Below the pieces are notes generated by a model. That model saw only the letters and a program-made list of their open reading frames with translations. It was not told where the DNA came from and made no database searches. A DNA stretch of 64,000 nucleotides from Methanoculleus methanifontis. Lineage in GTDB: Archaea > Halobacteriota > Methanomicrobia > Methanomicrobiales > Methanoculleaceae. Every line of letters starts with the position of its first letter. The stretch's first letter is position 1. The stretch is taken from positions 1 through 64,000 of the forward strand of contig NZ_VCYI01000011.1 in assembly GCF_030464365.1 (NCBI RefSeq). Direction: 5' to 3'. The translations under genes and the position numbers were made by a program. Shown here piece by piece: positions 1 to 64,000 of the stretch.

Positions 1-1
1 G

Positions 2-135
2 GAACTAAAGGCACGAAAATACTGGTACCAGGTCAAAGAGATCAAGATCAAAGTGATCCTCCATAACCTAACGAAGGCAGTACAAACAGTCGTGATTGTC
101 GTTGTCTGGAAGGAATTCAACAGAGCCGAAGGAAC
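2..135 (+). mobile_element. Possible transposase C-terminal end (partial)
   Basis: An open frame enters from the left edge and reads a basic, hydrophobic C-terminus (KARKYWYQVKEIKIKVILHN, then a VVIVVVW stretch) of the kind seen at the end of DDE transposases. It meets the broken end of the convergent mod gene at about 117-130, so an insertion element may have cut that gene. The frame stays open into mod sequence until a stop at 224, so the exact element end is not defined. No terminal inverted repeat could be checked because the other end lies outside the window. The transposase family is not assigned. Confidence 0.3.
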
Positions 136-890
136 TGTTTATCTTTCGCATAGACAAGCATGTATTCGTGTCCGACTGAAAAGAATTTTGCGTCATTTTT
201 CCTATTTCGATCCCACACAAGGGTAGCTATCCAATTCTCTTCGCCCATTATTTCGTTTAACATTCGCCGTAAATTATAGAACTCAGTATCATCGATACTT
301 ACAACAATGAATCCATCTACTCGTAGAAGTTGTCTAGCTACGAACAATCTCGGATACATCATTGACAGCCATGCAGAGTGATACCTTCCGCTGGTCTCCG
401 GGTTGCTTGTCAGAAGATTTCCTTCGCTGTCGGTCTGATTGGTGAACTTCAGATAGGATTCAAGAGGGTCTGTAAAATTATCAGTATAGATGAACTCTTT
501 TCCTGTGTTGTATGGCGGATCAATGTAGATCATCTTCACCCGCCCGGCATATGACTTATAGAGGAGCTTCAAAACCTCCAGGTTTTCACCTTCAATGAAG
601 ACATTTCCTGTCGTCTCCCAGTCTACCGACTCTTCAGGGCATGGTTTGAGCGTGGCACGGCTTGGGACTTGAAGAAGGCGGATGGCGTCGCGTTTCCCCG
701 CCCATGTGAAAGAGTAGCGTTCGGCGTGATCGTCCACGATCTCACCGAGCATCGTTTTCAGCATCTCGAAGTCTACCTTCCCCTCTGATACAACTTCGGG
801 GAAGAGGTCCTTCAGTCGATCAATCTGTTTGGCAATGATATCCGGCGAGGTCTGCTCAACACTTTCTGTCTTCCGTCCCCAGGCAGCCAT
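117..890 (-). pseudogene. Truncated type III restriction-modification DNA methyltransferase (Mod)
   Basis: N-terminal 257 residues of a Mod-type adenine methyltransferase. Visible landmarks are the family N-terminus, the GENLEVLKLL segment and the catalytic motif IDPPYNTGKEF (DPPY) near residue 125, followed by the HSAWLSMMYPRL and GFIVVSIDD segments. Type III Mod proteins usually exceed 500 residues and carry a target recognition domain after this part; here the frame ends right after YAKDKQFLR with a stop at 117-119. The missing C-terminus includes the recognition domain, so the product should be inactive. A transposase-like ORF end abuts the break. No res gene is present inside the window; it could lie to the left. 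Confidence 0.75.
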
Positions 891-1128
891 CTTTCACTCA
901 TCCTCTCCATAGAATATGTGGGAAATTGTTCGCCCTGTACATCCCCCGGTGAGATAGGACAAGGAAAACAATTTATTACACACATTATCGTATGATGTGA
1001 TTTATAGATATCAATTTGGAAAAGATGCTGTCGAAAAGGAATAATCGAGTATCCCTAAAACAGTAGCCATATCTTGTGAATGGGTTCCAGATACCTACAT
1101 AAGTAAAACCCATATCAGGTCCGTGAAA

Positions 1129-2280
1129 TCAAGTGCCATCCTCGGCATCAAAATATTCTGCCATATTCTCCAAGAAATCAGGGCTGAGAGCGCCTGCAAG
1201 TCCGAGACCCTGTATGCCTTTAACTTTCTCCATTAACGTAGAAAACGGCAGGTATCCACAGATTGTTGAGAGGGGCTTTGCACGAAGCTCAAAGGTTGGA
1301 CGGAGAATTTCTTTCTTCACCCGCTCAGACCGGTCATCAGGAGCAACAATGTACAGTTTAATATCGAGGTTCGGCTGGAGAGCGAGCAGATCGCTCATCC
1401 GGAGCAGTCCCGAATAGACAGATGTGGTTGATTCTATTTCAAAGGCTGCAACAATGGAGTTGCCTTGTAGCCACAATATGTCGATCAGCTCAATCGTCCT
1501 CTGTGTTGCCGCATTAAACTGAGTTGGGAGCGATGTAACCATACGTGGGATAGTGCCCAAGACAGTGCCGTTGAACTCCCTTGAACGATCATTGCTGGCA
1601 ACCCATACGCCCAGTCCCATATCTGAACCCAGCTTCAAGAGATGATACTGAATTTCGGTATGCAGATAGGAAGGCTGCTTACCTTCATCGTCCTGATGCC
1701 CGGGGCCGGGGGTTACTGGCTTATCTTCACCTTCACTCTCCGGAACAGTGACGATTTTCGCCCCCTTCCCTTTCTTTACTTTATAAGTAGGTACTCGTTC
1801 CAGCTTTTTCGGATCAACCTTACGATAGGTTGGATTCGCCTTACCATCCTTGAGGAGCGCATAGAGGTATGGACCATCAGGGTCGCTGAACGTTACTGGG
1901 CTTTGTCGCAGGAATCCCCGATACCCTCCTTTGTCGGAAGCATCCCGATAAAACGTGACAGATCCCTCTAGATCCTCCATTGGAACACCGTATTCCGGAT
2001 CGAGCATGATGCAGGGTTTGACATTGAGCCGGGCAGGAAAATCTAAGGGACCGGTATCATCCATACTCCAGATTCGCTCTGTACTTGTGCTTGGCCCAAT
2101 GACCTCTAGAGCACCTACCCATCGCATAACGCCGGTCACGTAACAGAGAAGGATGTCACCCGGGGCGATCTGTTCAACAGTCCTTCTGCGCCTCTCACGA
2201 AACCCGGTTACCTGAGCACCAGCCTTCCGAAACTTCTCCCATGTTGTACCCGTGAATAAGTCCAGCCAATACGTGACCAT
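1129..2280 (-). CDS. EVE-like (PUA-fold) domain protein with C-terminal PD-(D/E)XK-type nuclease domain
   Basis: 383 residues in two parts. Residues 1-130 resemble the EVE/PUA-like fold (start MVTYWLDLFTGTTWEKF, then GDILLCYVTGVMRWVG), a domain known to read modified bases. A charged linker near 165-205 leads to a C-terminal domain with IELIDILWL and, about 15 residues on, AAFEIESTTSVYSGLLRMSD; D...E-I-E fits a PD-(D/E)XK nuclease core. Such fusions occur in modification-dependent restriction. It lies 238 bases upstream of the broken mod gene, on the same strand, with its own ATG. Function is inferred from domain architecture only; the DNA substrate cannot be deduced. Base composition is lower in GC than the core genes to the right. 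Confidence 0.65.
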   Translation of the reverse strand: MVTYWLDLFTGTTWEKFRKAGAQVTGFRERRRRTVEQIAPGDILLCYVTGVMRWVGALEVIGPSTSTERIWSMDDTGPLDFPARLNVKPCIMLDPEYGVPMEDLEGSVTFYRDASDKGGYRGFLRQSPVTFSDPDGPYLYALLKDGKANPTYRKVDPKKLERVPTYKVKKGKGAKIVTVPESEGEDKPVTPGPGHQDDEGKQPSYLHTEIQYHLLKLGSDMGLGVWVASNDRSREFNGTVLGTIPRMVTSLPTQFNAATQRTIELIDILWLQGNSIVAAFEIESTTSVYSGLLRMSDLLALQPNLDIKLYIVAPDDRSERVKKEILRPTFELRAKPLSTICGYLPFSTLMEKVKGIQGLGLAGALSPDFLENMAEYFDAEDGT

Positions 2281-2429
2281 GCTACTCCCTGTTATGGCAT
2301 ATTAGATAGACAAAGAAAAAGATTGCCGATTTCTTTTCATCGTCGGCGATCAGGCGTCCAGCCATATCAAAAACCGACCCTGTTCTCATGCTTATATATA
2401 CAAGGGATTGTTCATATCTGGCAATCGCG

Positions 2430-2476
2430 GTTCTCACTACAGTAAATTTTAAGTGGGACATATATACTATATATGG
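2430..2476 (+). promoter_or_regulatory. AT-rich promoter, probably leaderless
   Basis: The stretch TAAATTTTAAG (2444-2454) lies about 25 bases before the ATG at 2473, the spacing expected of an archaeal TATA box for a transcript that starts at or next to the start codon. A second TATA-like tract (TATATACTATATATG) runs into the start codon itself. No Shine-Dalgarno sequence is visible. Confidence 0.35.
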
Positions 2477-3318
2477 AGTACTTAGAAACAATCAGTAAAA
2501 GACGTTCGTTCCTAAAGCCTATTTTTCTGGGGACCCTGATTATCATAGAACTATTTATCCTTGAGACTTTGTTGGGTCAAACTCATTTTTCGAATCAAAT
2601 TCACGTTTTCTTGTATTTTATTGGTTCCCTACTGATAATGTGGAGTTTGTATGATTTATTCAGAGTCGATAACAGGAATGCAATTATCGAAGTGTTTGAA
2701 GAATTGCAAAAGAAAGAGTTAATTGATACAAAGCGCGAGATTAAATCAGCGTATTTCGTCCCTAATTTTAAATCAGGCATATTTCTCTCGAATACGATAT
2801 TCTATAGCAAAAAATATGAAGGGCAATATTGCCAGTTAAGTAAGCCAGAATTGCAGTTTATCCTTTTACATGAAGAAGGGCATAAAAGAATACAGCAGAA
2901 CTCAGGGATTGCTCTTGCATATACAACGGGAATTGTTTTGAGTTCATACCTGCTTATTCATTGCGGCCTTGCCCTTTCTGGCCTACCAGCAGGATCAATC
3001 CTGCTGATTGAAAATGGTATAGCCTTAATATTGCTCTTTATCATGTCCGCATCTTTAAGGATATTTGGGAAACCGTTAGAAACTGATGAATATGAAAGTG
3101 ACTATTATGCCGCAAGAAATCTAAAATATAAACTCAATTACGAGAAACCATCGGAAATAGTCGAAAATACGATGAATTCGCTCATAAAGATCCATGAATT
3201 TGAGCCGGAGGAAAAGAGAAGTCTATCGGAGCGACTAATAGATCTTTTCTTTGGCTATCACCCTTCAACGATTGATAGAATTGAGCGTATTGCGAAATAT
3301 GTCGATGTGAAAAGTTGA
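2473..3318 (+). CDS. M48-family membrane zinc metalloprotease
   Basis: 281 residues. Two hydrophobic segments near the N-terminus (about 14-60) and two more after the active site (about 150-200) place it in the membrane. The zinc site is the HEEGH motif (HExxH) near residue 134, and a downstream ETDEYESDYYAARN supplies the usual third ligand and the E-x-D-x-x-A pattern of M48 (HtpX/Ste24-like) enzymes. The C-terminus HPSTIDRIERIA is also typical of the family. The gene is strikingly AT-rich compared with the genes right of 6800 and sits between the restriction genes and a tRNA fragment, so it is probably part of a transferred segment. The substrate is unknown. Confidence 0.7.
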   Translation: MEYLETISKRRSFLKPIFLGTLIIIELFILETLLGQTHFSNQIHVFLYFIGSLLIMWSLYDLFRVDNRNAIIEVFEELQKKELIDTKREIKSAYFVPNFKSGIFLSNTIFYSKKYEGQYCQLSKPELQFILLHEEGHKRIQQNSGIALAYTTGIVLSSYLLIHCGLALSGLPAGSILLIENGIALILLFIMSASLRIFGKPLETDEYESDYYAARNLKYKLNYEKPSEIVENTMNSLIKIHEFEPEEKRSLSERLIDLFFGYHPSTIDRIERIAKYVDVKS

Positions 3319-3604
3319 ATATGCGTTAAACGGTATTTAACTGTGTCCTGCCGATCCTCCAGCAGTAGAAAAGGAAGGGAACCAAAGGAGAGGTAGAGAG
3401 GGATACTGCTAGCGGAGAAGTCGTTCTCTATGCGACGCTGCTCCCGCTCTCCTCCATGCAAAAGAGGAGAGATCTGTCTCTGTGGGTTTCGTAGAACTCG
3501 TTAAAGGTGGTGATACCTTCCGGGGGCCGGTCCGTTTCATCCTTCCGCGAGGTTCCGGAAAAATCATCAAAGCCTTTTCCGGGGGCAGAATCGGAAACGG
3601 GCCG

Positions 3605-3661
3605 GGTTATGACGTCGCCTTCACACGGCGAAGATCTCGTGTTCGAATCACGACGAGCCCA
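3605..3661 (+). tRNA. 3' fragment of tRNA-Val(CAC), probable attachment-site remnant
   Basis: From the 3' half of the D arm onward this is a well-formed tRNA: anticodon stem TCGCC/GGCGA with loop TTCACAC (anticodon CAC, Val), T stem TCGTG/CACGA around TTCGAAT, acceptor strand CGAGCCC and discriminator A. The 5' acceptor strand (GGGCTCG would be needed) and the first half of the D arm are absent upstream. Elements that integrate into the 3' half of a tRNA gene leave exactly such a fragment at the distal junction, with the intact tRNA at the other end; here that would be to the left of the window. It is not a functional tRNA gene. Confidence 0.75.
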
Positions 3662-3955
3662 CTCGTTTTTGGGGAAACGATCACAATCGTGACCCGAACC
3701 TCCCTTTCCGCATCTTTTGTCCGGCGTTCGGCGAGTCAGGGGACATTCGTAACGTTGTTTTTCAGAAAATCATTCGCTTTCGGACTCAGGGTAATGTACC
3801 GCGTAACGCGGTTTTACTCAGATTTTGTGTCTTTTGTCATTTTCTCCCATCTCCGTTTTCTTTTCTCTTATGACCATGTTCGGCCATTTATGACCCTAAT
3901 TTCGGGTATGCCAAACACTCGGTGTAGGGGGCTTTAAAGAGGTGGCATCGAGGTC

Positions 3956-4208
3956 ATCCCAAAAAGATCTCCGAACCTTCGGTATACCCTAATCAGAGCC
4001 CTTAATTCTCAGGTATCCGCCATCTGAGCCACATCCTGAGCCAGGAGGGTGAAACGGCATTCCATAGGGCACCGCCATTCGGGGAGTGCGACCGGAGGGA
4101 GCTTGAGAAGCCATCAGGCTTCAAAGTGCGACCGGAGGGAGCTTGAGAAGCCATCAGGCTTCGAAGGGGGTGTCCCCCTCCCGGTAACAGCGTTTCGGGA
4201 CAACCTCA
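3956..4208 (+). repeat. Dispersed structured repeat, copy A
   Basis: This segment matches, in reverse complement, the region 50981-51162. Shared landmarks in order are CCAAAAAGATCTCCGAACC, TACCCTAA, GAGCCCTTA, TGAGCCACAT, GGGTGAAACGGC and TGTCCCCCTCCCGG, ending near GGGACAAC. A GC hairpin (GGGGG-TGT-CCCCC, about 4167-4179) is conserved in both. Copy A is longer because it contains a 40-base tandem duplication that copy B lacks. In-frame stops occur in all obvious readings, so it is more likely a noncoding mobile or structural repeat than a gene. Confidence 0.65.
4086..4165 (+). repeat. Two tandem 40-base direct repeats
   Basis: The unit begins GTGCGACCGGAGGGAGCTTG and occurs at 4086-4125 and 4126-4165, differing only at its last bases. 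Each unit contains the hairpin GAAGCC-ATCA-GGCTTC. It lies inside repeat copy A and is absent from copy B. Confidence 0.85.
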
Positions 4209-4235
4209 TCCAAAAAGGGGTGTAGGGTCGCGCAG

Positions 4236-4514
4236 TCAGTAACCCATACCCACCGCGAAATAGATGAGCAGGATGGTAATCAGGACGCTACCCACTAGAT
4301 TTTTTACTCTCCGATTCTCGATGAAGAACAAGAAGAAACCGGTCAGCATCGAGTAACCCCACGACCAAAAGCAGATTATTAGCACTATTGTCGACAACAG
4401 AGATAGTAGAGCGCTACCTGTAGCGGTCGCTCCCCATAACAACAGCATCCACAAAACCAGCGATAGGATGGCAGTGATCCACATCCAGTGTCCAAACCAA
4501 TCATACTCTTCCAT
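4236..4514 (-). CDS. Small membrane protein of unknown function
   Basis: 92 residues that are almost wholly hydrophobic, with about three membrane-spanning segments (roughly 9-30, 35-62 and 70-90) and a short basic loop (ENRRVKN). Tryptophans are frequent near the N-terminus. No family is recognised. It is transcribed divergently from the lipoprotein gene at 4664 and ends next to repeat copy A. Its AT-rich composition resembles the neighbouring accessory genes. Confidence 0.5.
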   Translation of the reverse strand: MEEYDWFGHWMWITAILSLVLWMLLLWGATATGSALLSLLSTIVLIICFWSWGYSMLTGFFLFFIENRRVKNLVGSVLITILLIYFAVGMGY

Positions 4515-4617
4515 AATCCCAAATCAGTCAGAAGATAATATATCTTCCGCATTTTTCTTTCATAGCACATGGCCCTGTTTTAGCAACGGATGTGGATAAG
4601 GGGCGTGTAGGGGTCGT

Positions 4618-4663
4618 GCGCAAATATAAATAGTTATATGGGTGCAGTCTGATTCTCAATCCA
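4618..4663 (+). promoter_or_regulatory. Promoter block 1, near copy of the one at 5171
   Basis: Starts GCGCAAATATAAATAGTTAT and continues to ATTCTCAAT just before the ATG at 4664. The AAATATAAATA part is a good archaeal TATA box. Nearly the same block, including the flanking GCGC and ATTCTCAAT, recurs at 5171-5215 ahead of the J-domain protein gene, which suggests shared regulation or duplication. Confidence 0.6.
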
Positions 4664-5149
4664 ATGAAGAAGAAATTAATCATCCTGCTGATAGTGCTTG
4701 TAATCGTGGCCTGTAGTTTTTCGGGTTGTGTGGGTGCTATTAAGAGTCTTCCTAAGGCAGCAATGGCGAGGTTAGCGGTAGGAGGTGCAGCCGCATATAT
4801 TTCAGATGCTGAAAAGACATATTCTGATTCAGATACGTTACCCTGGAACTGGATGCAGGCATACGAATTATACGGAGAAAAGGGGACTAAATTCAAGATT
4901 CATTATGAAGGAAATGCTCCTGTCGATCTGCTGATACTGGATGCCAAGAATTACAACATATATGATCGCGCGCTTGATAGCGGCAGGTATACGACAAAGA
5001 TCAATGGCAAGTATTGGTCAGATAGGAAGGAGGTAAACATCGCATTTACCCAACCAGATAATCAGCAGTATTATTTTGTTATTGACAATACAGATTTGTT
5101 TGGTGCGAAATCAGGAAGATCTGTAACGTATTCTCTGACTCTCAATTAA
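4664..5149 (+). CDS. Putative secreted lipoprotein of unknown function
   Basis: 161 residues. The N-terminus has a lysine pair, a hydrophobic stretch and a lipobox-like FSGC at about residues 19-22, so the mature protein is probably anchored outside the membrane. The rest reads like a beta-rich domain (for example GTKFKIHYEGNAPVDLLILD and YYFVIDNTD). No family is recognised; bacterial and archaeal pre-peptidase-like or membrane-associated beta domains have this look, but this is only an impression. It shares a promoter block with the J-domain/transglutaminase gene 97 bases downstream, so the two may be co-expressed. Composition is AT-rich. Confidence 0.55.
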   Translation: MKKKLIILLIVLVIVACSFSGCVGAIKSLPKAAMARLAVGGAAAYISDAEKTYSDSDTLPWNWMQAYELYGEKGTKFKIHYEGNAPVDLLILDAKNYNIYDRALDSGRYTTKINGKYWSDRKEVNIAFTQPDNQQYYFVIDNTDLFGAKSGRSVTYSLTLN

Positions 5150-5170
5150 CCCTTTTTGCGCTTCCACCCC

Positions 5171-5215
5171 GCGCACAAATGTAAATAGTTATATGAGTAC
5201 GATCCAATTCTCAAT
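5171..5215 (+). promoter_or_regulatory. Promoter block 2, near copy of the one at 4618
   Basis: Reads GCGCACAAATGTAAATAGTT followed by ATATGAGTAC and ATTCTCAAT. It matches the block at 4618-4663 at most positions, with a two-base insertion. The ATG of the next gene lies at 5246. Confidence 0.6.
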
Positions 5216-5245
5216 TTAGCAATCGGGCAGTTAGAAGATGGTTGA

Positions 5246-6577
5246 ATGAAGGATAAGTATCGCTACTACGAAACATTGGGATTGGATCGCAGCGCAAGTC
5301 TCTCTGAAATCAACAAAGCGTATCGAAGTCTTGCAAAAACGTACCACCCCGATGTCTCCTCGCACCCACGGGCCCGTGAAAATTTTCAAAAGATCCAACA
5401 GGCATACGAGGCACTCTCCAATCCAGAAATAAGACATGAATATGATGCATATCTTGACGCTTTAGAGGATCTCGCTCCCGATGAAGACACGGACGATGTG
5501 CACATCGAAAACGAGTTCTACGTCTATAACGAGCCGATTACCATCAAGGGGAGAGCACGCATCCTCGATTGTGTCCACCACGTGATCGCCGACGGTCAGG
5601 AATATATCGAACATGATGGTGAGTTTTTATCCTTCGACAGGGGCTTTTTTCCTTTCGATACGAGAGAGATCGATGGTGAATTTTATGTTCCCAGCGAAGA
5701 CATCACAATAAACGGGAACGAATACACTTTTAGAAATGCTCACCACGTGAGCATCAGGGGTGAGGAATATATCGAATATAACGGTGATTTCTTGCCCTTC
5801 GAAAGGCACGAATATCAGGATACCTCATCATCGAGCGGGGCAGGATTCTTAAAAACGCTGGGGAATCTGATACTGATCCTCGTCGTTGCTCTTACACTGT
5901 ACCATGGGTTCACTCTTGCGACCTCCGGAGATGCTGATGCAACCCCTTCCTCATCCATCGTCGGCGCAGGGACAGCTACCCCGAAAGCCACCTCCACTCC
6001 GGTTACATCGTTCTGGAGTACTCAATCTTCAAAAGTCGCTGAGGCGATGGATTATACCGATCCCACTACCAGAGATTATGCTCTGAGTTTGATCGAGAGA
6101 GAACATAGTGGAAAGTACAATATCGCGCAGATATGTGACATGTGGGAAAAACTCTACAAACGATGGACTTACGTGAACGACCCCAAAGGTTCCAACTACT
6201 ACTCACCCGCAAGCAGGACAGTCAATCTCGGGTTAAAAGGAGACTGTGACGATTTCGCGATCCTCACGGCGTCATCGATACAGGCAATAGGAGGCACCTC
6301 CCGGATTATCATAGCATCCAATACTGGTGGAGGAGGACATGCCTACGCGGAGGTCTATGTCTCTTCAAGCAAGAGTGACCTTCAAAACGTTGCAGATTAC
6401 ATCTGCCAGAGATACAAATGCGAGAGCATCGCATACAGAACCACAAACGAAGGTGGACAAACACGGTACTGGCTTAACCTAGACTGGCAGGCCAAGCACC
6501 CAGGTGGACCGTATTACCAGAACAGTGGCGAAACTGTCGCAATCTACCCCAACAAATATTGGGTGAAATTGAAGTAG
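5246..6577 (+). CDS. J-domain protein with membrane anchor and transglutaminase-like domain
   Basis: 443 residues with an unusual architecture. Residues 1-68 form a J domain with the HPD motif at 34-36, which in DnaJ proteins stimulates Hsp70 ATPase. Two similar repeats follow (about 88-136 and 143-190; each has an EF-YV start, a HHV core, an EYIE-x-GEFL or EYIE-x-GDFL segment and a F-F or PFER end). A single membrane span lies near 205-225. After a Ser/Thr/Pro-rich linker, residues 270-443 form a transglutaminase-like cysteine domain with Cys334 in GDCDDFA, His365 in GGHAYAEV and Asp413 in NLDW, the expected catalytic triad. The J domain should face the cytoplasm and the enzyme domain the outside. 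It could be a protease or crosslinking enzyme; substrate unknown. Confidence 0.75.
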   Translation: MKDKYRYYETLGLDRSASLSEINKAYRSLAKTYHPDVSSHPRARENFQKIQQAYEALSNPEIRHEYDAYLDALEDLAPDEDTDDVHIENEFYVYNEPITIKGRARILDCVHHVIADGQEYIEHDGEFLSFDRGFFPFDTREIDGEFYVPSEDITINGNEYTFRNAHHVSIRGEEYIEYNGDFLPFERHEYQDTSSSSGAGFLKTLGNLILILVVALTLYHGFTLATSGDADATPSSSIVGAGTATPKATSTPVTSFWSTQSSKVAEAMDYTDPTTRDYALSLIEREHSGKYNIAQICDMWEKLYKRWTYVNDPKGSNYYSPASRTVNLGLKGDCDDFAILTASSIQAIGGTSRIIIASNTGGGGHAYAEVYVSSSKSDLQNVADYICQRYKCESIAYRTTNEGGQTRYWLNLDWQAKHPGGPYYQNSGETVAIYPNKYWVKLK

Positions 6578-6865
6578 TCGGGCAGACACCCTGGCTACAT
6601 CCCCTTCCACACACCCCACCGTGATGCCATAGAGGGCCGGGGTCTCCTCGCCGATCTGATGGCGGGGATGCCGTCCCAGAGCATCCCAGCAACGGTGCGC
6701 TTGAGATCATGAGGGATACGCGAGAACCTCAATGCTGATCAGAACAGCATCCCGCCCTCCCAGAACCTCTTAAAAATCCAATTGACTCCCCCCACAAATC
6801 AAGAACTTCCCATAAACATTTCAAAACCCCTTTCACGCTGCACACGAAAATCCTGTACACGTACC

Positions 6866-7504
6866 ATGAACAACAGGACGACACCCTACCCGGACCGGGA
6901 GATCATCTACAGGTGGGCGGTTGCAGAGATCGGCCCCGCCATCTCCCGCGTCCTCTCCGCGAAAGGACTGATGCGGCCGGACGCGGACAGGTGCATCGGC
7001 TTCTTCTACGTCGATCACGAGGAGGGGATCACTTTCCGCATCCACTCCCTGTGCCGGACCGGGGCCGGAAAGCCGCCGGAAATCGTGGTGAACTTCGAGA
7101 ATCACGGCGAGGGGCTGATACTCTCCTCCGATGAAGTCGAGGCGTATACGCTCCTGTCGGATAAAGAAGCGAACCGTCTCTCGCTGCTCGAAGAACAGCG
7201 ATGGCTCATCTACTACGAACCGGAAGCACTCCAGGCAGTAAGAAAGAGGGTTGACCTCGACAGGTTCAGGGCTCCGGGGTGCTTCGACGACGTATCGGTG
7301 ATCCTGTACGCAAAAGACCACCAAACGATCCCCGAAGGCGTGTGGGTCCGCCTGGAAGGCCAGTCAGACGACGGCGCGTCGTTGCGGGGAACGCTCCTGA
7401 ACGAACCCTACTCGGACTTCGGCGTGCACGAAGGGGAGATAGTCACGGTGAGGTTCGCCGAAGAGGAGGAAGGACGGTTCCTGGTCGCAGAAACGGGATC
7501 GTAA
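6866..7504 (+). CDS. Conserved hypothetical protein with DUF2314-like C-terminal segment
   Basis: 212 residues from the ATG at 6866; the frame is open upstream to 6782, but the added residues are basic, low in structure and unlike a real N-terminus. The N-terminal part (EIIYRWAVAEIGPAISRVL and a following beta-rich stretch) is not recognised. The C-terminal GVWVRLEGQ...GTLLNEPYSDFGVHEGEIV resembles small beta-barrel proteins such as DUF2314/DUF2185, where similar phrases (LLNEP, GD-V) recur; that link is by eye. Base composition is GC-rich again from here on. It converges with the shikimate kinase gene. Confidence 0.55.
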   Translation: MNNRTTPYPDREIIYRWAVAEIGPAISRVLSAKGLMRPDADRCIGFFYVDHEEGITFRIHSLCRTGAGKPPEIVVNFENHGEGLILSSDEVEAYTLLSDKEANRLSLLEEQRWLIYYEPEALQAVRKRVDLDRFRAPGCFDDVSVILYAKDHQTIPEGVWVRLEGQSDDGASLRGTLLNEPYSDFGVHEGEIVTVRFAEEEEGRFLVAETGS

Positions 7505-7516
7505 CCCCCGGACCCC

Positions 7517-8017
7517 TCACAACGCTTCGATCACGCGCCCGACCACGGACTCGAGATCCTCGCCCGAGCACGCGACGGTGAGATCGGCGTACTTCTCGTA
7601 GAGCGGGACCCGTTCGTCGTACATCTCGCGGAGGCTCTGGCCCGGAAGGAGGACGATCCCCCGGGTCGTGATGTTCTTGAGCCTCTTTTCCATCTCCGCA
7701 TACGGGATCTCCAGGTACACGACCACACCTCCCGACTCCAGGTGCGCCATCGCATCGGGGCTGCAGACCACGCTGCCGCCCGTCGCGATCACGGCATTGC
7801 GGGGCTGAAGGGAGAGGATCGTCTCCTCCTCGATCCGCTTGAACGCATCCGGCCCGTCCTTATCAAGGATCTCCTGCAGCATCCTCCCGGCCCGTTCCTG
7901 GATCAGGATATCCGTATCGACGAACTGCATGCCAAGCGTTTTCGCAAGGATGACGCCCACGGTGCTCTTCCCGGCACCGGGCATGCCGATGAGGACGATG
8001 TTTTCGTGGTGGTGCAT
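7517..8017 (-). CDS. aroK: Shikimate kinase-like P-loop kinase (AroK type)
   Basis: 166 residues, the usual length of bacterial-type shikimate kinases. Walker A is GMPGAGKST at about residues 12-20, followed by FVDTD (shikimate and Mg contact region), the helix with FKRIEEE, ATGGSVV in place of the usual GGGAV segment, and a lid region around RGIVLLPGQSLREMYDER. It would phosphorylate shikimate in aromatic amino acid synthesis. Many methanogens use an unrelated GHMP-family shikimate kinase, so this AroK-type gene could be an alternative enzyme, a xenologue or a kinase for another small substrate. It is monocistronic here, facing the gene at 6866. Confidence 0.65.
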   Translation of the reverse strand: MHHHENIVLIGMPGAGKSTVGVILAKTLGMQFVDTDILIQERAGRMLQEILDKDGPDAFKRIEEETILSLQPRNAVIATGGSVVCSPDAMAHLESGGVVVYLEIPYAEMEKRLKNITTRGIVLLPGQSLREMYDERVPLYEKYADLTVACSGEDLESVVGRVIEAL

Positions 8018-8225
8018 ACCGCTCTCCCGTGACCCGATGGACAGAGGGGTCCTTTATTGGTACTTAGATGGGATTTCGGGGGAGATGAAGGTTGTTTGGC
8101 AAAAGGTGCAATCGCCCGGTGTTATCCCGGTCATGTTCATAGCCGGGAATGAATGTCGGGCGGCGTCACGACCCTGCAAAGCGGAAGTTATTTTACCTGC
8201 ATCAAAGAACGGCGTTTGATCGAGC

Positions 8226-8456
8226 ATGAATGCGAAAGGAGTTGTTGGAACGCTTCTCGGCGTTTTTGTAGCCATCCTCGGCCTGCTATGGCTTCTGCAG
8301 GGCACGGGAATTCTTCGGATGCGCCCGATATTATGCATCGCAAACTGCGAGGAGGTCGTCGGCCCATCCCCAACCTGGGCGGCGGCGGGAGCGGTTGCTC
8401 TCATCATCGGGGCCATCGTCGTAGCCGTAAGCGTGAGGCACAGCAGAACACCCTGA
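8226..8456 (+). CDS. Small two-span membrane protein of unknown function
   Basis: 76 residues with two hydrophobic segments (about 6-26 and 50-70) joined by a loop containing a cysteine pair in ILCIANCEE and a proline-rich turn. A TATA-like GTTATTTTACC at about 8187-8197 lies upstream. No family is recognised. Its size and composition fit a real short gene rather than a shadow. Confidence 0.5.
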   Translation: MNAKGVVGTLLGVFVAILGLLWLLQGTGILRMRPILCIANCEEVVGPSPTWAAAGAVALIIGAIVVAVSVRHSRTP

Positions 8457-8573
8457 GACGCAACCGGACCGAAATATCGGGATGCAATAGAAAGGCCAGG
8501 ATTTTAATTCTCCCTCATGACCTGATACCTCCGGCCGGTTCGAGGCACCTCGCCCGGGTCTATAAACGAGAGA

Positions 8574-9824
8574 TCACCGGGGCGAAGCGCCGGTCTCCTC
8601 CCCACGACGCCCGACCAGATCGTCGATCACTTCCGCAAGCGTTGCCGCGGAGGTCGCCCTCATCTCGACCCCCGCCGCCTCAAGCGCGTAGCCGGCCGCC
8701 CTCCCAGAGAGCGAGTGATGCACGAAGACCACATCGATCTTTTGCGCGAGCAGCATCTCCGCCACCTGTCCGCCCTTCCGCTTCTCCACATCCTTGAAGG
8801 GGTTGTCAACGATATCCTGCCGTTCGAGGCGATTCTTCTCAACGTCATAGTCAAGGATTGCAAAATACGGCGCTTCGCCGAAGTGAGCGCTGACCGACCC
8901 CTCCCGGTCCTGCAGTGGCACCACATACCGCAGGTGCGTCTTCTTTTTGGGCTCATAGTGGATGAGGACCCGCTCAACATTCGGCACCTGACGCCGTATC
9001 TTCTCCTCGATCCGCTCGATCTCCCGGTGCGCCTTCTCAAAATCCGACTCCGCCATCTCGACCATTGCCTCCACAAAGATGTAGCGGCCGGAGTTGCGGC
9101 CCGTGATGCTCTTGATGCCGCTCACCTTCGGATCAGAGAGGATGATGGTATGGATCTCGTTGAGCGTATCGTAATCGACCGAGGCATCCAGGAGGGTTTT
9201 CATGCTGTCTTTCAGGATCCCCCAACCCGCCCGGACGATGAAGACGGCGACGATGACAGCTGCAACCCGGTCCAGGGGTAAGCCGAAGAACTGCCCGAGT
9301 AGCGCAAAGAAGACAACCGAGGAGGAGAGGACGTCCACCCGGTGCTGCCTGCCGTCCGCGATCAGGCTGGGGGAGTTGTACTTCCGCCCCACGTTCACCT
9401 CGTAGGTGCCGAGGATGTAGGGCACCGGGATGAAGGCGGCGACGGCGAGGAGCACCCACCCGCTGTAGGCCCGGGCGGCGGCGTCGCCTGTCACCGCCTC
9501 CGCCGCAATCTCGAAGGCGGTGAAGAAGATGAGGAGAGCAATGGCTACCGCAACGACGTTCTCAACTTTGTAGAGTCCGTAGGGGAAATCCCGGCGCTTG
9601 CGGGAGGAGAGATACACCCCCACGATCAGGGCAAGCGAGGCGACCACGTCCACGAACGAGTGGATGCCGTCCGCACGGAGGGCAAGGCTCCCCGAATAGA
9701 TCGAGAGTGCCAGTTTTGCGACGACCAGCCCGGCGTTGACGGCAAGAGAGAGAAAGGCGACACGCAAGATGACGGACTCCGGCGCCCGATCGAACCCCGC
9801 CGACTCCTGCACCTCTTCCCGCAT
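8574..9824 (-). CDS. Cation diffusion facilitator transporter fused to a NifX/NifB-type Fe-Mo cofactor domain
   Basis: 416 residues. Residues 15-215 are the six-span CDF transporter core; metal-site motifs HSFVD (about 56-60) and the second DGRQHRVD (about 157-164) are present, as in Zn/Fe/Mn efflux proteins. A cytoplasmic CDF dimerisation domain follows (215-295, ending HYEPKKK). The last 115 residues (from YVVPLQDREGSVSAHFGEAP to ATLAEVIDDL) match the dinitrogenase iron-molybdenum cofactor (NifX/NifB C-terminal) fold, with the typical S-x-HFG-x-AP/FAI phrase. The extra domain suggests sensing or binding of a metal cluster, possibly coupling transport to iron. Metal specificity cannot be read from sequence. 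Confidence 0.8.
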   Translation of the reverse strand: MREEVQESAGFDRAPESVILRVAFLSLAVNAGLVVAKLALSIYSGSLALRADGIHSFVDVVASLALIVGVYLSSRKRRDFPYGLYKVENVVAVAIALLIFFTAFEIAAEAVTGDAAARAYSGWVLLAVAAFIPVPYILGTYEVNVGRKYNSPSLIADGRQHRVDVLSSSVVFFALLGQFFGLPLDRVAAVIVAVFIVRAGWGILKDSMKTLLDASVDYDTLNEIHTIILSDPKVSGIKSITGRNSGRYIFVEAMVEMAESDFEKAHREIERIEEKIRRQVPNVERVLIHYEPKKKTHLRYVVPLQDREGSVSAHFGEAPYFAILDYDVEKNRLERQDIVDNPFKDVEKRKGGQVAEMLLAQKIDVVFVHHSLSGRAAGYALEAAGVEMRATSAATLAEVIDDLVGRRGEETGASPR

Positions 9825-10560
9825 ACCGGATCGCCCCTTAATGCATTCCTTGGCGCGATGTTTCCATTAATCTAACCATTATACCCCATTTGCCCGGACA
9901 GACAGCATAGCGGGAGCCCCTCATGGCGGGGGTACGGCTCCACAGGCACGGGTAAACCGGACATCGTCATCAGATGCGCCGGGACGGATATGGGGTATAT
10001 ACGTAATCAGAAAATAGTCTTCACACTGCGGAGGCCCCGGGTTCGAATCCCAACGAGCCCATTCGTTCTTCGCCAGGATCGGAGATGATTATAGAGCCCG
10101 GATCATGCAGAGTTCGGGCTCAACCCGCCGGGCCCGTACACACCAATTTAGTGAACTACCCCGCCCAGAAGGGCGCGGCTTCCTGCTTCATCGAACTTGC
10201 CTCGAAAAGGGCTTACACGATCTCCACAGGCGTTGATTATTCTGTTTGGGCAGTCCCTGCCCTACAGCAAATTGTGCATTCCGGTTGCCTGGTTCTCGCA
10301 ACACAGATATTCCCTATTAGCAGAAATGAGAAGAAAAAACTATCGTCTCGAAACGTATTTCAGGAAGGGCGGCTCCGCTTTCATCCCTGCCCTGAAGGGG
10401 GGGTCTTCCCGCTCCGCCCCCTTCACCCCCGCAAGATAAACACACCGGTATACCCCGTGTCCTGCCGGCTGTTCGAACGGGAGAAGTGCAGTCTCACCCG
10501 GCAGTGCTGTTGCAGGACAACTCGCCTTCCTGTTGCAGGCTCCTGTGGAGGTGCTCGAGG
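9825..10560. other. Noncoding stretch with degenerate tRNA end and possible IS200/IS605-type remnant
   Basis: 736 bases lacking a convincing gene. It holds the degenerate tRNA-Val end at 10017-10061 and, at about 10148-10440, GC-hairpin sequences (CCCCGCCC-AGAA-GGGCG and CTGCCCTGAAGGGGGGG) of the sort that border IS200/IS605/IS1341 elements. An open frame from 10085 to 10573 crosses these and looks noncoding. Confidence 0.4.
10017..10061 (+). tRNA. Degenerate 3' end of tRNA-Val, second attachment-site-like remnant
   Basis: Contains the anticodon loop TTCACAC, GTTCGAATCCC and the acceptor end CGAGCCCA, followed by TTCGTT much like the first fragment (3605-3661, then CTCGTT). Stems are imperfect: the T stem pairs poorly at its base (CCGGG against CCCAA) and the anticodon stem is broken. 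No 5' half is present. Same orientation as the first fragment. Confidence 0.55.
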
Positions 10561-11898
10561 ATGGAGAAACTGAATATCATCGAAGGGTTGTTGCGGCAAC
10601 AGCGGTGGAGAGACCTCCGGAACTATCTGCGTGGGCTTAACCGCACAGACCTCGCCTGGCTCTTCCTCAGGATTGACGACGCCGACTTCGTCCTCATCTT
10701 CCGGCTGCTCGAGAAGGACCGGGCGCTCGACCTCTTCGAGAGCCTGGACGCCGAACAGCAGGCACGGCTGATCGCCCTGATGGAGGATCCGGAGTCACTC
10801 CGGATTGTCGAGGAACTCGATCCGGACGACCGCGCCCGCCTCTTTGAGGAACTCCCTGCAAAGGTTGCACGACGAATCCTCGGCAGTATGAGCCCCGGCG
10901 CAGTCGCCCAGTTAAATCTCCTCCTGGGCTACCCGGAGGGGAGTGCGGGCCGATACATGACCCCCCGGCATCTCGCCGTCAGGGAAGGAGAGACCGTCGG
11001 GGAGGTTCTCGCCGGCCTTCACGCCACCGATCTCAGGCCGGACGAGATGGAGATGATCTATGTGATCGGATCCGGCAGGATCTACCGCGGCCATCTCCGC
11101 CTCGGATCTCTCCTCAAGGCCAACCCCGAACAGGAGATACAAGATCTCTCGACCGCCCCGGGCATCTTTGTCAGGACGACGGACCCTCGCACACGAGTCG
11201 CCGGGTTGATCCTCGAGCACGACCTGCCTGCAATTGCGGTCGTCGATGCCGAGAACCGGCTCATCGGATCGGTTACGTTCGACGATGCGATGGACGTCAT
11301 TGAGGAGGAAGGGACAGAAGACTTCCACAAACTCGGCTCAGTGCGGGATCTCGGGATGAACTTCCGGGAAGCGAGCATCGGCCTCCTGTACCGGAAGCGA
11401 TTCCCCTGGCTGATGTTGCTGATACTGGTCAACGTCATCTCCGGGAGCGGGATCGCATTCTTTGAGGAGACGATCGCCTCAGCCTTCGCCCTCGTCATAT
11501 TTCTTCCGCTCTTGATCGACAGCGGAGGAAATGCGGGATCGCAGTCTGCCACGCTGGTCATTCGATCGATGGCGATGGGTGATGTGCATGTCAAGGACTG
11601 GCTGGCGCTCATGACCAAGGAGATCGCCGTAGCGGCCTCTATCGGCCTGACACTCGGGGTTGCCGTCTCGCTCGTAGGGTTCTGGCGGGGAGGGCAGGAG
11701 ATCGGGATCGTCGTTGCTCTCTCAATGGTCGCCGTCATTCTCATCGGATCGCTGATAGGGCTCTCTTTGCCGTTTATCCTCACCCGGCTGAACCTGGATC
11801 CGGCGACTGCAAGCGCTCCGCTCGTGACGTCGATCGCCGACATCACGGGCGTGCTGGTCTACTTCAGCATAGCAACCTGGTACCTCGGCCTCTGGTGA
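10561..11898 (+). CDS. mgtE: MgtE-family magnesium transporter
   Basis: 445 residues from the ATG at 10561, chosen because GAGG lies just upstream and the MEKLNIIEGLL start matches the family; the 25 extra codons back to 10486 look noncoding. Residues 1-125 form the MgtE N-terminal helical domain, 130-250 a CBS pair (with the YMTP phrase and DLPAIAVVD), and 270-445 the five-span channel domain containing the signature GGNAGSQSATLVIR, which lines the Mg pore. It should import Mg (or Co) under control of the cytoplasmic Mg-sensing domains. It stands alone as a transcription unit. Confidence 0.9.
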   Translation: MEKLNIIEGLLRQQRWRDLRNYLRGLNRTDLAWLFLRIDDADFVLIFRLLEKDRALDLFESLDAEQQARLIALMEDPESLRIVEELDPDDRARLFEELPAKVARRILGSMSPGAVAQLNLLLGYPEGSAGRYMTPRHLAVREGETVGEVLAGLHATDLRPDEMEMIYVIGSGRIYRGHLRLGSLLKANPEQEIQDLSTAPGIFVRTTDPRTRVAGLILEHDLPAIAVVDAENRLIGSVTFDDAMDVIEEEGTEDFHKLGSVRDLGMNFREASIGLLYRKRFPWLMLLILVNVISGSGIAFFEETIASAFALVIFLPLLIDSGGNAGSQSATLVIRSMAMGDVHVKDWLALMTKEIAVAASIGLTLGVAVSLVGFWRGGQEIGIVVALSMVAVILIGSLIGLSLPFILTRLNLDPATASAPLVTSIADITGVLVYFSIATWYLGLW

Positions 11899-12006
11899 GG
11901 GGAGAGCGACCGGCCTGCGGCCTTTATTCCTGATTCCCATGCAGCCGCACGCACCTGCCGGCACGACGAAAGAAGGTCTATGTATGGGGGTTGCCTTTAC
12001 TCTTCC

Positions 12007-12819
12007 ATGGAAGATCGGCCCATAAAGGTCCTGGTCATCATGGGCAGCGCCCGGAAGGCGAATACCTACCGTGCAGCCGAACGGATCCGTGAGATCCTCG
12101 AGGAGGAGGCAACGGTTGACTGGGAGTACGTCATGCTCGGGGACGTCGGCCTGGAGCAGTGCCGCGGGTGCTACACCTGTTTCGACCGGGGGGAGGAGTT
12201 CTGCCCCATCAAGGACGATTCGGCCCTCCTCGAAGAGAAGATGCACGACGCGGACGGGGTGATCTTCGCGACCCCGGTATACGGGTTCCAGGTCTCGGGG
12301 CTGATGAAGACGTTCATCGATCGCCACTCCTACATCTTCCACCGGCCGCGGTTCTTCTGGCAGAAAGCGCTCCTCCTCACGACCGTCGGGGTGATGGGGG
12401 ATAAGGACGTGCTGGACTACCTCAACGCGGTGGCCCGCATCTGGGGCTTCGAGGTCGTCGCCCGGGCGGGGATCGTCTCCCACGCGAAGATGGGGCCGCT
12501 CCCCGCCTACCGGCTGCGGGAGAACGAAGAGAAACTGCAGGCGGCGGCGACGGCCTTTCTTGCCGCGCTCCGGAGGGGGACCCGTACGAGGCCGGGACTC
12601 TTCGACGTGATGGCATTCCACATCGGGAGAGCGCCCTGCGACGAGTTCGGCGAACTGGGGGCCGCAGACTACGCCTACTGGGCCGGGAAGGGGTGGCTCG
12701 AGAAGGGGCGGCGCTACTACGTGGACGTGCCGGTCAATCCAGTCTACCATGCGTTGGGCACGGTAGCGGAGTGGTACCTGCGGCGGCGGGTGCGGAGGGA
12801 TCTGCGGGAGGTGGGGTGA
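12007..12819 (+). CDS. NADPH-dependent FMN reductase-like (iron-sulfur) flavoprotein
   Basis: About 270 residues from MEDRPIKVL; an ATG nine codons earlier (11980) is possible. The flavodoxin-like fold starts with VLVIMGSARKANTYR (phosphate loop for FMN), and a cysteine cluster CRGCYTC...C near residue 50 resembles the compact cysteine motif of archaeal iron-sulfur flavoproteins. TPVYGFQVSGLMKTFIDR is the other FMN contact region. The C-terminal 90 residues (after about 180) are extra compared with simple reductases. Likely an electron transfer or oxygen-detoxifying flavoprotein of the cytoplasm. It has no clear operon partner. Confidence 0.75.
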   Translation: MEDRPIKVLVIMGSARKANTYRAAERIREILEEEATVDWEYVMLGDVGLEQCRGCYTCFDRGEEFCPIKDDSALLEEKMHDADGVIFATPVYGFQVSGLMKTFIDRHSYIFHRPRFFWQKALLLTTVGVMGDKDVLDYLNAVARIWGFEVVARAGIVSHAKMGPLPAYRLRENEEKLQAAATAFLAALRRGTRTRPGLFDVMAFHIGRAPCDEFGELGAADYAYWAGKGWLEKGRRYYVDVPVNPVYHALGTVAEWYLRRRVRRDLREVG

Positions 12820-12876
12820 AGAGAATAATGCAAGAGGTTGAACGCCCCGATCAGAACCGGCAGGGACACGAAACCC

Positions 12877-13368
12877 TCAAAACCCCTCGACCTTCCTCAG
12901 TTTAACGGAAACCACGCCGCCGCGCTCCACAACAACAATCCTCTCCATGATCTCCTCCCGCAGCCCCACGGGAAGCCGCTCCGCCTGCCACGCCCGCTCC
13001 CGGGCGACATTCGCCACGGCGTTCGCCGGGTCCGCCGCCGCGATGGCTTTCAGGGCATAGTACGCACCCCCGTAGGCGTGCTGGGGGACGTGAGCGGTCG
13101 CCACCGCCTGGCCCGTGGCGCGGGCAGCAAAGCAGGCCGCGTCGTTTCCCTTCGCGTCGCGGGCGGCGGCATGAGCGGCGAGGGATGCCCCGCGGATCTC
13201 AGCCATCCTGAAGACGCCTGTCCTGACCCACGTTCGGGCCGTCTCGACAGCTCTCCGCGGCCGGTCGTCCTCCGGGTATGCCCTCTCAAAGAGCGGGAGC
13301 ACCCGATCGGCGCAGTCCGCGGCCCAGGCCGCCATCGTTGTCTGGTCCTGTTTGCTGTATTTCTTCAT
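12877..13368 (-). CDS. Imm5-like putative immunity protein
   Basis: 163 residues, rich in alanine and mostly helical. The phrases VLPLFERAYPEDDRPRRAVE, the ALAAHAAARDA helix and ATAHVPQHAYGGAYYALKA match the Imm-5 family (predicted immunity proteins of polymorphic toxin systems), also found alone in many genomes. No toxin gene is next to it, so immunity is not demonstrated and the name reflects the family only. It converges on the flavoprotein gene at 12007 and precedes a toxin-antitoxin pair on the other strand. Confidence 0.55.
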   Translation of the reverse strand: MKKYSKQDQTTMAAWAADCADRVLPLFERAYPEDDRPRRAVETARTWVRTGVFRMAEIRGASLAAHAAARDAKGNDAACFAARATGQAVATAHVPQHAYGGAYYALKAIAAADPANAVANVARERAWQAERLPVGLREEIMERIVVVERGGVVSVKLRKVEGF

Positions 13369-13604
13369 GAGTTCCTGACTCTTGGATGTTATTCCTCAGT
13401 GTTCTTCAACGACACCGTTAGGTCGCGAGGCTATGCCAACCTTGACGTAGCGTTGATAAACCATCTCTAAGGCAACGTACGTTGACGTAGACCGATGCCT
13501 GAACCCGATACCTCCGCCATACCATGCCGGGAACCCGATCCCAAACACAAAGATTGATGGCATGTCCAACCGACCATCCGCATAATTCTCACACAGGATG
13601 CATC

Positions 13605-13796
13605 ATGACTGACATCGAAACGGACGTCAGGGAGATTAAAGAGAGCATCAGAGTGCTCACCGAAAAGATCGACGATCTCCTCAATGAGAGGGAGAGTCTC
13701 GCAATGATGAAACTCTCCGAGCGGTCGCTCTCCACCTTCCTGGACGAGGAGCCCGATCTCTATGCCGTCAGCGATGTCAGGGTCGTGTATCGATGA
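13605..13796 (+). CDS. Antitoxin-like coiled-coil protein of a MazF-type pair
   Basis: 63 residues from the ATG at 13605, preceded by AGGATG; the frame is open back to 13524, but those codons look noncoding. The protein is acidic and helical (DVREIKESIRVLTEKIDDLL), as are many small antitoxins. Its stop codon overlaps the ATG of the following MazF-like frame (ATGA at 13793-13796), the typical coupling of antitoxin and toxin. Assignment rests on that arrangement more than on a known antitoxin family. Confidence 0.55.
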   Translation: MTDIETDVREIKESIRVLTEKIDDLLNERESLAMMKLSERSLSTFLDEEPDLYAVSDVRVVYR

Positions 13797-14119
13797 AGGG
13801 ATAGATCGTTCTGATACCGTTTCCTTTCACCGATTTAACAGCGACAAAACTGCGCCCGGCGCTCGTCCTCCATGAGGGCGACCGCGATGTTGTCCTCGCC
13901 TTCGTCTCATCAAAAATTCACGCAACGAGTTCCGCCGGAGTTATAATAACCTCTTCACATGCAGACTTTTTGAAGAGCGGTCTCAAAGTCGACTCGGTGA
14001 TCCGGCTGGACAAGATTGCAACGGTCTTGAAAGACCTGATGGTCGGTGAACTAGGGGAACTTGATGACGGCCTCAAGGTGGAGGTCAATACAAAGCTCGC
14101 CGCCCTGTTCAGACTCTGA
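13793..14119 (+). pseudogene. MazF/PemK-family toxin with stop at codon 4
   Basis: Reading from the ATG at 13793 gives M-K-G, then TAG at 13802-13804, then an uninterrupted frame of about 104 codons. It continues IVLIPFPFTDLTATKLRPAL, then LAFVSSKIH, VDSVIRLDKIATV and a C-terminal helix, the full course of a MazF/PemK ribonuclease (family N-terminus GDIVLIPFPF-D). Only the aspartate-containing start is lost. No alternative ATG, GTG or TTG lies near enough to restore the N-terminus, so the toxin is probably not made. The rest of the frame has not decayed, so the mutation may be recent, or there may be suppression. Confidence 0.7.
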
Positions 14120-14399
14120 TCGAGGCGAAGGCCGGTAAGGATCTCCGAACAAAAGAAGCACACGACCGGAGGTAACCCTCATCCGCATGCCCACCCGCCG
14201 GCTCCACCAGATCTTGAACCACCGGTGCGCACCTCTCCCCCGCGGGGGAGCATATGCATACGGCCCGAGATACATCCGGTCGAGACAGAGTAAGCTGCAC
14301 TGCAGAGATCAATCCACCGTAAAGATATATCTCCGCCCCGGGTAAGTCAGGGGTCGTACGTAAACCCTGCTGTTCTGCGGCAGAAGGAGGATGAATCAC

Positions 14400-14810
14400 A
14401 TGAACCGGATAGTGCATTTCGAGATCCATGCCGGGGACCCTGAGCGGGCGGTGAAATTTTACCAGGACGCCTTCGGCTGGGAGATAGAAGAGTGGCGTCC
14501 GCCCGGCGTCGAGCTGAGAGACGAAGACCGGTACTGGATGCTGACGACCGGACCCGAGACCGAGCCCGGCATCAACGGCGGCCTCATGCTCCGCCGGGGT
14601 CCGGCGCCCGCCGAAGGGCAGCCCGTGAATGCATACGTCTGCACGATCGGCGTCGACGACCTGGACCAGTCCCTCGACGCGGTGCTCAACGCCGGAGGGA
14701 GCATCGCCCTTCCGAGGATGGCGGTCCCCGGCGTCGGCTGGCTGGCATACTGCAGGGATACCGAGGGGAACACGTTCGGCGTGATCCAGCCGGACGAAAA
14801 CACACAGTAG
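14400..14810 (+). CDS. VOC (glyoxalase/bleomycin-resistance fold) protein
   Basis: 136 residues. The start at 14400 was preferred over the ATG at 14391 because GGAGG (14386-14390) is then at normal distance. N-terminal [20 protein letters not shown] and C-terminal [14 protein letters not shown] are the two betaalphabetabetabeta halves of a VOC module. Metal-type positions (H near the start, E/Q near the end) are partly present. Substrate is unknown; relatives act on small hydrophobic or methylglyoxal-type compounds or bind antibiotics. It stands alone. Confidence 0.75.
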
Positions 14811-14929
14811 CAGCCTCTCTCCTGAACCCTCCTCTTCTTTAAGAAGGACGTTTTCACCTCCTTCCCGGTGCTGTCCTCATCGGATTAATGCCTGGGGAGA
14901 GCCAACACCATACAGGGACGAGAGAGAGC

Positions 14930-15202
14930 ATGAACAAGACAATCATTACCGTCGTCGGGAAGGATGCCGTCGGCATTATCGCGAAGGTCTGCACGTATCT
15001 TGCCGAGAACCAGGTCAACGTCGAGGACATCTCGCAGACGATCGTGCAGGGATACTTCACCATGATGATGATCGTCGATACCGGCGGATCGTCAAAACCG
15101 TATGCCGGGATGGTGACCGATCTCGACGAACTCGGCGATGCAATCGGCGTCAATATCCGGTGCCAGCGGGAAGACATCTTCACGAAGATGCACCGCATCT
15201 GA
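14930..15202 (+). CDS. ACT-domain protein, UPF0237 family
   Basis: 90 residues from MNKTIITVV; the longer frame from 14888 is not supported. The sequence [20 protein letters not shown] followed by [14 protein letters not shown] is a single ACT domain of the UPF0237 group, small proteins thought to sense amino acids or related ligands. It is eight bases from the UPF0210 gene downstream, a pairing conserved in many archaea and bacteria, so the two probably act together. The role remains unknown. Confidence 0.85.
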
Positions 15203-15210
15203 GGGGTTCC

Positions 15211-16575
15211 ATGATCAATATTCTCGAGGTGAACGAGACCAACAAGATGATCGAGCAGGAGAAGCTCGACGTGAGAACGATCACGCTCGGCATCAGCCTC
15301 TTCGACTGCTGCGACGCCGATCTCGATACCCTGAACCGGAACATCTACGACAAGATCACCCGGCTGGCGAGAGACCTCGTTTCGACCGGGAGGGAGATCG
15401 AGCTCGAGTACGGGATCCCGATCGTGAACAAGAGAATATCCGTGACCCCCATCGCGCTGGTCGCCGGCCGGGCCTGCAGATCCCCCGAAGACTTCGTGAC
15501 GGTCGCAGAGACGCTGGATCGGGCCGCGCGGGACACGGGGGTCAATTTCCTCGGGGGGTACTCGGCCATCGTCTCGAAGGGCATGACCCCGACCGACGAA
15601 GCCCTCATCCGCTCGATCCCGGCGGCTCTCGCCGCGACCGGAAGGATCTGCAGCTCGGTCAACATCGGCTCGACGAAGACCGGGATTAACATGGACGCCG
15701 TGAAACTGATGGGGGAGATTGTGCGGGAGACGGCCGAGGCGACGAAGGAGAACAACTCCATCGGCTGCACGAAACTCGTCGTCTTCTGTAACGCCCCCGA
15801 CGACAACCCGTTTATGGCCGGGGCGTTCCACGGCGTCTCCGAGGCCGATGCGGTCATCAACGTGGGCGTGAGCGGCCCGGGAGTCATCAAGCACGCACTC
15901 GAGGATATCCGGGGCGAAAATTTCGAGGTTCTCTGCGAGACGGTCAAGCGAACGGCCTTCAAGGTCACCCGCGCCGGGCAGCTCGTCGCCCAGGAGGCCT
16001 CAGAAAGGCTCGGGATCCCGTTCGGGATCGTGGACCTCTCTCTCGCCCCCACACCCTTCGTCGGGGACAGCGTCGCCGGGATCCTGGAGGAGATGGGGCT
16101 CGAGTCGGTCGGCGCTCCGGGGACGACGGCCGCGCTTGCCCTCCTAAACGATCAGGTGAAGAAGGGAGGGATCATGGCGAGCTCCTTTGTCGGCGGACTC
16201 TCGGGCGCGTTCATCCCGGTCAGCGAGGACCAGGGGATGATCGATGCGGTGAACCGCGGTGCCCTCACCATCGAGAAACTCGAGGCGATGACCTGCGTAT
16301 GCTCGGTCGGCCTCGATATGATCGCGATCCCGGGCGATACCCCTGCCACGACGATATCCGGCATCATCGCGGACGAGGCCGCAATCGGGATGATCAACAA
16401 CAAGACGACCGCTGTTCGGCTGATCCCGGTGATCGGTAAGGATGTCGGCGACAACGTGGAGTTCGGCGGACTGTTAGGCCATGCGCCGGTCCAGAGGATA
16501 AACCGGTTCGGCTGCGCCGACTTCATCAACCGCGGCGGGCGGATCCCCGCACCGATTCACAGTTTCAAGAACTGA
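15211..16575 (+). CDS. UPF0210 / DUF711 protein (PFL-like fold)
   Basis: 454 residues, full length for the family. The start at 15211 follows GAGGGG and gives [14 protein letters not shown], the usual N-terminus. Conserved stretches include [53 protein letters not shown] and the C-terminal [10 protein letters not shown]. Structures of the family show a pyruvate formate-lyase-like barrel, but no radical chemistry has been shown. It is expressed with the ACT partner upstream. A T-rich tract at 16595-16601 follows the gene. Confidence 0.85.
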
Positions 16576-16594
16576 GGGGGCAGGGGGGTCGTCC

Positions 16595-16601
16595 TTTTTT
16601 T
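16595..16601 (+). terminator. Oligo-T tract after the UPF0210 gene
   Basis: Seven consecutive T residues about 20 bases after the stop codon, in an otherwise GC-rich stretch. Archaeal transcription commonly ends at such tracts. Confidence 0.4.
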
Positions 16602-16680
16602 CCCGGCAGGCGGATCGCCGGAAGCGGCCCACAGCAAACCTTTTCTTCGAAGGGGTCGTGCCGACAGAAGGAGATGCGAT

Positions 16681-17073
16681 ATGCAGACAATCGATGTATC
16701 CGTACAGTACCCCGTCGTCATCACGCCGAACCTCGAAGAGTGCAGGGACTTTTACGTCGACCACTTCGGTTTCGACATCGTCTTTGAGGCAGACTGGTAT
16801 ATCCAGTTAAAGCATGAAAACGGCATCGAGCTCGGGTTCATGAGACCGAACCTCCCGAACCAGCCCCCGTTTCTCCACGCCGCGTACGACGGAAAGGGCA
16901 TCATCGTCACCTATGACGTAGAGGATGCACAGGAGGAGTACGAGAAGGCGCAGAAGATCGAGGGTTTGGCAATTGTACTCCCTTACACCGAGGAGGAGTG
17001 GGGCCAGAAGCACTTCATCCTCAAAGACCCGGCCGGCGTATTCGTGGATATCGTCCAGCAGGCCATTGAATGA
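16681..17073 (+). CDS. VOC/glyoxalase-family protein
   Basis: 130 residues. GGAG lies six bases upstream of the ATG. The N-terminal VITPNLEECRDFYVDHFGFD and C-terminal FILKDPAGVFVDIVQQ are the two VOC half-modules; the second ends in the typical D-P-x-G-x-x-V-D-I pattern. It is distinct from the VOC protein at 14400. The middle part has an acidic helix (DAQEEYEKAQKIEG). Function unknown; resistance or isomerase-type roles are possible in this superfamily. Confidence 0.75.
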   Translation: MQTIDVSVQYPVVITPNLEECRDFYVDHFGFDIVFEADWYIQLKHENGIELGFMRPNLPNQPPFLHAAYDGKGIIVTYDVEDAQEEYEKAQKIEGLAIVLPYTEEEWGQKHFILKDPAGVFVDIVQQAIE

Positions 17074-17104
17074 GCCTGCCGAAAAAAAGGCCGAACAGTT
17101 CGCC

Positions 17105-17698
17105 TCAGGCCCCGGAGAGCGCCGCCGCAAGGTCCCGGCCGCACCGGTATGCCTGCTCCAGAACCTCCTTCTTCTTCCCGACGATCCCCGGCTCAAAGCA
17201 GCTCAAGACCGGGAGCTCGGCAACCACCTCATAGCCGAGCGGCCGGAGCGGCAGGGAGAGCGCTTCAAGTGCAACGCCGAGGTCGGCAGGGTCGGCCTGC
17301 TCACCCACCGCGAAGACCACGGCCTTGCGCTCCCGGCCCGCAAGACGGCTGGAGTAGCCCCGGGGGCGCTCATCGGTGAAGTCGTAGAAGGCATAGAGCC
17401 GGTCGATGAACGCCTTCATCTGGCTGGTGACGTTGTAGTGGTAGACGGGCGAGCCGAGAACGAGTGCATCCGCTTCCACGATACGGGGGTACAATAGGGT
17501 CATGCCGTCGTTGAAGCGGGTGCAGGTCAGGTCGCGCCTGCACCGCTCGCAACCGACGCAGCCCGCAATAACATACTCGGAGAGACTGACGGCGCTCACC
17601 TCGCCGCCCGCATCGGAGACCCCGCGGAGAACCTCCGCGAGGAGACGGGCGGTGTTTCCCCGCGCTCTCGGGCTCCCGCTGATGCCAAGCACCTTCAT
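17105..17698 (-). CDS. Flavodoxin-like NADPH-dependent FMN reductase
   Basis: 197 residues starting MKVLGISGSPRARGNTARLL, whose GSPR-x-GNT loop binds FMN phosphate. The cysteine set CVGCERCRRDLTC near residue 48 is the compact cluster motif of iron-sulfur flavoproteins, and SPVYHYNVTSQMKAFIDR is the second FMN segment. Codons upstream of 17698 in the same frame look noncoding. Likely cytoplasmic electron transfer, perhaps using ferredoxin. Its gene is divergent from the DUF523 gene. Confidence 0.8.
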   Translation of the reverse strand: MKVLGISGSPRARGNTARLLAEVLRGVSDAGGEVSAVSLSEYVIAGCVGCERCRRDLTCTRFNDGMTLLYPRIVEADALVLGSPVYHYNVTSQMKAFIDRLYAFYDFTDERPRGYSSRLAGRERKAVVFAVGEQADPADLGVALEALSLPLRPLGYEVVAELPVLSCFEPGIVGKKKEVLEQAYRCGRDLAAALSGA

Positions 17699-17809
17699 GA
17701 TCGTATCTCTTTTGGGCGGGTGAATAAGGGTTCCGGATACGGTCCAGCAGGTATACCCGCACCCACCACCAGAAGGATTCATATGCACCCCGCCGTATCG
17801 TGATGACCC

Positions 17810-18814
17810 ATGACCCGGGAATACCCGCGCCCCCGCCTCGTCGTCAGCCGCTGCATCGAGTTCGACCCGTGCCGCTACGACGGCTCAAAGATACCCTCCC
17901 CCACGGTGGCACGCCTGCGGGAGTATGCCGACTGCATTCCGGTCTGCCCGGAGGTCGAGATCGGGCTCGGGATCCCCCGCTCAACCGTCAGGATCGTGCG
18001 GACAGGCGGTTTTGATCACCTCATGCAGCCGGCCACCGGGCGGGACGTCACCGCCGAGATGTCCGCTTTTTCAGCCGGGTTTCTCGATGCGCTCCCCCCT
18101 GTCGACGGGTTTATCCTCAAAGGCGGCTCCCCCACCTCCGGAACCCGGAACGTGCGGGTGTACCCGTCGACGGAGAAGTCCGCGGCGATAGCAAAGTCCG
18201 CGGGCTTCTTCGCCCGCGAAGTGCTGAAGCGGTACCCGGAACTCCCCGTAGAAGACGAACTGCGCCTGAACAATCAGCGGATCCGCGACCACTTCCTCTC
18301 CGCGGCCTTTACCCTGGCGGCGTTCCGGGGTGTCGAGGAAACCCAAAATCGGGAAGCCCTCGTGCAGTTCCACGCGGAAAACAAACTCCTCCTGCTCGCC
18401 TTGAGCCAGAAGATGTTGCGGGAGATGGGACGGCTCGTCGCATCCCGGGCGGAGGTTGAACCGGGAGCACTGTATGAGCAGTATCACCGGATGCTCTGCG
18501 CGGCGCTCGCACGGGCTCCCCGGTATACCGGCAACGTCAACGTCCTCCAGCATGCCCTGGGATACTTCAGTGGCCGCGTTTCAGACGAGGAGAGAGCCTA
18601 CTGCATCAGGCTGATTGACCGCTATAAAAACGGCCATGCCACGCTGGCCGAACCCCGCGGCCTGCTCCGGTCGTGGGTGATCCGGTTCGGGGAGCCCTAC
18701 CTGATGAACCAGTCGTTCTTCGCCCCATACCCCATCAAACTCGTAGATCTCCCGGGGGACGTCACCGATCGCGGACGGGATCTCTGGGATGCCGGAGAAG
18801 GGCCGCCACCATAG
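17810..18814 (+). CDS. DUF523-DUF1722 fusion protein (YbgA type)
   Basis: 334 residues. Residues 1-150 are DUF523, with the family start RLVVSRCIEFDPCRYDG, ADCIPVCPEVEIGLGIPR and FILKGGSPTSG; these cysteines bind an Fe-S cluster in related desulfurase proteins. Residues 190-320 are DUF1722, beginning AENKLLLLALS and including ALGYFSGRVSDEER and LRSWVIRFGEPYLMNQ. Known members are linked to thiouracil desulfidase activity or to photolyase loci, but the role of this fusion is not settled. It stands in front of a methyltransferase gene. Confidence 0.85.
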   Translation: MTREYPRPRLVVSRCIEFDPCRYDGSKIPSPTVARLREYADCIPVCPEVEIGLGIPRSTVRIVRTGGFDHLMQPATGRDVTAEMSAFSAGFLDALPPVDGFILKGGSPTSGTRNVRVYPSTEKSAAIAKSAGFFAREVLKRYPELPVEDELRLNNQRIRDHFLSAAFTLAAFRGVEETQNREALVQFHAENKLLLLALSQKMLREMGRLVASRAEVEPGALYEQYHRMLCAALARAPRYTGNVNVLQHALGYFSGRVSDEERAYCIRLIDRYKNGHATLAEPRGLLRSWVIRFGEPYLMNQSFFAPYPIKLVDLPGDVTDRGRDLWDAGEGPPP

Positions 18815-18871
18815 TCGCATCCCCACTGCTGCGAGCGAGCGCTTATAATATTCCGGGCGAGAGGAACAATC

Positions 18872-19720
18872 ATGCACCGGATCATCGACTGGAACGAGCT
18901 CTGGAAGGCGCTCCACGTGGGTTCGCCCGAACGTGCCGAAAAAGACCGCGATCCCGCCGCCCACTGGGACAAACGCGCTGCTGCCTACCGGCGGGTCACC
19001 CGGGACGAGAAGAAGGCGACCGAGCACGAACTCGCGATCCTGGATCTGCGGTCGGGCGAGACCGTGCTCGACATGGGTGCCGGGACGGGGAGGCTGGCCG
19101 TGCCGATTGCCCGAACCGCCGGTCACGTCACCGCCCTCGACCCCTCGGAGGGCATGCTCTCCGTCCTCCGGGAGCGGATGGCGGCGGAGGGGCTCGCGAA
19201 CTACTCCACGGTCACGATGCGGTGGGAGGATGCGGTGATCGGCAGGGACATAGAACCGCACGACGTCGTCATCGCGGCGTTCTCGCTCGGGTTCTACGAC
19301 CTCGCCGCCGCCCTCGAAAAACTCGACGTCGCGGCTCGCCGGGCGGCCTATCTCTTCTGGCACGCGGGCGAATGGCGGAACCCCGACGAGATGGCGCTCT
19401 ATAGGGCGGTATTCGGAGAAGAGGCGACCGTGCGGAAGGGTTACCCGGACTACATCTACCTCGTCAACATCCTCCACGACGCCGGGATCTACCCGAACGT
19501 CACGATCTACCGTGCCGTCTGGGACGCGGTCTACGACTCTCCCGAAGAGGCCGTCCAGACCTGGGTGGCGATGCACAACCCCGGGATGGAGGAACTCGCC
19601 CCCGTCAGGGATTACTTCGCCCGGGCGCTCCGGAAAGACGAGTCCGGGAAGTACGTCGAGACGACGGTGCGGCCGACCGCGGCGATCTGGTGGGAGAAGA
19701 CGAGCAGTCAGCAGTCATGA
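18872..19720 (+). CDS. Class I SAM-dependent methyltransferase
   Basis: 282 residues. GAGAGG precedes the ATG. Motif I is VLDMGAGTGRLAVPIA at about residues 66-81, then VTALDPSEGML (motif for the SAM ribose) and a post-motif DVVIAAFSLGFYDL. An N-terminal helical part (HWDKRAAAYRR) is common in small-molecule methyltransferases of methanogens. The substrate is unknown. The gene lies 57 bases after the DUF523-DUF1722 gene, same strand, so they may be cotranscribed. Confidence 0.8.
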   Translation: MHRIIDWNELWKALHVGSPERAEKDRDPAAHWDKRAAAYRRVTRDEKKATEHELAILDLRSGETVLDMGAGTGRLAVPIARTAGHVTALDPSEGMLSVLRERMAAEGLANYSTVTMRWEDAVIGRDIEPHDVVIAAFSLGFYDLAAALEKLDVAARRAAYLFWHAGEWRNPDEMALYRAVFGEEATVRKGYPDYIYLVNILHDAGIYPNVTIYRAVWDAVYDSPEEAVQTWVAMHNPGMEELAPVRDYFARALRKDESGKYVETTVRPTAAIWWEKTSSQQS

Positions 19721-19842
19721 CCCCTCCATCGCAGCCGCACGGCAGGTGCGTCCCCGGAAAAACAATACATCTATTGTGATTATGGATCTCTCTATGTCCT
19801 ACGTCGGGAACCAATATACCCAATCATATTCTCGTTCATACC

Positions 19843-20700
19843 ATGACAGGAAAGAGTCTGTCTGGTACGACCGCGGTTGCCGTCGCCGGCATCCTCGTGG
19901 CATTTCTGATGGCGGCCGGATGTCTCGGCGGCCAGTCTTCCGATACTCCGGGATCCCAGCAGATCACGGTAACGGGCTCGACGACGGTGCTGCCCATCGC
20001 CGAGAAAGCAAGGGAAGCGTTCGAAGAGAGCCACGCCTCCACCGGGATTATGGTGAGCGGAGGAGGCTCGAGCGTCGGGGTCAAGGCCGCCGGCGAGGGC
20101 ACCGCGGACATCGGCACGTCCTCACGGGATCTCAAACCCGAAGAGACCGCAGGTTACCCGGACCTCGTCAAGCACCACATCGCCGATGACGCGATCCTCC
20201 TCATCGTCAACCCGGGAAATGCCGTCGACCGCCTCGCGCTTGACGAGGTGCGGGGCATCTACAACGGCACTTACACGAACTGGAACCAGGTGGGCGGGCC
20301 TGATGCGCAGATCGTCGTCGTCGGGAGGGACAGCGCCTCGGGGACGCGGGAGTTCTTCTCAGAGTACGTGCTGAAGAACGAGGACTTCGTCAAGACACAG
20401 GAGGAGTTCAACTCGAACGGCGGAATCCAGCAGAAGATCTCGCAGACCCCCGGCGCGATCGGCTACGTCGGCCTCGGTTACACCGAAGGCGTGAAGGCGC
20501 TTGCGCTGGACGTCAACGGAACCGCCGTCGAGCCCACGCTCGAGAAGATCACGAGCAAACAGTACCCGATCAGCCGGCCGCTCTTCATGCTGACGAACGG
20601 AGAACCGGACGGTCTCGCGCGGCAGTACCTCGACTTCGTCATGAGCGGGGAGGGGCAGCAGATCGTGGCGAGCCTCGATTACATACCGGTGCAGGGGTGA
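19843..20700 (+). CDS. pstS: Phosphate ABC transporter substrate-binding lipoprotein PstS
   Basis: 285 residues. Signal peptide with a lipobox-like MAAGC at about residues 23-27 and a Ser/Gly linker, then ITVTGSTTVLPIAEKA (phosphate-loop start of PstS), SGGGSSVGVKAAGEG and GRDSASGTREFF, which bind phosphate through serine and arginine. It captures phosphate outside the membrane. It leads the operon pstS-pstCA-pstB-phoU with short gaps (32, 1 and 9 bases). Usually such operons are induced at low phosphate; no operator was identified here. Confidence 0.95.
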   Translation: MTGKSLSGTTAVAVAGILVAFLMAAGCLGGQSSDTPGSQQITVTGSTTVLPIAEKAREAFEESHASTGIMVSGGGSSVGVKAAGEGTADIGTSSRDLKPEETAGYPDLVKHHIADDAILLIVNPGNAVDRLALDEVRGIYNGTYTNWNQVGGPDAQIVVVGRDSASGTREFFSEYVLKNEDFVKTQEEFNSNGGIQQKISQTPGAIGYVGLGYTEGVKALALDVNGTAVEPTLEKITSKQYPISRPLFMLTNGEPDGLARQYLDFVMSGEGQQIVASLDYIPVQG

Positions 20701-20732
20701 CCCCGCCTCCCTTTTGATCGACCGGAGCGACC

Positions 20733-22625
20733 ATGAAGAAAGAACAGGCTGCACCGGTTCCGTTCCAGGGCTTCGGACGGCCCGGGGTCGGGACCGATCC
20801 CACCTCTGCCGGGGCAAAGAGGCAGCTCGTCGACCGGATCGTCGGCAAATTGCTCTTCTTTGTCGCGCTCTTCGCGATCGTCACCGTCTTTTTCATCATC
20901 GTCTTCCTGATCCGCGACGGCTACCAGATCGTTCTCGAGACAGGTCTCTGGAACTTCCTCGCCGGCCAGGACTGGAATCCGGCCGGGCAGAATCCGGCCT
21001 ATGGCGTACTTCCGCTTATCGTCGGCACGATCCTGGTGACGGCGCTCGCGATGGCCATCGCCATCCCGCTCAGCATCGGGAGCGCCGTCTTCATCGCGGA
21101 GATCGCCGCCGCCAGAACGAAAGCGGCTATAAAACCCGCTATCGAACTGCTGGCCGGCATACCCTCCGTCGTCTACGGGTTCTTCGGCCTGATCCTCCTG
21201 ACCGACTGGATACGCATCGCCTTCGATCAACCGTCGGGGTCGAGCTGGCTTGCAGGCTCGATCCTCCTCGCGGTCATGGCCATACCGACGATCACGAGCG
21301 TCGCCGAGGACGCCATCAGTTCGGTTCCCCGGGAGTTCAGGGAAGGCAGCCTCGCGCTTGGAGCGACCCGGTGGCAGACGGTCAGAAACGTCGTCGTCCC
21401 TGGTGCTCTCCCCGGCATCAGCGCGGCGATCATCCTGGGGATGGGGCGGGCCATCGGCGAGACGATGGCGGTGCTCATGGTCACGGGGAACGCCGCCGTC
21501 ATCCCGGACCCGATAACCGACGTCTTCTCTCCCGTGCGGACGCTGACCGGGACGCTGGGCATCGAGATGGGCGAAGTCGCATTCGGAAGCACGCATTACC
21601 ACGCGCTCTTCGGCGTTGCGGTGGTCCTGCTCTTCATCACGCTCGCGATCAACAGCGCGTCAAGGATCGTCATCAGCCGGATACAGGGGCCGCAGGGGAC
21701 GGCACGGCCCACGGCGCACCGGGCGCTCGTAGCAGCGGCCTCACGGATTGCCCACGCCGTATCGGCGCCGTTCGGAGGGGTTGTCTCCCCGAGAACGTCG
21801 CAGCGATGCGCGTTCTTCCTGATATCCCTCTCGGTCGTGATCGTGCTCGCGGCCCTCGGGATGATCCTCTTCGGGATCGTCGTCAACGGGGCCGGGGCAA
21901 TATCCTGGGAGTTCCTGACCGGGTCACCAAGAGACCTCGGGAGAGCAGGAGGGATCTTCCCCGCGATCGTCGGGACGTTCTACCTCGTGGGAGGAGGGCT
22001 CGCCATCGCCCTTCCGCTCGGGATTGCGACGGCCATCTACCTCATCGAGTACACGGCCGAGACCCCGCTGACGCGGAGCATCCGTGCCGCGGTGGACCTG
22101 CTGAACGGGACGCCGTCCATCGTCTTCGGGCTGTTCGGTTTCGCCTTCCTGGTCATCTTCCTGAACTTCGGGATATCGCTGATCGCCGGGCAGATCACCC
22201 TTGGCCTGATGATTCTTCCCACGATCATACGGACGACCGAAGAGTCGCTCCGGTCGATCCCCGGCTCCCTCCGGGAAGGAAGTTACGCTCTCGGGGCGAC
22301 GAAGTGGCAGACGATCTCGCGGGTGGTTCTTCCCCCGGCGCTCCCCGGGATCCTCACCGGAGCGATCCTCTCCATCGGGCGTGCCGCAGGCGAAACGGCA
22401 CCCATCATGTTCACCGCGGCGATCTTCAGCAGCAGGTACCTCCCGTCGTCACTCTCGGAACCGGTGATGGCGCTTCCTTACCACCTCTTCGTCCTCACCA
22501 CGAGCGTCCCGGGGGCGTCCGTGCAGAGTTACGGGACGGCTCTCGTGCTCCTGTTGCTGGTTCTCGTGATCTATCTCGCCGCAATCCTCATCCGGCGACG
22601 ATACAACCGGGCAAAGGTGATGTAA
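20733..22625 (+). CDS. pstC-pstA: Fused phosphate ABC permease PstC-PstA
   Basis: 630 residues, twice the length of a normal permease subunit. The first half (about 30-320) is PstC-like, with the EAA loop [16 protein letters not shown]; the second half (about 355-625) is PstA-like, beginning with a new first span and carrying its own EAA loop [16 protein letters not shown]. The frame is continuous through the joining region near residues 320-355 and no start with a ribosome site is seen there. The single chain should supply both transmembrane halves of the channel, working with PstB and PstS from the same operon. Fusion of the two is unusual but not unknown. Confidence 0.9.
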
Positions 22626-22626
22626 A

Positions 22627-23388
22627 ATGGATGAATTCACAGTTATCGAGACAAGAGATCTTAACCTCTGGTACGGGAAAAAACACGCCCTCATCGACAT
22701 CTCGGTTAAGATCCCGAAAAACCGGGTTACGGCGTTGATCGGGCCTTCGGGATGCGGGAAGTCGACCCTGCTCCGGTGCTGCAACCGGATGAACGACCTC
22801 ATCGATTCGTCGAGGATCACTGGGAACGTCCTCTTCAACGGGGAGGACATCTACGACGGCCATGCCGACGCGTATGCAGTCCGCGAGAAGATCGGCATGG
22901 TCTTTCAGAAACCGAACCCCTTCCCAAAGAACATCTATGAGAACGTCGCTTACGGCCCTCGCATTCACGGGGTGGGCGATAAGAGGAAACTCGACCGTAT
23001 CGTCGAGGAGAGCCTGAAGGGCGCCGCGCTCTGGGACGAGGTGAAGGACCGGCTCTATGAGCCCGCGCTCTCCCTCTCGGGCGGGCAGCAGCAGAGGCTC
23101 TGCATCGCACGAACCCTCGCGGTCGGGCCGGAGGTGATCCTGATGGACGAGCCCTGCTCCGCCCTCGACCCCATCGCCACGGCGAAGATCGAGGACCTCA
23201 TCATCCGGCTTGCCCGGGACTACACCGTCGTCATCGTCACGCACAACATGCAGCAGGCGGCGCGGGCCAGCGACTACACCGGGTTCATGTACCTGGGGAG
23301 ACTGGTGGAGTTCGACAAAACCACGAAGATCTTCGAAGATCCCGGTGAAGAACTGACGGAGAACTACATCACCGGACGGTTTGGGTAG
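22627..23388 (+). CDS. pstB: Phosphate ABC transporter ATP-binding protein PstB
   Basis: 253 residues, typical length. Walker [10 protein letters not shown] (about 39-47), Q-loop [15 protein letters not shown], signature [14 protein letters not shown], Walker [14 protein letters not shown] and the switch histidine in [10 protein letters not shown] are all present. It powers phosphate import through the fused permease and starts one base after that gene's stop codon, indicating translational coupling. Confidence 0.97.
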
Positions 23389-23397
23389 GGAGAGCCA

Positions 23398-24048
23398 ATG
23401 GTAACGAAATTTCATGCAGAAATTGCGTCCCTGAAAGGGGATGTCCTCGCGATGGGCCACCTCGCACAGGGTATGCTCCGGCAATCGATGGTAGCGTTAA
23501 AGGCCCAGGACGTGACGCTCGCCGAGACGATCGACGAAGAGAAGCAGAAACTCACGGATTACGACGACAGGATCGAGCAGAAATGCCTGAGACTCATCGC
23601 CCTCAACCAGCCGATGGCAAAAGACCTCCGGACAATCGCAACCTCGATGAAGGTGATCACGAACCTCTACCGCATCGGCCGTTACGGGAAAGACATCACC
23701 ATCGTTGTACCCGATCTCGCCGGGGCGCCGCATGTGGGAAACCTCGTCAGCCTCCCCCACATGGGAGAAGTCGTCGACGGGATGATCGCAGATGTGCTGG
23801 TCGCGTTCGAACGCGAGGACCTTGCCGTGATAGCCAATATCCAGGAGAGGGAGGAAGTCGTCGACACCCTCAGGTACTCCATATTCCGCGGGTGCCTCAC
23901 CTACATGATGGAGGACCCGAAGAACATCACGCGATGCACGAACTACGTCATGATCGCCCGCTACCTTGAACGGTGCGGGGATCACGCGTGCAAGATCGCG
24001 GAGAAGGTGCACTACATGGCGACAGGGGAGCGGATCGAGATCCGGTGA
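23398..24048 (+). CDS. phoU: Phosphate transport regulator PhoU
   Basis: 216 residues forming the usual tandem three-helix bundles. Metal-binding E/DxxxD patterns recur (DYDDRIEQKCLRLI in the first half; ARYLERCGDHACKIAE in the second). PhoU proteins modulate the Pst transporter and phosphate signalling. It is the last gene of the pst operon, nine bases after pstB. Confidence 0.93.
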   Translation: MVTKFHAEIASLKGDVLAMGHLAQGMLRQSMVALKAQDVTLAETIDEEKQKLTDYDDRIEQKCLRLIALNQPMAKDLRTIATSMKVITNLYRIGRYGKDITIVVPDLAGAPHVGNLVSLPHMGEVVDGMIADVLVAFEREDLAVIANIQEREEVVDTLRYSIFRGCLTYMMEDPKNITRCTNYVMIARYLERCGDHACKIAEKVHYMATGERIEIR

Positions 24049-24129
24049 TACGACGATACCCCCTTTACCCCTCCAACAATAGAGATGCAACACGGGCGGG
24101 TGAACGACTGATAACCGCCGGAGATTCCC

Positions 24130-24166
24130 AAGTGGTTTTATACCCGCAAACGAATCTCTCACAGAG
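24130..24166 (+). promoter_or_regulatory. Promoter of the RNB ribonuclease gene
   Basis: GGTTTTATACCC (24133-24144) is a TATA box about 28 bases upstream of the ATG at 24167, the distance expected if transcription starts at or very near the start codon. No Shine-Dalgarno sequence is visible. Confidence 0.5.
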
Positions 24167-25636
24167 ATGCAGAACCAGCAGCCCGTCAACCTGAAGGGCA
24201 TCGCGTGGGCGGCGATGCAGCAGTACGGTTTTACCCCCGGATTCCCGCCGCCCGTCCTCCGTGAGGTCGAGGGGCTGGATGCAAAGGTCTTCCCGGAGAC
24301 CCTCGACGACCCCCGCGACCTCCGCTCACTCCTCTGGTCATCGATCGACAACCACGACTCAGAAGATCTCGACCAGATCGAGGTCTGCGAAGAAGGGCCG
24401 GACGGCGCGATCCATGTCCGGGTCGCTATCGCCGACGTCGACGTCTACGTCCCGAAAGACTCTGAGACCGACCAGCACGCCGCCCACAACGGAACCTCGG
24501 TCTACACCGGCGTTACGACCTTCCCGATGCTCCCCGACCGCCTCTCGGCGGGCATCACCTCGCTCCTGCCCGACCGTGACCGGATGGCGGTCGTCATCGA
24601 GTACACTGTTCTTCCGGACGGGAGCACGGTGCCCGGCGACGTCTACCGGGCGATCGTCGCGAACCGGGCGAAACTCGTCTACGAGGAGGTCGGCGCCTGG
24701 CTGGAGGGGAGTGAGGCCGCACCCCGGACGGTCGCGGAGACGCCGGGCCTCGTGGAGCAGGTCCTCCTCCAGGACAAGGCCGCGGTGCGGATGAGGAAGC
24801 GCCGGACAGAACAGGGAGCGCTCGCCCTCGAGACGATCGAGGCCGAACCGCTCGTCGAGGAGAACCGGGTCCTGGGCCTCGTCGTCCAGGAGCAGAACCG
24901 CGCCCGGTGCCTGATCGAGGAGTTCATGGTCGCGGCGAACGGAACCCTGACGGCGTTCCTCGCCGCCGCCGGTCTTCCCATGATCCACCGGGTCGTCCGC
25001 ACCCCGAAGAACTGGGAGGGGATCGTTGCCGAGGCTGCGGAGCGCGGCGAAACCCTGCCCGCCGAACCGGACGCCGAAGCGCTCACCCGGTTCCTTATCC
25101 GGCAGAAGGCTGCCGACCCCGACCGCTTCCCCGACCTCTCGCTCACCGTGGTGAAACTGATGGGAGCGGGCGAATACGTGGCGTTCCGGCCGGGCGACGA
25201 GCCGATCGGCCACTTCGCCCTCGCCGTCACCGACTACACCCACGGCACCGCCCCGAACCGGCGCTACGTCGACCTCATCATCCAGCGGCTGGTGAAATCC
25301 GTCATCCGCGGCGAGCGCGAGCCGCCCTACACGTCTGCCGAACTCGAAGAACTCGCCGCACGGCTCACCGACCGGGAGAAGGCATCGCAGAAGGTCGAAC
25401 GCTACGTTCGGAAGGCCGCGGCGGCCGTCCTCCTCCGGGAGAGGATCGGCGAGACGTTCGATGCGTTCGTCACCGGCGCCTCCGAGAAGGGGACCTACGT
25501 CCGACTGATCGACCTGCCGGCCGAGGGAAGGGTCGTGCTGGGCGAGCAGGGTCTGCGGGTCGGCCAGAGGGTGCGCGTCCGCCTGATGGCGGCAGACCCG
25601 TACAAAGGCTTCATCGACTTCGGACGTACCCGGTGA
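24167..25636 (+). CDS. RNB-domain 3'-5' exoribonuclease (RNase R/II family)
   Basis: 489 residues. A short N-terminal part leads to the RNB catalytic domain (about 60-390): DLRSLLWSSIDNHDSEDLDQ holds the acidic metal ligands, followed by VRVAIADVDVYV, FPMLPDRLS, CLIEEFMVAANG and YTHGTAPNRRYVDLIIQR, the usual ordered blocks. A C-terminal S1-like barrel (about 425-489) contacts RNA. The cold-shock domains of bacterial RNase R are missing. It should degrade RNA processively in the cytoplasm. RNB enzymes are patchy in archaea, so acquisition from bacteria is possible. Confidence 0.88.
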   Translation: MQNQQPVNLKGIAWAAMQQYGFTPGFPPPVLREVEGLDAKVFPETLDDPRDLRSLLWSSIDNHDSEDLDQIEVCEEGPDGAIHVRVAIADVDVYVPKDSETDQHAAHNGTSVYTGVTTFPMLPDRLSAGITSLLPDRDRMAVVIEYTVLPDGSTVPGDVYRAIVANRAKLVYEEVGAWLEGSEAAPRTVAETPGLVEQVLLQDKAAVRMRKRRTEQGALALETIEAEPLVEENRVLGLVVQEQNRARCLIEEFMVAANGTLTAFLAAAGLPMIHRVVRTPKNWEGIVAEAAERGETLPAEPDAEALTRFLIRQKAADPDRFPDLSLTVVKLMGAGEYVAFRPGDEPIGHFALAVTDYTHGTAPNRRYVDLIIQRLVKSVIRGEREPPYTSAELEELAARLTDREKASQKVERYVRKAAAAVLLRERIGETFDAFVTGASEKGTYVRLIDLPAEGRVVLGEQGLRVGQRVRVRLMAADPYKGFIDFGRTR

Positions 25637-25748
25637 GAGAGGACCGGAGACGGGCGACGGGTATCCAGGAGGACGTACCGCCTCCACCTCGTTGAAACCG
25701 GGAAATCCTCCTGGTTCATAGTGAAGATGCAGAAAACGTTAAGATCTT

Positions 25749-25755
25749 AAAAAAA
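25749..25755 (-). terminator. Oligo-T tract downstream of the membrane protein gene
   Basis: Seven A residues on the given strand (T on the transcribed-product strand) lie about 80 bases after the stop of the gene at 25834-26175. Confidence 0.3.
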
Positions 25756-25833
25756 GAAGGGCAGCCTCTCGTTCATCCCGGGCTTTTCAGCCGCGAGAGT
25801 TCACGCTCTGCCGCCTTCATTCCAGGTGAATCC

Positions 25834-26175
25834 TCAGAGAAGCCCCAGGATACCGATGATGATCGCGATGACACCGATGATCGCCTGGAAGCCGCCCAGC
25901 CACGTGCCGAACTTCTCGAGATACTTACCGAGACCCGGGATTACGTGGAACGCACCGGTCAGGAGGATGACCCCGACAAGGAAGGCAACGATACCCTGCA
26001 GCGAGAAGATCCCCAGCAGTCCAAGGACCATCATGATGATCCCTATGATGACCTGGAAACCGCCCAGGAACTTGCCTGCCTTCTCAAGGACGCCCCCGAG
26101 GACGGGCAGGGCTCCTATAATTCCGGCACACAACACCAGTCCGCCGATTATGTTCATTATCGCGGTTATTGCCAC
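25834..26175 (-). CDS. Small membrane protein with internal duplication
   Basis: 113 residues with four hydrophobic spans. The segments LGGFQVIIGIIMMVLGLLG and LGGFQAIIGVIAIIIGILG show that the protein is two copies of one hairpin unit, each preceded by a LEK(A/F)GK(F/T) turn. The start is GTG at 26175, supported by GAGGTGA just upstream. A TATA-like TTTATAAC lies near 26207-26214. The function is unknown; small duplicated membrane proteins of this type are frequent in Methanomicrobiales. Confidence 0.65.
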   Translation of the reverse strand: MAITAIMNIIGGLVLCAGIIGALPVLGGVLEKAGKFLGGFQVIIGIIMMVLGLLGIFSLQGIVAFLVGVILLTGAFHVIPGLGKYLEKFGTWLGGFQAIIGVIAIIIGILGLL

Positions 26176-26549
26176 AATTTCACCTCAACCTATCACTTTA
26201 CAAAGTAGGGTTATAAATAATCCTCTGATATAACAAGTTAATTTAAGCAACACCCGGCGTGAATTTAACAACATATATTGACCCGGCGGACGGGAGGTGT
26301 CTGTTTACCGCTTGAACGGCGTCACTTACATGACTCCTCATCCTCTCGCACCGGGAGTTCCCAGGAACATGTTCAGCCCCGGTTCGGCATCCTGCAATAC
26401 AACCCGGATATCCGGGTGACAGATTGTCCCGTACCGGGAGCACGTCGGTGAGTGTTTCCGGGGAGCAGGGGACGCCAGGCCCTCTGCCGGGCAGAAGGAG
26501 AGCCCCCGACCGGAAAGACCCCCGACGTACACCTGCAAAAGAAAGAGAT
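26176..26549. other. Intergenic stretch
   Basis: 374 bases. The left 60 hold the promoter and ribosome site of the gene ending at 25834. In the remaining GC-rich part I see no gene, RNA or repeat. Confidence 0.5.
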
Positions 26550-27371
26550 CTACTGGGCCCGGTCCAGGTGGACATCCACCTGCGGGAAAGCAATCTCGAT
26601 GCCGGCCTTCTTGAACGCCCCGACGATGTCACGGGTCAGATCCCACTGCACATCCCACATATCGGACGTCTTCGCCCATGCCCGGAGAGCGAGGTTCACC
26701 GAAGAGTCTCCGAGTTCGGTGACGAGAACCGTAGGTTCCGGCGATGGGAGCACCCGTTCGTGGGCCGCCATCAGGTCGGTGGCGACCCGGACCGCCGTAT
26801 CGAGATCGCTGTCATAGGCGACCCGGACCTTAACCTCGGCACGACGGGTATCCATGCGGGTGGAGTTGATCACCGGGCTCCCCCAGACCAGGGAGTTCGG
26901 GATGGTGATGTAGGTATTGTCGAACGTCAGCAACTCGGTCGCCATGATGCCGACCGAGGTGACCGTCCCGGATATGCCGTTGACCTCGACGAACTCATCC
27001 TTATCGATGGGGCGGAACGCCGCCAGCCAGACCCCGGCGGCGAGGTTGGTGACGGTGTCCTGGAGCCCGAAACCGAGGACGAGCCCGATCACCGCCGAGA
27101 GCCCGAGCACCATGGAGGATATATCGAACCCGAGCGTTGCGAGGACGATGAGGGCCAGGATCACGTAGAGCAGGATCGAGAAGAACCGAACCAGGAACTC
27201 AATGACCAGGACGGGCAGTTTTGATGCCCGGGAGAGCATCTTTGTGAAGACAGATGTCAGCACCTTCACCACAATCAATCCGATGATCGCGACAAGCACG
27301 GCGAGAACAACGCTTTCGAGTGTGATGTCGGAGAGTGGAACACTGACGTTGAGGATTTCTGCGATCTCCAT
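26550..27371 (-). CDS. MscS-family mechanosensitive ion channel
   Basis: 273 residues from ATG at 27371 (a start at 27386 is also possible). Three hydrophobic spans occupy about 10-120; the third, pore-lining part and the following beta domain read SAVIGLVLGFGLQDTVTNLAAG, then FRPIDKDEFVEVNGISGTV and FDNTYITIPNSLV, which are hallmark MscS segments. It should open under membrane tension and release solutes during hypo-osmotic shock. A TATA-like TTTAGTATAT near 27396-27405 fits a start at 27371. Confidence 0.9.
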   Translation of the reverse strand: MEIAEILNVSVPLSDITLESVVLAVLVAIIGLIVVKVLTSVFTKMLSRASKLPVLVIEFLVRFFSILLYVILALIVLATLGFDISSMVLGLSAVIGLVLGFGLQDTVTNLAAGVWLAAFRPIDKDEFVEVNGISGTVTSVGIMATELLTFDNTYITIPNSLVWGSPVINSTRMDTRRAEVKVRVAYDSDLDTAVRVATDLMAAHERVLPSPEPTVLVTELGDSSVNLALRAWAKTSDMWDVQWDLTRDIVGAFKKAGIEIAFPQVDVHLDRAQ

Positions 27372-27516
27372 GTATAAAGATGACACGGGAGGTCAGATAT
27401 ACTAAACCCTCCGGAGGAGAAAAAAGGGGGAACACCACCACAGCCGCTCCTGCACGGCCGGACAGAGAGACGGTAGAACTCAGGAGAGGGAGGAATACGG
27501 CTGACCCGCACCTCGC

Positions 27517-27524
27517 AAAAAAAA
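27517..27524 (-). terminator. Oligo-T tract after the LUD-domain gene
   Basis: Eight A residues on the given strand lie 86 bases beyond the end of the gene at 27610-28302 and upstream of the MscS gene; on the transcribed strand this is a T run suitable for termination. Confidence 0.35.
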
Positions 27525-27609
27525 GTGAACCCGGCATGAACCCGCCGTGAAGACGCCGCTCTTTTCCTTCAGCAGGCAGGCCCGGTGCCGCCGCGCGGGG
27601 CAGCCGGAT

Positions 27610-28302
27610 TCAGTACCCGAGCGGCTGGCGGATCATGACCAGGGTGACCCTTCCGTCAACGTCTTCGTGGTCGAGGATCACATGTTTGCCGATATAACTC
27701 CCGATGCCGTAGACATGCTGCGCACGCTGGTTCTCGAGGGGCAGGCAGTACTCCCGGCACCGCCGGAGGGCATCATCGATGGTCGGCACGACCTTGTTCG
27801 TCCCGGAGACGAGGATGAGGTGGGCCGCCGCGTGAGGCCACGCCCCCATCCGGCTCCCGGTCTTGTCGCACCCGACGATCTCGCCCGATTCGGCGATCGC
27901 CTGCACCCCGGAGAGGAAGTAGTCCGCGGCAACGCTCTTGCGGCGGAGCGCGTGCCGCTTCTCGGTGTCATCCTCGCCGGTGATGACCGCGTGGTAGTCC
28001 CGCCATCCCTTCGGATTTTCTTTGAGCACCCGGTCGAACCCCATCTCGACCAGGGTCGTCGAGTAGCCGTTCATGACCTCGGCTCCTTTGGGGATCAGGT
28101 CGACGACGGTCCTGAGGGCATCCTCTGCCGAGTCCACAAGGATTACCCTGACATTCCGGGCCCCGATCGCCTCAATTGTCTTTCTGAGCGTCGTTTCGTC
28201 CGGCGTCCGGTTCCACCGCTCCGCATCGGCTCCGGCATCGGCCATCAGGTTGGTCGCACTGTACTCCGTGGCCTTCTCCATTTGCTGGGTAACGTTCGCC
28301 AT
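27610..28302 (-). CDS. LUD-domain (LutC/YkgG-like) protein
   Basis: 230 residues. GAEVMNGYSTTLVEMGFD, VAADYFLSGVQAIAESGEIV and SGTNKVVPTIDDALRR are typical of the DUF162/LUD domain. In bacteria LutC forms the lactate-utilisation complex with LutA and LutB, iron-sulfur proteins. Neither partner is present nearby, so the role here may be different. The gene is divergent from the cache-domain gene at 28350 with a 47-base gap between them, too short for two long promoters. Confidence 0.75.
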   Translation of the reverse strand: MANVTQQMEKATEYSATNLMADAGADAERWNRTPDETTLRKTIEAIGARNVRVILVDSAEDALRTVVDLIPKGAEVMNGYSTTLVEMGFDRVLKENPKGWRDYHAVITGEDDTEKRHALRRKSVAADYFLSGVQAIAESGEIVGCDKTGSRMGAWPHAAAHLILVSGTNKVVPTIDDALRRCREYCLPLENQRAQHVYGIGSYIGKHVILDHEDVDGRVTLVMIRQPLGY

Positions 28303-28349
28303 CCAATCACCTCACGGTCGGAGGATACGATCCTACATATACCTCTCGG

Positions 28350-28952
28350 ATGTCGGGCCCTTACCGTTTTCACGGCGAGGAAGGTGCCGGCGTCTTTTAT
28401 TTGTATTCCAGCACACAGGAGGATATTAACAGGGTTTACCCCACCATTATAACCTTTCTTCGGGTGACCGCTACCGGATACAGCGATAATACCGGATCAG
28501 GGGCCGTAGAACAGATCATTGCCCATACAGACCTTGCGGGTTTCGTCCGGGAGGGCGCCACTCACGCAGAAACCGCCGGAGAGGACGCGGCACTTGTTGG
28601 ATTCAACAACGGGGCGGGCAGGTTCTCGCAGGGAGCCCTCTACGTGTATGCGTACGACTCCAACGGGACGCTCCTTGCCCATCCCCACCTGCAGAACTCG
28701 ATCGGCACATGCCTGAACGGGCGGCAGGACCCGTACGGGATGGAGAACATCCGGGCGCTCAGGGATACCGCAGAACCAGGAGGAGGATTCATCGCCTTCA
28801 TCTGGCCGAACCCCGCCCAGGAGAAACGCGACGAACTCAAGATCGGTTACGTCGTCGACGACACCTGGTGGGTCGGGCCGGGGGTTTACCTCTCCGAGAT
28901 CACCGAAGAGAACGCATCGCCCCCTCCCCGAAACCCAGGAAAACCGTTTTAA
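28350..28952 (+). CDS. Cache-domain protein, possibly lacking its N-terminal anchor
   Basis: 200 residues. The segment EDAALVGFNNGAGRFSQGAL, then YVYAYDSNGTLLAHPH, GMENIRALRDTAEPGGGFI and VDDTWWVGPGVYLSEI is a single cache (ligand-sensing) domain, with the usual HPHLQNSIG region. Such domains normally sit outside the membrane behind a signal anchor, which is absent here: residues 1-45 are neither hydrophobic nor like a signal peptide. So either the gene is a truncated sensor or the true start is different (a GTG near 28464 would give only the cache part). Intact downstream frame. Confidence 0.6.
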   Translation: MSGPYRFHGEEGAGVFYLYSSTQEDINRVYPTIITFLRVTATGYSDNTGSGAVEQIIAHTDLAGFVREGATHAETAGEDAALVGFNNGAGRFSQGALYVYAYDSNGTLLAHPHLQNSIGTCLNGRQDPYGMENIRALRDTAEPGGGFIAFIWPNPAQEKRDELKIGYVVDDTWWVGPGVYLSEITEENASPPPRNPGKPF

Positions 28953-28976
28953 CAGCCGGAACCGCCTAACAAAAGA

Positions 28977-29270
28977 TCAGGGGGCCTGACCGGCCCCCAC
29001 CTCCTCGCTGTCCCATACGAGGGTGCTCTTCATCTCGGTCATGATCACCCTTGACCCCGGGGGAACCCGGATCGCGTCGCCGATATCCTCAGGTGCCGAC
29101 GCCCAGACGACCTGGTGTTTGACATCCCCGTCGGGCAGCAGCACCACGACACTGTAGGTGTTCATACCCTCCTCGGGGGTGCCTTCTTCCTCCCCGGGGG
29201 TGACACGATAGCAGGTGAACGTGACCGGTGCCGCTTCTTCCGCCTTTCTCTCTTCTGCTTCGCTTCTCAT
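28977..29270 (-). CDS. Hypothetical small protein
   Basis: 97 residues, acidic N-terminus (EAEERKAEEAAP), then a beta-rich stretch with TYSVVVLLPDGDVKHQVVW and PPGSRVIMTEMKSTLVW. No family is recognised. ATG at 29270. It has the same codon character as neighbouring genes, and the opposite strand reads poorly, which favours a real gene. Confidence 0.45.
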   Translation of the reverse strand: MRSEAEERKAEEAAPVTFTCYRVTPGEEEGTPEEGMNTYSVVVLLPDGDVKHQVVWASAPEDIGDAIRVPPGSRVIMTEMKSTLVWDSEEVGAGQAP

Positions 29271-29441
29271 ACGCGTCCCTCATCACCCGGATGAGCGCCG
29301 GGCCCTCGCGGGTTTTGAATGCCCCACCAGGGAACCCGCCTCACGTCCGGGAGCCACCTCCTCTGGTGCCCCTCCAGATAATAAGTTTGCCCCGTGCCGC
29401 AGCTTCCACGAGAGAGTGGCGGCCCGGTTAATGCCGGCCAT

Positions 29442-29448
29442 CAAAAAA
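29442..29448 (-). terminator. Oligo-T tract after the glutamine synthetase-like gene
   Basis: Seven A residues on the given strand directly follow the end (29463) of the reverse-strand gene. Confidence 0.4.
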
Positions 29449-29462
29449 ATATTTGCGTACTC

Positions 29463-30968
29463 TCACGCAACGTGGAGGAACTCTTCAACCAGTTCCCGGA
29501 TCGCGTCGTTGTTACCATAAAGCCTCTCGCTCAGCCCCTGGTCGTCGAAAGCCTTCAGGTTGGTGATCCGGCTGTCGATCATCCCCGCCGGGAAGATTCC
29601 GGCCTCCTCAAATATCGCCCGCTTCACCTCGAGCGCTTCGGCAGACTCGACGCAGGAGGCGGGAAGCTGCCGGAACTCCGCGAGCCGCTCCCTGAACTCA
29701 GGGCGGAATATGTTCCCGCTGACGTAGAGTTTCTCGGCCATCTCGAGCGCGCCGGGCATCTCGATCCCGCGGAGCGCCGCCACGACGAGGCCGGCGACGA
29801 TCAGGTAGGGATCGGCCGAGCCGTCGGCGACCCGATACTCGAATGTCTGCTTCGACAGACGGTTCGGTGTAAGGCCGTTTTCACCGGGGTTGGCGTCACA
29901 GGTCATGCCGTTGGCGCCGATCCAGCCGAGAGGCACCCGGACCACGACCGAGCGGTTGCGGTCGCCCCAGCAGACTGTCGTCGGCGCTTCCTGGTGTGGA
30001 ACGAGACGGAGGTAGGAGGTCGGGATGGTGTTCCCAAAGGCCGTCAGGGCGTCAGAGGCGTCGAGGATACCGGCTATCATCTTCCGGGCGAGCGGGCTCA
30101 GCCTGCCTTCCTCGACCAGCAGGTTCTTGCCATCCTTCTCGACGAGCATGTGGAAATGCATCCCGCTCCCGGCCTTGCCGGCGGTGATCTTCGGGGCGAA
30201 GCTGATCTCGACGCCGTACTGGTTGCCGAGCATCCGCAAGACCCACTTCGCGACGATCAACTGCTCGACTGCCTGCTCCACCGGCATCGGCAGGAACTCG
30301 ATCTCGTGCTGCTCATAGTAGGTATCGTCGTTATAGAAACATCCGACCTCAGAGTGGCCGTACTTGATCCTGCCTCCGGCGCGGGCAATCAGCCGCATCG
30401 CCTCGTCCCGCAGATCCGCGAACTTGACGAAGGGTTCGGCCGAGTGGTAGCCCTTCTGATCGCGGCCGGGGTAGAGATCGTCCCGCGGGCTGATGACGTA
30501 GTACTCGAGCTCGCCGAGCGTCTTGAAGGTGTACCCGGTCCGGCGGGTGAACTCCTCGTTCGCCTTTCGGAGCACGTACTCGGGCGCGCTCTCGAGTGGA
30601 TTCCCGTCGCTGTCATAGAACGAGCAGAGGAACTCGAGCGTCGGCACCTCGGCGAAAGGACTCACGAACGCCGTGCGGTAACGGGGAATGACGTAGAGGT
30701 CGCTGCTCCCCGCCTCGATGAACGAGAAAAGGTTGCTGCCGTCGACGCGCTCGCCATCCGAGAGGACGGTATCGAGGTGTTCCTTTGAAGAGATGACGAA
30801 GTTGAGGGTCTTGAGTTTACCGTCCTCTGCGGCGTAACGGAAGTTGACCATCTCAATCCCGTTCGACTCGCAAAACTGTATGATATCCTCTTTCGTAAAG
30901 TTCGCCGGATCCTTCTTGAGAAAACGTACCAGCTCATTGGGGTTCATCAGGATCTCAGAATCTTTCAT
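29463..30968 (-). CDS. Glutamine synthetase family protein (divergent GlnA type)
   Basis: 501 residues, a little longer than GlnA. The beta-grasp domain spans about 25-120. In the catalytic part, SGMHFHMLVEKDGKNLL replaces the usual MHxHxSL metal loop, YEQHEIEFLPM corresponds to GQHEI, NTIPTSYLRLVPHQEAPTTV to the NPTVNSYKRL block and FEYRVADGSADPYL to the EFRxPDxxxNPYL block. These keep the fold but vary several positions, so it may make glutamine or act on another amine, as in gamma-glutamyl-polyamine synthetases. It is monocistronic. Which role applies cannot be decided from sequence. Confidence 0.78.
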   Translation of the reverse strand: MKDSEILMNPNELVRFLKKDPANFTKEDIIQFCESNGIEMVNFRYAAEDGKLKTLNFVISSKEHLDTVLSDGERVDGSNLFSFIEAGSSDLYVIPRYRTAFVSPFAEVPTLEFLCSFYDSDGNPLESAPEYVLRKANEEFTRRTGYTFKTLGELEYYVISPRDDLYPGRDQKGYHSAEPFVKFADLRDEAMRLIARAGGRIKYGHSEVGCFYNDDTYYEQHEIEFLPMPVEQAVEQLIVAKWVLRMLGNQYGVEISFAPKITAGKAGSGMHFHMLVEKDGKNLLVEEGRLSPLARKMIAGILDASDALTAFGNTIPTSYLRLVPHQEAPTTVCWGDRNRSVVVRVPLGWIGANGMTCDANPGENGLTPNRLSKQTFEYRVADGSADPYLIVAGLVVAALRGIEMPGALEMAEKLYVSGNIFRPEFRERLAEFRQLPASCVESAEALEVKRAIFEEAGIFPAGMIDSRITNLKAFDDQGLSERLYGNNDAIRELVEEFLHVA

Positions 30969-31166
30969 ATTTCTTTAACGTTGGCTTCGACCGTATAAAA
31001 ATGAGTGTTCTCCTCTCCGCATCCGGTTCGCCGAGGACATCATGCTCCTGGATAAGGGAAGGATACATCCCCGGATCGAAGGTGGAAAGGACCTGGTAAG
31101 AGGTGAAAGGGACAGCATGATCACCTCACAGCGCCTGCGCGACGAATAACGGCTCCATTCCGATCG

Positions 31167-32183
31167 TCAACCCACCCAGTCAGGCCAACTGGGGATCTCC
31201 CACACCACCATCGGGGTCTTCGGTACGGCGGGACCGGCATCCTCTCCCCGGACCCCGGCCATCTCCGCGAGCACCGCAAGACCAAGCCGGGCATTCCTCT
31301 GTGCATACCCAAACGAGACATGGTCGATGGTGTCGTCCGGGGTATGGGCCGGGCCGTGCTCCTCGCAGTGTGTCGTCACGGCCGGGTAGCCCCGTTCACG
31401 GAAGGATATGTGGTCCGAGGCGCAGGAATGGATGTTCTCGGTCAGGGCGAAGTTCGTGCCGTAGAGGGCGTTATAGTCCGCCATGAGTGCCGCGATATCC
31501 GCAGACCGCTCGTCGGAGACAATGTCGAGCACGGAGCGGTTAAGAGGATCGTAGCAGGCCGAGTCGTAGTTGAGGTAAAACACGATCGGAGCCGCCGCAT
31601 TGGTGGCGTAGTCGATGCTGCCGAGACATCCGACCTCTTCGGCGTTCCAGAACGCGAACTCGACCGTCCGGTTAAACGAGTGCCCGCTCATCACCCGGGC
31701 GAGTTCCAGGACGATCGCGGCGCCGCAGCCGTTATCAGTGGCCCCGGGCGCGCGGGTAAGGTCTGTCGACGTGCTGTCATAGTGCGCCCCCACCACCACG
31801 ACTTCTTCGGAGCCGTCACCACTTCCCGGGAGCGTGGCGACGATATTGTTGAGTTCGCCGCCTCGCGACTCCACCTCGAGCCCGGGGATGGCGGCAAACC
31901 TCGCGGCGAGATATGCGCCCGCCTCCCGGTTCCCGTCGGTGCCGTATGCCCGGGTCGAGAAGTTCTGCAGGGCGTAGGTCGTGTCCCGAAGTTCAGATTC
32001 GTCGATCTCCGCGAGCATCGCAGCGATTCCGGGGTCGTACTCATCCCCGGGTATTCCGGTGGCGGCTGCCGGGGGCGCTGCAAGAAGAACTGCTACGCCG
32101 GCGACGAGCAGGACAAAGAACGGCATCCCCGGGGAGCGATCATACCGTCGAGTATGCTTTCCGTGCACTGAATCTAATTTCAT
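31167..32183 (-). CDS. Secreted M28-family zinc aminopeptidase
   Basis: 338 residues. A signal peptide follows a basic stretch: MPFFVLLVAGVAVLLA ending in PPAAATG, so the protein is exported (start may be at 32126 instead of 32183). M28 zinc ligands appear in VVVGAHYDSTSTD, APGATDNGCGAAIVLELA, FAFWNAEEVGCLGS (EE) and the later HCEEHGPAHTPDDTIDH. This is the Vps10/aminopeptidase-like group of M28. It probably trims peptides outside the cell. It stands between divergent neighbours without an operon. Confidence 0.85.
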   Translation of the reverse strand: MKLDSVHGKHTRRYDRSPGMPFFVLLVAGVAVLLAAPPAAATGIPGDEYDPGIAAMLAEIDESELRDTTYALQNFSTRAYGTDGNREAGAYLAARFAAIPGLEVESRGGELNNIVATLPGSGDGSEEVVVVGAHYDSTSTDLTRAPGATDNGCGAAIVLELARVMSGHSFNRTVEFAFWNAEEVGCLGSIDYATNAAAPIVFYLNYDSACYDPLNRSVLDIVSDERSADIAALMADYNALYGTNFALTENIHSCASDHISFRERGYPAVTTHCEEHGPAHTPDDTIDHVSFGYAQRNARLGLAVLAEMAGVRGEDAGPAVPKTPMVVWEIPSWPDWVG

Positions 32184-32405
32184 GCATGTTCACGCAGAAG
32201 ACGCTGAAGGGAGGGCGAGGACATATATTTTTTCCCGGGCGAACAGAGGGGTATGAGAAGGGAAAAGGGCCATATCCGACCGAAAACGTCGGATCACGAC
32301 CAGGACATCCGCCTCCGGAGACGCGGTTTTCGGGGCCAGGTATATATCGCATAGCAAAGAGAAGGTCTCTGACCGACCCAGAGAAGGATCGCGATAGGTG
32401 CATAC

Positions 32406-32837
32406 ATGCCCGATCGACCATCAGCAAGCGACGAGTCGACCCTTTTACGATGGATGCGGCTTGAGATCGGCAGGATCAACGACGGCATCGTCTCAGAACG
32501 CAAACGTCTCTCCCGGCTGTTGCGGGAGGAACACCCGTCGTCCGTCACGAAGGGGGGAGACCGCTACGACTTCGACCGCGACGTCCTCCACCGCCTGGAG
32601 CGGGCACTCCCGGGCGAGTTGCAGAGACGGCTCCGGCTTCCGATCCTCTTCTACTTCGACTCGACGGTTCCGGGCAGTTTCTTCCTCGCGGACGAGGCCG
32701 CGGTGCAGGCCCTCCAGGGCCTCGGGGAGATCAGTTCCCTCAGGAGGATGCAGGGCGGGAGGCTCTGGATCGCAAAACCCCTCGTCTACGCCGTCATGAA
32801 CCAGTACCCGACGGCCATGCAGATTGTGATGGGGTAG
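32406..32837 (+). CDS. DUF61 / UPF0216 family protein
   Basis: 143 residues. The family phrases LRWMRLEIGRINDGIVSERK, LPILFYFDSTVPGSFFLAD and GRLWIAKPLVYAVMNQYPT match the archaeal UPF0216 group, cytoplasmic proteins without an assigned role that occur almost only in methanogens and relatives. A TATA-like GGTATATATCGC lies near 32338-32349. It overlaps slightly with a convergent small ORF at its end. Confidence 0.8.
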   Translation: MPDRPSASDESTLLRWMRLEIGRINDGIVSERKRLSRLLREEHPSSVTKGGDRYDFDRDVLHRLERALPGELQRRLRLPILFYFDSTVPGSFFLADEAAVQALQGLGEISSLRRMQGGRLWIAKPLVYAVMNQYPTAMQIVMG

Positions 32838-33081
32838 GGGAACGGCCCCCCACGGAAAAGAGGATGAACGCTTCTCCGGCACCCGGTGGCCCACCTGCCG
32901 CCTGGTGGCTGACGATGGAATACGCGGCCGGCGAGGCGCTCGCAGGCCGATCGCTCAGGTGCCGGCCCTCAGTGATCGGCGGGACTGTGGGAGATGACCG
33001 ATCCTGTGTTCCAACAACGATACAGGCTATTAACCCGCCGACAACCAGTATCTGAATGGCGACGGTCAGTAACGTGGCCAT
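32794..33081 (-). CDS. Possible small membrane protein
   Basis: 95 residues with one N-terminal span (TLLTVAIQILVVGGLIACIV) and a polar, proline- and serine-rich tail. The tail overlaps the convergent UPF0216 gene by 44 bases, which weakens the call or means the true end is earlier by frameshift. An AT-rich tract at about 33120-33175 (TTTATTTAAATTTT and ATTATATACT) could be its promoter. No family is known. Confidence 0.35.
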   Translation of the reverse strand: MATLLTVAIQILVVGGLIACIVVGTQDRSSPTVPPITEGRHLSDRPASASPAAYSIVSHQAAGGPPGAGEAFILFSVGGRSPTPSQSAWPSGTGS

Positions 33082-33235
33082 CTTCTGCTGGGAAATTCTA
33101 TCACCCTGCGTGCCGGAGGCGGGGATTTTATTTAAATTTTGCTATTTTTATTCACCTGAATATTATATACTGATACATATGTCATACGAGGTGGCGAAGG
33201 GATGGCGGCCGGACGTTCGGCGGCTCACCAGGGCA

Positions 33236-33817
33236 TCACTGGCCGGAACTGCTCTTCTTCACGACCGTCCTCCGGAACCGTTCAAGCACCGGCCGGGTGA
33301 CCTCGTCCATCCGCCGGTCGAAGTAGTCCACCCATTCTGCGACGAGGGCGAGCTGCTCCTGCTGCGCGGAGAGGCGCTCCTGCAGGTCGTCGACGGTCCT
33401 CTGGAGCCGGGCGGCCTCCTCGACCCTCAGTTCGCGCTCCCGCTCGAGTTCCTCTGCCATACGGACGATCCGGCGCTCTTGCCGGGCCAATGTATCCCGC
33501 ATCACCCCGAGCTCGATCACCACCTCGGGCGGAAGCGGAACGGCGGCCAGGTCGAACTCTTCTGCCGGTTCTTCCGGCGCGGCCGACTTCCTGCCGGATT
33601 TGACCTCTTCGGCGATCTCATCGGGCGAGAGCCCTCTCCCGGAGAGCTCCGCGAGTTCCTGGACGATCTTCACCGCCTTCTGCGGGAAGAGCCTGACCCG
33701 CCCGATCGTCCGGTAGGCGAAAAGGTTGTCGTAGGTCTGGATGAGTGCCCGGACATCCTGCTCCGAAAGTCCGGTGAGGTGCGCGATATCGCCGATCTTC
33801 AACTCTTTCTCGTGCAT
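33236..33817 (-). CDS. MerR-like HTH protein with coiled coil
   Basis: 193 residues from MHEKELKIG; the nine codons upstream look noncoding. Residues 5-65 (KIGDIAHLTGLSEQDVRALI, then YRTIGRVRLFPQKAVKIVQE) resemble a MerR-type winged helix in which a transcription factor binds DNA. After a short acidic linker, residues 95-175 form a long coiled coil (RQERRIVRMAEELERERELR), which would mediate dimerisation. No effector domain is present, and no MerR family cysteine cluster. It likely regulates a nearby or distant gene; the target is unknown. Confidence 0.6.
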   Translation of the reverse strand: MHEKELKIGDIAHLTGLSEQDVRALIQTYDNLFAYRTIGRVRLFPQKAVKIVQELAELSGRGLSPDEIAEEVKSGRKSAAPEEPAEEFDLAAVPLPPEVVIELGVMRDTLARQERRIVRMAEELERERELRVEEAARLQRTVDDLQERLSAQQEQLALVAEWVDYFDRRMDEVTRPVLERFRRTVVKKSSSGQ

Positions 33818-33939
33818 GCTGCCATCCTCCGCGCCCGCCCGCATCCCGGGGTGGGAACCCTACGTAACTCTTTGTCGTCATCAGGTATAGGTACGTGCCG
33901 GATCACGTTTTTTCCCGCCGGCGCCCCAGTACTGGTATT

Positions 33940-34623
33940 ATGGATCGGGGAGAGAGGGAGAGCGTCCCTGACGGCACGACCATCGTTTTGAAGGAGGTGC
34001 GGTCCGCCCGCCTCCAGGTGCGGCCGGACGGAACCCTGCGCGTGGTCGCCCCCCCTTCGTTCGACGTCGAGGGGTTCCTGCAGCGCAACGCGGCCTGGAT
34101 AGAGAAGCGGCGCCGGGAACTCGACCGGCTGGCCACCGAAGGGTGCGGGCGGGAGGACCTGCTCCTCCTGCACGGGCGGTTCTGCCGCGTGGTTCCGGGC
34201 GCGCGGTTCATGCTCGATGAAGCCCGCGAAACCGTCGCCTGCCCATCAATCCCCGCTCTCCGGCGAGGGCTCTCCCGGACGCTGAAAGAGGAAGTTCTCG
34301 GCCGGCTGAAGGCCTGCCCGGACCTTGTCGGCCGGTGGCAGGGGCGAATCGCAGTGAAGATGCAGAAGACGCGATGGGGGAGCTGCTCGACGCTCGGCAA
34401 TATAAACGTCAACCTCCGCGTCGTAGCCCTCCCGGAGACGCTGCGTGAATACGTCGTCGTCCACGAGGCCGCCCACCTCCGCGAACCGAATCACTCGAAA
34501 CGATTCTGGCGTCTCGTCGGCGAGCATTACCCGGATTACCGGGCGGCGGAAGCCGAACTGCGCCGCTACTGGATCATCCTCGAGCGGAACAGGGTATGGG
34601 GAGCGCTCACGGATACGGGGTGA
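33940..34623 (+). CDS. YgjP/WSS1-like M48-type metal-dependent hydrolase
   Basis: 227 residues from ATG at 33940; upstream codons in the same frame look noncoding. The C-terminal half contains KTRWGSCSTLGNINVNLRVV and the zinc motif VVHEAAHLREPNHSKRFW (HExxH with a third histidine), the signature of DUF45/YgjP-like metallopeptidases. The N-terminal half is the family lead-in (VRSARLQVRPDGTLRVVAPP). Function is unclear; relatives are linked to DNA-protein crosslink repair or protein turnover. It is transcribed towards the sensor kinase-like gene. Confidence 0.8.
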   Translation: MDRGERESVPDGTTIVLKEVRSARLQVRPDGTLRVVAPPSFDVEGFLQRNAAWIEKRRRELDRLATEGCGREDLLLLHGRFCRVVPGARFMLDEARETVACPSIPALRRGLSRTLKEEVLGRLKACPDLVGRWQGRIAVKMQKTRWGSCSTLGNINVNLRVVALPETLREYVVVHEAAHLREPNHSKRFWRLVGEHYPDYRAAEAELRRYWIILERNRVWGALTDTG

Positions 34624-34630
34624 ATGAGTA

Positions 34631-36187
34631 TCAGGAGTACCTCCGCCAGAACATGGAGAGTCTCCTCGACTCGCCCCACCGCTCGTCAAGCTGGTCGATG
34701 ATACCGTTGATCCGCTGCACCTGCTGGCGGATCCTCTCCGTCGTCCCGGGATCGTCGAGCAGTTCGGCATGTCCCATGATCGCCTGGAGCGGGTTCCGTA
34801 TATGGTCGGCCAGCAGGGCGAACTGCTCCATGTTCCGCTCGATCTGAGCGTAGGCTTTCGATTTCAGGTCTTCGACCTCCTTCTGGGCGGTGACGTCTCT
34901 CGCGACGGTGACGATCCTCGCGACCTCGCCGTGCTCGAAGATCGGGATCCGCATCTCCCGCAGAATCATGGTTCGGTCACCCGACTTGAGAGACCGTTCC
35001 GACGTCAGCGGCCGGCCGGTTCGAACGACCCGCTCGTAGAGCTGCCGCGTCGCAGGAGGGAAGAACGGCACGACGGCGAAGATATCCTTTCCGACGACGT
35101 TCGTTTCGAGCCCGAGGTCTTCGCACCAGGCGATGAAGGCATCGTTCGCGAGAAGGAGGGTGAGATGGGTATCGACGACGGTAACGGTGTCGGTGATGGC
35201 GTCGAGGACGATCTGGTAGAGGCCTTCCGACTCCCGGAAGACGTACTCGGACTGCTTTCGGTCGAGCGCGCCCGCGATGATATGGACGGCCGCAGAAAGA
35301 AGCGCCACATCCTCGTCCGCAAAATGGGCGTTGTCGGCATCCAGGTCGAACCCGATGAAGCCGACGACCGCTCCACTCAGCCGGAGAGGGATCATCAGGG
35401 CCGCCGTAGCGCCGTGCCGCTCCAGGAACTCGCGCTCTCTCCTGTCGGGCCGCCCGTCTTCGGACACCCCGTTCACGATCACGGTCTCGCCTTTGAGAAC
35501 CTGCACGGCCCATCGGGGCGGCTTGCCCTTGAAGAGGTTGCGCGACTCGCCCCGCAGCGGAGCCTGCCCCGCCCGGCACCATTCGTGCGTCGTCCCGAGA
35601 AGTGTCCGCAGGTCATTGAAGAGAGCGAGATAGACCCTGCACGCCCCGCACACGCGCCCGAGTTCCTCGAGCGAGTCGTCGATCGCCGGATCGATCGCCG
35701 CTGTGTCTATGAACCGGGCGGGCATCGCCGCGACGGCCCGCTCCAGGCTGCGGCGGTGACCGGGCGCATCCCTGACCCCGCGCTTCACGCCGGCCTCGAT
35801 GCAGGAGAGGAGGAGCCAGACCTCGGCGGTTCCGGGATCGCGGACGGTGCTGAGCGCTATACGGGAGGAAAACGAGGAGGCGTCCTCCCGCCGGGCGGCA
35901 ATCGTCCCGGTCCACCGCCCGGTGGAGAGAGCGCGGGCGATGCAGTCCCGCCCCTCTTCGGGGGAGAGCCAGAGACGGGTCACCGGTTTTCCGACCATCT
36001 CTGAGAGGTTGTACCCCCACATATCAAGCAGCGAAGCGTTGGCAAAAGCGATACACCCCTGCCGGTCGACGATGCAGATCCCGGAGAGCGAGGTCTCGAT
36101 CACCTGCTGCAGCATCGCAGCGGTGAGACCGGGCGTCGGACCGGAGATCTCGCCGGCCTCCGGGCGGTTCATTGTATTCGAATCCAT
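34631..36187 (-). CDS. PAS-GAF-PAS sensor with histidine-kinase dimerisation helix, no ATPase domain
   Basis: 518 residues from MDSNTMNRP (the frame is open to 36250). A PAS domain (ISLSGI-type start ETSLSGICIVDRQG), a GAF domain (SLEELGRVCGACRVYLALF through FADEDVALLSAAVHIIAG) and a second PAS (LDAITDTVTVVDTHLTLLLA) with a PAC segment (RIVTVARDVTAQKEVE) come in order. A short helix pair follows, ADHIRNPLQAIMGHAELL, whose histidine is in the place of the phosphoaccepting histidine. The chain ends 45 residues later without an ATP-binding domain. So it may need a partner kinase or act as a ligand-only sensor. Signal unknown. Confidence 0.75.
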   Translation of the reverse strand: MDSNTMNRPEAGEISGPTPGLTAAMLQQVIETSLSGICIVDRQGCIAFANASLLDMWGYNLSEMVGKPVTRLWLSPEEGRDCIARALSTGRWTGTIAARREDASSFSSRIALSTVRDPGTAEVWLLLSCIEAGVKRGVRDAPGHRRSLERAVAAMPARFIDTAAIDPAIDDSLEELGRVCGACRVYLALFNDLRTLLGTTHEWCRAGQAPLRGESRNLFKGKPPRWAVQVLKGETVIVNGVSEDGRPDRREREFLERHGATAALMIPLRLSGAVVGFIGFDLDADNAHFADEDVALLSAAVHIIAGALDRKQSEYVFRESEGLYQIVLDAITDTVTVVDTHLTLLLANDAFIAWCEDLGLETNVVGKDIFAVVPFFPPATRQLYERVVRTGRPLTSERSLKSGDRTMILREMRIPIFEHGEVARIVTVARDVTAQKEVEDLKSKAYAQIERNMEQFALLADHIRNPLQAIMGHAELLDDPGTTERIRQQVQRINGIIDQLDERWGESRRLSMFWRRYS

Positions 36188-36349
36188 TCCCAGACCGTCC
36201 CGGGCGACTGGACAAAGCCGCCCCTGGCCGTTCCGGGGGGGCAGCGGCACACGACCCCCTCCGGGTGGCCAGGATGATTAATCCCCGGGCCAGATATAAT
36301 AACTTTTCGTTCGCGCCATGCCGGTTACCGGCCCGCAAAAACACCAGTA

Positions 36350-37024
36350 TCAGGCGTCCGTTTCAGCCCTTTGCGAATAATTCCGATACGTCACGAGAAG
36401 TGCGGTGCCGATCAAAAGGAAGACGGCAAGCGACACCCAGAACCCGGCTCCCGCCGGGATGAGGTTCACGACGTAATCGATGCCGAGGGCGATGGCAAAA
36501 CTGCCGATGAAGCCGCCGATGGCGATGCAGGAGATGACCTCCGTCTTTGTCATCCCGAGCATCCTCCCGATGACGGAACCGACGATGCTCCCCGATCCGT
36601 CGAAGGGGAGAGCCAAAAAGGCGACGAGGCCGACAAAGTAGAGCCGCTCAAGCCACGGGCGCCGGTCGAGGAACGTCCTGCCCGCTTCCACAAAGCGGCT
36701 AATCCAGGAGCCGATGTAGGGGATGCGTAAGACCAGCGGGAAGTTCCATGCCATAAAAAGTCCGCCGACAAAGTCCAGGAACGCCAGAGCGAACGCGGCC
36801 AGCCACCATGGAACCCCACAGAGGATGCAGACCGGGATGATCGTCTCCCGGCCGAGCGGCGGGACGATGTAGGCGACCATCATCCCGAAGAGCAGGAGCC
36901 ACTGCTCCGCCGGGAGGAAGAACCATACGACGACGAGAAAGATACCGCAGAGCAGGAACGGAACCGTGACCTTCAGCCAGCTCGTCGTATCGTCGTCATC
37001 GCCCCACATCTCGATCTGCCGCAT
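36350..37024 (-). CDS. Putative small multidrug export protein (Sm_multidrug_ex family)
   Basis: 224 residues with five to six hydrophobic spans. The phrases VPPLGRETIIPVCILCGVPWW, GGLFMAWNFPLVLRIPYIG, LVAFLALPFDGSGSIVGSVI and GMTKTEVISCIAIGG match the family PF06695, membrane proteins named for one putative resistance member, mostly without demonstrated transport. It follows ribL and overlaps its end by 29 bases, so the JAMM, ribL and export genes form one operon (37888-36350). Cytoplasmic N-terminus is acidic (DDDD). Confidence 0.7.
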   Translation of the reverse strand: MRQIEMWGDDDDTTSWLKVTVPFLLCGIFLVVVWFFLPAEQWLLLFGMMVAYIVPPLGRETIIPVCILCGVPWWLAAFALAFLDFVGGLFMAWNFPLVLRIPYIGSWISRFVEAGRTFLDRRPWLERLYFVGLVAFLALPFDGSGSIVGSVIGRMLGMTKTEVISCIAIGGFIGSFAIALGIDYVVNLIPAGAGFWVSLAVFLLIGTALLVTYRNYSQRAETDA

Positions 37025-37520
37025 GAACCGCCGTCACCTGCGGGTATTCCCCGCACTTTTCAGGATCGGAGTCACTCCTCACCGGCAGGGCCGGTGGAAT
37101 CCGGGGGGGCCGGGTATTCAGGATACGCTCGATGATCTTCGATGAACTGGCAAGCGAGCCGGGATACCCGGGTATCCGGACGACGTCCGCGTCGAGCCCG
37201 CGTTCCCGGAGTTTCTGCCGGAGATGCTCCTCGTTGAAGTGCTGGTTAAACCCAAGCGTAATGATATCGGGCCGGATTTCCGATATCGGCCTGAACATAT
37301 CGTGGAGGTCGCCGAGGAGCGCGTGGTCGACCGGCTTTAGCGCCCGGATCATCCGGAGCCGCTGGTCTTCCGGGAGGATCGGTCTCGGCTTATGCTTCAC
37401 GTTCGCGTCGCGCGCCACGATCACGGAGAGTTCGTCGCCGAGGTTCCGCGACTCCTCAAGGTAGTAGAGGTGACCGGGGTGGAGGATATCGAACGTCCCC
37501 GTTGCGACCACGTGGATCAT
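36996..37520 (-). CDS. ribL: Archaeal FAD synthase RibL
   Basis: 174 residues. VVATGTFDILHPGHLYYLEE holds the HxGH nucleotidyltransferase motif (HPGH), followed by VIVARDANVKHKPRPILPED and the C-terminal ISSTSKIIE-like SLASSSKIIER. RibL transfers the adenylyl part of ATP to FMN to give FAD. The C-terminal 25 residues after KIIERILNTRP are longer than in typical RibL. It shares four bases (ATGA) with the JAMM gene upstream and overlaps the next gene, so cotranslation is likely. Confidence 0.88.
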   Translation of the reverse strand: MIHVVATGTFDILHPGHLYYLEESRNLGDELSVIVARDANVKHKPRPILPEDQRLRMIRALKPVDHALLGDLHDMFRPISEIRPDIITLGFNQHFNEEHLRQKLRERGLDADVVRIPGYPGSLASSSKIIERILNTRPPRIPPALPVRSDSDPEKCGEYPQVTAVHAADRDVGR

Positions 37521-37888
37521 TCGACCACCTCAAGGTGGGTCACGCTGCCGTCCGCCCGGTAGCACCGCCAGTCCCGCTTCCCGTAGGGGTAGCCCACGAT
37601 GATGTGGTACCGCCCCACCGTGGGAAAGAACCTGAGATCCGCCGCCGACGGGGAGAGGACGCCGTTCGGGTGGCTGTGAGCGCTGCCGGACTGGTGGGTG
37701 TCCAGCGGGAGCATGTCGATGAAGAACGAGGCGCTCTCTTCCCCAACGATGGTGCCGGGAACCAGGTCGAGGTCCCGGATAACGCCGTCCCGTTCCCGCA
37801 GCACGGCGACGAATTCGTTCGGGTGGTGTTCTCGCCCAAGTTCGAAGAGCATCGAAAGCAGATCCCTGCTGATCCCGCATATGACCAT
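37517..37888 (-). CDS. JAMM/MPN-domain metallopeptidase-like protein
   Basis: 123 residues from MVICGISRDL, chosen over the upstream start since this is the family N-terminus. The zinc motif of JAMM deubiquitinase-like enzymes is present: SAHSHPNGVLSPSAAD (HxHP, then S and D), with E at position about 17 in HPNEFVAVL. In archaea such Rri1/JAMM1-like enzymes can remove ubiquitin-like SAMP tags. It heads the operon with ribL, overlapping by ATGA. Confidence 0.8.
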   Translation of the reverse strand: MVICGISRDLLSMLFELGREHHPNEFVAVLRERDGVIRDLDLVPGTIVGEESASFFIDMLPLDTHQSGSAHSHPNGVLSPSAADLRFFPTVGRYHIIVGYPYGKRDWRCYRADGSVTHLEVVE

Positions 37889-37981
37889 TCTACTGAATGG
37901 TAGGGGAGGAGGAAACATAAGCCCTCGCGTTGGGCATGCATCCCGGGCCTGCGGAGGGGGTCTCGAGAAAAATGGGATCGG

Positions 37982-38899
37982 TTAAGGGATGACCCGTTGC
38001 TCCTCCACAGGAGCCTCCGGGGTCACGTTCTCCGCAGCGGTCACGTTCCCTTCAGCGGTCACGTTCTCGGGCGGCAGGAGATCCGGCGGCACAAGAACCG
38101 TGTCGATGGTGTGGACGATACCGTTCTCGGCCACAAGATCCGAGGCAACGATGGTAGCGTTTTCTACCATGAAACTGTCGTCGACCATGCTGAGGTTGAG
38201 GCTGTCCCCGGCGAGCGTTTCAAGAACCGTCTCGTTGGTGGCGTTCACCTCTCCCATCAGGTCTTCTGCGGTGTAGTTCCCCCTCACCACGTGATGCATG
38301 AGCAGGGAATCGAGCACCTCCGTGTCGTTTAGGACCGCGGCAAGGGTCGCATTATCAAGTGCCTCGAAGGCGCCATCGTCCGGAGCAAAGACCGTGTACG
38401 GACCGCCGGCGTTAAGCACCGTTCGCGTGAGTCCCGCATCCTCGACAGCATCCGCAAAGGAAGTCAGGTTCTCATCACCGGCGACCAGGCCAGCCAGCGT
38501 CGCCCTCACCGGTTCCTCCCCGGAAGTTACGTTCTCGTCTCCCTCGATCATCATCCCCTCCGGGACGACGATGACGACACCCTGCATGGGTGTCCGCTGC
38601 GTCGAGGCGTTGAGCGTACAGCCGTACGGGTAGGTTCCCGTATCGCCAAACGTGTAGTTGAACGTCTCATTCTGTTCTATTGGCCCGGAGTCGAAGGTAC
38701 CGCCCGTGCTGGTGACGGTATGGCTCACCTCATCATAATTCGTCCAGGTTACCGTTGTATTGCCCTCGACCGTGAGCGAGGCGGGGATGTACTCCCCGCC
38801 GCGTACATCGACGTCGGCGGTCGCCGCGAGAGCCGGCAGGGCGACAAGCCCGATGGCCAGGGCGGCTACGATCCCGAGTATGGTTAAATTCGTTCTCAT
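37982..38899 (-). CDS. Secreted cupredoxin-fasciclin fusion protein
   Basis: 305 residues. A signal peptide (MRTNLTILGIVAALAIG ending LPALAATA) is followed by a cupredoxin-like domain (about 25-115) and a fasciclin domain (about 130-275: SFADAVEDAGLTRTVLN, GPYTVFAPDDGAFEAL, HHVVRGNYTAEDL, NGIVHTIDTVL). The cupredoxin has a likely His ligand in EVSHTVT and a Cys in YPYGCTLN, but the usual histidine and methionine pattern after Cys is altered (NASTQRTPM). The C-terminus repeats ENVT-type Asn-Val-Thr units, good for glycosylation. Probably a cell-surface adhesion or redox protein. Confidence 0.85.
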   Translation of the reverse strand: MRTNLTILGIVAALAIGLVALPALAATADVDVRGGEYIPASLTVEGNTTVTWTNYDEVSHTVTSTGGTFDSGPIEQNETFNYTFGDTGTYPYGCTLNASTQRTPMQGVVIVVPEGMMIEGDENVTSGEEPVRATLAGLVAGDENLTSFADAVEDAGLTRTVLNAGGPYTVFAPDDGAFEALDNATLAAVLNDTEVLDSLLMHHVVRGNYTAEDLMGEVNATNETVLETLAGDSLNLSMVDDSFMVENATIVASDLVAENGIVHTIDTVLVPPDLLPPENVTAEGNVTAAENVTPEAPVEEQRVIP

Positions 38900-39010
38900 G
38901 CAGTCTCACCACGTTTAAAAGTCCTGGCAGGGAGAACCGCCGGGATCATCCCGGAATAGAACCAGAACGGTTCGGCACTGCTCACCACTGCCACGGGCAG
39001 GAAAATAACT

Positions 39011-39045
39011 ACACAATTATATAAGTATTGTTATAAATTTAAGGG
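39011..39045 (-). promoter_or_regulatory. AT-rich promoter of the cupredoxin-fasciclin gene
   Basis: The reverse strand reads TTAAATTTATAACAATAC and TTATATAATTGTG here, about 100 bases before the ATG at 38899. TATA-like hexamers are frequent in this block and absent from the rest of the gap. A GTGGTGA near 38910 can act as ribosome site. Confidence 0.45.
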
Positions 39046-39103
39046 AACACCATCCACAACCATCCCCGCCTCCCTCGCAGGAGGATCTACGGGAACAAGC
39101 CGT

Positions 39104-40537
39104 TCAGAACGGCCCGTCCTGTTCGAAACTCCTCTTCATCCGGATGGCGAGTTCCGCCTTGAAGAGTTCTTTTCCGAGGTAGGCGGCATGATCGAGACGG
39201 GAGAGGCTTCCATTTGAAAAAAGCGTGTAGAAGACGTCTTCCCAGCAGTTCCCCCGCACGGCGCGATCCTTATGAACCGCGACGATGCAGTCCCCCTCGA
39301 CACCGATGCGGATGCATCCCAGGGGATCGTAGACAATCTCGTCCGGCACGGGGAGCGCATCCTCGACGTTCTTGTACTCCAGCGGCGGTTCGCGGCGCCG
39401 CCGCTTTTCCTTCAGGATCAGGAGATCGAGCCCCAGGTCTTTGGGATACGGCCGGCCGGCCGTAAGGGTCATCATCTCGGTTGCTCGCCGCATCTCCGCA
39501 ACCGACCCTCGCGTCTTGTCGCTGTGCTCGCTCGTGAAGACGACGGCTGCCCCGACCTCGTGCGCCATCCCCGCGAGCAGGGCGTTCGCCCCGGGAGAGT
39601 CGGCGTCCAGCAGTTCTACGACGTTGCCCGCCCCGAAGAAGAGCGGACGGGAAGCGTCGGAGAACCCGGCAAGTGAGTCCGTCAGCCCGGAACCCGCGGG
39701 CTGGAGGAGGGGATCGGCGATCAGGCAGCGGATTCCGGCTTCCCGTGCTGCCGCAAGGTTCTCTTCAAGCGTCCGCTCACGCGGCACCACGACCGCCGCC
39801 GCTCCAGCCTCCGCGACCGCCCGGCCGACGGCGGGGATATTCCCCTCGTGCAGGGAGAGCACAAGGTCGGCGCGGAAGAGTGCCGCCGCGATGAGATCGG
39901 GGTCCTGCGTATCGACGGCGAGCGGCCCTTCGACATCAGCGAGGAGCGAGAAGCACCGCGCGACATCGCCGGGGGTCGCGTCGAACCCGAACCCCAGGTC
40001 GACGATATCGGCTCCGTCGGTAAAGAACCGCCGGACGTCGGCGAGGAGATCGTCGCGCTTCTGCGCATCCATAATCTCCGCGAGCACCTTCATCCTCGAA
40101 CCCCCGCCGACCTTCACGCCGCGGACGATGAACTCCGCCTCCGCCTCCCCTTCCCGGATCGCCACCTGCCGGCAGGCCTCCTCACGGCGGGTCTCTGCGA
40201 GGAACTCGTCTGCGGGGACGGTCTTTGAGAGGGGTGCGGCCTCCAGCACCGAGAGAACCGGCACGAGATCGGCCGCATGGCGCGGGCCGCGGTAGACCGG
40301 GACGCCGGTCTCGCGCTCGACGTCGGCAAACGACGCGGTGCACATCCCGGAGACGATCGCCATGTCGTAGTTGCCGCCGGCAAGCAGTCTCCGGAGTTCT
40401 CCGGGGGCAAGAAACGATGCAATTTCGCCGGTGACCACCACATCGATCTCGTAACGATCGGAGAAGCGCCGGGCCGCCGACTTCACGATGCCGACCGTTG
40501 CCGATCCGGTCGGGAGGAGAATGTGCATACACTTCAC
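39104..40537 (-). CDS. Dihydropteroate synthase-like protein (tetrahydromethanopterin pathway type)
   Basis: 477 residues. The N-terminal part (HILLPTGSATVGIVKSAARR) and a TIM-barrel core (RMKVLAEIMDAQKRDDLLAD, GADIVDLGFGFDATPGDV, PLAVDTQDPDLIAAALFRAD, GNIPAVGRAVAEAGAAAVV) match archaeal DHPS-related proteins, with a C-terminal domain (YDPLGCIRIGVEGDCIVAVH) typical of the methanogen branch. Members are thought to join the pterin and p-aminobenzoate-derived parts of tetrahydromethanopterin. The classic bacterial DHPS pterin site is only partly kept. It is divergent from the PHP gene. Confidence 0.8.
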   Translation of the reverse strand: MKCMHILLPTGSATVGIVKSAARRFSDRYEIDVVVTGEIASFLAPGELRRLLAGGNYDMAIVSGMCTASFADVERETGVPVYRGPRHAADLVPVLSVLEAAPLSKTVPADEFLAETRREEACRQVAIREGEAEAEFIVRGVKVGGGSRMKVLAEIMDAQKRDDLLADVRRFFTDGADIVDLGFGFDATPGDVARCFSLLADVEGPLAVDTQDPDLIAAALFRADLVLSLHEGNIPAVGRAVAEAGAAAVVVPRERTLEENLAAAREAGIRCLIADPLLQPAGSGLTDSLAGFSDASRPLFFGAGNVVELLDADSPGANALLAGMAHEVGAAVVFTSEHSDKTRGSVAEMRRATEMMTLTAGRPYPKDLGLDLLILKEKRRRREPPLEYKNVEDALPVPDEIVYDPLGCIRIGVEGDCIVAVHKDRAVRGNCWEDVFYTLFSNGSLSRLDHAAYLGKELFKAELAIRMKRSFEQDGPF

Positions 40538-40571
40538 TTATTATTCAGAGGATGACAAATAATCTGATCTC

Positions 40572-41237
40572 ATGCTGCGGTGCGATCTGCATGTCCACAC
40601 CAGGTTCTCCAAGGACGGAGAGAGCAGTGTGGAGGAAATTCTCCGGCGAGCGGAGGCGGTCGGCCTCGACGCCATCGCGATCACCGACCACGATACGGTG
40701 GAGGGTGCCCTCTACGCCCTCGAGTGCGACACCCCCGTGACCGTGATCCCGGGTATCGAGGTCTCGACAAAGCATGGCCATCTCCTCGCGCTCGGCGTCA
40801 CGGAACCCCTCCCGGCGGGTCTCGACTTCTTCGAGACCGTCGCCGTCGCACGTGCCCGGGGCGCTCTCCTGATCCTCCCACACCCATACCACCGCTGGCG
40901 CCACGGCGTCGGGAGAAGGCTCGCAGCCGGTATCAGCGCGGTGGACGCGGTGGAGGTCTTCAACAGCCGTTACATCACCGGGTCGGCGAACCGGAAAGCC
41001 GCAGTCATAGCGAAAAGGTTCAGAAAACCCGGCGTTGCCGGGAGTGACGCCCATAACGCCCGTTACGTCGGATTCGGGGTCACCTACGTCACGGCCGAAC
41101 CGGATGTGGCCTCCATCCTCTCCGCGATCCGGGGAGGGCGGACGATGGCGGGCGGGAGGATGACCCCGCTCCACACCTACACCCGCCAATCCCTCAAGGG
41201 CGCCCTCCGTAGAATCCGGCGGACGGTACACCGATGA
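40572..41237 (+). CDS. PHP-domain phosphoesterase
   Basis: 221 residues. [19 protein letters not shown] (HxH metal motif), [39 protein letters not shown] and [17 protein letters not shown] are the ordered motifs of PHP domains, trinuclear metal phosphatases. No polymerase part is attached. In archaea such proteins can act on nucleotides or on histidinol phosphate-like substrates. It overlaps truA by four bases (ATGA), so both are translated from one message. The promoter is in the 34-base gap to the DHPS-like gene. Confidence 0.82.
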
Positions 41238-42046
41238 ACCTGGCGTTCCGCTTCGCGTACTTCGGCGACCGGTTCTTCGGTTCGCAGATGCAGCCCGACC
41301 TCCGCACCGTGGAGGGCGAGTTCATCGAGGCCTGCAGGAATCTCGGACTCTTCGACGGCTGGCGGGAGGCGAACTTCGCCACCGCCGGCCGCACCGACCG
41401 CGGGGTACACGCCCGGGCCCAGGTCTGTTCGTTCTTGACCGATAAGCCGGATCGGGCGATCGAAGCGCTGAACCGGGTGCTTCCGGCGGACATCTGGTGT
41501 ACAGGGTGGGCCGAGGCCCCGGAAGGGTTCCACCCCCGCTACAGCGCCGTATCGAGGACGTACCGCTACTACTTCTCTGCCCCCGGTGATGTCGCCGCCA
41601 TGGACGAAGCGGCGCAGGAGTTTCTTGGGCGGCACGACTTTTCGGTGTTCGCCCGTGTCGGCGACCGGAACCCCGAGCGGAGGATCCTTGCATCACGGGT
41701 CTTTGCGGACGGGCGGTTCGCGGTATTCGAGGTAACGGGCGAGAGTTTCCTCTGGAACATGGTCAGGTGCATGGCGACAATGCTTGAGGGGGTGGGAAGA
41801 GGCGAGGCTGAAACCGGGGAGATCACACGGCTTCTTACCAGGCCGACGGATCCGAGAGTCGCTGCGGCTCCCCCCGAGGGGTTGATCCTCTGGAACATCG
41901 ATTACGGGGTTCCCTTTACGCCGCTCCCGATTGACGGAAAGAGCAGCCGCCACCTGGCCGACCGCTATCGTTACCATGTCCTCATGGCGGAGATCTCCGC
42001 ACACCTTGCACCGGATCGCCGGCAGCCCGACACACCCGGAATATAA
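41234..42046 (+). CDS. truA: tRNA pseudouridine synthase A (TruA)
   Basis: 270 residues. [19 protein letters not shown] contains the catalytic aspartate (GRTDRGVHA), and [16 protein letters not shown] and [20 protein letters not shown] are other TruA motifs. It makes pseudouridine at tRNA positions 38-40. Its start overlaps the PHP gene by ATGA. The length is normal for archaeal TruA with a short C-terminal tail ([20 protein letters not shown]). Confidence 0.92.
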
Positions 42047-42464
42047 TACTTCCCAATGGAGCACCATAAAGGAGAGGGGATCGGGAAACCGACCTCCCTA
42101 ATTATTGCTGTTTTGAAAGGATCAGGCCGCGGACAATGGATCTTCCGGAAGCGGTGCGGCAGGGAAAAAGAGTCGTTCCGCCCATCATCCGGAACTGCTC
42201 CACTTAATTCTTCCGAAAAAGAGTATCCGATATTACTGCACGTACCAGAAATCACGGTGTGTGGCGTTCCCGGCCGCCCCCGGCAAAACCTGGCAACCAT
42301 GCGCTCTTGTGCCGGAACGTTTAACTAGCGAGATACGGGTTTAGGGGCGCCGAGGTAAACCCAATGTAGCTTATTTTATAAAAAGTTAAATAGATTACTT
42401 TAATAATAACCTATTAATATATGCCACAACAGTCCCGTTTCAGTACGTCAAGAGGGGAAAGTGG
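42047..42464. other. Intergenic stretch with glycan-operon promoter
   Basis: 418 bases without a gene. The right 100 are very AT-rich and form the promoter of the glycan gene series. In 42050-42330 there is nothing I can name; the frame at 42056 has no protein features. Confidence 0.5.
42371..42422 (+). promoter_or_regulatory. Strong AT-rich promoter of the glycan gene series
   Basis: TTATTTTATAAAAAGTTAAA (42371-42390), then TTTAATAATAACC and ATTAATATATG, in a genome with high GC. Several TATA boxes overlap. It is 43-95 bases upstream of the ATG at 42465, and no other promoter of this strength appears before 50737. Confidence 0.5.
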
Positions 42465-43619
42465 ATGTACGACAAGGATCCGGTTCGGGCGAGGCCACCC
42501 GCTCACCTGGAGGGGTGGTTCGCTGAAGAAACAACTGTGCCGTTGCCGCAGTACCTGGATGCAGAGAGAGACAGATGGATTGAACGGCATGTCCCCCGGA
42601 GCGTCGGGCAGGAGAGCGCGATAGACGTCCCGACCCTCCGCTGTGAGGTTCAGGAACAGATCAACCCACTGAGGACACCGGTGGCTCCGGGAAACCGGCG
42701 GGTAATGAACGAAACCGCCGAGGCCGCCGCTGTTGTGTCCCGAAGATCAAGCGGGATGCGAACGCTTGCGGCGATCCCCTGTCTCGATGAGGAGGTTGCG
42801 ATCGGTTCCGTCGTTCTGCGGGCCCGGCAGCACGTCGACGAAGTCCTGGTGATAGACGACGGGTGCACGGACAGCACCGCGAAGGTTGCCCGAGATGCAG
42901 GGGCGACCGTCATCTCGCACGGAACTCAGAAGGGGAAAGGGCAGGGGATCAAGAACGCTGTACGGTATGCAGTCGACCACGACTACGACTGCCTGGTTCT
43001 CATGGACGGGGACGGCCAGCACGACCCGGGGGAGATACCTCTCCTGGTCAAACAGATCCGCGCCGATGCCGCCGATCTCGTCATCGGGTTTCGAACCTTC
43101 GACCAGATGCCGTTTTACAGGCGGTTCGGCCGGGCGGTGCTCGATATCGCCTCCAGCAACGCGAGTTCAATAACCGACTCGCAGTGCGGCTTTCGGGCGC
43201 TGAACAGGAAGACCATGGAATCGATGCTCGGCTCGCTTCGGATGGATGATTTCTCGACTGAATCGGAGATGCTCCAGATCGCCCAGGAGAGACGTTTGCG
43301 TATCGGGGAGACGCCGATCAACTGCAAATACGGTGATTTCGATACATCCACAAAGAACCCCCTTTCTCATGGTATGGAGGTGCTCGGATCGATATTCTGG
43401 CTTGCCGTGGAGAGAAAACCACTCCTCCACATCGGCCTGCCCGGGATTGCCGCGATGTTCACCGGGATTTTCTTTTTCCTCCAGTTCCTCCAGGGATTCA
43501 GTGAAACCGGCCTCGTCCCGATAGAACACGGTATGCTTGCATCGCTCTTCCTGATCCCGGGGACGGTCGCACTCATGCTGGGCCTGACGCTTACCCTCAT
43601 TGCAAGGATGCGGGAGTGA
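42465..43619 (+). CDS. GT2-family glycosyltransferase (dolichyl-phosphate sugar type) with C-terminal membrane spans
   Basis: 384 residues. The GT-A domain starts around residue 98 (MRTLAAIPCLDEEVAIGSVV), with VDEVLVIDDGCTDSTAKVAR, ISHGTQKGKGQGIKNAVR and the metal motif LVLMDGDGQHDPGEIP (DGDGQ). Two hydrophobic spans lie at the C-terminus (PGIAAMFTGIFFFLQ and LASLFLIPGTVALMLG). The first 97 residues are not part of the fold; the start may be later, though the long frame is open and uniformly coded. It should transfer a sugar to a lipid carrier or use a nucleotide sugar for surface glycan building. It leads the co-directional glycan series. Confidence 0.8.
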   Translation: MYDKDPVRARPPAHLEGWFAEETTVPLPQYLDAERDRWIERHVPRSVGQESAIDVPTLRCEVQEQINPLRTPVAPGNRRVMNETAEAAAVVSRRSSGMRTLAAIPCLDEEVAIGSVVLRARQHVDEVLVIDDGCTDSTAKVARDAGATVISHGTQKGKGQGIKNAVRYAVDHDYDCLVLMDGDGQHDPGEIPLLVKQIRADAADLVIGFRTFDQMPFYRRFGRAVLDIASSNASSITDSQCGFRALNRKTMESMLGSLRMDDFSTESEMLQIAQERRLRIGETPINCKYGDFDTSTKNPLSHGMEVLGSIFWLAVERKPLLHIGLPGIAAMFTGIFFFLQFLQGFSETGLVPIEHGMLASLFLIPGTVALMLGLTLTLIARMRE

Positions 43620-43656
43620 GCGGGGTGAACGATACGATGCAGAGGAGACGTGAAGA

Positions 43657-44736
43657 ATGATTGGAGTGATACTCGGCACGCGGCCGGAGATCGTCAAGAT
43701 GTCCCCCGTCATCAGGGAGTGCGAACGCAGGGGTATTGACTACTTCATCCTGCATACCGGGCAGCACTACTCCTATGAGATGGATCGGCTTTTTTTTGAG
43801 GAACTCGAACTCCCCGAGCCGGATTACAGCCTCGACGTAGGTTCCGGAACTCATGCCGGCCAGACGGCAAAGATCATGACCGGCGTCGAGGACGTTCTCC
43901 AGAAAGAGTCGCCCGACGTCGTTCTGGTGCAGGGAGATACGAACACCGTCATGGCCGCGGCTCTGGCAGCATCGAAGTTGCATATGAGGGTGGGGCATAT
44001 CGAAGCGGGACTCCGGAGTTTCAACCGCTGGATGCCCGAAGAGATCAACCGGGTGCTCACCGACCATATCTCAGACTACCTCTTCGCCCCGACGGAGAGC
44101 GCGAGAGAGAACCTCATCCGCGAGGGGATCGCTGAGCGGAAGATCTGTGTGACCGGCAACACCGTCGTCGATGCGGTATACCAGAATCTCGGCATAGCGA
44201 AGAAAAAGGGCGACGTATTGAAAGAACTCGATCTCGAGCCCCGTGAATACTTCCTTGTCACCGCCCACCGGCAGGAGAACGTGGACAACCGGAAACGGCT
44301 CAAAGAGATCTTAAAAGGGCTCGAAGTGGTGCAGAAGGAGTTCTCCCTCCCGGTCGTCTTCCCCGTCCACCCGCGAACCGAGAAACGGATCAAGGAACTG
44401 GGCTTCGGTGTCGACGGGTTAAACCTCACCAAACCCTTCGGGTTCCTGGAGTTCCTGCAGCTGGAGTCGCAGGCGAAACTCGTGCTGACCGATTCCGGCG
44501 GCGTCCAGGAAGAGGCCTGTGTTCTCGGCGTTCCCTGTGCAACGATGCGCTACGACACGGAGCGGCCCGAGACGCTGGACGTCGGATCGAACATCCTGGT
44601 CGGTGCTGACTCAAGAAAAATACTCGAAGCGGTTCGTTCCGCAGAAACCTGGAAATCCGGGTGGAAGAACCCCTACGGCGATGGAATTGCCGGGAAAATG
44701 ATTGTCATGGTCTGTGCCGCCGCACGGCCCCAATGA
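43657..44736 (+). CDS. wecB: UDP-N-acetylglucosamine 2-epimerase
   Basis: 359 residues. GVILGTRPEIVKMSPVIREC is the family start, followed by FILHTGQHYSYEMD, VVLVQGDTNTVMAAALAA, HIEAGLRSFNRWMPEEINR, VTAHRQENVDNRKRL and VLTDSGGVQEEACVLGVP. These form the nonhydrolysing epimerase that makes UDP-ManNAc from UDP-GlcNAc. Its product is the substrate of WecC encoded next, 19 bases downstream. It follows the GT2 gene by 37 bases. Confidence 0.95.
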   Translation: MIGVILGTRPEIVKMSPVIRECERRGIDYFILHTGQHYSYEMDRLFFEELELPEPDYSLDVGSGTHAGQTAKIMTGVEDVLQKESPDVVLVQGDTNTVMAAALAASKLHMRVGHIEAGLRSFNRWMPEEINRVLTDHISDYLFAPTESARENLIREGIAERKICVTGNTVVDAVYQNLGIAKKKGDVLKELDLEPREYFLVTAHRQENVDNRKRLKEILKGLEVVQKEFSLPVVFPVHPRTEKRIKELGFGVDGLNLTKPFGFLEFLQLESQAKLVLTDSGGVQEEACVLGVPCATMRYDTERPETLDVGSNILVGADSRKILEAVRSAETWKSGWKNPYGDGIAGKMIVMVCAAARPQ

Positions 44737-44755
44737 TTGCCCGAGGAGAATGCAA

Positions 44756-46129
44756 ATGAAGATCTGCGTACTGGGATTAGGATACATAGGATTACCGACT
44801 GCACTGTTGTTTGCGGCTCGTGGAGCGGATGTTGTGGGCGTTGACGTGAAGCAGAGCGTTGTGGATTGCCTCAATCGCGGGAGCCTGCCGTTCGGGGAGC
44901 CAGGGCTCGACGCCCTGTACAGCGAGGCCAAAAGCCGGTTCCTCGCCAGAACCGAGCCGGAGACCGCCGACGTCTTCCTGATTGCCGTGCCGACACCCCT
45001 GGATCCGGCAACAAAAGTCTCCAACCTCTCCTACGTCAAGAGCGCAGCCGACATGATCGCCCCCCATCTTCGCGGAGGGAACCTGGTCGTCCTCGAATCG
45101 ACCGTCCCTCCAGGAACCAGCGAACGGGTCATCATCCCGAGACTCGAAAAGAGCGGTGTTGCCGCCGGAGACTTCCTCTACGCCCACTGCCCCGAGCGGG
45201 CGATACCAGGGCGAACCCTGCAGGAGATGACGGGCAACAACCGCATCATCGGCGGCTACGACCGGGACTCCACCGACCAGGCCACCGCGATCTACCGAAC
45301 CTTCGTCCGCGGGCAGATATACCAGACCGACACGAGGACGGCGGAGTTCGTCAAGTTGATGGAGAACACCTGCCGCGACGTGAATATCGCGCTCGCAAAC
45401 GAGTTCGCCCAGCTCGCGGAAGAGTGCGGGATCAACGTCTGGGAGGCGATCACTCTCGCAAACAAGCACCCCCGGGTCACCGTCCTCAACCCCGGTCCGG
45501 GTGTCGGAGGGCACTGCATCGCCGTCGACCCCTGGTTCCTGACCGAGAACTCAACCCGGTGCAGGATGGTCTCCACTGCGCGGGAGATCAACGACTCCAT
45601 GCCGAACTATGTGCTGCGTATCGCACGTGGCCTTCTCGCCGGCGTTCAGGATCCGGTGATCAGCATCCTCGGCGCCGCCTACAAGGGCAACGTCGGCGAT
45701 ACCCGGGAGAGCCCGGCGTTCAAGTTCATCCAGCTCGCCGAGAACGAGGGATACGCTATCCGGTGTCACGACCCGTATGTAACAGAGTTCGCGCACCCCC
45801 TCATGGATCTCCCAAAAGCAACCGCCGGTAGCGACTGTATCGTCATCCTCACCGATCACGATTGTTTCCGGGAACTTGACCCAGCAGAACTCCAGGTGAG
45901 GACGAAGTTCGTCATAGATGCCCGGAACATCCTCGATCACGAGAAGTGGACCGACCAGGGCTTTACCGTCCGTGTGCTGGGTGACGGTTCATCGGTGCAG
46001 CAGACGGTTCCGGGAGAGATCGCGGCTCCGGCAGGGCTGTATTCTGCAGGCGCCTCGCGGCCGATTGCGTCCTCATCGCCGCCCTCCGTATCCCTGCTCT
46101 CTCCGAACGGGCGGGAGGGCTTCCTTTAG
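44756..46129 (+). CDS. wecC: UDP-N-acetyl-D-mannosamine dehydrogenase
   Basis: 457 residues; the ATG at 44756 was chosen over 44750 because GAGGAG (44743-44748) is then at proper distance. The N-terminal Rossmann motif is VLGLGYIGLPTALLFAARGA, with VLESTVPPGTSE, FVKLMENTCRDVNIALANEF (catalytic lysine region) and GVGGHCIAVDPWFL (catalytic cysteine in GGHC). It oxidises UDP-ManNAc to UDP-ManNAcA, a component of archaeal surface glycans. The C-terminal 45 residues after VLGDGSS are extra and Ser/Pro-rich. It forms a metabolic pair with wecB. Confidence 0.93.
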   Translation: MKICVLGLGYIGLPTALLFAARGADVVGVDVKQSVVDCLNRGSLPFGEPGLDALYSEAKSRFLARTEPETADVFLIAVPTPLDPATKVSNLSYVKSAADMIAPHLRGGNLVVLESTVPPGTSERVIIPRLEKSGVAAGDFLYAHCPERAIPGRTLQEMTGNNRIIGGYDRDSTDQATAIYRTFVRGQIYQTDTRTAEFVKLMENTCRDVNIALANEFAQLAEECGINVWEAITLANKHPRVTVLNPGPGVGGHCIAVDPWFLTENSTRCRMVSTAREINDSMPNYVLRIARGLLAGVQDPVISILGAAYKGNVGDTRESPAFKFIQLAENEGYAIRCHDPYVTEFAHPLMDLPKATAGSDCIVILTDHDCFRELDPAELQVRTKFVIDARNILDHEKWTDQGFTVRVLGDGSSVQQTVPGEIAAPAGLYSAGASRPIASSSPPSVSLLSPNGREGFL

Positions 46130-46208
46130 TCCTCCCGTACACGGTTTCGCAAAGCAGGGACCGCCAGCCGGTCCCCCACGACCCCATTCAGATACTACGA
46201 GGAGTTGC

Positions 46209-47417
46209 ATGAAACAGGTATGCATCGTATCACAGCACTTTCCGCCGGAAAAATCAGGTAACGCATCAAGAATCCATGACACCGCCGCACACCTTGCAAA
46301 ACTGGGGATCGGCGTGACTGTGCTTGCGCCGCACCCCACGTTCCCTACCGGCTCGTTCTCCCGTACCTGGAAGCGCTCGGACGTGCAGGAGGTCGATGGG
46401 ATCCGGATTGTCCGCCTCTGGACCTGGCAACCGGGCACCGGCGATCCGGGGTTTGTCAGCAGGATGGCCTACTACCTCTCCTTCCCGGTGCATGCCGCAC
46501 TCTGGCTGCTCTTCACCCGGAACCGGTTCGACGCAATCATGACGTCGGCGCCACCGCTCTTCACCGGGATCCCGGGGTACGTCCTGAAACGGACGTCACG
46601 GGTGAAGTGGATCCTCGATATCCGCGACCTCTGGATCGATGCATCGATAGGCCTTGGTTTCCTCAGGGAAGGAAGCCTCTACGAGAAAGTGAGCCGGATA
46701 TTCGAGCAGATGTGTCTTGACCGGGCCGACCTCGTCGGGGTCACGACGGAAGAGCTCGGGCGGAGGATCTCGGCGCGCTATCGGGTTACCGCTCCCATGG
46801 AACTGATGCCGAACGGCGTCAACACCGACTTCTTCCGTCCCGCGAACCACGGGAAGAAGCGGCAGATCATCTACGCCGGAAACGTCGGGCACGCCCAGGA
46901 TCTCGACAAGGTGGCTCTCGCCGTCAAGTCGATGAACGGCACCTACAACCTGAAGTTCGTCATCGTCGGCGACGGCGACACCAGGAAGAGTCTTGAGAGG
47001 CTGGTGAAGGCGGAGAGCCTGACCGACTCCGTCGTCTTCACGGGCACCCTTCCCCGCGAGGAGATCCCGCGGCTGCTCTCGGAATCACTCGTGGGGGTGG
47101 CGCCCTTAAAGAGGCTCGCGAACCTCGAATACGCCGCCCCCACCAAGGCCTACGAGTACATGGCGTGCGGGATACCCTTCGTCGGCTGCGGGAACGGTGA
47201 GATCGCCCATCTCGCGAAGAAGTCGGGTGCAGGGGTCATCGCCGAGAACACACCGGAGGCGATCGCCACGACGCTTTCCGCGCTTCTCGACGATCCAGAG
47301 AAGATAGAGGAGATGGGGCGCCGTGGCCGGGAGTACGTCGCGGAGCACTACGACCGGCGATCGGTTGCCCTGAAACTGAAACACTACATTGAGAGGATGA
47401 CATGGACGGGCGCATAA
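46209..47417 (+). CDS. GT4-family glycosyltransferase
   Basis: 402 residues from the ATG at 46209, with GGAG/GAGG just ahead; the upstream frame from 45918 overlaps wecC and is noncoding. CIVSQHFPPEKSGNASRIHD is the N-terminal GT-B loop, VTVLAPHPTFPTGS follows, and the C-terminal half has YAGNVGHAQDLDKVALAV, FVIVGDGDTRKSLERLV and EYAAPTKAYEYMACGIPFVG (E-x7-E type binding of the donor nucleotide). It should add a sugar in the ManNAcA-containing glycan. It overlaps the next gene by 16 bases. Confidence 0.9.
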   Translation: MKQVCIVSQHFPPEKSGNASRIHDTAAHLAKLGIGVTVLAPHPTFPTGSFSRTWKRSDVQEVDGIRIVRLWTWQPGTGDPGFVSRMAYYLSFPVHAALWLLFTRNRFDAIMTSAPPLFTGIPGYVLKRTSRVKWILDIRDLWIDASIGLGFLREGSLYEKVSRIFEQMCLDRADLVGVTTEELGRRISARYRVTAPMELMPNGVNTDFFRPANHGKKRQIIYAGNVGHAQDLDKVALAVKSMNGTYNLKFVIVGDGDTRKSLERLVKAESLTDSVVFTGTLPREEIPRLLSESLVGVAPLKRLANLEYAAPTKAYEYMACGIPFVGCGNGEIAHLAKKSGAGVIAENTPEAIATTLSALLDDPEKIEEMGRRGREYVAEHYDRRSVALKLKHYIERMTWTGA

Positions 47418-48592
47418 GATCGCTTCTCTCCCGCGTTGCCGGGGAGGTCAGGGAGCTCGCCGTCGTCGACGGCGAGACCGCGTACATCCGCGACCCGGTC
47501 TTTCCGGTCATCCGGAACCGCGTGCACGCCGAGGTCGCAAAAGCGATGCTCCGGTCAGGCGGCGACCCGCTCGTGGGCCCGATCCTCGACTACACTGTCG
47601 GGTGCCAGAACCAGGACGGATCCTACAACGAGGTTCACGTGAACTACAACGAGCCTTCGGCCCTGATCACGGCGTTTATCGGCGACGCGCTCCTGGAAGC
47701 GGCGGAGCGGTATCCGCACGAGGAGGCGCTTTCAAAGGCCCGGGACTATGTCCTCGCCGCCGAGAGGAGCCGGGGATGTTTCCTGAAGTCCCGGGGCTAC
47801 ACCGCCGACCACCTGAACGTCGACGCCTCCTGCGGGGCGTTCCTCGCCCGGTATGCGGAGCGCTACGACGATGAGGAAGCCCGTGCAGCCGCGTTGCGGG
47901 CGGCGGAGAACGTCGTCCGCCACCAGCGGCGCGACGGCGTCTACCCCTACGCGGTCGATAAGGGGACTTATCCCTACGTCTTCAATCTCCCCTGCGTGCA
48001 CTACCAGGGGGTGACGATCTACTACCTCGCAAAGGCAAACGATGCCCTGTGCGACGAGCGGGTCGACGGAAGCATCGCGAAAGGCGTGCGGTGGCTTGCG
48101 GACGCCCAGCGCCCCGGCGGGCGGTTTGACTGGTCGAGGAGCGGGCTATCCTTCGCCTACTACCTCTCTGGGGCGTACGCGTTCGCCCTGGCCTCGTTCG
48201 TCTATGCGTCGCGGACGGACGAGCGTTACCGCGAACACGCCGACCGCTGTCTTGAGCAGCTCGAGCGGGATGTGCAGGGGCTCACCCCCCGGTGGGAGCC
48301 CGGCTCCTGGGCAGGTCTCGTCCCGTCCGTCGCCACGGCGGCGAGGGCGGCGTCGCTCGGGAACTACCCGTTGCGGCACCGGGCGTTCCGGTTCGGCTAC
48401 GGCATGTATCGCGAGATCGCCCGCCGCCGGTACGGAGAAACCCCGGAGACGCGGTCGTTCGAGGCGCTCTGCCGACTGCTCGGGATCCGAACTTCAACCG
48501 TGGAACCGTCGAATAACTTCCCCGATCTCTTCATGACCTCGGAGGTGCTCGACTGCCTCAGTCAGTCGAGAGTCTGGGAGAACCACATATGA
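47402..48592 (+). CDS. Alpha/alpha-toroid protein of a glycan locus
   Basis: 396 residues, made of helical repeats such as KAMLRSGGDPLVGPILDYTV, DALLEAAERYPHEEALSKAR and RWLADAQRPGGRFDWSRSGL with QDGSYN-type turns. These are typical of six-hairpin (alpha/alpha)6 toroids, as in heparinase II/III lyases, GH88-like hydrolases and terpenoid cyclases. The catalytic residues of any one family could not be assigned. In bacterial loci such genes sit next to the two-domain oxidoreductase that follows here (the stop overlaps that ATG, 48589-48592). So it may modify or cleave the same uronic-acid glycan. Confidence 0.6.
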   Translation: MDGRIRSLLSRVAGEVRELAVVDGETAYIRDPVFPVIRNRVHAEVAKAMLRSGGDPLVGPILDYTVGCQNQDGSYNEVHVNYNEPSALITAFIGDALLEAAERYPHEEALSKARDYVLAAERSRGCFLKSRGYTADHLNVDASCGAFLARYAERYDDEEARAAALRAAENVVRHQRRDGVYPYAVDKGTYPYVFNLPCVHYQGVTIYYLAKANDALCDERVDGSIAKGVRWLADAQRPGGRFDWSRSGLSFAYYLSGAYAFALASFVYASRTDERYREHADRCLEQLERDVQGLTPRWEPGSWAGLVPSVATAARAASLGNYPLRHRAFRFGYGMYREIARRRYGETPETRSFEALCRLLGIRTSTVEPSNNFPDLFMTSEVLDCLSQSRVWENHI

Positions 48593-50736
48593 AACAGGTA
48601 TTGCTCGACCTGCAGTCAGGGTCCATCCAGGTGGAGAACGTTCCCGTTCCCGCCGTAACGAGGGGGGTGGTCGTCGAGAACGCCTACTCCCTCATCAGCG
48701 CCGGCACGGAGTCGTCGCTGATCAACCTCGCACAGCAGTCGCTCGTCGGCAAGGCGAAGGCACGCCCCGACGATGTGAAAAAAGTCATCCAGAAAGTGGG
48801 GACGGACGGCCCTCTCTCGGCCTACCAGCAGGCGATGAGCCGCCTGGCGAAACCCGAACCACTCGGCTACAGCTCTGCCGGCACGGTGGTGACGACCGCG
48901 TCCGACGAGTTCGAGGTCGGCGACCGCGTCGCCTGCGCCGGAGCCGGGTATGCGGTGCATGCCGAGTACGTCTCGGTTCCAAAGAACCTCTGCGTCAGGA
49001 TCCCCGACGGTGTCGAGTTTAAGGAGGCGGCGTTCACGACCGTAGGAGCGATCGCGATGCACGGCGCGAGAAACGCGAATGTCACCGTGGGCGAGAACGT
49101 CGCGGTGATCGGGCTCGGTTTGATCGGGCTTCTCACCGTCCAGATCCTCAAAGCCGCAGGGTGCCGGGTGATCGGGATCGATATCGACCGGGAGAAACTT
49201 TTACTCGCAGAATGCCTCGGTGCGGACGTCGTCTCGAACTACGACGGCCTCTTCGAGAGGGCGCGGGCGTTATCGCCGTTCGGGGCGGACGCGGTCGTCA
49301 TCACCGCCGCCACCCGGTCAAGCGCCCCAATCGAGGCCGCCGGCCGCCTGGTCCGGGATAAGGGGAGGGTCGTGGTCGTCGGGAACGTCGGCATGAACGT
49401 GCCCCGGGATGTCTTCTACGCAAAAGAGGCGGAGGTCGTCGTCTCCCGGTCATACGGCCCCGGCCGCTACGACAGGAACTACGAGGAGCGGGGGATCGAC
49501 TACCCGATCTACGTTCGGTGGACGGAGAAGAGGAACATGGAGGCGTTCCTTGAACTGGTGCGCCAGAAGAAGATCGACCTCGACCGCCTGATCACCCATA
49601 CGTTCCCGCTCGACGACGCACCGGGGGCTTACGACCTCATCAACACCGGAAAAGAACGGTTCATCGGGGTTCTCTTGCAGTACAGCCCGAACGGTGCGGG
49701 TGCCTCCGGCACCGTCGTCCGCTTCCCGGGGCCCGGCGCACGGACACGGAAGGCTCCGGCCGCGGCCCGGACGCTCGGGTGTATCGGCGCCGGGGTTCAC
49801 GCCCAGAGCGCCCTCTACCCGCACCTCTCCGCCCTTCCAGTGAACCTCGGGGGGCTCGCGACCGCGACGGGACTCTCGGCGCAGACGGTCGCGAAGAAGT
49901 ACGGGTTCGCCTACTGCACCACCGACCACCAGAGGATCCTCGACGACCCCGATATCGACGCAGTGATGATCGCGACCAGAAACGATCTCCACGCACCGAT
50001 GGCGATCAACGCGCTGCGTGCCGGAAAAGACGTCTTCGTGGAAAAACCGCTTGCGACCGATATCGACGGCCTCCGGCGGATCGTCGAGGCCAGAAACGAG
50101 TCCGGGCAGCGGCTGATGGTCGGGTTCAACCGCCGCTATTCCCCGCTTGCGGTGAAGATGAAGAATTTCTTCGCAAACCGGGCAACTCCCGCCGTCCTGC
50201 ACTACCGGGTCAACGCCGGGCAGATCCCGCCCGAACACTGGGTGCACGACGACGAGCAGGGCGGCGGCATGCTGATCTCGGAGTGCTGCCACTTCATCGA
50301 CTTCATGCAGTACATCACCGGGGCACGGCCGGTCCAGGTCGTTGCCCGGGCGATCGAGCCGACCGGGACGCTCCAGAAGTACGACAACTTCCAGGCGACC
50401 CTAACCTTCGACGACGGGTCGCTCGGCACCGTCACCTACACGACGCTCGGCGACCGCTCCTACCCCAAAGAGACCGTCGAGGTCTTCGCCGGCAACGCTG
50501 TCGGGAGGATCACCGACTTCCGCGACCTCGAACTCCGGCGGGAGGGGAAGGCATCGCGGGAGAGACGGTGGCTCGCCCAGGAGAAAGGGTTTGCCGAGGA
50601 ACTCCTGGCGTTCGTGAAGGGCGAGGAGCCGGAATTCGCCGCAAGCGTCGCAACGACGCTTGCAACGTTTGCGGCATGGGAGTCGATCGATACCGGGACA
50701 GCGCAGGAGATCGATCCCGGGCGGGTGGGGTTGTGA
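48589..50736 (+). CDS. Two-domain oxidoreductase: zinc alcohol dehydrogenase-like plus Gfo/Idh/MocA
   Basis: 715 residues. Residues 1-350 are a medium-chain dehydrogenase: EYVSVPKNLCVRIPDGVEFK, then the NAD-binding GLGLIGLLTVQILKAAGCRV and MHGARNANVTVGENVAVIG. From about 385 on, a second Rossmann domain (LGCIGAGVHAQSALYPHLS, DAVMIATRNDLHAPMAINAL, AGKDVFVEKPLATDIDGLRR with the EKP motif) is a Gfo/Idh/MocA oxidoreductase. This fused type occurs in heparosan/capsule-related bacterial loci and is thought to act on a sugar nucleotide. It overlaps the toroid gene by four bases. Confidence 0.88.
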   Translation: MKQVLLDLQSGSIQVENVPVPAVTRGVVVENAYSLISAGTESSLINLAQQSLVGKAKARPDDVKKVIQKVGTDGPLSAYQQAMSRLAKPEPLGYSSAGTVVTTASDEFEVGDRVACAGAGYAVHAEYVSVPKNLCVRIPDGVEFKEAAFTTVGAIAMHGARNANVTVGENVAVIGLGLIGLLTVQILKAAGCRVIGIDIDREKLLLAECLGADVVSNYDGLFERARALSPFGADAVVITAATRSSAPIEAAGRLVRDKGRVVVVGNVGMNVPRDVFYAKEAEVVVSRSYGPGRYDRNYEERGIDYPIYVRWTEKRNMEAFLELVRQKKIDLDRLITHTFPLDDAPGAYDLINTGKERFIGVLLQYSPNGAGASGTVVRFPGPGARTRKAPAAARTLGCIGAGVHAQSALYPHLSALPVNLGGLATATGLSAQTVAKKYGFAYCTTDHQRILDDPDIDAVMIATRNDLHAPMAINALRAGKDVFVEKPLATDIDGLRRIVEARNESGQRLMVGFNRRYSPLAVKMKNFFANRATPAVLHYRVNAGQIPPEHWVHDDEQGGGMLISECCHFIDFMQYITGARPVQVVARAIEPTGTLQKYDNFQATLTFDDGSLGTVTYTTLGDRSYPKETVEVFAGNAVGRITDFRDLELRREGKASRERRWLAQEKGFAEELLAFVKGEEPEFAASVATTLATFAAWESIDTGTAQEIDPGRVGL

Positions 50737-51374
50737 AGCAGTTCAACCAATTTTTGCGATGTCTAAGGACGGGCCCCTTTACGGCCTTGATAGCGAAGCC
50801 GTCCCAAAAAGCCTCTTCCCTGAGGGAAGATATTTGAAAGGGGCATAAAAGCGATATAAAATCATATACTCAAATTTCCGATAACGCATGTAAAAAGCTT
50901 TGAACCATGAGGATCTGTAGTCGCCGAATACTGTTCGGGCGACTTCAGTTACTAAAATAGCAGAGATATGCGCAAAGGTAGAAGTTGTCCCAAACGCTAT
51001 TGCCGGGAGGGGGACACCCCCTCCCGGACTCTCCCCCGAGTGGCGATATCCAATGGAAAGCCGTTTCACCCTTCTTGTTCAGAATGTGGCTCAAATGGTA
51101 GATAACTGGGAAGTAAGGGCTCCGGTTAGGGTATGCCGGAGGTTCGGAGATCTTTTTGGACGAACTCGTATACTGTTAAGGTGGGTTATTCACACTGCCC
51201 GTTATGGTAGGGGTATTGCTGGAGCTCACCTTTATTTCAAGGATTCAATTTAAAAAAGGCTTTTCAAGGCTAAAGGTTAATTTCCCACATTCATTTTGCT
51301 GCGTATTCTATTCCCAAACAATTCCGCGAAATAAGCATCGACAAGTATTTGGTATGGAATAATGATTTCTCATC
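50737..51374. other. AT-rich noncoding stretch with repeat copy B
   Basis: 638 bases without a convincing gene between the glycan series and the HNH gene. It holds the repeat copy at 50981-51162. The rest is AT-rich, with TTTAAAAAAGGC-like tracts at 51250, and I see no RNA. Confidence 0.5.
50981..51162 (-). repeat. Dispersed structured repeat, copy B
   Basis: On the reverse strand this runs parallel to copy A (3956-4208): CCAAAAAGATCTCCGAACC, TACCCTAA, GAGCCCTTA, TGAGCCACAT, GGGTGAAACGGC, TGTCCCCCTCCCGG and GGGACAAC come in the same order. The GC palindrome GGGAGGGGG-ACA-CCCCCTCCC is retained at 51005-51026. The 40-base tandem block of copy A is missing. Similarity stops abruptly at both ends. 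Confidence 0.65.
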
Positions 51375-51758
51375 ATGGTGATAAATGAGACAAAACGCGA
51401 ATCATACGTAAAGCGACTTTTCTTAGGGGAGAAAAAACGTGTCGACTCTGGAGAAAGGAAAAAGAAAGAAAGGATAAGCCCTGACGATGCACAAGGCAAA
51501 GAAATCGTCCGTAAGTATAAAGCAAAATGTGACGTGTGCAGTCTGCCTTATACGGATCCCCACCAATTTGCCATTCATCATATTAATGGGGATCCAGAGA
51601 TCACAATTACTCGAAATCTGACTCTTCTGTGCAGTAACTGCCATAATGGCATTCACGGTACCGTAGATAGCCAGATAAAGGATTATAAAAATAATCAGAA
51701 GAAAATCGCTGGTGAAAAACAGAGTTTGTCAATAAAACCTAAAAAAAACCAAAGTTAA
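51375..51758 (+). CDS. HNH endonuclease domain protein (first part of a frameshifted fusion)
   Basis: 127 residues. An N-terminal basic part leads to the HNH zinc-finger nuclease: CDVCSLPYTDPHQFAIHHIN (HHIN core), NLTLLCSNCHNGIHG with CxxC knuckles. The frame ends at TAA 51756, a few codons after a run of eight A (51741-51748). If one A were absent, the reading would continue into a DnaJ-type zinc finger (see next entry). AT-rich and unlike its neighbours, near repeat copy B, so likely mobile or transferred. Without the tail it is still a plausible nuclease. Confidence 0.7.
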   Translation: MVINETKRESYVKRLFLGEKKRVDSGERKKKERISPDDAQGKEIVRKYKAKCDVCSLPYTDPHQFAIHHINGDPEITITRNLTLLCSNCHNGIHGTVDSQIKDYKNNQKKIAGEKQSLSIKPKKNQS

Positions 51759-51963
51759 GTGTGGGTTTTGCAGGGGTAGTGGAAAGGGATTAACAGGATT
51801 TTACCATTGTCCAGTGTGCCAAGGGGAGGGGCAAATCGAAGTCTTCAGTCCGCCAGAGAAATGCAGAGTCTGTAAAGGAACTGGAAAGGATTCTCTTGGC
51901 ATAACAACGTGCCAGAAGTGTGGTGGCACAGGATATACCAACACCACAAAAAGACTTGACTGA
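51759..51963 (+). pseudogene. DnaJ-type zinc finger, out of frame with the HNH gene
   Basis: About 68 codons with four CxxCxGxG-type knuckles: CGFCRGSGKG, CPVCQGEGQI, CRVCKGTGKD and CQKCGGTGYT, ending RLD and stop at 51961. There is no start codon in this frame between the upstream stop at 51730 and the first knuckle. The HNH frame reaches it if the A8 run at 51741-51748 loses one base. So it is either the lost C-terminus of the HNH protein, the product of a slippage event, or a sequencing error in the A tract. Confidence 0.65.
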
Positions 51964-52287
51964 AACTGAGAATCTGGCTATCTTTGATTCTCAGGCCTCA
52001 GGTGGAGTAACTGTCATTTCTCGGAACACCGAGAGCCCTATTCCACCGGCTATCGCCACGCACTGCCCCCGCCCCCGGGGCGGGGGAGGAGGCCGAAGGC
52101 CGGGCGGGGTGGGGGCTACAGGCAGCAATCTATGAGCAGGGGGCGGAGAAGAAGCAGGCCCCTCCCCGCGAGCCGCCTCCCCTATTAGCGATATCACCAC
52201 GTGCTGCTCTCGCTCCGAAACATCGCACCAACAGAAAAAAAACACCCGGGGAGAGCCCGGGCCCCCCGCCTGATACCGGCTCAGCGT
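51964..52287. other. Intergenic stretch with GC palindrome
   Basis: 324 bases. A near-perfect palindrome (CCCCCGCCCC/GGGGCGGGGG at 52066-52086) stands out, followed by GC-rich short repeats (GAGGAGGCCGAAGGCCGGGC). The open frames across it are low in complexity and were not called. Confidence 0.45.
52066..52086. terminator. GC-rich palindrome, possible RNA hairpin
   Basis: Ten-base arms pair almost perfectly with a one-base gap, strong enough for a hairpin or a cruciform. It lies between the ends of the HNH locus and the radical SAM gene, so it could separate the transcripts. Confidence 0.3.
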
Positions 52288-53475
52288 TTACGGGGACGAA
52301 ATCCGGGCGTTTCGGACATACGCCAGCTGCTCGCGGATCCTCTCCGGGACGGTGCGGGATTCCTCCACCGAAACGCCCTCCTTCCACTCCTCGCGGCACG
52401 AGCAGTCCAGGCTGTCGAACTCCGCCGTGTCGAAATAGGAGTTGTAACGCTGGATCGCTTCCGTAATCTCGGCATCGCACGTCCCGCAGTTCCGGGCCCA
52501 GTCGAGCGACTCGACCGAGTAGTTCCAGGGGCTGACGTAGACATGGGCACGGTTCCCGAACCGCTCCCGGCACTGCTGCAGGAGTTCAATGAGCGTCCAG
52601 AGCCACGGCGGGCGGTAGAGATCGTTCTTCCAGAGTTCGTGTACGACGGTGTTCTTCTCGACCGTCGTCACCTCGAGGTCGACGTAATCGATCCCGCGCG
52701 AGACGCAGTAGGAGATGGTCTGCAGAATATCATTTATTGCTTCTCCTTCGGTAAGGAACGGCGGTTTTACCAGGAGGAGCGGTTTCGTCAGCACGCCCAT
52801 CCCCCGCATCCTCGAATGGAAGAGATCGAAGTTGTTCGCCGAGAACCCCTTGTTGATGCAGAGGTTCATCACCTGGGCGTTTGCAGACTCGAACCCGAAC
52901 GCCACCTCGAGCTGCCGCCCGTTCAAGGCTTTCTTCATCTTTGCCACGTGCTCATCGGGGGAATAATCGATCCTCGACTCGACGACCACCTTTTTGATGT
53001 TTTTGTAGCCGTCGATGTACGAGCAGATCTTCTCGATGGCGGCAACCGGCATCTCGCGTTCGTTAAAGATGTTGCCGTCGTTGTAGATCGAGACGATCGG
53101 GTAATCCTCGAGATCGACGGTATCCATCACGTACTCGAACTGCGCAACGTACTCGTCCGCCGATATCTCCCTGCCCCGGGACGTTGCACAGTAAAACCCG
53201 CACATGGTGCACCCCCCCGTCTTCTCGACCCACTCGCACCCCGTGGAACGGAGGAAGATGATCAGCCGCCTGATGGGCTGATCGTCGAGATGGCCTATCC
53301 GCTCCTCCCATCCGATGGGAACCGTAAAATCGAGGTCGTGCGGAGCGTCTCCATTCCGTTTGCGCAGCCCGCCGGCCAGTGCCCGGATCTCATTTAGAAT
53401 ATCATTTTCCGTTGAGGGACCCGTAAAGGTCTCTGCGCTGCTACTGCTATCAGGTACGGCCCTATCCAGAATCAT
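52288..53475 (-). CDS. Radical SAM protein, probable archaeosine synthase subunit RaSEA
   Basis: 395 residues from MILDRAVPD; GGGGGG lies upstream and the longer start at 53496 is weaker. RSTGCEWVEKTGGCTMCGFY places the radical SAM cysteines (CTMCGFYC) in an Elp3-like context, followed by VSIYNDGNIFNEREMPVAAI, VVVESRIDYSPDEHVA and LEVAFGFESANAQVMNLCIN. This ordering matches RaSEA, which works with ArcS to turn a lysine-bearing intermediate at G15 of tRNA into archaeosine. No arcS gene is in the window. An unrelated radical SAM oxidoreductase of Elp3 type cannot be excluded. Confidence 0.65.
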   Translation of the reverse strand: MILDRAVPDSSSSAETFTGPSTENDILNEIRALAGGLRKRNGDAPHDLDFTVPIGWEERIGHLDDQPIRRLIIFLRSTGCEWVEKTGGCTMCGFYCATSRGREISADEYVAQFEYVMDTVDLEDYPIVSIYNDGNIFNEREMPVAAIEKICSYIDGYKNIKKVVVESRIDYSPDEHVAKMKKALNGRQLEVAFGFESANAQVMNLCINKGFSANNFDLFHSRMRGMGVLTKPLLLVKPPFLTEGEAINDILQTISYCVSRGIDYVDLEVTTVEKNTVVHELWKNDLYRPPWLWTLIELLQQCRERFGNRAHVYVSPWNYSVESLDWARNCGTCDAEITEAIQRYNSYFDTAEFDSLDCSCREEWKEGVSVEESRTVPERIREQLAYVRNARISSP

Positions 53476-53952
53476 TATCCCCCCTGTTCCGGGCATGCAC
53501 CTTCATGCCGAAGGCGCGCATCCCCGGTGACTGTCGCCTTATCTTAGCAAGACATACCCCTGATAGGGCTCCGCATATTTATAACTTATCCAATCGGCCA
53601 GGTTATCGGGCTATGTTTGCGAAAAGGTATTCTTTGACAGGAAATCCAGAAAATCAGGCAATCTGTTGAGATGACTCGGATCCGGACTCCTGCCGTATTT
53701 CCCCAGGAGGCTATCCATTCGTCCATAGAACCCTGATCCCGAATGGGAGAGATGACAGCATGCCAATTTTTATATACGTTGTTCGGGGGTATAGTATCGC
53801 GATGCACCGGCGAGCATTCATCCGGGCGGATCACCCGAAGAACAGCCGGAAAGCGACAGTGGAGACTGAAAAGCAGTGGGACGAAGAGGCGGCGTGACCG
53901 TCCGTTTTCGGTGGATATGGAAGAAGAGCGCGTAAAGAAGGGAACGAAGATC
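53476..53952. other. Intergenic stretch before the first CapK-like gene
   Basis: 477 bases. A TATA box TTTTTATATACG sits at 53766-53777, followed by a short leader in which two in-frame ATGs (53917 and 53953) can start the next gene. The region 53590-53740 shows no gene; a frame on the reverse strand there has no family match. Confidence 0.45.
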
Positions 53953-55380
53953 ATGGTTCGTCTGGGAGAGAGGATCTGCGGCAGGGAATCGTTCACTGCA
54001 AAAGCTCTCGGGCTCCTCCCGGCTTATAACACCTATCGAAAGACCTACGCCCTTCTCCAGGAGTCCCAGGGGTGGAGCCGGGAAGAACTCGCGGCCCACC
54101 AGGCCAAGGCGCTCTCGCGTCTGCTCGACCACGCCTACGAGAATGTCCCTTACTACCGCCGGGTCTTTCAGGAGCAGAGCCTCGTCCCCGAGGACATCCA
54201 GACTCCCGAAGACCTGGTGCTCCTCCCGTTCCTGACCCGGGCAGACCTCCAGACCAACCTCCCCGACTTAAAAGCCCAAAACTACCCGGAGTCCGCCTTC
54301 GAGTACGTCACCACCGGCGGCTCCACCGGTATCCCGGTCGGGTTCTACTACGAGAGAGGGGTCTCCCGCGCCCGGGAATGGGCGTTCATGAAGACCCAGT
54401 GGGACCGCGTCGGCTACCGGTTCACCGACCGTTGCGCCGTCCTCCGGGGCTACATCGTTGGATCGGCAAAAGAAGGTGTCTACTGGAAGAAGACCCTCTG
54501 CGGCCGGTGGCTGCTGATGTCTTCCCATCACATGGCCGAGGAGACGCTGCCCGCCTACATCGACCGGATCAAGAGGTTCAAACCCCGCTTCATCCAGGGA
54601 TACCCCTCCACGGCCGTGATCCTGGCACGGTACATGCGGGAGCACGGGATCGAACCGTTCCCGACCGTCAAAGCCGTCCTCTGCGGGTCGGAGAACCTCT
54701 ACCCCTGGCAGCGCGACCTCCTCACCGAGGCCTTCGGCTGCCGCGTCTTCTCCTGGTACGGCAACTCCGAACAGACAGTGCTTGCCGGCGAGTGCGAGGA
54801 GAGCTGCCATTACCACATCTTCCCCGAATACGGGATCGTCGAACTGATCGGGCGAGATGGACAGCCCGTCCAGGGGCCGGGGGCGATGGGCGAGGTGGTC
54901 GCGACCAACCTCACCAACTTCGTCTGCCCCCTCATCCGCTATCGCACCATGGACCTTGCCACAGCGGGCAGGGGCCCCTGTACCTGCGGCCGGAGTTACC
55001 CGATACTCGAACGAGTCGAGGGGAGGGTTCAGGACTTCATCGTGACAGGTAAAGGCGAACTCCTCTCCGGAATTGCCATGAACATTGACACCGATGCGTT
55101 CGATAACGTTAAACAGTTTCAGTTCTACCAGGAGAAAGTTGGGGAAGTCATACTGAATGTCGTGAGAAAACCGGCCTTCAGCAAGCAGGACGCGGAGTAC
55201 CTCTACCGGGAAGTGAGCAGGAGTTGCGGTGACGACGTTCTGATCACCATCAGATACGTCGACAACATACCGCTCACCGCCCGCGGCAAGTATCGTTACT
55301 TCGTTCAGGACCTGCCGATACACTTCAGCGAACGAGAAGGGGGGATTGTCGAACATGCTTCCCCCGACCTTCTCGCCTGA
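53953..55380 (+). CDS. PaaK/CapK-like adenylate-forming enzyme, copy 1
   Basis: 475 residues from MVRLGERICG (a start at 53917 is possible; the alignment with copies 2 and 3 favours the shorter form). The AMP-binding loop is TTGGSTGIPVGFYYE, then GSENLYPWQRDLLTEAFGC and SWYGNSEQTV for the adenine pocket, and YRTMDLA with a zinc-type CTCGRSYP. PaaK-like enzymes activate carboxylic acids as acyl-adenylates. Central two thirds are almost identical in nucleotides to copy 3, while the ends differ. It is followed at once by copy 2, with which its end overlaps. CapK-like homologues occur in capsule loci. Confidence 0.85.
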   Translation: MVRLGERICGRESFTAKALGLLPAYNTYRKTYALLQESQGWSREELAAHQAKALSRLLDHAYENVPYYRRVFQEQSLVPEDIQTPEDLVLLPFLTRADLQTNLPDLKAQNYPESAFEYVTTGGSTGIPVGFYYERGVSRAREWAFMKTQWDRVGYRFTDRCAVLRGYIVGSAKEGVYWKKTLCGRWLLMSSHHMAEETLPAYIDRIKRFKPRFIQGYPSTAVILARYMREHGIEPFPTVKAVLCGSENLYPWQRDLLTEAFGCRVFSWYGNSEQTVLAGECEESCHYHIFPEYGIVELIGRDGQPVQGPGAMGEVVATNLTNFVCPLIRYRTMDLATAGRGPCTCGRSYPILERVEGRVQDFIVTGKGELLSGIAMNIDTDAFDNVKQFQFYQEKVGEVILNVVRKPAFSKQDAEYLYREVSRSCGDDVLITIRYVDNIPLTARGKYRYFVQDLPIHFSEREGGIVEHASPDLLA

Positions 55381-56785
55381 CCAGGGAGGTATGCATACGA
55401 AGGCAGGTCTTCACCGATGGGCGTCACGCGCAAACCCGCTCACCGTAAAGGCACTCAGCCTGGTGCCGTCTTACCGCACCTACCAGCAGATGTATGCGCT
55501 CCTCCAGCAATCCCAGTGGTGGAGCCGCGAAAAACTCGCGGCCTACCAGGCGCAGGCACTCTCGCGCCTGCTCGACCACGCCTATGAGAATGTCCCCTAC
55601 TATCGCCAGGTTTTTCAAGAACGCGACCTCATCCCGGAGGACATCCAGGGCCCGGCGGACCTCGAACTCCTCCCGTTCCTGACCAAGGAGATCGTCCAGG
55701 CCAACCTCTCCGACTTAAAAGCTCAAAACTACCCGGAGTCCGCCTTCGAGTACGTGCGCACGTCCGGCTCCACCGGCACCCCCATGGGGTTCTACTACGA
55801 GAAAGGGGCCTCCCGCGCCCGGGAGTGGGCGTTCATGAAGACCCAGTGGGACCGCGTCGGTTACCGGTTCGGCGACCGTTGCGTCATACTCCGGGGGCAC
55901 GTCGTGGACACGGTACCCAGTGGCACCTACTGGAGGCGTGCGCTCTTCGGCCGGTGGCTGATCATGTCCTCCCACCAGATGACCGAGGAGACCCTGCCGG
56001 ACTACATCGACCGGATCCGCTGGTTTAAGCCGCGGTTCATCCACGCCTACCCCTCCACTGCCGTGATCCTGGCACGATATATGCGGGAGCACAGGATCGA
56101 ACCGTTCCCGACCGTCAAGGCCGTCCTCTGCGGGTCGGAGAACCTCTATCCCTGGCAGCGCGACCTCCTCACCGAGACCTTCGGCTGCCGCGTCTTCTCC
56201 TGGTACGGCAACTCCGAACAGACGGTGCTTGCCGGCGAGTGCGAGGAGAGCGCCCACTACCACATCTTTCCCGAATACGGGATCGTCGAACTGATCGGAA
56301 GGGACGGCCGACCCGTCCAGGGGCCGGGGGCGATGGGCGAAGTGGTCGCGACGAGCCTCATCAACTTCGTCTGCCCCCTCGTCCGCTACCGCACCATGGA
56401 CGTCGCGGTCACCACGGAGAAGCGGTGCTCCTGCGGGAGACAGTACCCCCTGCTCGAGAAGGTGGAGGGGAGGCTCCAGGAGTTCATCGTAACCCGGAGC
56501 GGACACCTGATCTCCGTCACGCCCATCAACTACGAATCCGAGGCGTTCGAGAATATACGGCAGTTCCAGATGTACCAGGAGGAGGTGGGCGAACTCATCA
56601 TGAAGGTCGTCAGAAAACCGGCCTACACCGAGAAGGACACCCGGCAACTGACCGCTGAACTCCGGTGCCAGCTCGGTGACGGGGTGAACGTCCACGTCCG
56701 CTTCGTTGATGAGATCCCCCGTACCGAAGGCGGCAAGTTCCGGTACCTCATCCAGAAACTCCCCATCTCGATCGGCGATCTCTGA
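55355..56785 (+). CDS. PaaK/CapK-like adenylate-forming enzyme, copy 2
   Basis: 476 residues from the ATG at 55355, with GGGGGG some 10 bases ahead; a second ATG is at 55391, which aligns better with the other copies. Motifs match copy 1: RTSGSTGTPMGFYYE, GSENLYPWQRDLLTETFGC, SWYGNSEQTV and CSCGRQYPLLEK. It overlaps the end of copy 1 by 26 bases, indicating coupling of the two. The C-terminal domain (YESEAFENIRQFQMYQEEVG) differs more than the core. It converges with FemAB-like copy 1. Confidence 0.85.
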   Translation: MLPPTFSPDQGGMHTKAGLHRWASRANPLTVKALSLVPSYRTYQQMYALLQQSQWWSREKLAAYQAQALSRLLDHAYENVPYYRQVFQERDLIPEDIQGPADLELLPFLTKEIVQANLSDLKAQNYPESAFEYVRTSGSTGTPMGFYYEKGASRAREWAFMKTQWDRVGYRFGDRCVILRGHVVDTVPSGTYWRRALFGRWLIMSSHQMTEETLPDYIDRIRWFKPRFIHAYPSTAVILARYMREHRIEPFPTVKAVLCGSENLYPWQRDLLTETFGCRVFSWYGNSEQTVLAGECEESAHYHIFPEYGIVELIGRDGRPVQGPGAMGEVVATSLINFVCPLVRYRTMDVAVTTEKRCSCGRQYPLLEKVEGRLQEFIVTRSGHLISVTPINYESEAFENIRQFQMYQEEVGELIMKVVRKPAYTEKDTRQLTAELRCQLGDGVNVHVRFVDEIPRTEGGKFRYLIQKLPISIGDL

Positions 56786-56789
56786 GCGT

Positions 56790-57821
56790 TCAGTCGATGT
56801 AGGGGACGACCCTGCGCTTCAGCCGGGGATTGTTAAAGACAGAGGTGTACGCCCATTCCGCCAGAGTCCCGACCATATCCTTCCGGCAGACCTCCATATA
56901 CATGCCGAGAACCGAACAGAACTTGGACTTGAAGAAGTTCAGGTCGGGCGTGTTCGCCCCGATGTTCTCCAGGTACGAGTAGCCTTCAGCCCGTGCACGC
57001 CGAACCAGGAGCCACTGGAGATACTCGTTCCCTGCGTGAACACTCTCGAACCGCGGCGTGCCCATCCAGAGCAGGAACCGCTTGTACTCCTGGGTGGCAA
57101 CGGCCCCCGTGAGCGCACCTTCCCGGTCGTAGAGGTAGTATGCCGCGAGATGATCCGGGTACGCCCGGAAGAGGTCCTCAAAGTAACGCCTGCTGATCAT
57201 CGGGATGTTCATATCCGGCTGGCTGAACCGCCCGGCAAGCGCCGTATAAAGATCCGAGATATCGGTGCTCCGCACGAGATCCATCCCGGCCTTCTCGGCT
57301 TTTCTGATCTTATTCCGGAGTTTGTAGTGGAAATCCCCCCAGATCGTCTCGAGCGGCCGCGTAAGATCGATCACGTAGGTGTAGTGGACCTTCGGCGTAT
57401 ACCCCCTCCAGATGAACTGCCTGACATCGGTGAGGCCGGGGACGAAGGTCAGAGAGAAGTAATGCGGCGATATCGCGTCGATCTCTGCAGAGAGATCCGT
57501 CGCAACGAGATCCATGATCGCCTCCTGTTTGCCCAGTTTCAACGCGGTAAAATCCTTCGCCGGGATAAGGCCCAGGTAGGGGATGACCGCCTGCATGGGC
57601 GGGGGCGAGAAGAGCGTCTTGACCCCGTGCACGCTCCTGAAGAAGAGCGGGGCGAGGCAGACGAGTTCTTCCCCCTTGTAGATGCCGTACGGGAGGAGCT
57701 GGTACCCCGTATGCCGGGCTGTGACCGTCATGTAGTCCCACCCGTGGAAAAGCAGCCCGTACGGACTTGCATCGACAAATGAATCCCACACGCCCCTGTC
57801 TTTAACAAGTTCGAGCACCAT
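56790..57821 (-). CDS. FemAB-like (GNAT-fold) acyl/aminoacyltransferase, copy 1
   Basis: 343 residues. KDRGVWDSFVDASPYGLLFH is the family lead, with APLFFRSVHGVKTLFSPPPM, VPGLTDVRQFIWRGYTPKVH, YKLRNKIRKAEKAGMDLVRS (long helix before the second GNAT domain) and GTPRFESVHAGNEYLQWLLV. FemAB-type proteins link amino acids or peptides to cell wall precursors; relatives in PEP-CTERM/exosortase and capsule loci transfer other acids. It is convergent with CapK-like copy 2 and is one of three related genes on this strand. The tandem pairing with adenylate-forming enzymes suggests that the activated acid is transferred by these proteins. Confidence 0.75.
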   Translation of the reverse strand: MVLELVKDRGVWDSFVDASPYGLLFHGWDYMTVTARHTGYQLLPYGIYKGEELVCLAPLFFRSVHGVKTLFSPPPMQAVIPYLGLIPAKDFTALKLGKQEAIMDLVATDLSAEIDAISPHYFSLTFVPGLTDVRQFIWRGYTPKVHYTYVIDLTRPLETIWGDFHYKLRNKIRKAEKAGMDLVRSTDISDLYTALAGRFSQPDMNIPMISRRYFEDLFRAYPDHLAAYYLYDREGALTGAVATQEYKRFLLWMGTPRFESVHAGNEYLQWLLVRRARAEGYSYLENIGANTPDLNFFKSKFCSVLGMYMEVCRKDMVGTLAEWAYTSVFNNPRLKRRVVPYID

Positions 57822-57979
57822 AGAGTCTGACTTCCAGCCGAACGGTCATGCCTGACCGGGGCTGACACAGGATACCTCAGGAGTTATATTTATATCTTTC
57901 CCGGCAACACCGGGGAGCGCGGGGCTGCACCGATTTAAGCGGATCCGGGAGATGCCGGACCCCGGCAGACCCCTCCCGA

Positions 57980-59008
57980 TCACCTTATGTAGGGGACAAA
58001 CCTCTTCTTGATCAGCGGCCTGTTGACGATGTTGCTGTACGCCCACTCCGCAACCCTGCCCACGCCGTCTTTTCTGCTCACCTCAAAGAAGATAGCAAGA
58101 TCCGGGTTGTACTTCGCCTTATGCACGTTCAGGTTCGGGTTGTTCGCCCCGGTATTCTCGAACTCCAAGAAACCCTTCTCTTTCGCGTTCCGGATAAGGC
58201 ACCACTGGAGATACTCGTTCGCCGACGTGCCGTCGATCTTCGGCCCGCCGACCCAGAGGATATAACGCCTGTATTCCAGGGTCGTGCCGACCCCTTTGAG
58301 GTCGCCGGCCCGGTCGTAGAGATGGTAGACATGGGCGTGATCCGGATACGCCCGGAAGATATCCTCGAAGTAGTCGCGGTTGATCATCGGGATGTTCATA
58401 TCCGGGCGGCTGAACCGCCGGCGCACCGTCTCGTAGAACAGGGTGAGACCGTCGCCCTCCTCCAGGTGGTACCCCTCCTTCTCGAACCGCCGGAGGCTCG
58501 TGCGCAGCTTCGCGTTCACGTTCCCCCAGAGGGTCTCGATCGACGGTGCGAGGTCGATCGTATACGAGTAGTTGATCCCGGTCCGGTAGCCGTCCCAGAT
58601 GAACCGGCGGATGTCGTGAAAGCCCGGGACGAACGTCATCGAGAGATAGTTCGGCGCAATATCGCGGAGGGCTTCCTTGAGCCCGTCGGCCACCGCCTGC
58701 AGCATCGACTCCTTTTTGCTCTGCTTCGCCGCTGCATAATTCCTGCCCATGACCACCCCGAGATACGGTATGACCGCCTGCATGGGCGGCGGCGAGAGCA
58801 CAACGGTGACGCCGTTCATCCGCCTGCAGAAGAGGGGGCAGATTGCGAGCAGTTCTTCGCCCCGGTAGATGCCGTAAGGGAGAAACGTATACCCGGTATG
58901 CCGCTCTGTGATCGTTAAGAAGTCCCACTTATGAAAGAGGAGACCTGAAGGGCTCTCGTCGATGAAGGTATCCCAGATATCTCTGTCAGCGATGATCTCG
59001 ACCGGCAA
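57980..59008 (-). CDS. FemAB-like acyl/aminoacyltransferase, copy 2
   Basis: About 342 residues, with a TTG start at 59008 chosen because GGAGG lies nine bases ahead and because the resulting first residues (PVEIIADRDIW) line up with those of the two paralogues. An ATG further upstream (59158) would add 50 unlike residues. Landmarks are DTFIDESPSGLLFHKWDFLT, VLSPPPMQAVIPYLG, VPGFHDIRRFIWDGYRTG and GPKIDGTSANEYLQWCLIR. Same family as copy 1, clearly alignable over the whole length. Confidence 0.75.
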   Translation of the reverse strand: MPVEIIADRDIWDTFIDESPSGLLFHKWDFLTITERHTGYTFLPYGIYRGEELLAICPLFCRRMNGVTVVLSPPPMQAVIPYLGVVMGRNYAAAKQSKKESMLQAVADGLKEALRDIAPNYLSMTFVPGFHDIRRFIWDGYRTGINYSYTIDLAPSIETLWGNVNAKLRTSLRRFEKEGYHLEEGDGLTLFYETVRRRFSRPDMNIPMINRDYFEDIFRAYPDHAHVYHLYDRAGDLKGVGTTLEYRRYILWVGGPKIDGTSANEYLQWCLIRNAKEKGFLEFENTGANNPNLNVHKAKYNPDLAIFFEVSRKDGVGRVAEWAYSNIVNRPLIKKRFVPYIR

Positions 59009-59218
59009 GCCGTTTTTCCTCCGCTCTGCCGGAGATCTCCGGCAGGTCTTTAACTCCTGCAATCGGCCATATAAAACTAACGGATCGCGGGCCCATGCCG
59101 GGGCATACAGCGCGACCGGGCGCACAAACACGATACCCATCCCGGTGTTTCCGGACATCAGGGATCCTGAACCGGGAGTATCGGGATACTATGCTGCACG
59201 GTACCGCGAACCCGAACC

Positions 59219-60232
59219 CTAAATCCTGCCGGTCGCCATCATCAACCGTTTCACAAAAGAACGGTATGCCCACTCGGATAACGTGCCGAGGGCATCCTTC
59301 TTCTCGACCTCAAAGTACATCGTAAGATCGGGGTTGAACTTCGACTTGAAGAGGGCCGGACCGGGGTTGTTCGCACCCATATTCTCGAACGTCCGGTAGC
59401 CTTCGGCGTGTGCACGCTCAATCAGGAGCCACTGGAGATACTCGTTCCCTGCATGAGGGTTCTCGATCCTCGGGGTCCCCAACCAGAACAGGAACCGCTT
59501 GTACTCCTGGGCGGCCACCACGGCCGCGACCTCGTCCTCTGCATCGTAGAGGATGTAGATCCCGATCTCCGGGTAGGCACGCACGAGATCCTCGAGGTAG
59601 TCGCGCTTGATCGCCGGTATGTCGAGCGACGGGTCACGGTAACGATCAGAGATGAACGCATAAAGCGTGGAGACATCGCCGGATCTCTCCAGCCGAAGAC
59701 CCGCCTTCGACTCCTTCCTCAGTGTGGTGCGGAGCTTGGCGTTGAGGTTGTTCCAGATCTCCTCGATCGGCTGCGTAAGATCGATGGTGTAGGTATACCG
59801 GACCCGTGCATCGCACCGGTCCCAGAGGTAGTGTCGTATATCTTCGAATCCCGGGACGAAGGCTACCGAGAGGTAGTTCGGCGAAATCTCCAGGAGTTCC
59901 CCGCGGATCTCTTCTGCGATCAGCCTGAGAAGGGATTCTTTCTTGCTCCGCTTGAGCGACCCGAACTTCCCGCTCGTCACGCACCCGAGGTGGGGAATCA
60001 CCGTGAGAGGCGGGGGTGAAAAAACGGCGTTGATACCGTGTATCCGCTTCCAGAAGAGCGGAAACACGCAGAGCGGCTCGTCGCCATTATAGATCGCGTA
60101 TGGAAGAAGCGTGCTCTTCGTATGGTTTGCCGTCAGGTGCAGGTAGTCCCACTTATGAAAGAGGAGGCCCGAAGGGCTCTCTTCGATGAAGGTATCCCAT
60201 GTATCTCTGTCCTCGACTCTGATCGCTGCCAT
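59219..60232 (-). CDS. FemAB-like acyl/aminoacyltransferase, copy 3
   Basis: 337 residues. The ATG at 60232 aligns with the starts of copies 1 and 2 (MAAIRVEDRDTW; a GTG at 60244 would be four codons earlier). Shared landmarks are DTFIEESPSGLLFHKWDYLH, VFSPPPLTVIPHLG, VPGFEDIRHYLWDRC, NLNAKLRTTLRKESKAGLRL and GTPRIENPHAGNEYLQWLLI. A GGTATATGAA motif at about 60297-60306 (reverse strand) is a possible TATA box. It is the last of the three on this strand and shares an upstream region with the small ORF at 60432. Confidence 0.75.
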   Translation of the reverse strand: MAAIRVEDRDTWDTFIEESPSGLLFHKWDYLHLTANHTKSTLLPYAIYNGDEPLCVFPLFWKRIHGINAVFSPPPLTVIPHLGCVTSGKFGSLKRSKKESLLRLIAEEIRGELLEISPNYLSVAFVPGFEDIRHYLWDRCDARVRYTYTIDLTQPIEEIWNNLNAKLRTTLRKESKAGLRLERSGDVSTLYAFISDRYRDPSLDIPAIKRDYLEDLVRAYPEIGIYILYDAEDEVAAVVAAQEYKRFLFWLGTPRIENPHAGNEYLQWLLIERAHAEGYRTFENMGANNPGPALFKSKFNPDLTMYFEVEKKDALGTLSEWAYRSFVKRLMMATGRI

Positions 60233-60400
60233 TCCTTCCGTCACTCCGGTGTTGTCATGCAGTCTGAGGCCCCGCGACCTCTAATCACCTCCCGGATTCA
60301 TATACCTTTCTTTGGTTCCGGCGGATCGCGCAACCGGTCGCCGCGGGGCCGGGCGCAGCCACCCAGCCCGGGCAGCGAGCCCGGACTCGCAGGCAGGAAT

Positions 60401-60409
60401 CATTATATA
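60401..60409 (+). promoter_or_regulatory. TATA box of a possible small gene
   Basis: ATTATATACC sits 25-30 bases before an ATG at 60432, the spacing of an archaeal promoter for a transcript starting at the codon; GAGGTAGGGG between them could also act as ribosome site. Confidence 0.35.
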
Positions 60410-60431
60410 CCGGAGCACGTGAGGTAGGGGC

Positions 60432-60623
60432 ATGGTCGCACTCCGCCTCCTTGCCATGGACGACGTTTCGTTCCGTTCGTGGGAGGGCAACGGTTCGGAT
60501 GCATACGGCGACATCTGGGTGCTCATACCGGAGAATAGCCTCTTTCCTGAGTTCCTGAAACATTTTTCCCGCACATCCGGCCGGGATCTGACTTCGATAC
60601 CATACTCCGAGAACTTCTTCTGA
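60432..60623 (+). CDS. Possible small protein of unknown function
   Basis: 63 residues, start MVALRLLAMDDVSFRSWEGN, ending YSENFF. It has its own TATA box and a purine-rich GAGGTAGGGG before the ATG. No family is recognised and the protein is acidic and partly hydrophobic. It lies between the third FemAB-like gene and the third CapK-like gene. A spurious frame is also possible; composition is ordinary for the region. Confidence 0.35.
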   Translation: MVALRLLAMDDVSFRSWEGNGSDAYGDIWVLIPENSLFPEFLKHFSRTSGRDLTSIPYSENFF

Positions 60624-60703
60624 ACGCACCCGGTCTCCAGGGAAGCCGGTCGTCTTCATCGCGCCGCTGATGCCATTCAGCCGTACCGGGAGCAAAACGT
60701 TTA

Positions 60704-62137
60704 ATGCAGAGTATCGATATGAGCACCTCGATGGGTGTGCGGATGAATCATCGGGGATTGAAGCCTCTCCGGCTCGAGAATTCTGTGACGGCGAGGGCGC
60801 TTTGCATCCTCCCCGCATACTCTGCGTACCAAAAGACCTACGCCCTTCTCCAGGAGTCCCAGAGGTGGAACCGGGAAGAACTCGCGGCCCACCAGGCCCG
60901 GGCGCTCTTGTGCCTGCTCGACCACGCTTACGAGAATGTCCCTTACTACCGCCGGGTCTTTCAGGAGCAGAGCCTCGTCCCGGAGGACATCCAGACTCCC
61001 GACGACCTGGTGCTCCTCCCGTTCCTGACCCGGGAAGACCTCCAGACCAACCTCCCCGACTTAAAAGCCCAAAACTACCCGGAGTCCGCCTTCGAGTACG
61101 TCACCACCGGCGGCTCCACCGGTATCCCGGTCGGGTTCTACTACGAGAAAGGGGTCTCCCGCGCCCGGGAATGGGCGTTCATGAAGACCCAGTGGGACCG
61201 CGTCGGCTACCGGTTCACCGACCGTTGCGTCGTCCTCCGGGGCTACATCGTCGAGTCGGCAAAAGAAGGTGTCTACTGGAAGAAGACCCTCTGCGGCCGG
61301 TGGCTGCTGATGTCTTCCCATCACATGACCGAGGAGACGCTGCCCGCCTACATCGACCGGATCAAGAGGTTCAAACCCCGCTTCATCCAGGCGTATCCCT
61401 CGGTGGCGACGATCCTGGCAAGGTACATGCGGGAGCACGGGATCGAGCCGTTCCCGACCGTCAAGGCCGTCCTCTGCGGGTCGGAGAACCTCTACCCCTG
61501 GCAGCGCGACCTCCTCACCGAGGCCTTCGGCTGCCGCGTCTTCTCCTGGTACGGCAACTCCGAACAGACGGTGCTTGCCGGCGAGTGCGAGGAGAGCAGC
61601 CATTACCACATCTTCCCCGAATACGGGATCGTCGAACTGATCGGGCGAGATGGACAGCCCGTCCAGGGGCCGGGGGCGATGGGCGAGGTGGTCACGACCA
61701 ACCTCACCAACTTCGTCTGCCCCCTCATCCGCTACCGCACCATGGACGTCGCGGTTCGCGGGCGAGACTCCTGCACCTGCGGCCGTGCCTACCCGATGCT
61801 CGAACGGGTCGAGGGGAGGCTCCAGGAATTCATCGTGACGAAGAACCGCCGGTTCATATCGATGACCGCGGTAAACATGCACTCCGACATCTTCGACAAC
61901 GTCGCACAGTTCCAGTTTCACCAGGAGAAGGAAGGAGAGACTCTGCTACGGATCGTAAAAAAACCCGGATACGGCGACCGCGACACGGAACGCATCCTCC
62001 GGGAACTCGACAGAAAATTCGACGGCGACGTGGACGTGACCATCCGCTTCGTCGATGAGATCCCCCGCACCCGGCGCGGCAAATACCAGTTCCTGATACA
62101 GGAACTCCCGCTGGGCCAGTGGGGCATTTCGGTGTGA
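60704..62137 (+). CDS. PaaK/CapK-like adenylate-forming enzyme, copy 3
   Basis: 477 residues from ATG at 60704 (ATGs at 60719 and 60743 are alternatives; alignment with copy 1 favours the last). The core is nearly identical to copy 1: 59 of 60 bases agree between 54121-54180 and 60914-60973. Motifs TTGGSTGIPVGFYYE, GSENLYPWQRDLLTEAFGC, SWYGNSEQTV and CTCGRAYPMLER are unchanged. The C-terminal domain beyond EFIVTKNRRF departs clearly from copies 1 and 2 and so may choose a different substrate or partner. It is followed by a CapA-like gene. Confidence 0.85.
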   Translation: MQSIDMSTSMGVRMNHRGLKPLRLENSVTARALCILPAYSAYQKTYALLQESQRWNREELAAHQARALLCLLDHAYENVPYYRRVFQEQSLVPEDIQTPDDLVLLPFLTREDLQTNLPDLKAQNYPESAFEYVTTGGSTGIPVGFYYEKGVSRAREWAFMKTQWDRVGYRFTDRCVVLRGYIVESAKEGVYWKKTLCGRWLLMSSHHMTEETLPAYIDRIKRFKPRFIQAYPSVATILARYMREHGIEPFPTVKAVLCGSENLYPWQRDLLTEAFGCRVFSWYGNSEQTVLAGECEESSHYHIFPEYGIVELIGRDGQPVQGPGAMGEVVTTNLTNFVCPLIRYRTMDVAVRGRDSCTCGRAYPMLERVEGRLQEFIVTKNRRFISMTAVNMHSDIFDNVAQFQFHQEKEGETLLRIVKKPGYGDRDTERILRELDRKFDGDVDVTIRFVDEIPRTRRGKYQFLIQELPLGQWGISV

Positions 62138-62142
62138 GAACC

Positions 62143-63252
62143 ATGCAAAAACTCAGATTAACGGCAGTAGGAGACATATGGGTTCGGACGGCGAACCACC
62201 AGTACCCGTTTGGGCAGGTCGCCCATCTCCTCCAGGATAAAGACATCCTCTTCGGGAACCTGGAGACCACCCTCTCGGATACGGGCGAACCGGCAGAGAA
62301 ACACCACGTGATCTTCACATGCCCGGATGCGGCCCGGTATCTGAAAGAGGCCGGGTTCGACGTCATGAGTGTCGCAAACAACCACTCAGGCGACCTCGGG
62401 GTCGAAGGTTTCAAGAACACCCTGAACGCACTCGAGCGACGGGGCATCGTCGCCATCGGCGGCTCGGTAACCGAAGAACGCCAGGAGCCGGTCATCCTCG
62501 AGAAGAACGGTGTCTCAATCGGGTTCGCGGGTTACACGATCGGCAAACTCGCAATCTCACGCGAAGTCTCGGTCAACCGGCTGGTCGAGGAGGATGTCCT
62601 CAAAGATATCGCATCCCTCAAGGGTCGGTGTGACCATATCGCCGTCTCGTTGCACTGGGGGACGGAGATGGCCTACTACCCATCTCCTGAGCAGATCGAC
62701 CTCGCCCACCGGCTCATCGATGCAGGAGCCACCCTGATCCTTGGACACCACTCCCATACCATGCAGGCGATCGAACGCTACCACGGAGGGCTCATTGCCT
62801 ACTCGCTCGGCATGTTCCAGTTCGAGCCGCGCTGGCCCCACAACATCTCGCGGGAGGCGATCATGCTCTCGGTCGATCTGCAGAAGAACGGTGTCGTCGG
62901 GTCGTATGAGGCGGTGCCGCTCATCATCGGCAACGATTTCATACCCTATCCCGCAGAGGGGGCGATGGGTGAGGAGATCCTGAACTTCCTTTCCGAGATC
63001 TCGCGACCGGTCGCCGAGGGCAGGCTCACCAGGACACGATGGTTCGAGGAGATCGCGCCAGTCTATATGAAGATGAACCTCGAGAGTTACCGTTACCGGA
63101 TACGCCGCAAAGGTCTCTTCCCCCTCATGGAAATGGGAGCCTGGTTCTTCACGCCGTTCTGCCTGAAATGCTGTGCCGGCCTCGTACGGCGGCTTTTTCG
63201 CCCGGAACTGGCACGCAGGAGGCGCGCCCCGGGACAGAACGCCGGGGACTGA
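62143..63252 (+). CDS. CapA-family protein (poly-gamma-glutamate synthesis-like metallophosphatase)
   Basis: 369 residues from MQKLRLTAVGDIWVR, five bases after the stop of CapK-like copy 3 (62137). Metal motifs are AVGDIWVR, LFGNLETTLSD, DVMSVANNHSGDLGVEGF (NNH), HWGTEMAYYPSPEQ and ILGHHSHTMQAIERYHGGLI, the ordered set of CapA proteins, which resemble calcineurin-like phosphatases. In Bacillus CapA is needed for capsule export. It is transcribed with the copy 3 enzyme, so the pair may act on one polymer. A hydrophobic tail (AWFFTPFCLKCCAGLV) near the C-terminus may anchor it. Confidence 0.85.
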   Translation: MQKLRLTAVGDIWVRTANHQYPFGQVAHLLQDKDILFGNLETTLSDTGEPAEKHHVIFTCPDAARYLKEAGFDVMSVANNHSGDLGVEGFKNTLNALERRGIVAIGGSVTEERQEPVILEKNGVSIGFAGYTIGKLAISREVSVNRLVEEDVLKDIASLKGRCDHIAVSLHWGTEMAYYPSPEQIDLAHRLIDAGATLILGHHSHTMQAIERYHGGLIAYSLGMFQFEPRWPHNISREAIMLSVDLQKNGVVGSYEAVPLIIGNDFIPYPAEGAMGEEILNFLSEISRPVAEGRLTRTRWFEEIAPVYMKMNLESYRYRIRRKGLFPLMEMGAWFFTPFCLKCCAGLVRRLFRPELARRRRAPGQNAGD

Positions 63253-63403
63253 ACAGGGGTACGTACGGGAGCACGCAGGAACCCGGTTTGGCCGGATGCC
63301 CTCTCCGGCCCTTTTTTCGCCGCATTCATCATGAAGGCCGGCCATTCCCCGGAAAATCCATCAGGTGCCCGGGGACCGGATCGCAAAACCCTCATTACAA
63401 TTG

Positions 63404-64000
63404 ATGACAAATATAAACGCGAGGAGTGTAACCAATTTGTCAGCGATTCCAAAGGAGGAGTATCTCTATAAGTGCACATCCGCCTGCGCGGGGTGCAGCT
63501 CTTCCCTATGTCTGCGTTACGTGCTCAAAGCCGCCGGATCTGACTCCGTCCTGGTCATACCCGCCTGCTGCACCAGCGTCATCCAGGGGATTTATCCCGG
63601 CACGGCGATGAACGTGCCCGTCTACAACGTGGCGTTCGCCGCATCCGCGGCCTGCGCCTCCGGCATGAGCGAGGCGTTTGCGGCCGCAGGAAAGGAGACC
63701 AACGTCATCGTCTATGCGGGCGACGGCGGAACGGTCGACATCGGAATTCAGGCGCTCTCCGGTGCCTTCGAGCGCGGCACCAATTTCCTGTACATCTGCT
63801 ACGACAACGAGGCATACGGCAACACAGGCATGCAGCGGTCGGGTGCAACACCGCTCGGGGCGCGCACCACCACGACCCCCGGCGGCAAGCCCACGACCAA
63901 GAAAGACCTCGACCGGATCATCGAGGCGCACAACCCGCCCTACATGGCGACCGCCTGTAGCGCCTACCCCCTCGACCTCTACAAGAAGGTCAAGAAGGCG
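63404..64000 (+). CDS. porB: Pyruvate:ferredoxin oxidoreductase beta subunit (partial)
   Basis: N-terminal 199 residues; the gene runs off the window. CTSACAGCSSSLCLRYVLKA carries two of the cysteines for the 4Fe-4S cluster, and YAGDGGTVDIGIQALSGAFE with YDNEAYGNTGMQRSG is the TPP/Mg binding block of POR beta chains. The enzyme makes or uses acetyl-CoA with ferredoxin. An ATG at 63404 and a TTG at 63437 (with GAGGAG 10 bases ahead) are both possible starts; a TATA-like AAATATAA lies at 63409. Other por subunits are probably to the left or right outside the window. Confidence 0.9.
   Translation, partial: MTNINARSVTNLSAIPKEEYLYKCTSACAGCSSSLCLRYVLKAAGSDSVLVIPACCTSVIQGIYPGTAMNVPVYNVAFAASAACASGMSEAFAAAGKETNVIVYAGDGGTVDIGIQALSGAFERGTNFLYICYDNEAYGNTGMQRSGATPLGARTTTTPGGKPTTKKDLDRIIEAHNPPYMATACSAYPLDLYKKVKKA

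Follow-up and report, generated by a model that had tools for sequence, protein, structure and literature searches.

The question raised by this locus, in a 64,000-nucleotide stretch of Methanoculleus methanifontis DNA (hereafter the window), is whether an HNH nuclease frame and a frame coding for DnaJ-like zinc knuckles, which part company at a run of eight adenines (A8), are the two halves of one gene and, if so, what has separated them. The run occupies exactly 51741-51748 of the plus strand, at the point where the two frames diverge. The original prediction that the HNH frame ends just after A8 was borne out: the ORF of 127 aa traverses the run, reads ...IKPKKNQS and is closed by a stop codon 10 bases further on. 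The zinc-finger frame lies at +1 relative to it, is open over 51736-51960 and reads ...NLKKTKVKCGFCRGSGKGLTGFYHCPVCQGEGQIEVFSPPEKCRVCKGTGKDSLGITTCQKCGGTGYTNTTKRLD up to the stop at 51961-51963. Removal of one A (or addition of two) merges both frames into a 195-residue protein, so that the predicted joining of the HNH frame to four CxxCxGxG knuckles by a single deletion also holds. A start codon for the zinc-finger frame, which would speak for an independent gene, was looked for and no usable one was found; the first ATG, GTG or TTG of this frame is the GTG at 51814, within knuckle 2, with none ahead of it. The features are collected in Table 1.

Table 1. Coordinates of the features of the split gene and of its flanking genes in the window.
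Feature	Position	Strand	Basis
HNH nuclease frame, ending KPKKNQS after A8	51375-51758	+	127 aa ORF; Pfam; identity to L016
HNH core CDVC...IHHINGDP...NLTLLCSNCHNGIH	51528-51656	+	Pfam PF01844 match, residues 52-94
Run of eight A, predicted disordered linker	51741-51748	+	sequence; model pLDDT; missing in L016
Zinc-finger frame, no start codon before the knuckles	51736-51963	+	reading-frame scan
Knuckle 1, CGFCRGSG	51760-51783	+	translation of zinc-finger frame
Knuckle 2, CPVCQGEG	51808-51831	+	translation of zinc-finger frame
Knuckle 3, CRVCKGTG	51862-51885	+	translation of zinc-finger frame
Knuckle 4, CQKCGGTG	51910-51933	+	translation of zinc-finger frame
Left flank, bi-domain oxidoreductase, marking the syntenic slot	48589-50736	+	ORF and homology comparison
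Right flank, archaeosine biosynthesis radical SAM protein RaSEA	52288-53496	-	TIGR01210

The uninterrupted gene, whose search in relatives had been proposed as a check, was found as a single ORF in two genomes. The first copy, in a sister genome (G009, a single draft MAG), is an ORF of 198 aa at 2632-3228 of contig L016, whose label reads Methanomicrobiales archaeon HGW-Methanomicrobiales-6; it sits in the same slot, flanked by the same two genes, and shows 76% identity to the joined window product (72% over 121 codons for the HNH part), with DNA 78% identical along the whole gene. The second, in genome G088 from another family of the order, measures 204 aa from the first Met, is 45-47% identical to the L016 protein and about 46% to the joined window product, and stays in one frame through KKPVKQKIVSVDC. 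The window sequence AAACCTAAAAAAAACCAAAGT at the junction aligns with GGCCTAAAATGGTCAAAGT in L016, which is in frame without any A-run; the run is likewise absent from the G088 junction. Since fused homologues without a break are present at 76% identity (L016) and at 46-47% (G088 against L016), the pairing of the two frames is far beyond chance, and sequence comparison indicates that the HNH and zinc parts belong to a single gene, which codes for a nuclease with a zinc-rich tail and is divided at A8, as had been proposed.

That two separate neighbouring genes are present, the zinc-finger one being expressed independently, is hardly credible. Free-standing four-knuckle proteins of 72-123 aa do occur in many archaea, and HNH proteins with other tails were found in other archaea, among them the relatives L006, L077 and L078; in these the nuclease part does without knuckles, just as the free-standing proteins have knuckles without a nuclease. 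Free-standing knuckle and HNH genes, however, never adjoined each other among the loci read, so that modularity is demonstrated and the fusion is not refuted. The separate-gene reading was rejected on the missing start codon ahead of knuckle 2 and on the single fused ORF carried by both L016 and G088, where adjacent separate genes might have been met instead.

The assignment of the two parts to known families is close to the curated limits. In the window the HNH domain (PF01844) was detected at E=0.0032 with 18.0 bits, below the cut-off of 21.4, whereas the N-terminal half of the L016 protein reached 22.7 bits against the same cut-off, and G088 scored 25.3 bits with PF13392 (cut-off 24.8). The beta-beta-alpha-metal motif of HNH enzymes (HH, N and CH/H ligand residues) is complete and invariant across the window, L016 and G088. 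Likeness to the HNH superfamily (PF01844/PF13392, including free-standing phage and archaeal proteins) extends to the CxxC...HHxNGDP...NLxLLCxxCHxxxH motif, to the predicted fold and to the PHROGs HNH families, which match at up to 6e-8; the four-knuckle zinc tail sets the present protein apart. The zinc part, with 4/4 CxxCxGxG repeats, matched DnaJ_CXXCXGXG (PF00684) at E=1.8e-7 and 31.7 bits, against a cut-off of 32.7. It resembles the central cysteine-rich domain of DnaJ in its four knuckles, from which two zinc sites are expected, and the DnaJ_bact profile aligns across the whole module; it differs in the spacers of 8, 10 and 8 residues, in the fusion to a nuclease and in the missing J domain and C-terminal substrate-binding domains, neither of which is present in the fused proteins of 198 and 204 aa. 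The free-standing four-knuckle archaeal proteins (L080-L099) and the HNH proteins with other tails are each recognisably related to one half, but the halves are separate there, and in place of knuckles the HNH relatives have a C-terminal tail that is lysine-rich or DDDLWGF-like. A search of the PDB by sequence gave nothing significant, and matches in the defence libraries, to ZorE and others, were confined to the generic HNH part.

Two side observations concern these relatives. Seven loci (L080, L082, L083, L086, L087, L091 and L099) represent a free-standing four-knuckle DnaJ-type family of about 72-89 aa that is widespread in the phylum. The archaeal HNH proteins at L077:1399-1914, L011:1438-1962 and L100:1474-1878 carry an acidic-aromatic tip (DDDLWGF, DDDWSMW and NLFDFGF, respectively), which is reminiscent of tips that bind partners, as in SSB, and could be a docking peptide.

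The state of the zinc part bears on the age of the break. Between the window and L016 the HNH part has a dN/dS of 0.12 by the NG86 method and the zinc part one of 0.16 (bootstrap 0.07-0.32); the flanking genes gave 0.15 and 0.13. The HNH part is nearly saturated in synonymous distance, which makes its ratio uncertain. The YN00 ratios were 0.31 and 0.54 for the HNH and zinc parts and 0.05-0.07 for the flanking genes, so that selection on both parts appears neighbour-like by one estimator only, NG86. The window keeps its eight Cys and its four CxxCxGxG signatures without exception, while knuckle 2 of L016 has lost one Gly. The polarisable amino-acid changes of the zinc part, with G088 as outgroup, number about 3 on the window branch and about 2 on the L016 branch, without acceleration. 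Given the retained signatures and the even rate, the zinc part is unlikely to have drifted neutrally for long in the window lineage. A zinc part without decay indicates that the break is recent, or a sequencing error, or bypassed; a faulty sequence or a bypassed frame would account for the intact zinc part just as well.

The best explanation, and probably the correct one, is a recent real one-base indel in A8 of a dispensable, acquired nuclease-zinc gene. A truncated gene or pseudogene may be recognised by a relative that carries an unbroken orthologue in the corresponding slot, and L016 carries one. The competing reading, that the run is really A7 and nothing in the gene is broken, the eighth A being a sequencing or assembly error, is distinctly less likely yet deserves some weight: the lesion sits at a homopolymer in a 30-contig draft, the zinc part is fully conserved with a normal dN/dS, and the GeneTack authors, who attribute unclustered, homologue-validated frame breaks to sequencing errors or recent indels, lean to errors for such singletons (PMC3711429). 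Against it stand the assembly completeness of 99.92% and a survey of 455 kb of the same assembly (window included), in which 74 homopolymer runs of at least 7 bases were counted, 47 of them lying in open frames 150 codons or longer, and none apart from A8 was found to break a coding frame. The three possible frame switches flagged by a codon-usage scan were all ordinary gene junctions or antisense reading; the scan is blind to the HNH-zinc locus itself, owing to its atypical codon usage, and could miss other AT-rich genes too. For A/T runs of 8 or 9 the survey is a modest test, with only 8 such runs sampled, 3 in open frames. The assembly is not generally broken at homopolymers, and because no other break of this kind occurred in the sample a real recent indel is favoured over an error, though not proven; we infer that the lesion is present in the real DNA.

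Slippage, by which RNA polymerase would yield A7 and A8 transcripts in a programmed or adventitious manner and so produce HNH alone together with HNH carrying its zinc tail, is an improbable alternative. With one A fewer the fusion is restored, two products differing by a whole domain would suit the linker position, and the zinc part retains its selection signature. In Thermus dnaX slippage is known to occur on a run of nine A, and for IS elements of Deinococcus and Nostoc productive slippage on eight A has been inferred (PMC1088944). Eight A is nevertheless below the usual across-genome threshold of nine (PMC1088944), no stable RNA element that could act as a downstream stimulatory structure was found after A8 (z = 0.31), and conservation of the slippery run in homologues, expected of programmed slippage, is contradicted by L016 and G088, which speaks against a conserved device. 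It is on account of these intact relatives without the run that slippage was ranked as the least supported of the three readings left open by the original prediction; recent mutation came out best supported, and error less likely. Still more doubtful is the stronger proposal that A8 is put to use in this lineage, slippage supplying both the bare nuclease and a form whose zinc tail directs or restrains it.

A canonical -1 heptamer, A_AAA_AAC, lies at 51743-51749 in phase with the HNH frame. Ribosomal frameshifting on it was considered and rejected, the direction being wrong: it gives PKLSVGFAGVVERD and a stop, a short dead end without knuckles. The archaeal precedent for bypass is of the -1 ribosomal type (PMC8211752). 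The gene in question, Sulfolobus alpha-fucosidase fucA, resembles the present locus as a split archaeal gene with an A-rich slippery stretch and unbroken homologues; it is bypassed by -1 frameshifting (PMC8211752), whereas the window gene needs +1 at the ribosome or one A fewer in the RNA. Bypass of the frame break at A8 is possible but unsupported.

Returning to the recent indel as the preferred explanation, the history of the gene was considered from its slot across the genus. The GC3 of the HNH and zinc parts is 38% and 41%, compared with 85% and 79% in the neighbouring genes; this low value suggests that the gene was acquired from a foreign source. In a tblastn search with the L016 protein against the slot across the genus, the gene was present solely in the window genome and in G009 (L016), with a stub in G017 that occupies the same slot and keeps the region of knuckles 3 and 4, where Tyr replaces one Cys and the frame is closed. 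The readable slots of the other congeners hold 215-1189 bp of different sequence and no gene, and a few congener loci end too soon for the presence of the gene to be judged. As most congeners lack the gene in this slot and G017 keeps a decayed stub only, it would appear to be dispensable. In the radical SAM gene some gene-less congeners are up to 92% identical to the window, against 87% for G009 and 84% for G017; these identities, together with a divergence of the HNH-zinc gene that is neighbour-like or larger, sit better with ancestral descent and several losses than with a recent transfer to this slot. Inheritance from an ancestor followed by repeated loss would thus fit the data, as read from these identities and not from a species tree.

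Some further observations on mobile elements and on the slot itself may be added. No homologues were found in phage and plasmid records; the viral contigs gave one weak match, limited to the HNH part, and a search of them with the junction pattern for a second sequence of the locus gave none. The oxidoreductase and the radical SAM gene are separated by a stretch (50737-52287) that varies in length and content across the genus, within the 215-1189 bp given above for the genomes read. It holds a GC-rich intergenic element, CTATCGCCACGCACTGCCCCC...GGGGCGGGGG, at 52049-52115, which recurs in the same slot of L016 and G017 and elsewhere in the window genome (G000 C26, near 121958, 128067 and 146065); it is apparently a dispersed repeat at the level of the genus.

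Modelled with AlphaFold (mean pLDDT 91, pTM 0.56), the intact homologue displays an N-terminal helix, the HNH strand-strand-helix core with its long helix at residues 65-69, 82-86 and 87-117 and a compact knuckle module, with the linker residues 119-121 at pLDDT <50. With this model Foldseek returned weak E-values only (best 0.07); the list consists mostly of HNH domains (Cas9, Cap5, type I-F Cascade) and the HNH-like DotN, and also holds anti-TRAP and the E. coli DnaJ cysteine-rich domain (1exk), to which the likeness of the model is weak. Because the frameshift falls in the linker, the truncated product is predicted to retain the complete HNH domain.

The following course of events may be proposed. 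A single gene for an HNH endonuclease with a C-terminal DnaJ-type four-knuckle zinc module would have been gained by an ancestor of part of Methanoculleus and since lost repeatedly; a recent one-base indel in the A-run coding for the lysine-rich linker would have shifted the zinc module out of frame, so that the product now expected would be the 127-aa nuclease domain alone, the zinc module being untranslated. From the families concerned, the most likely mechanism of the intact protein would be metal-dependent nicking or cleavage of DNA by the HNH part, with the zinc module as a binding tail that would hold nucleic acid or a partner and act as a guide. Inspection of the ORFs around the HNH genes of G088, G036, G263 and G451 revealed no partner gene common to these neighbourhoods, and, unlike in HNH systems with Cas, retron or CBASS partners, no such partner was noticed in the neighbourhoods looked at.

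No paper on an HNH-DnaJ-zinc fusion was found in the literature, and the combination is apparently an unnamed, mildly novel architecture, which two families of one archaeal order share at about 46% identity. The break itself is most likely a recent, ordinary loss-of-tail mutation; the worthwhile question is the role of the zinc tail for the nuclease, and at this one locus the gene can be compared when intact, freshly split, eroded or absent. Elsewhere in the window, the adjacent ORFs 53743-55380 and 55346-56785 share LSRLLDHAYENVPYYR and other stretches and are evident paralogues arisen by tandem duplication, the former having no Pfam match up to E=1.
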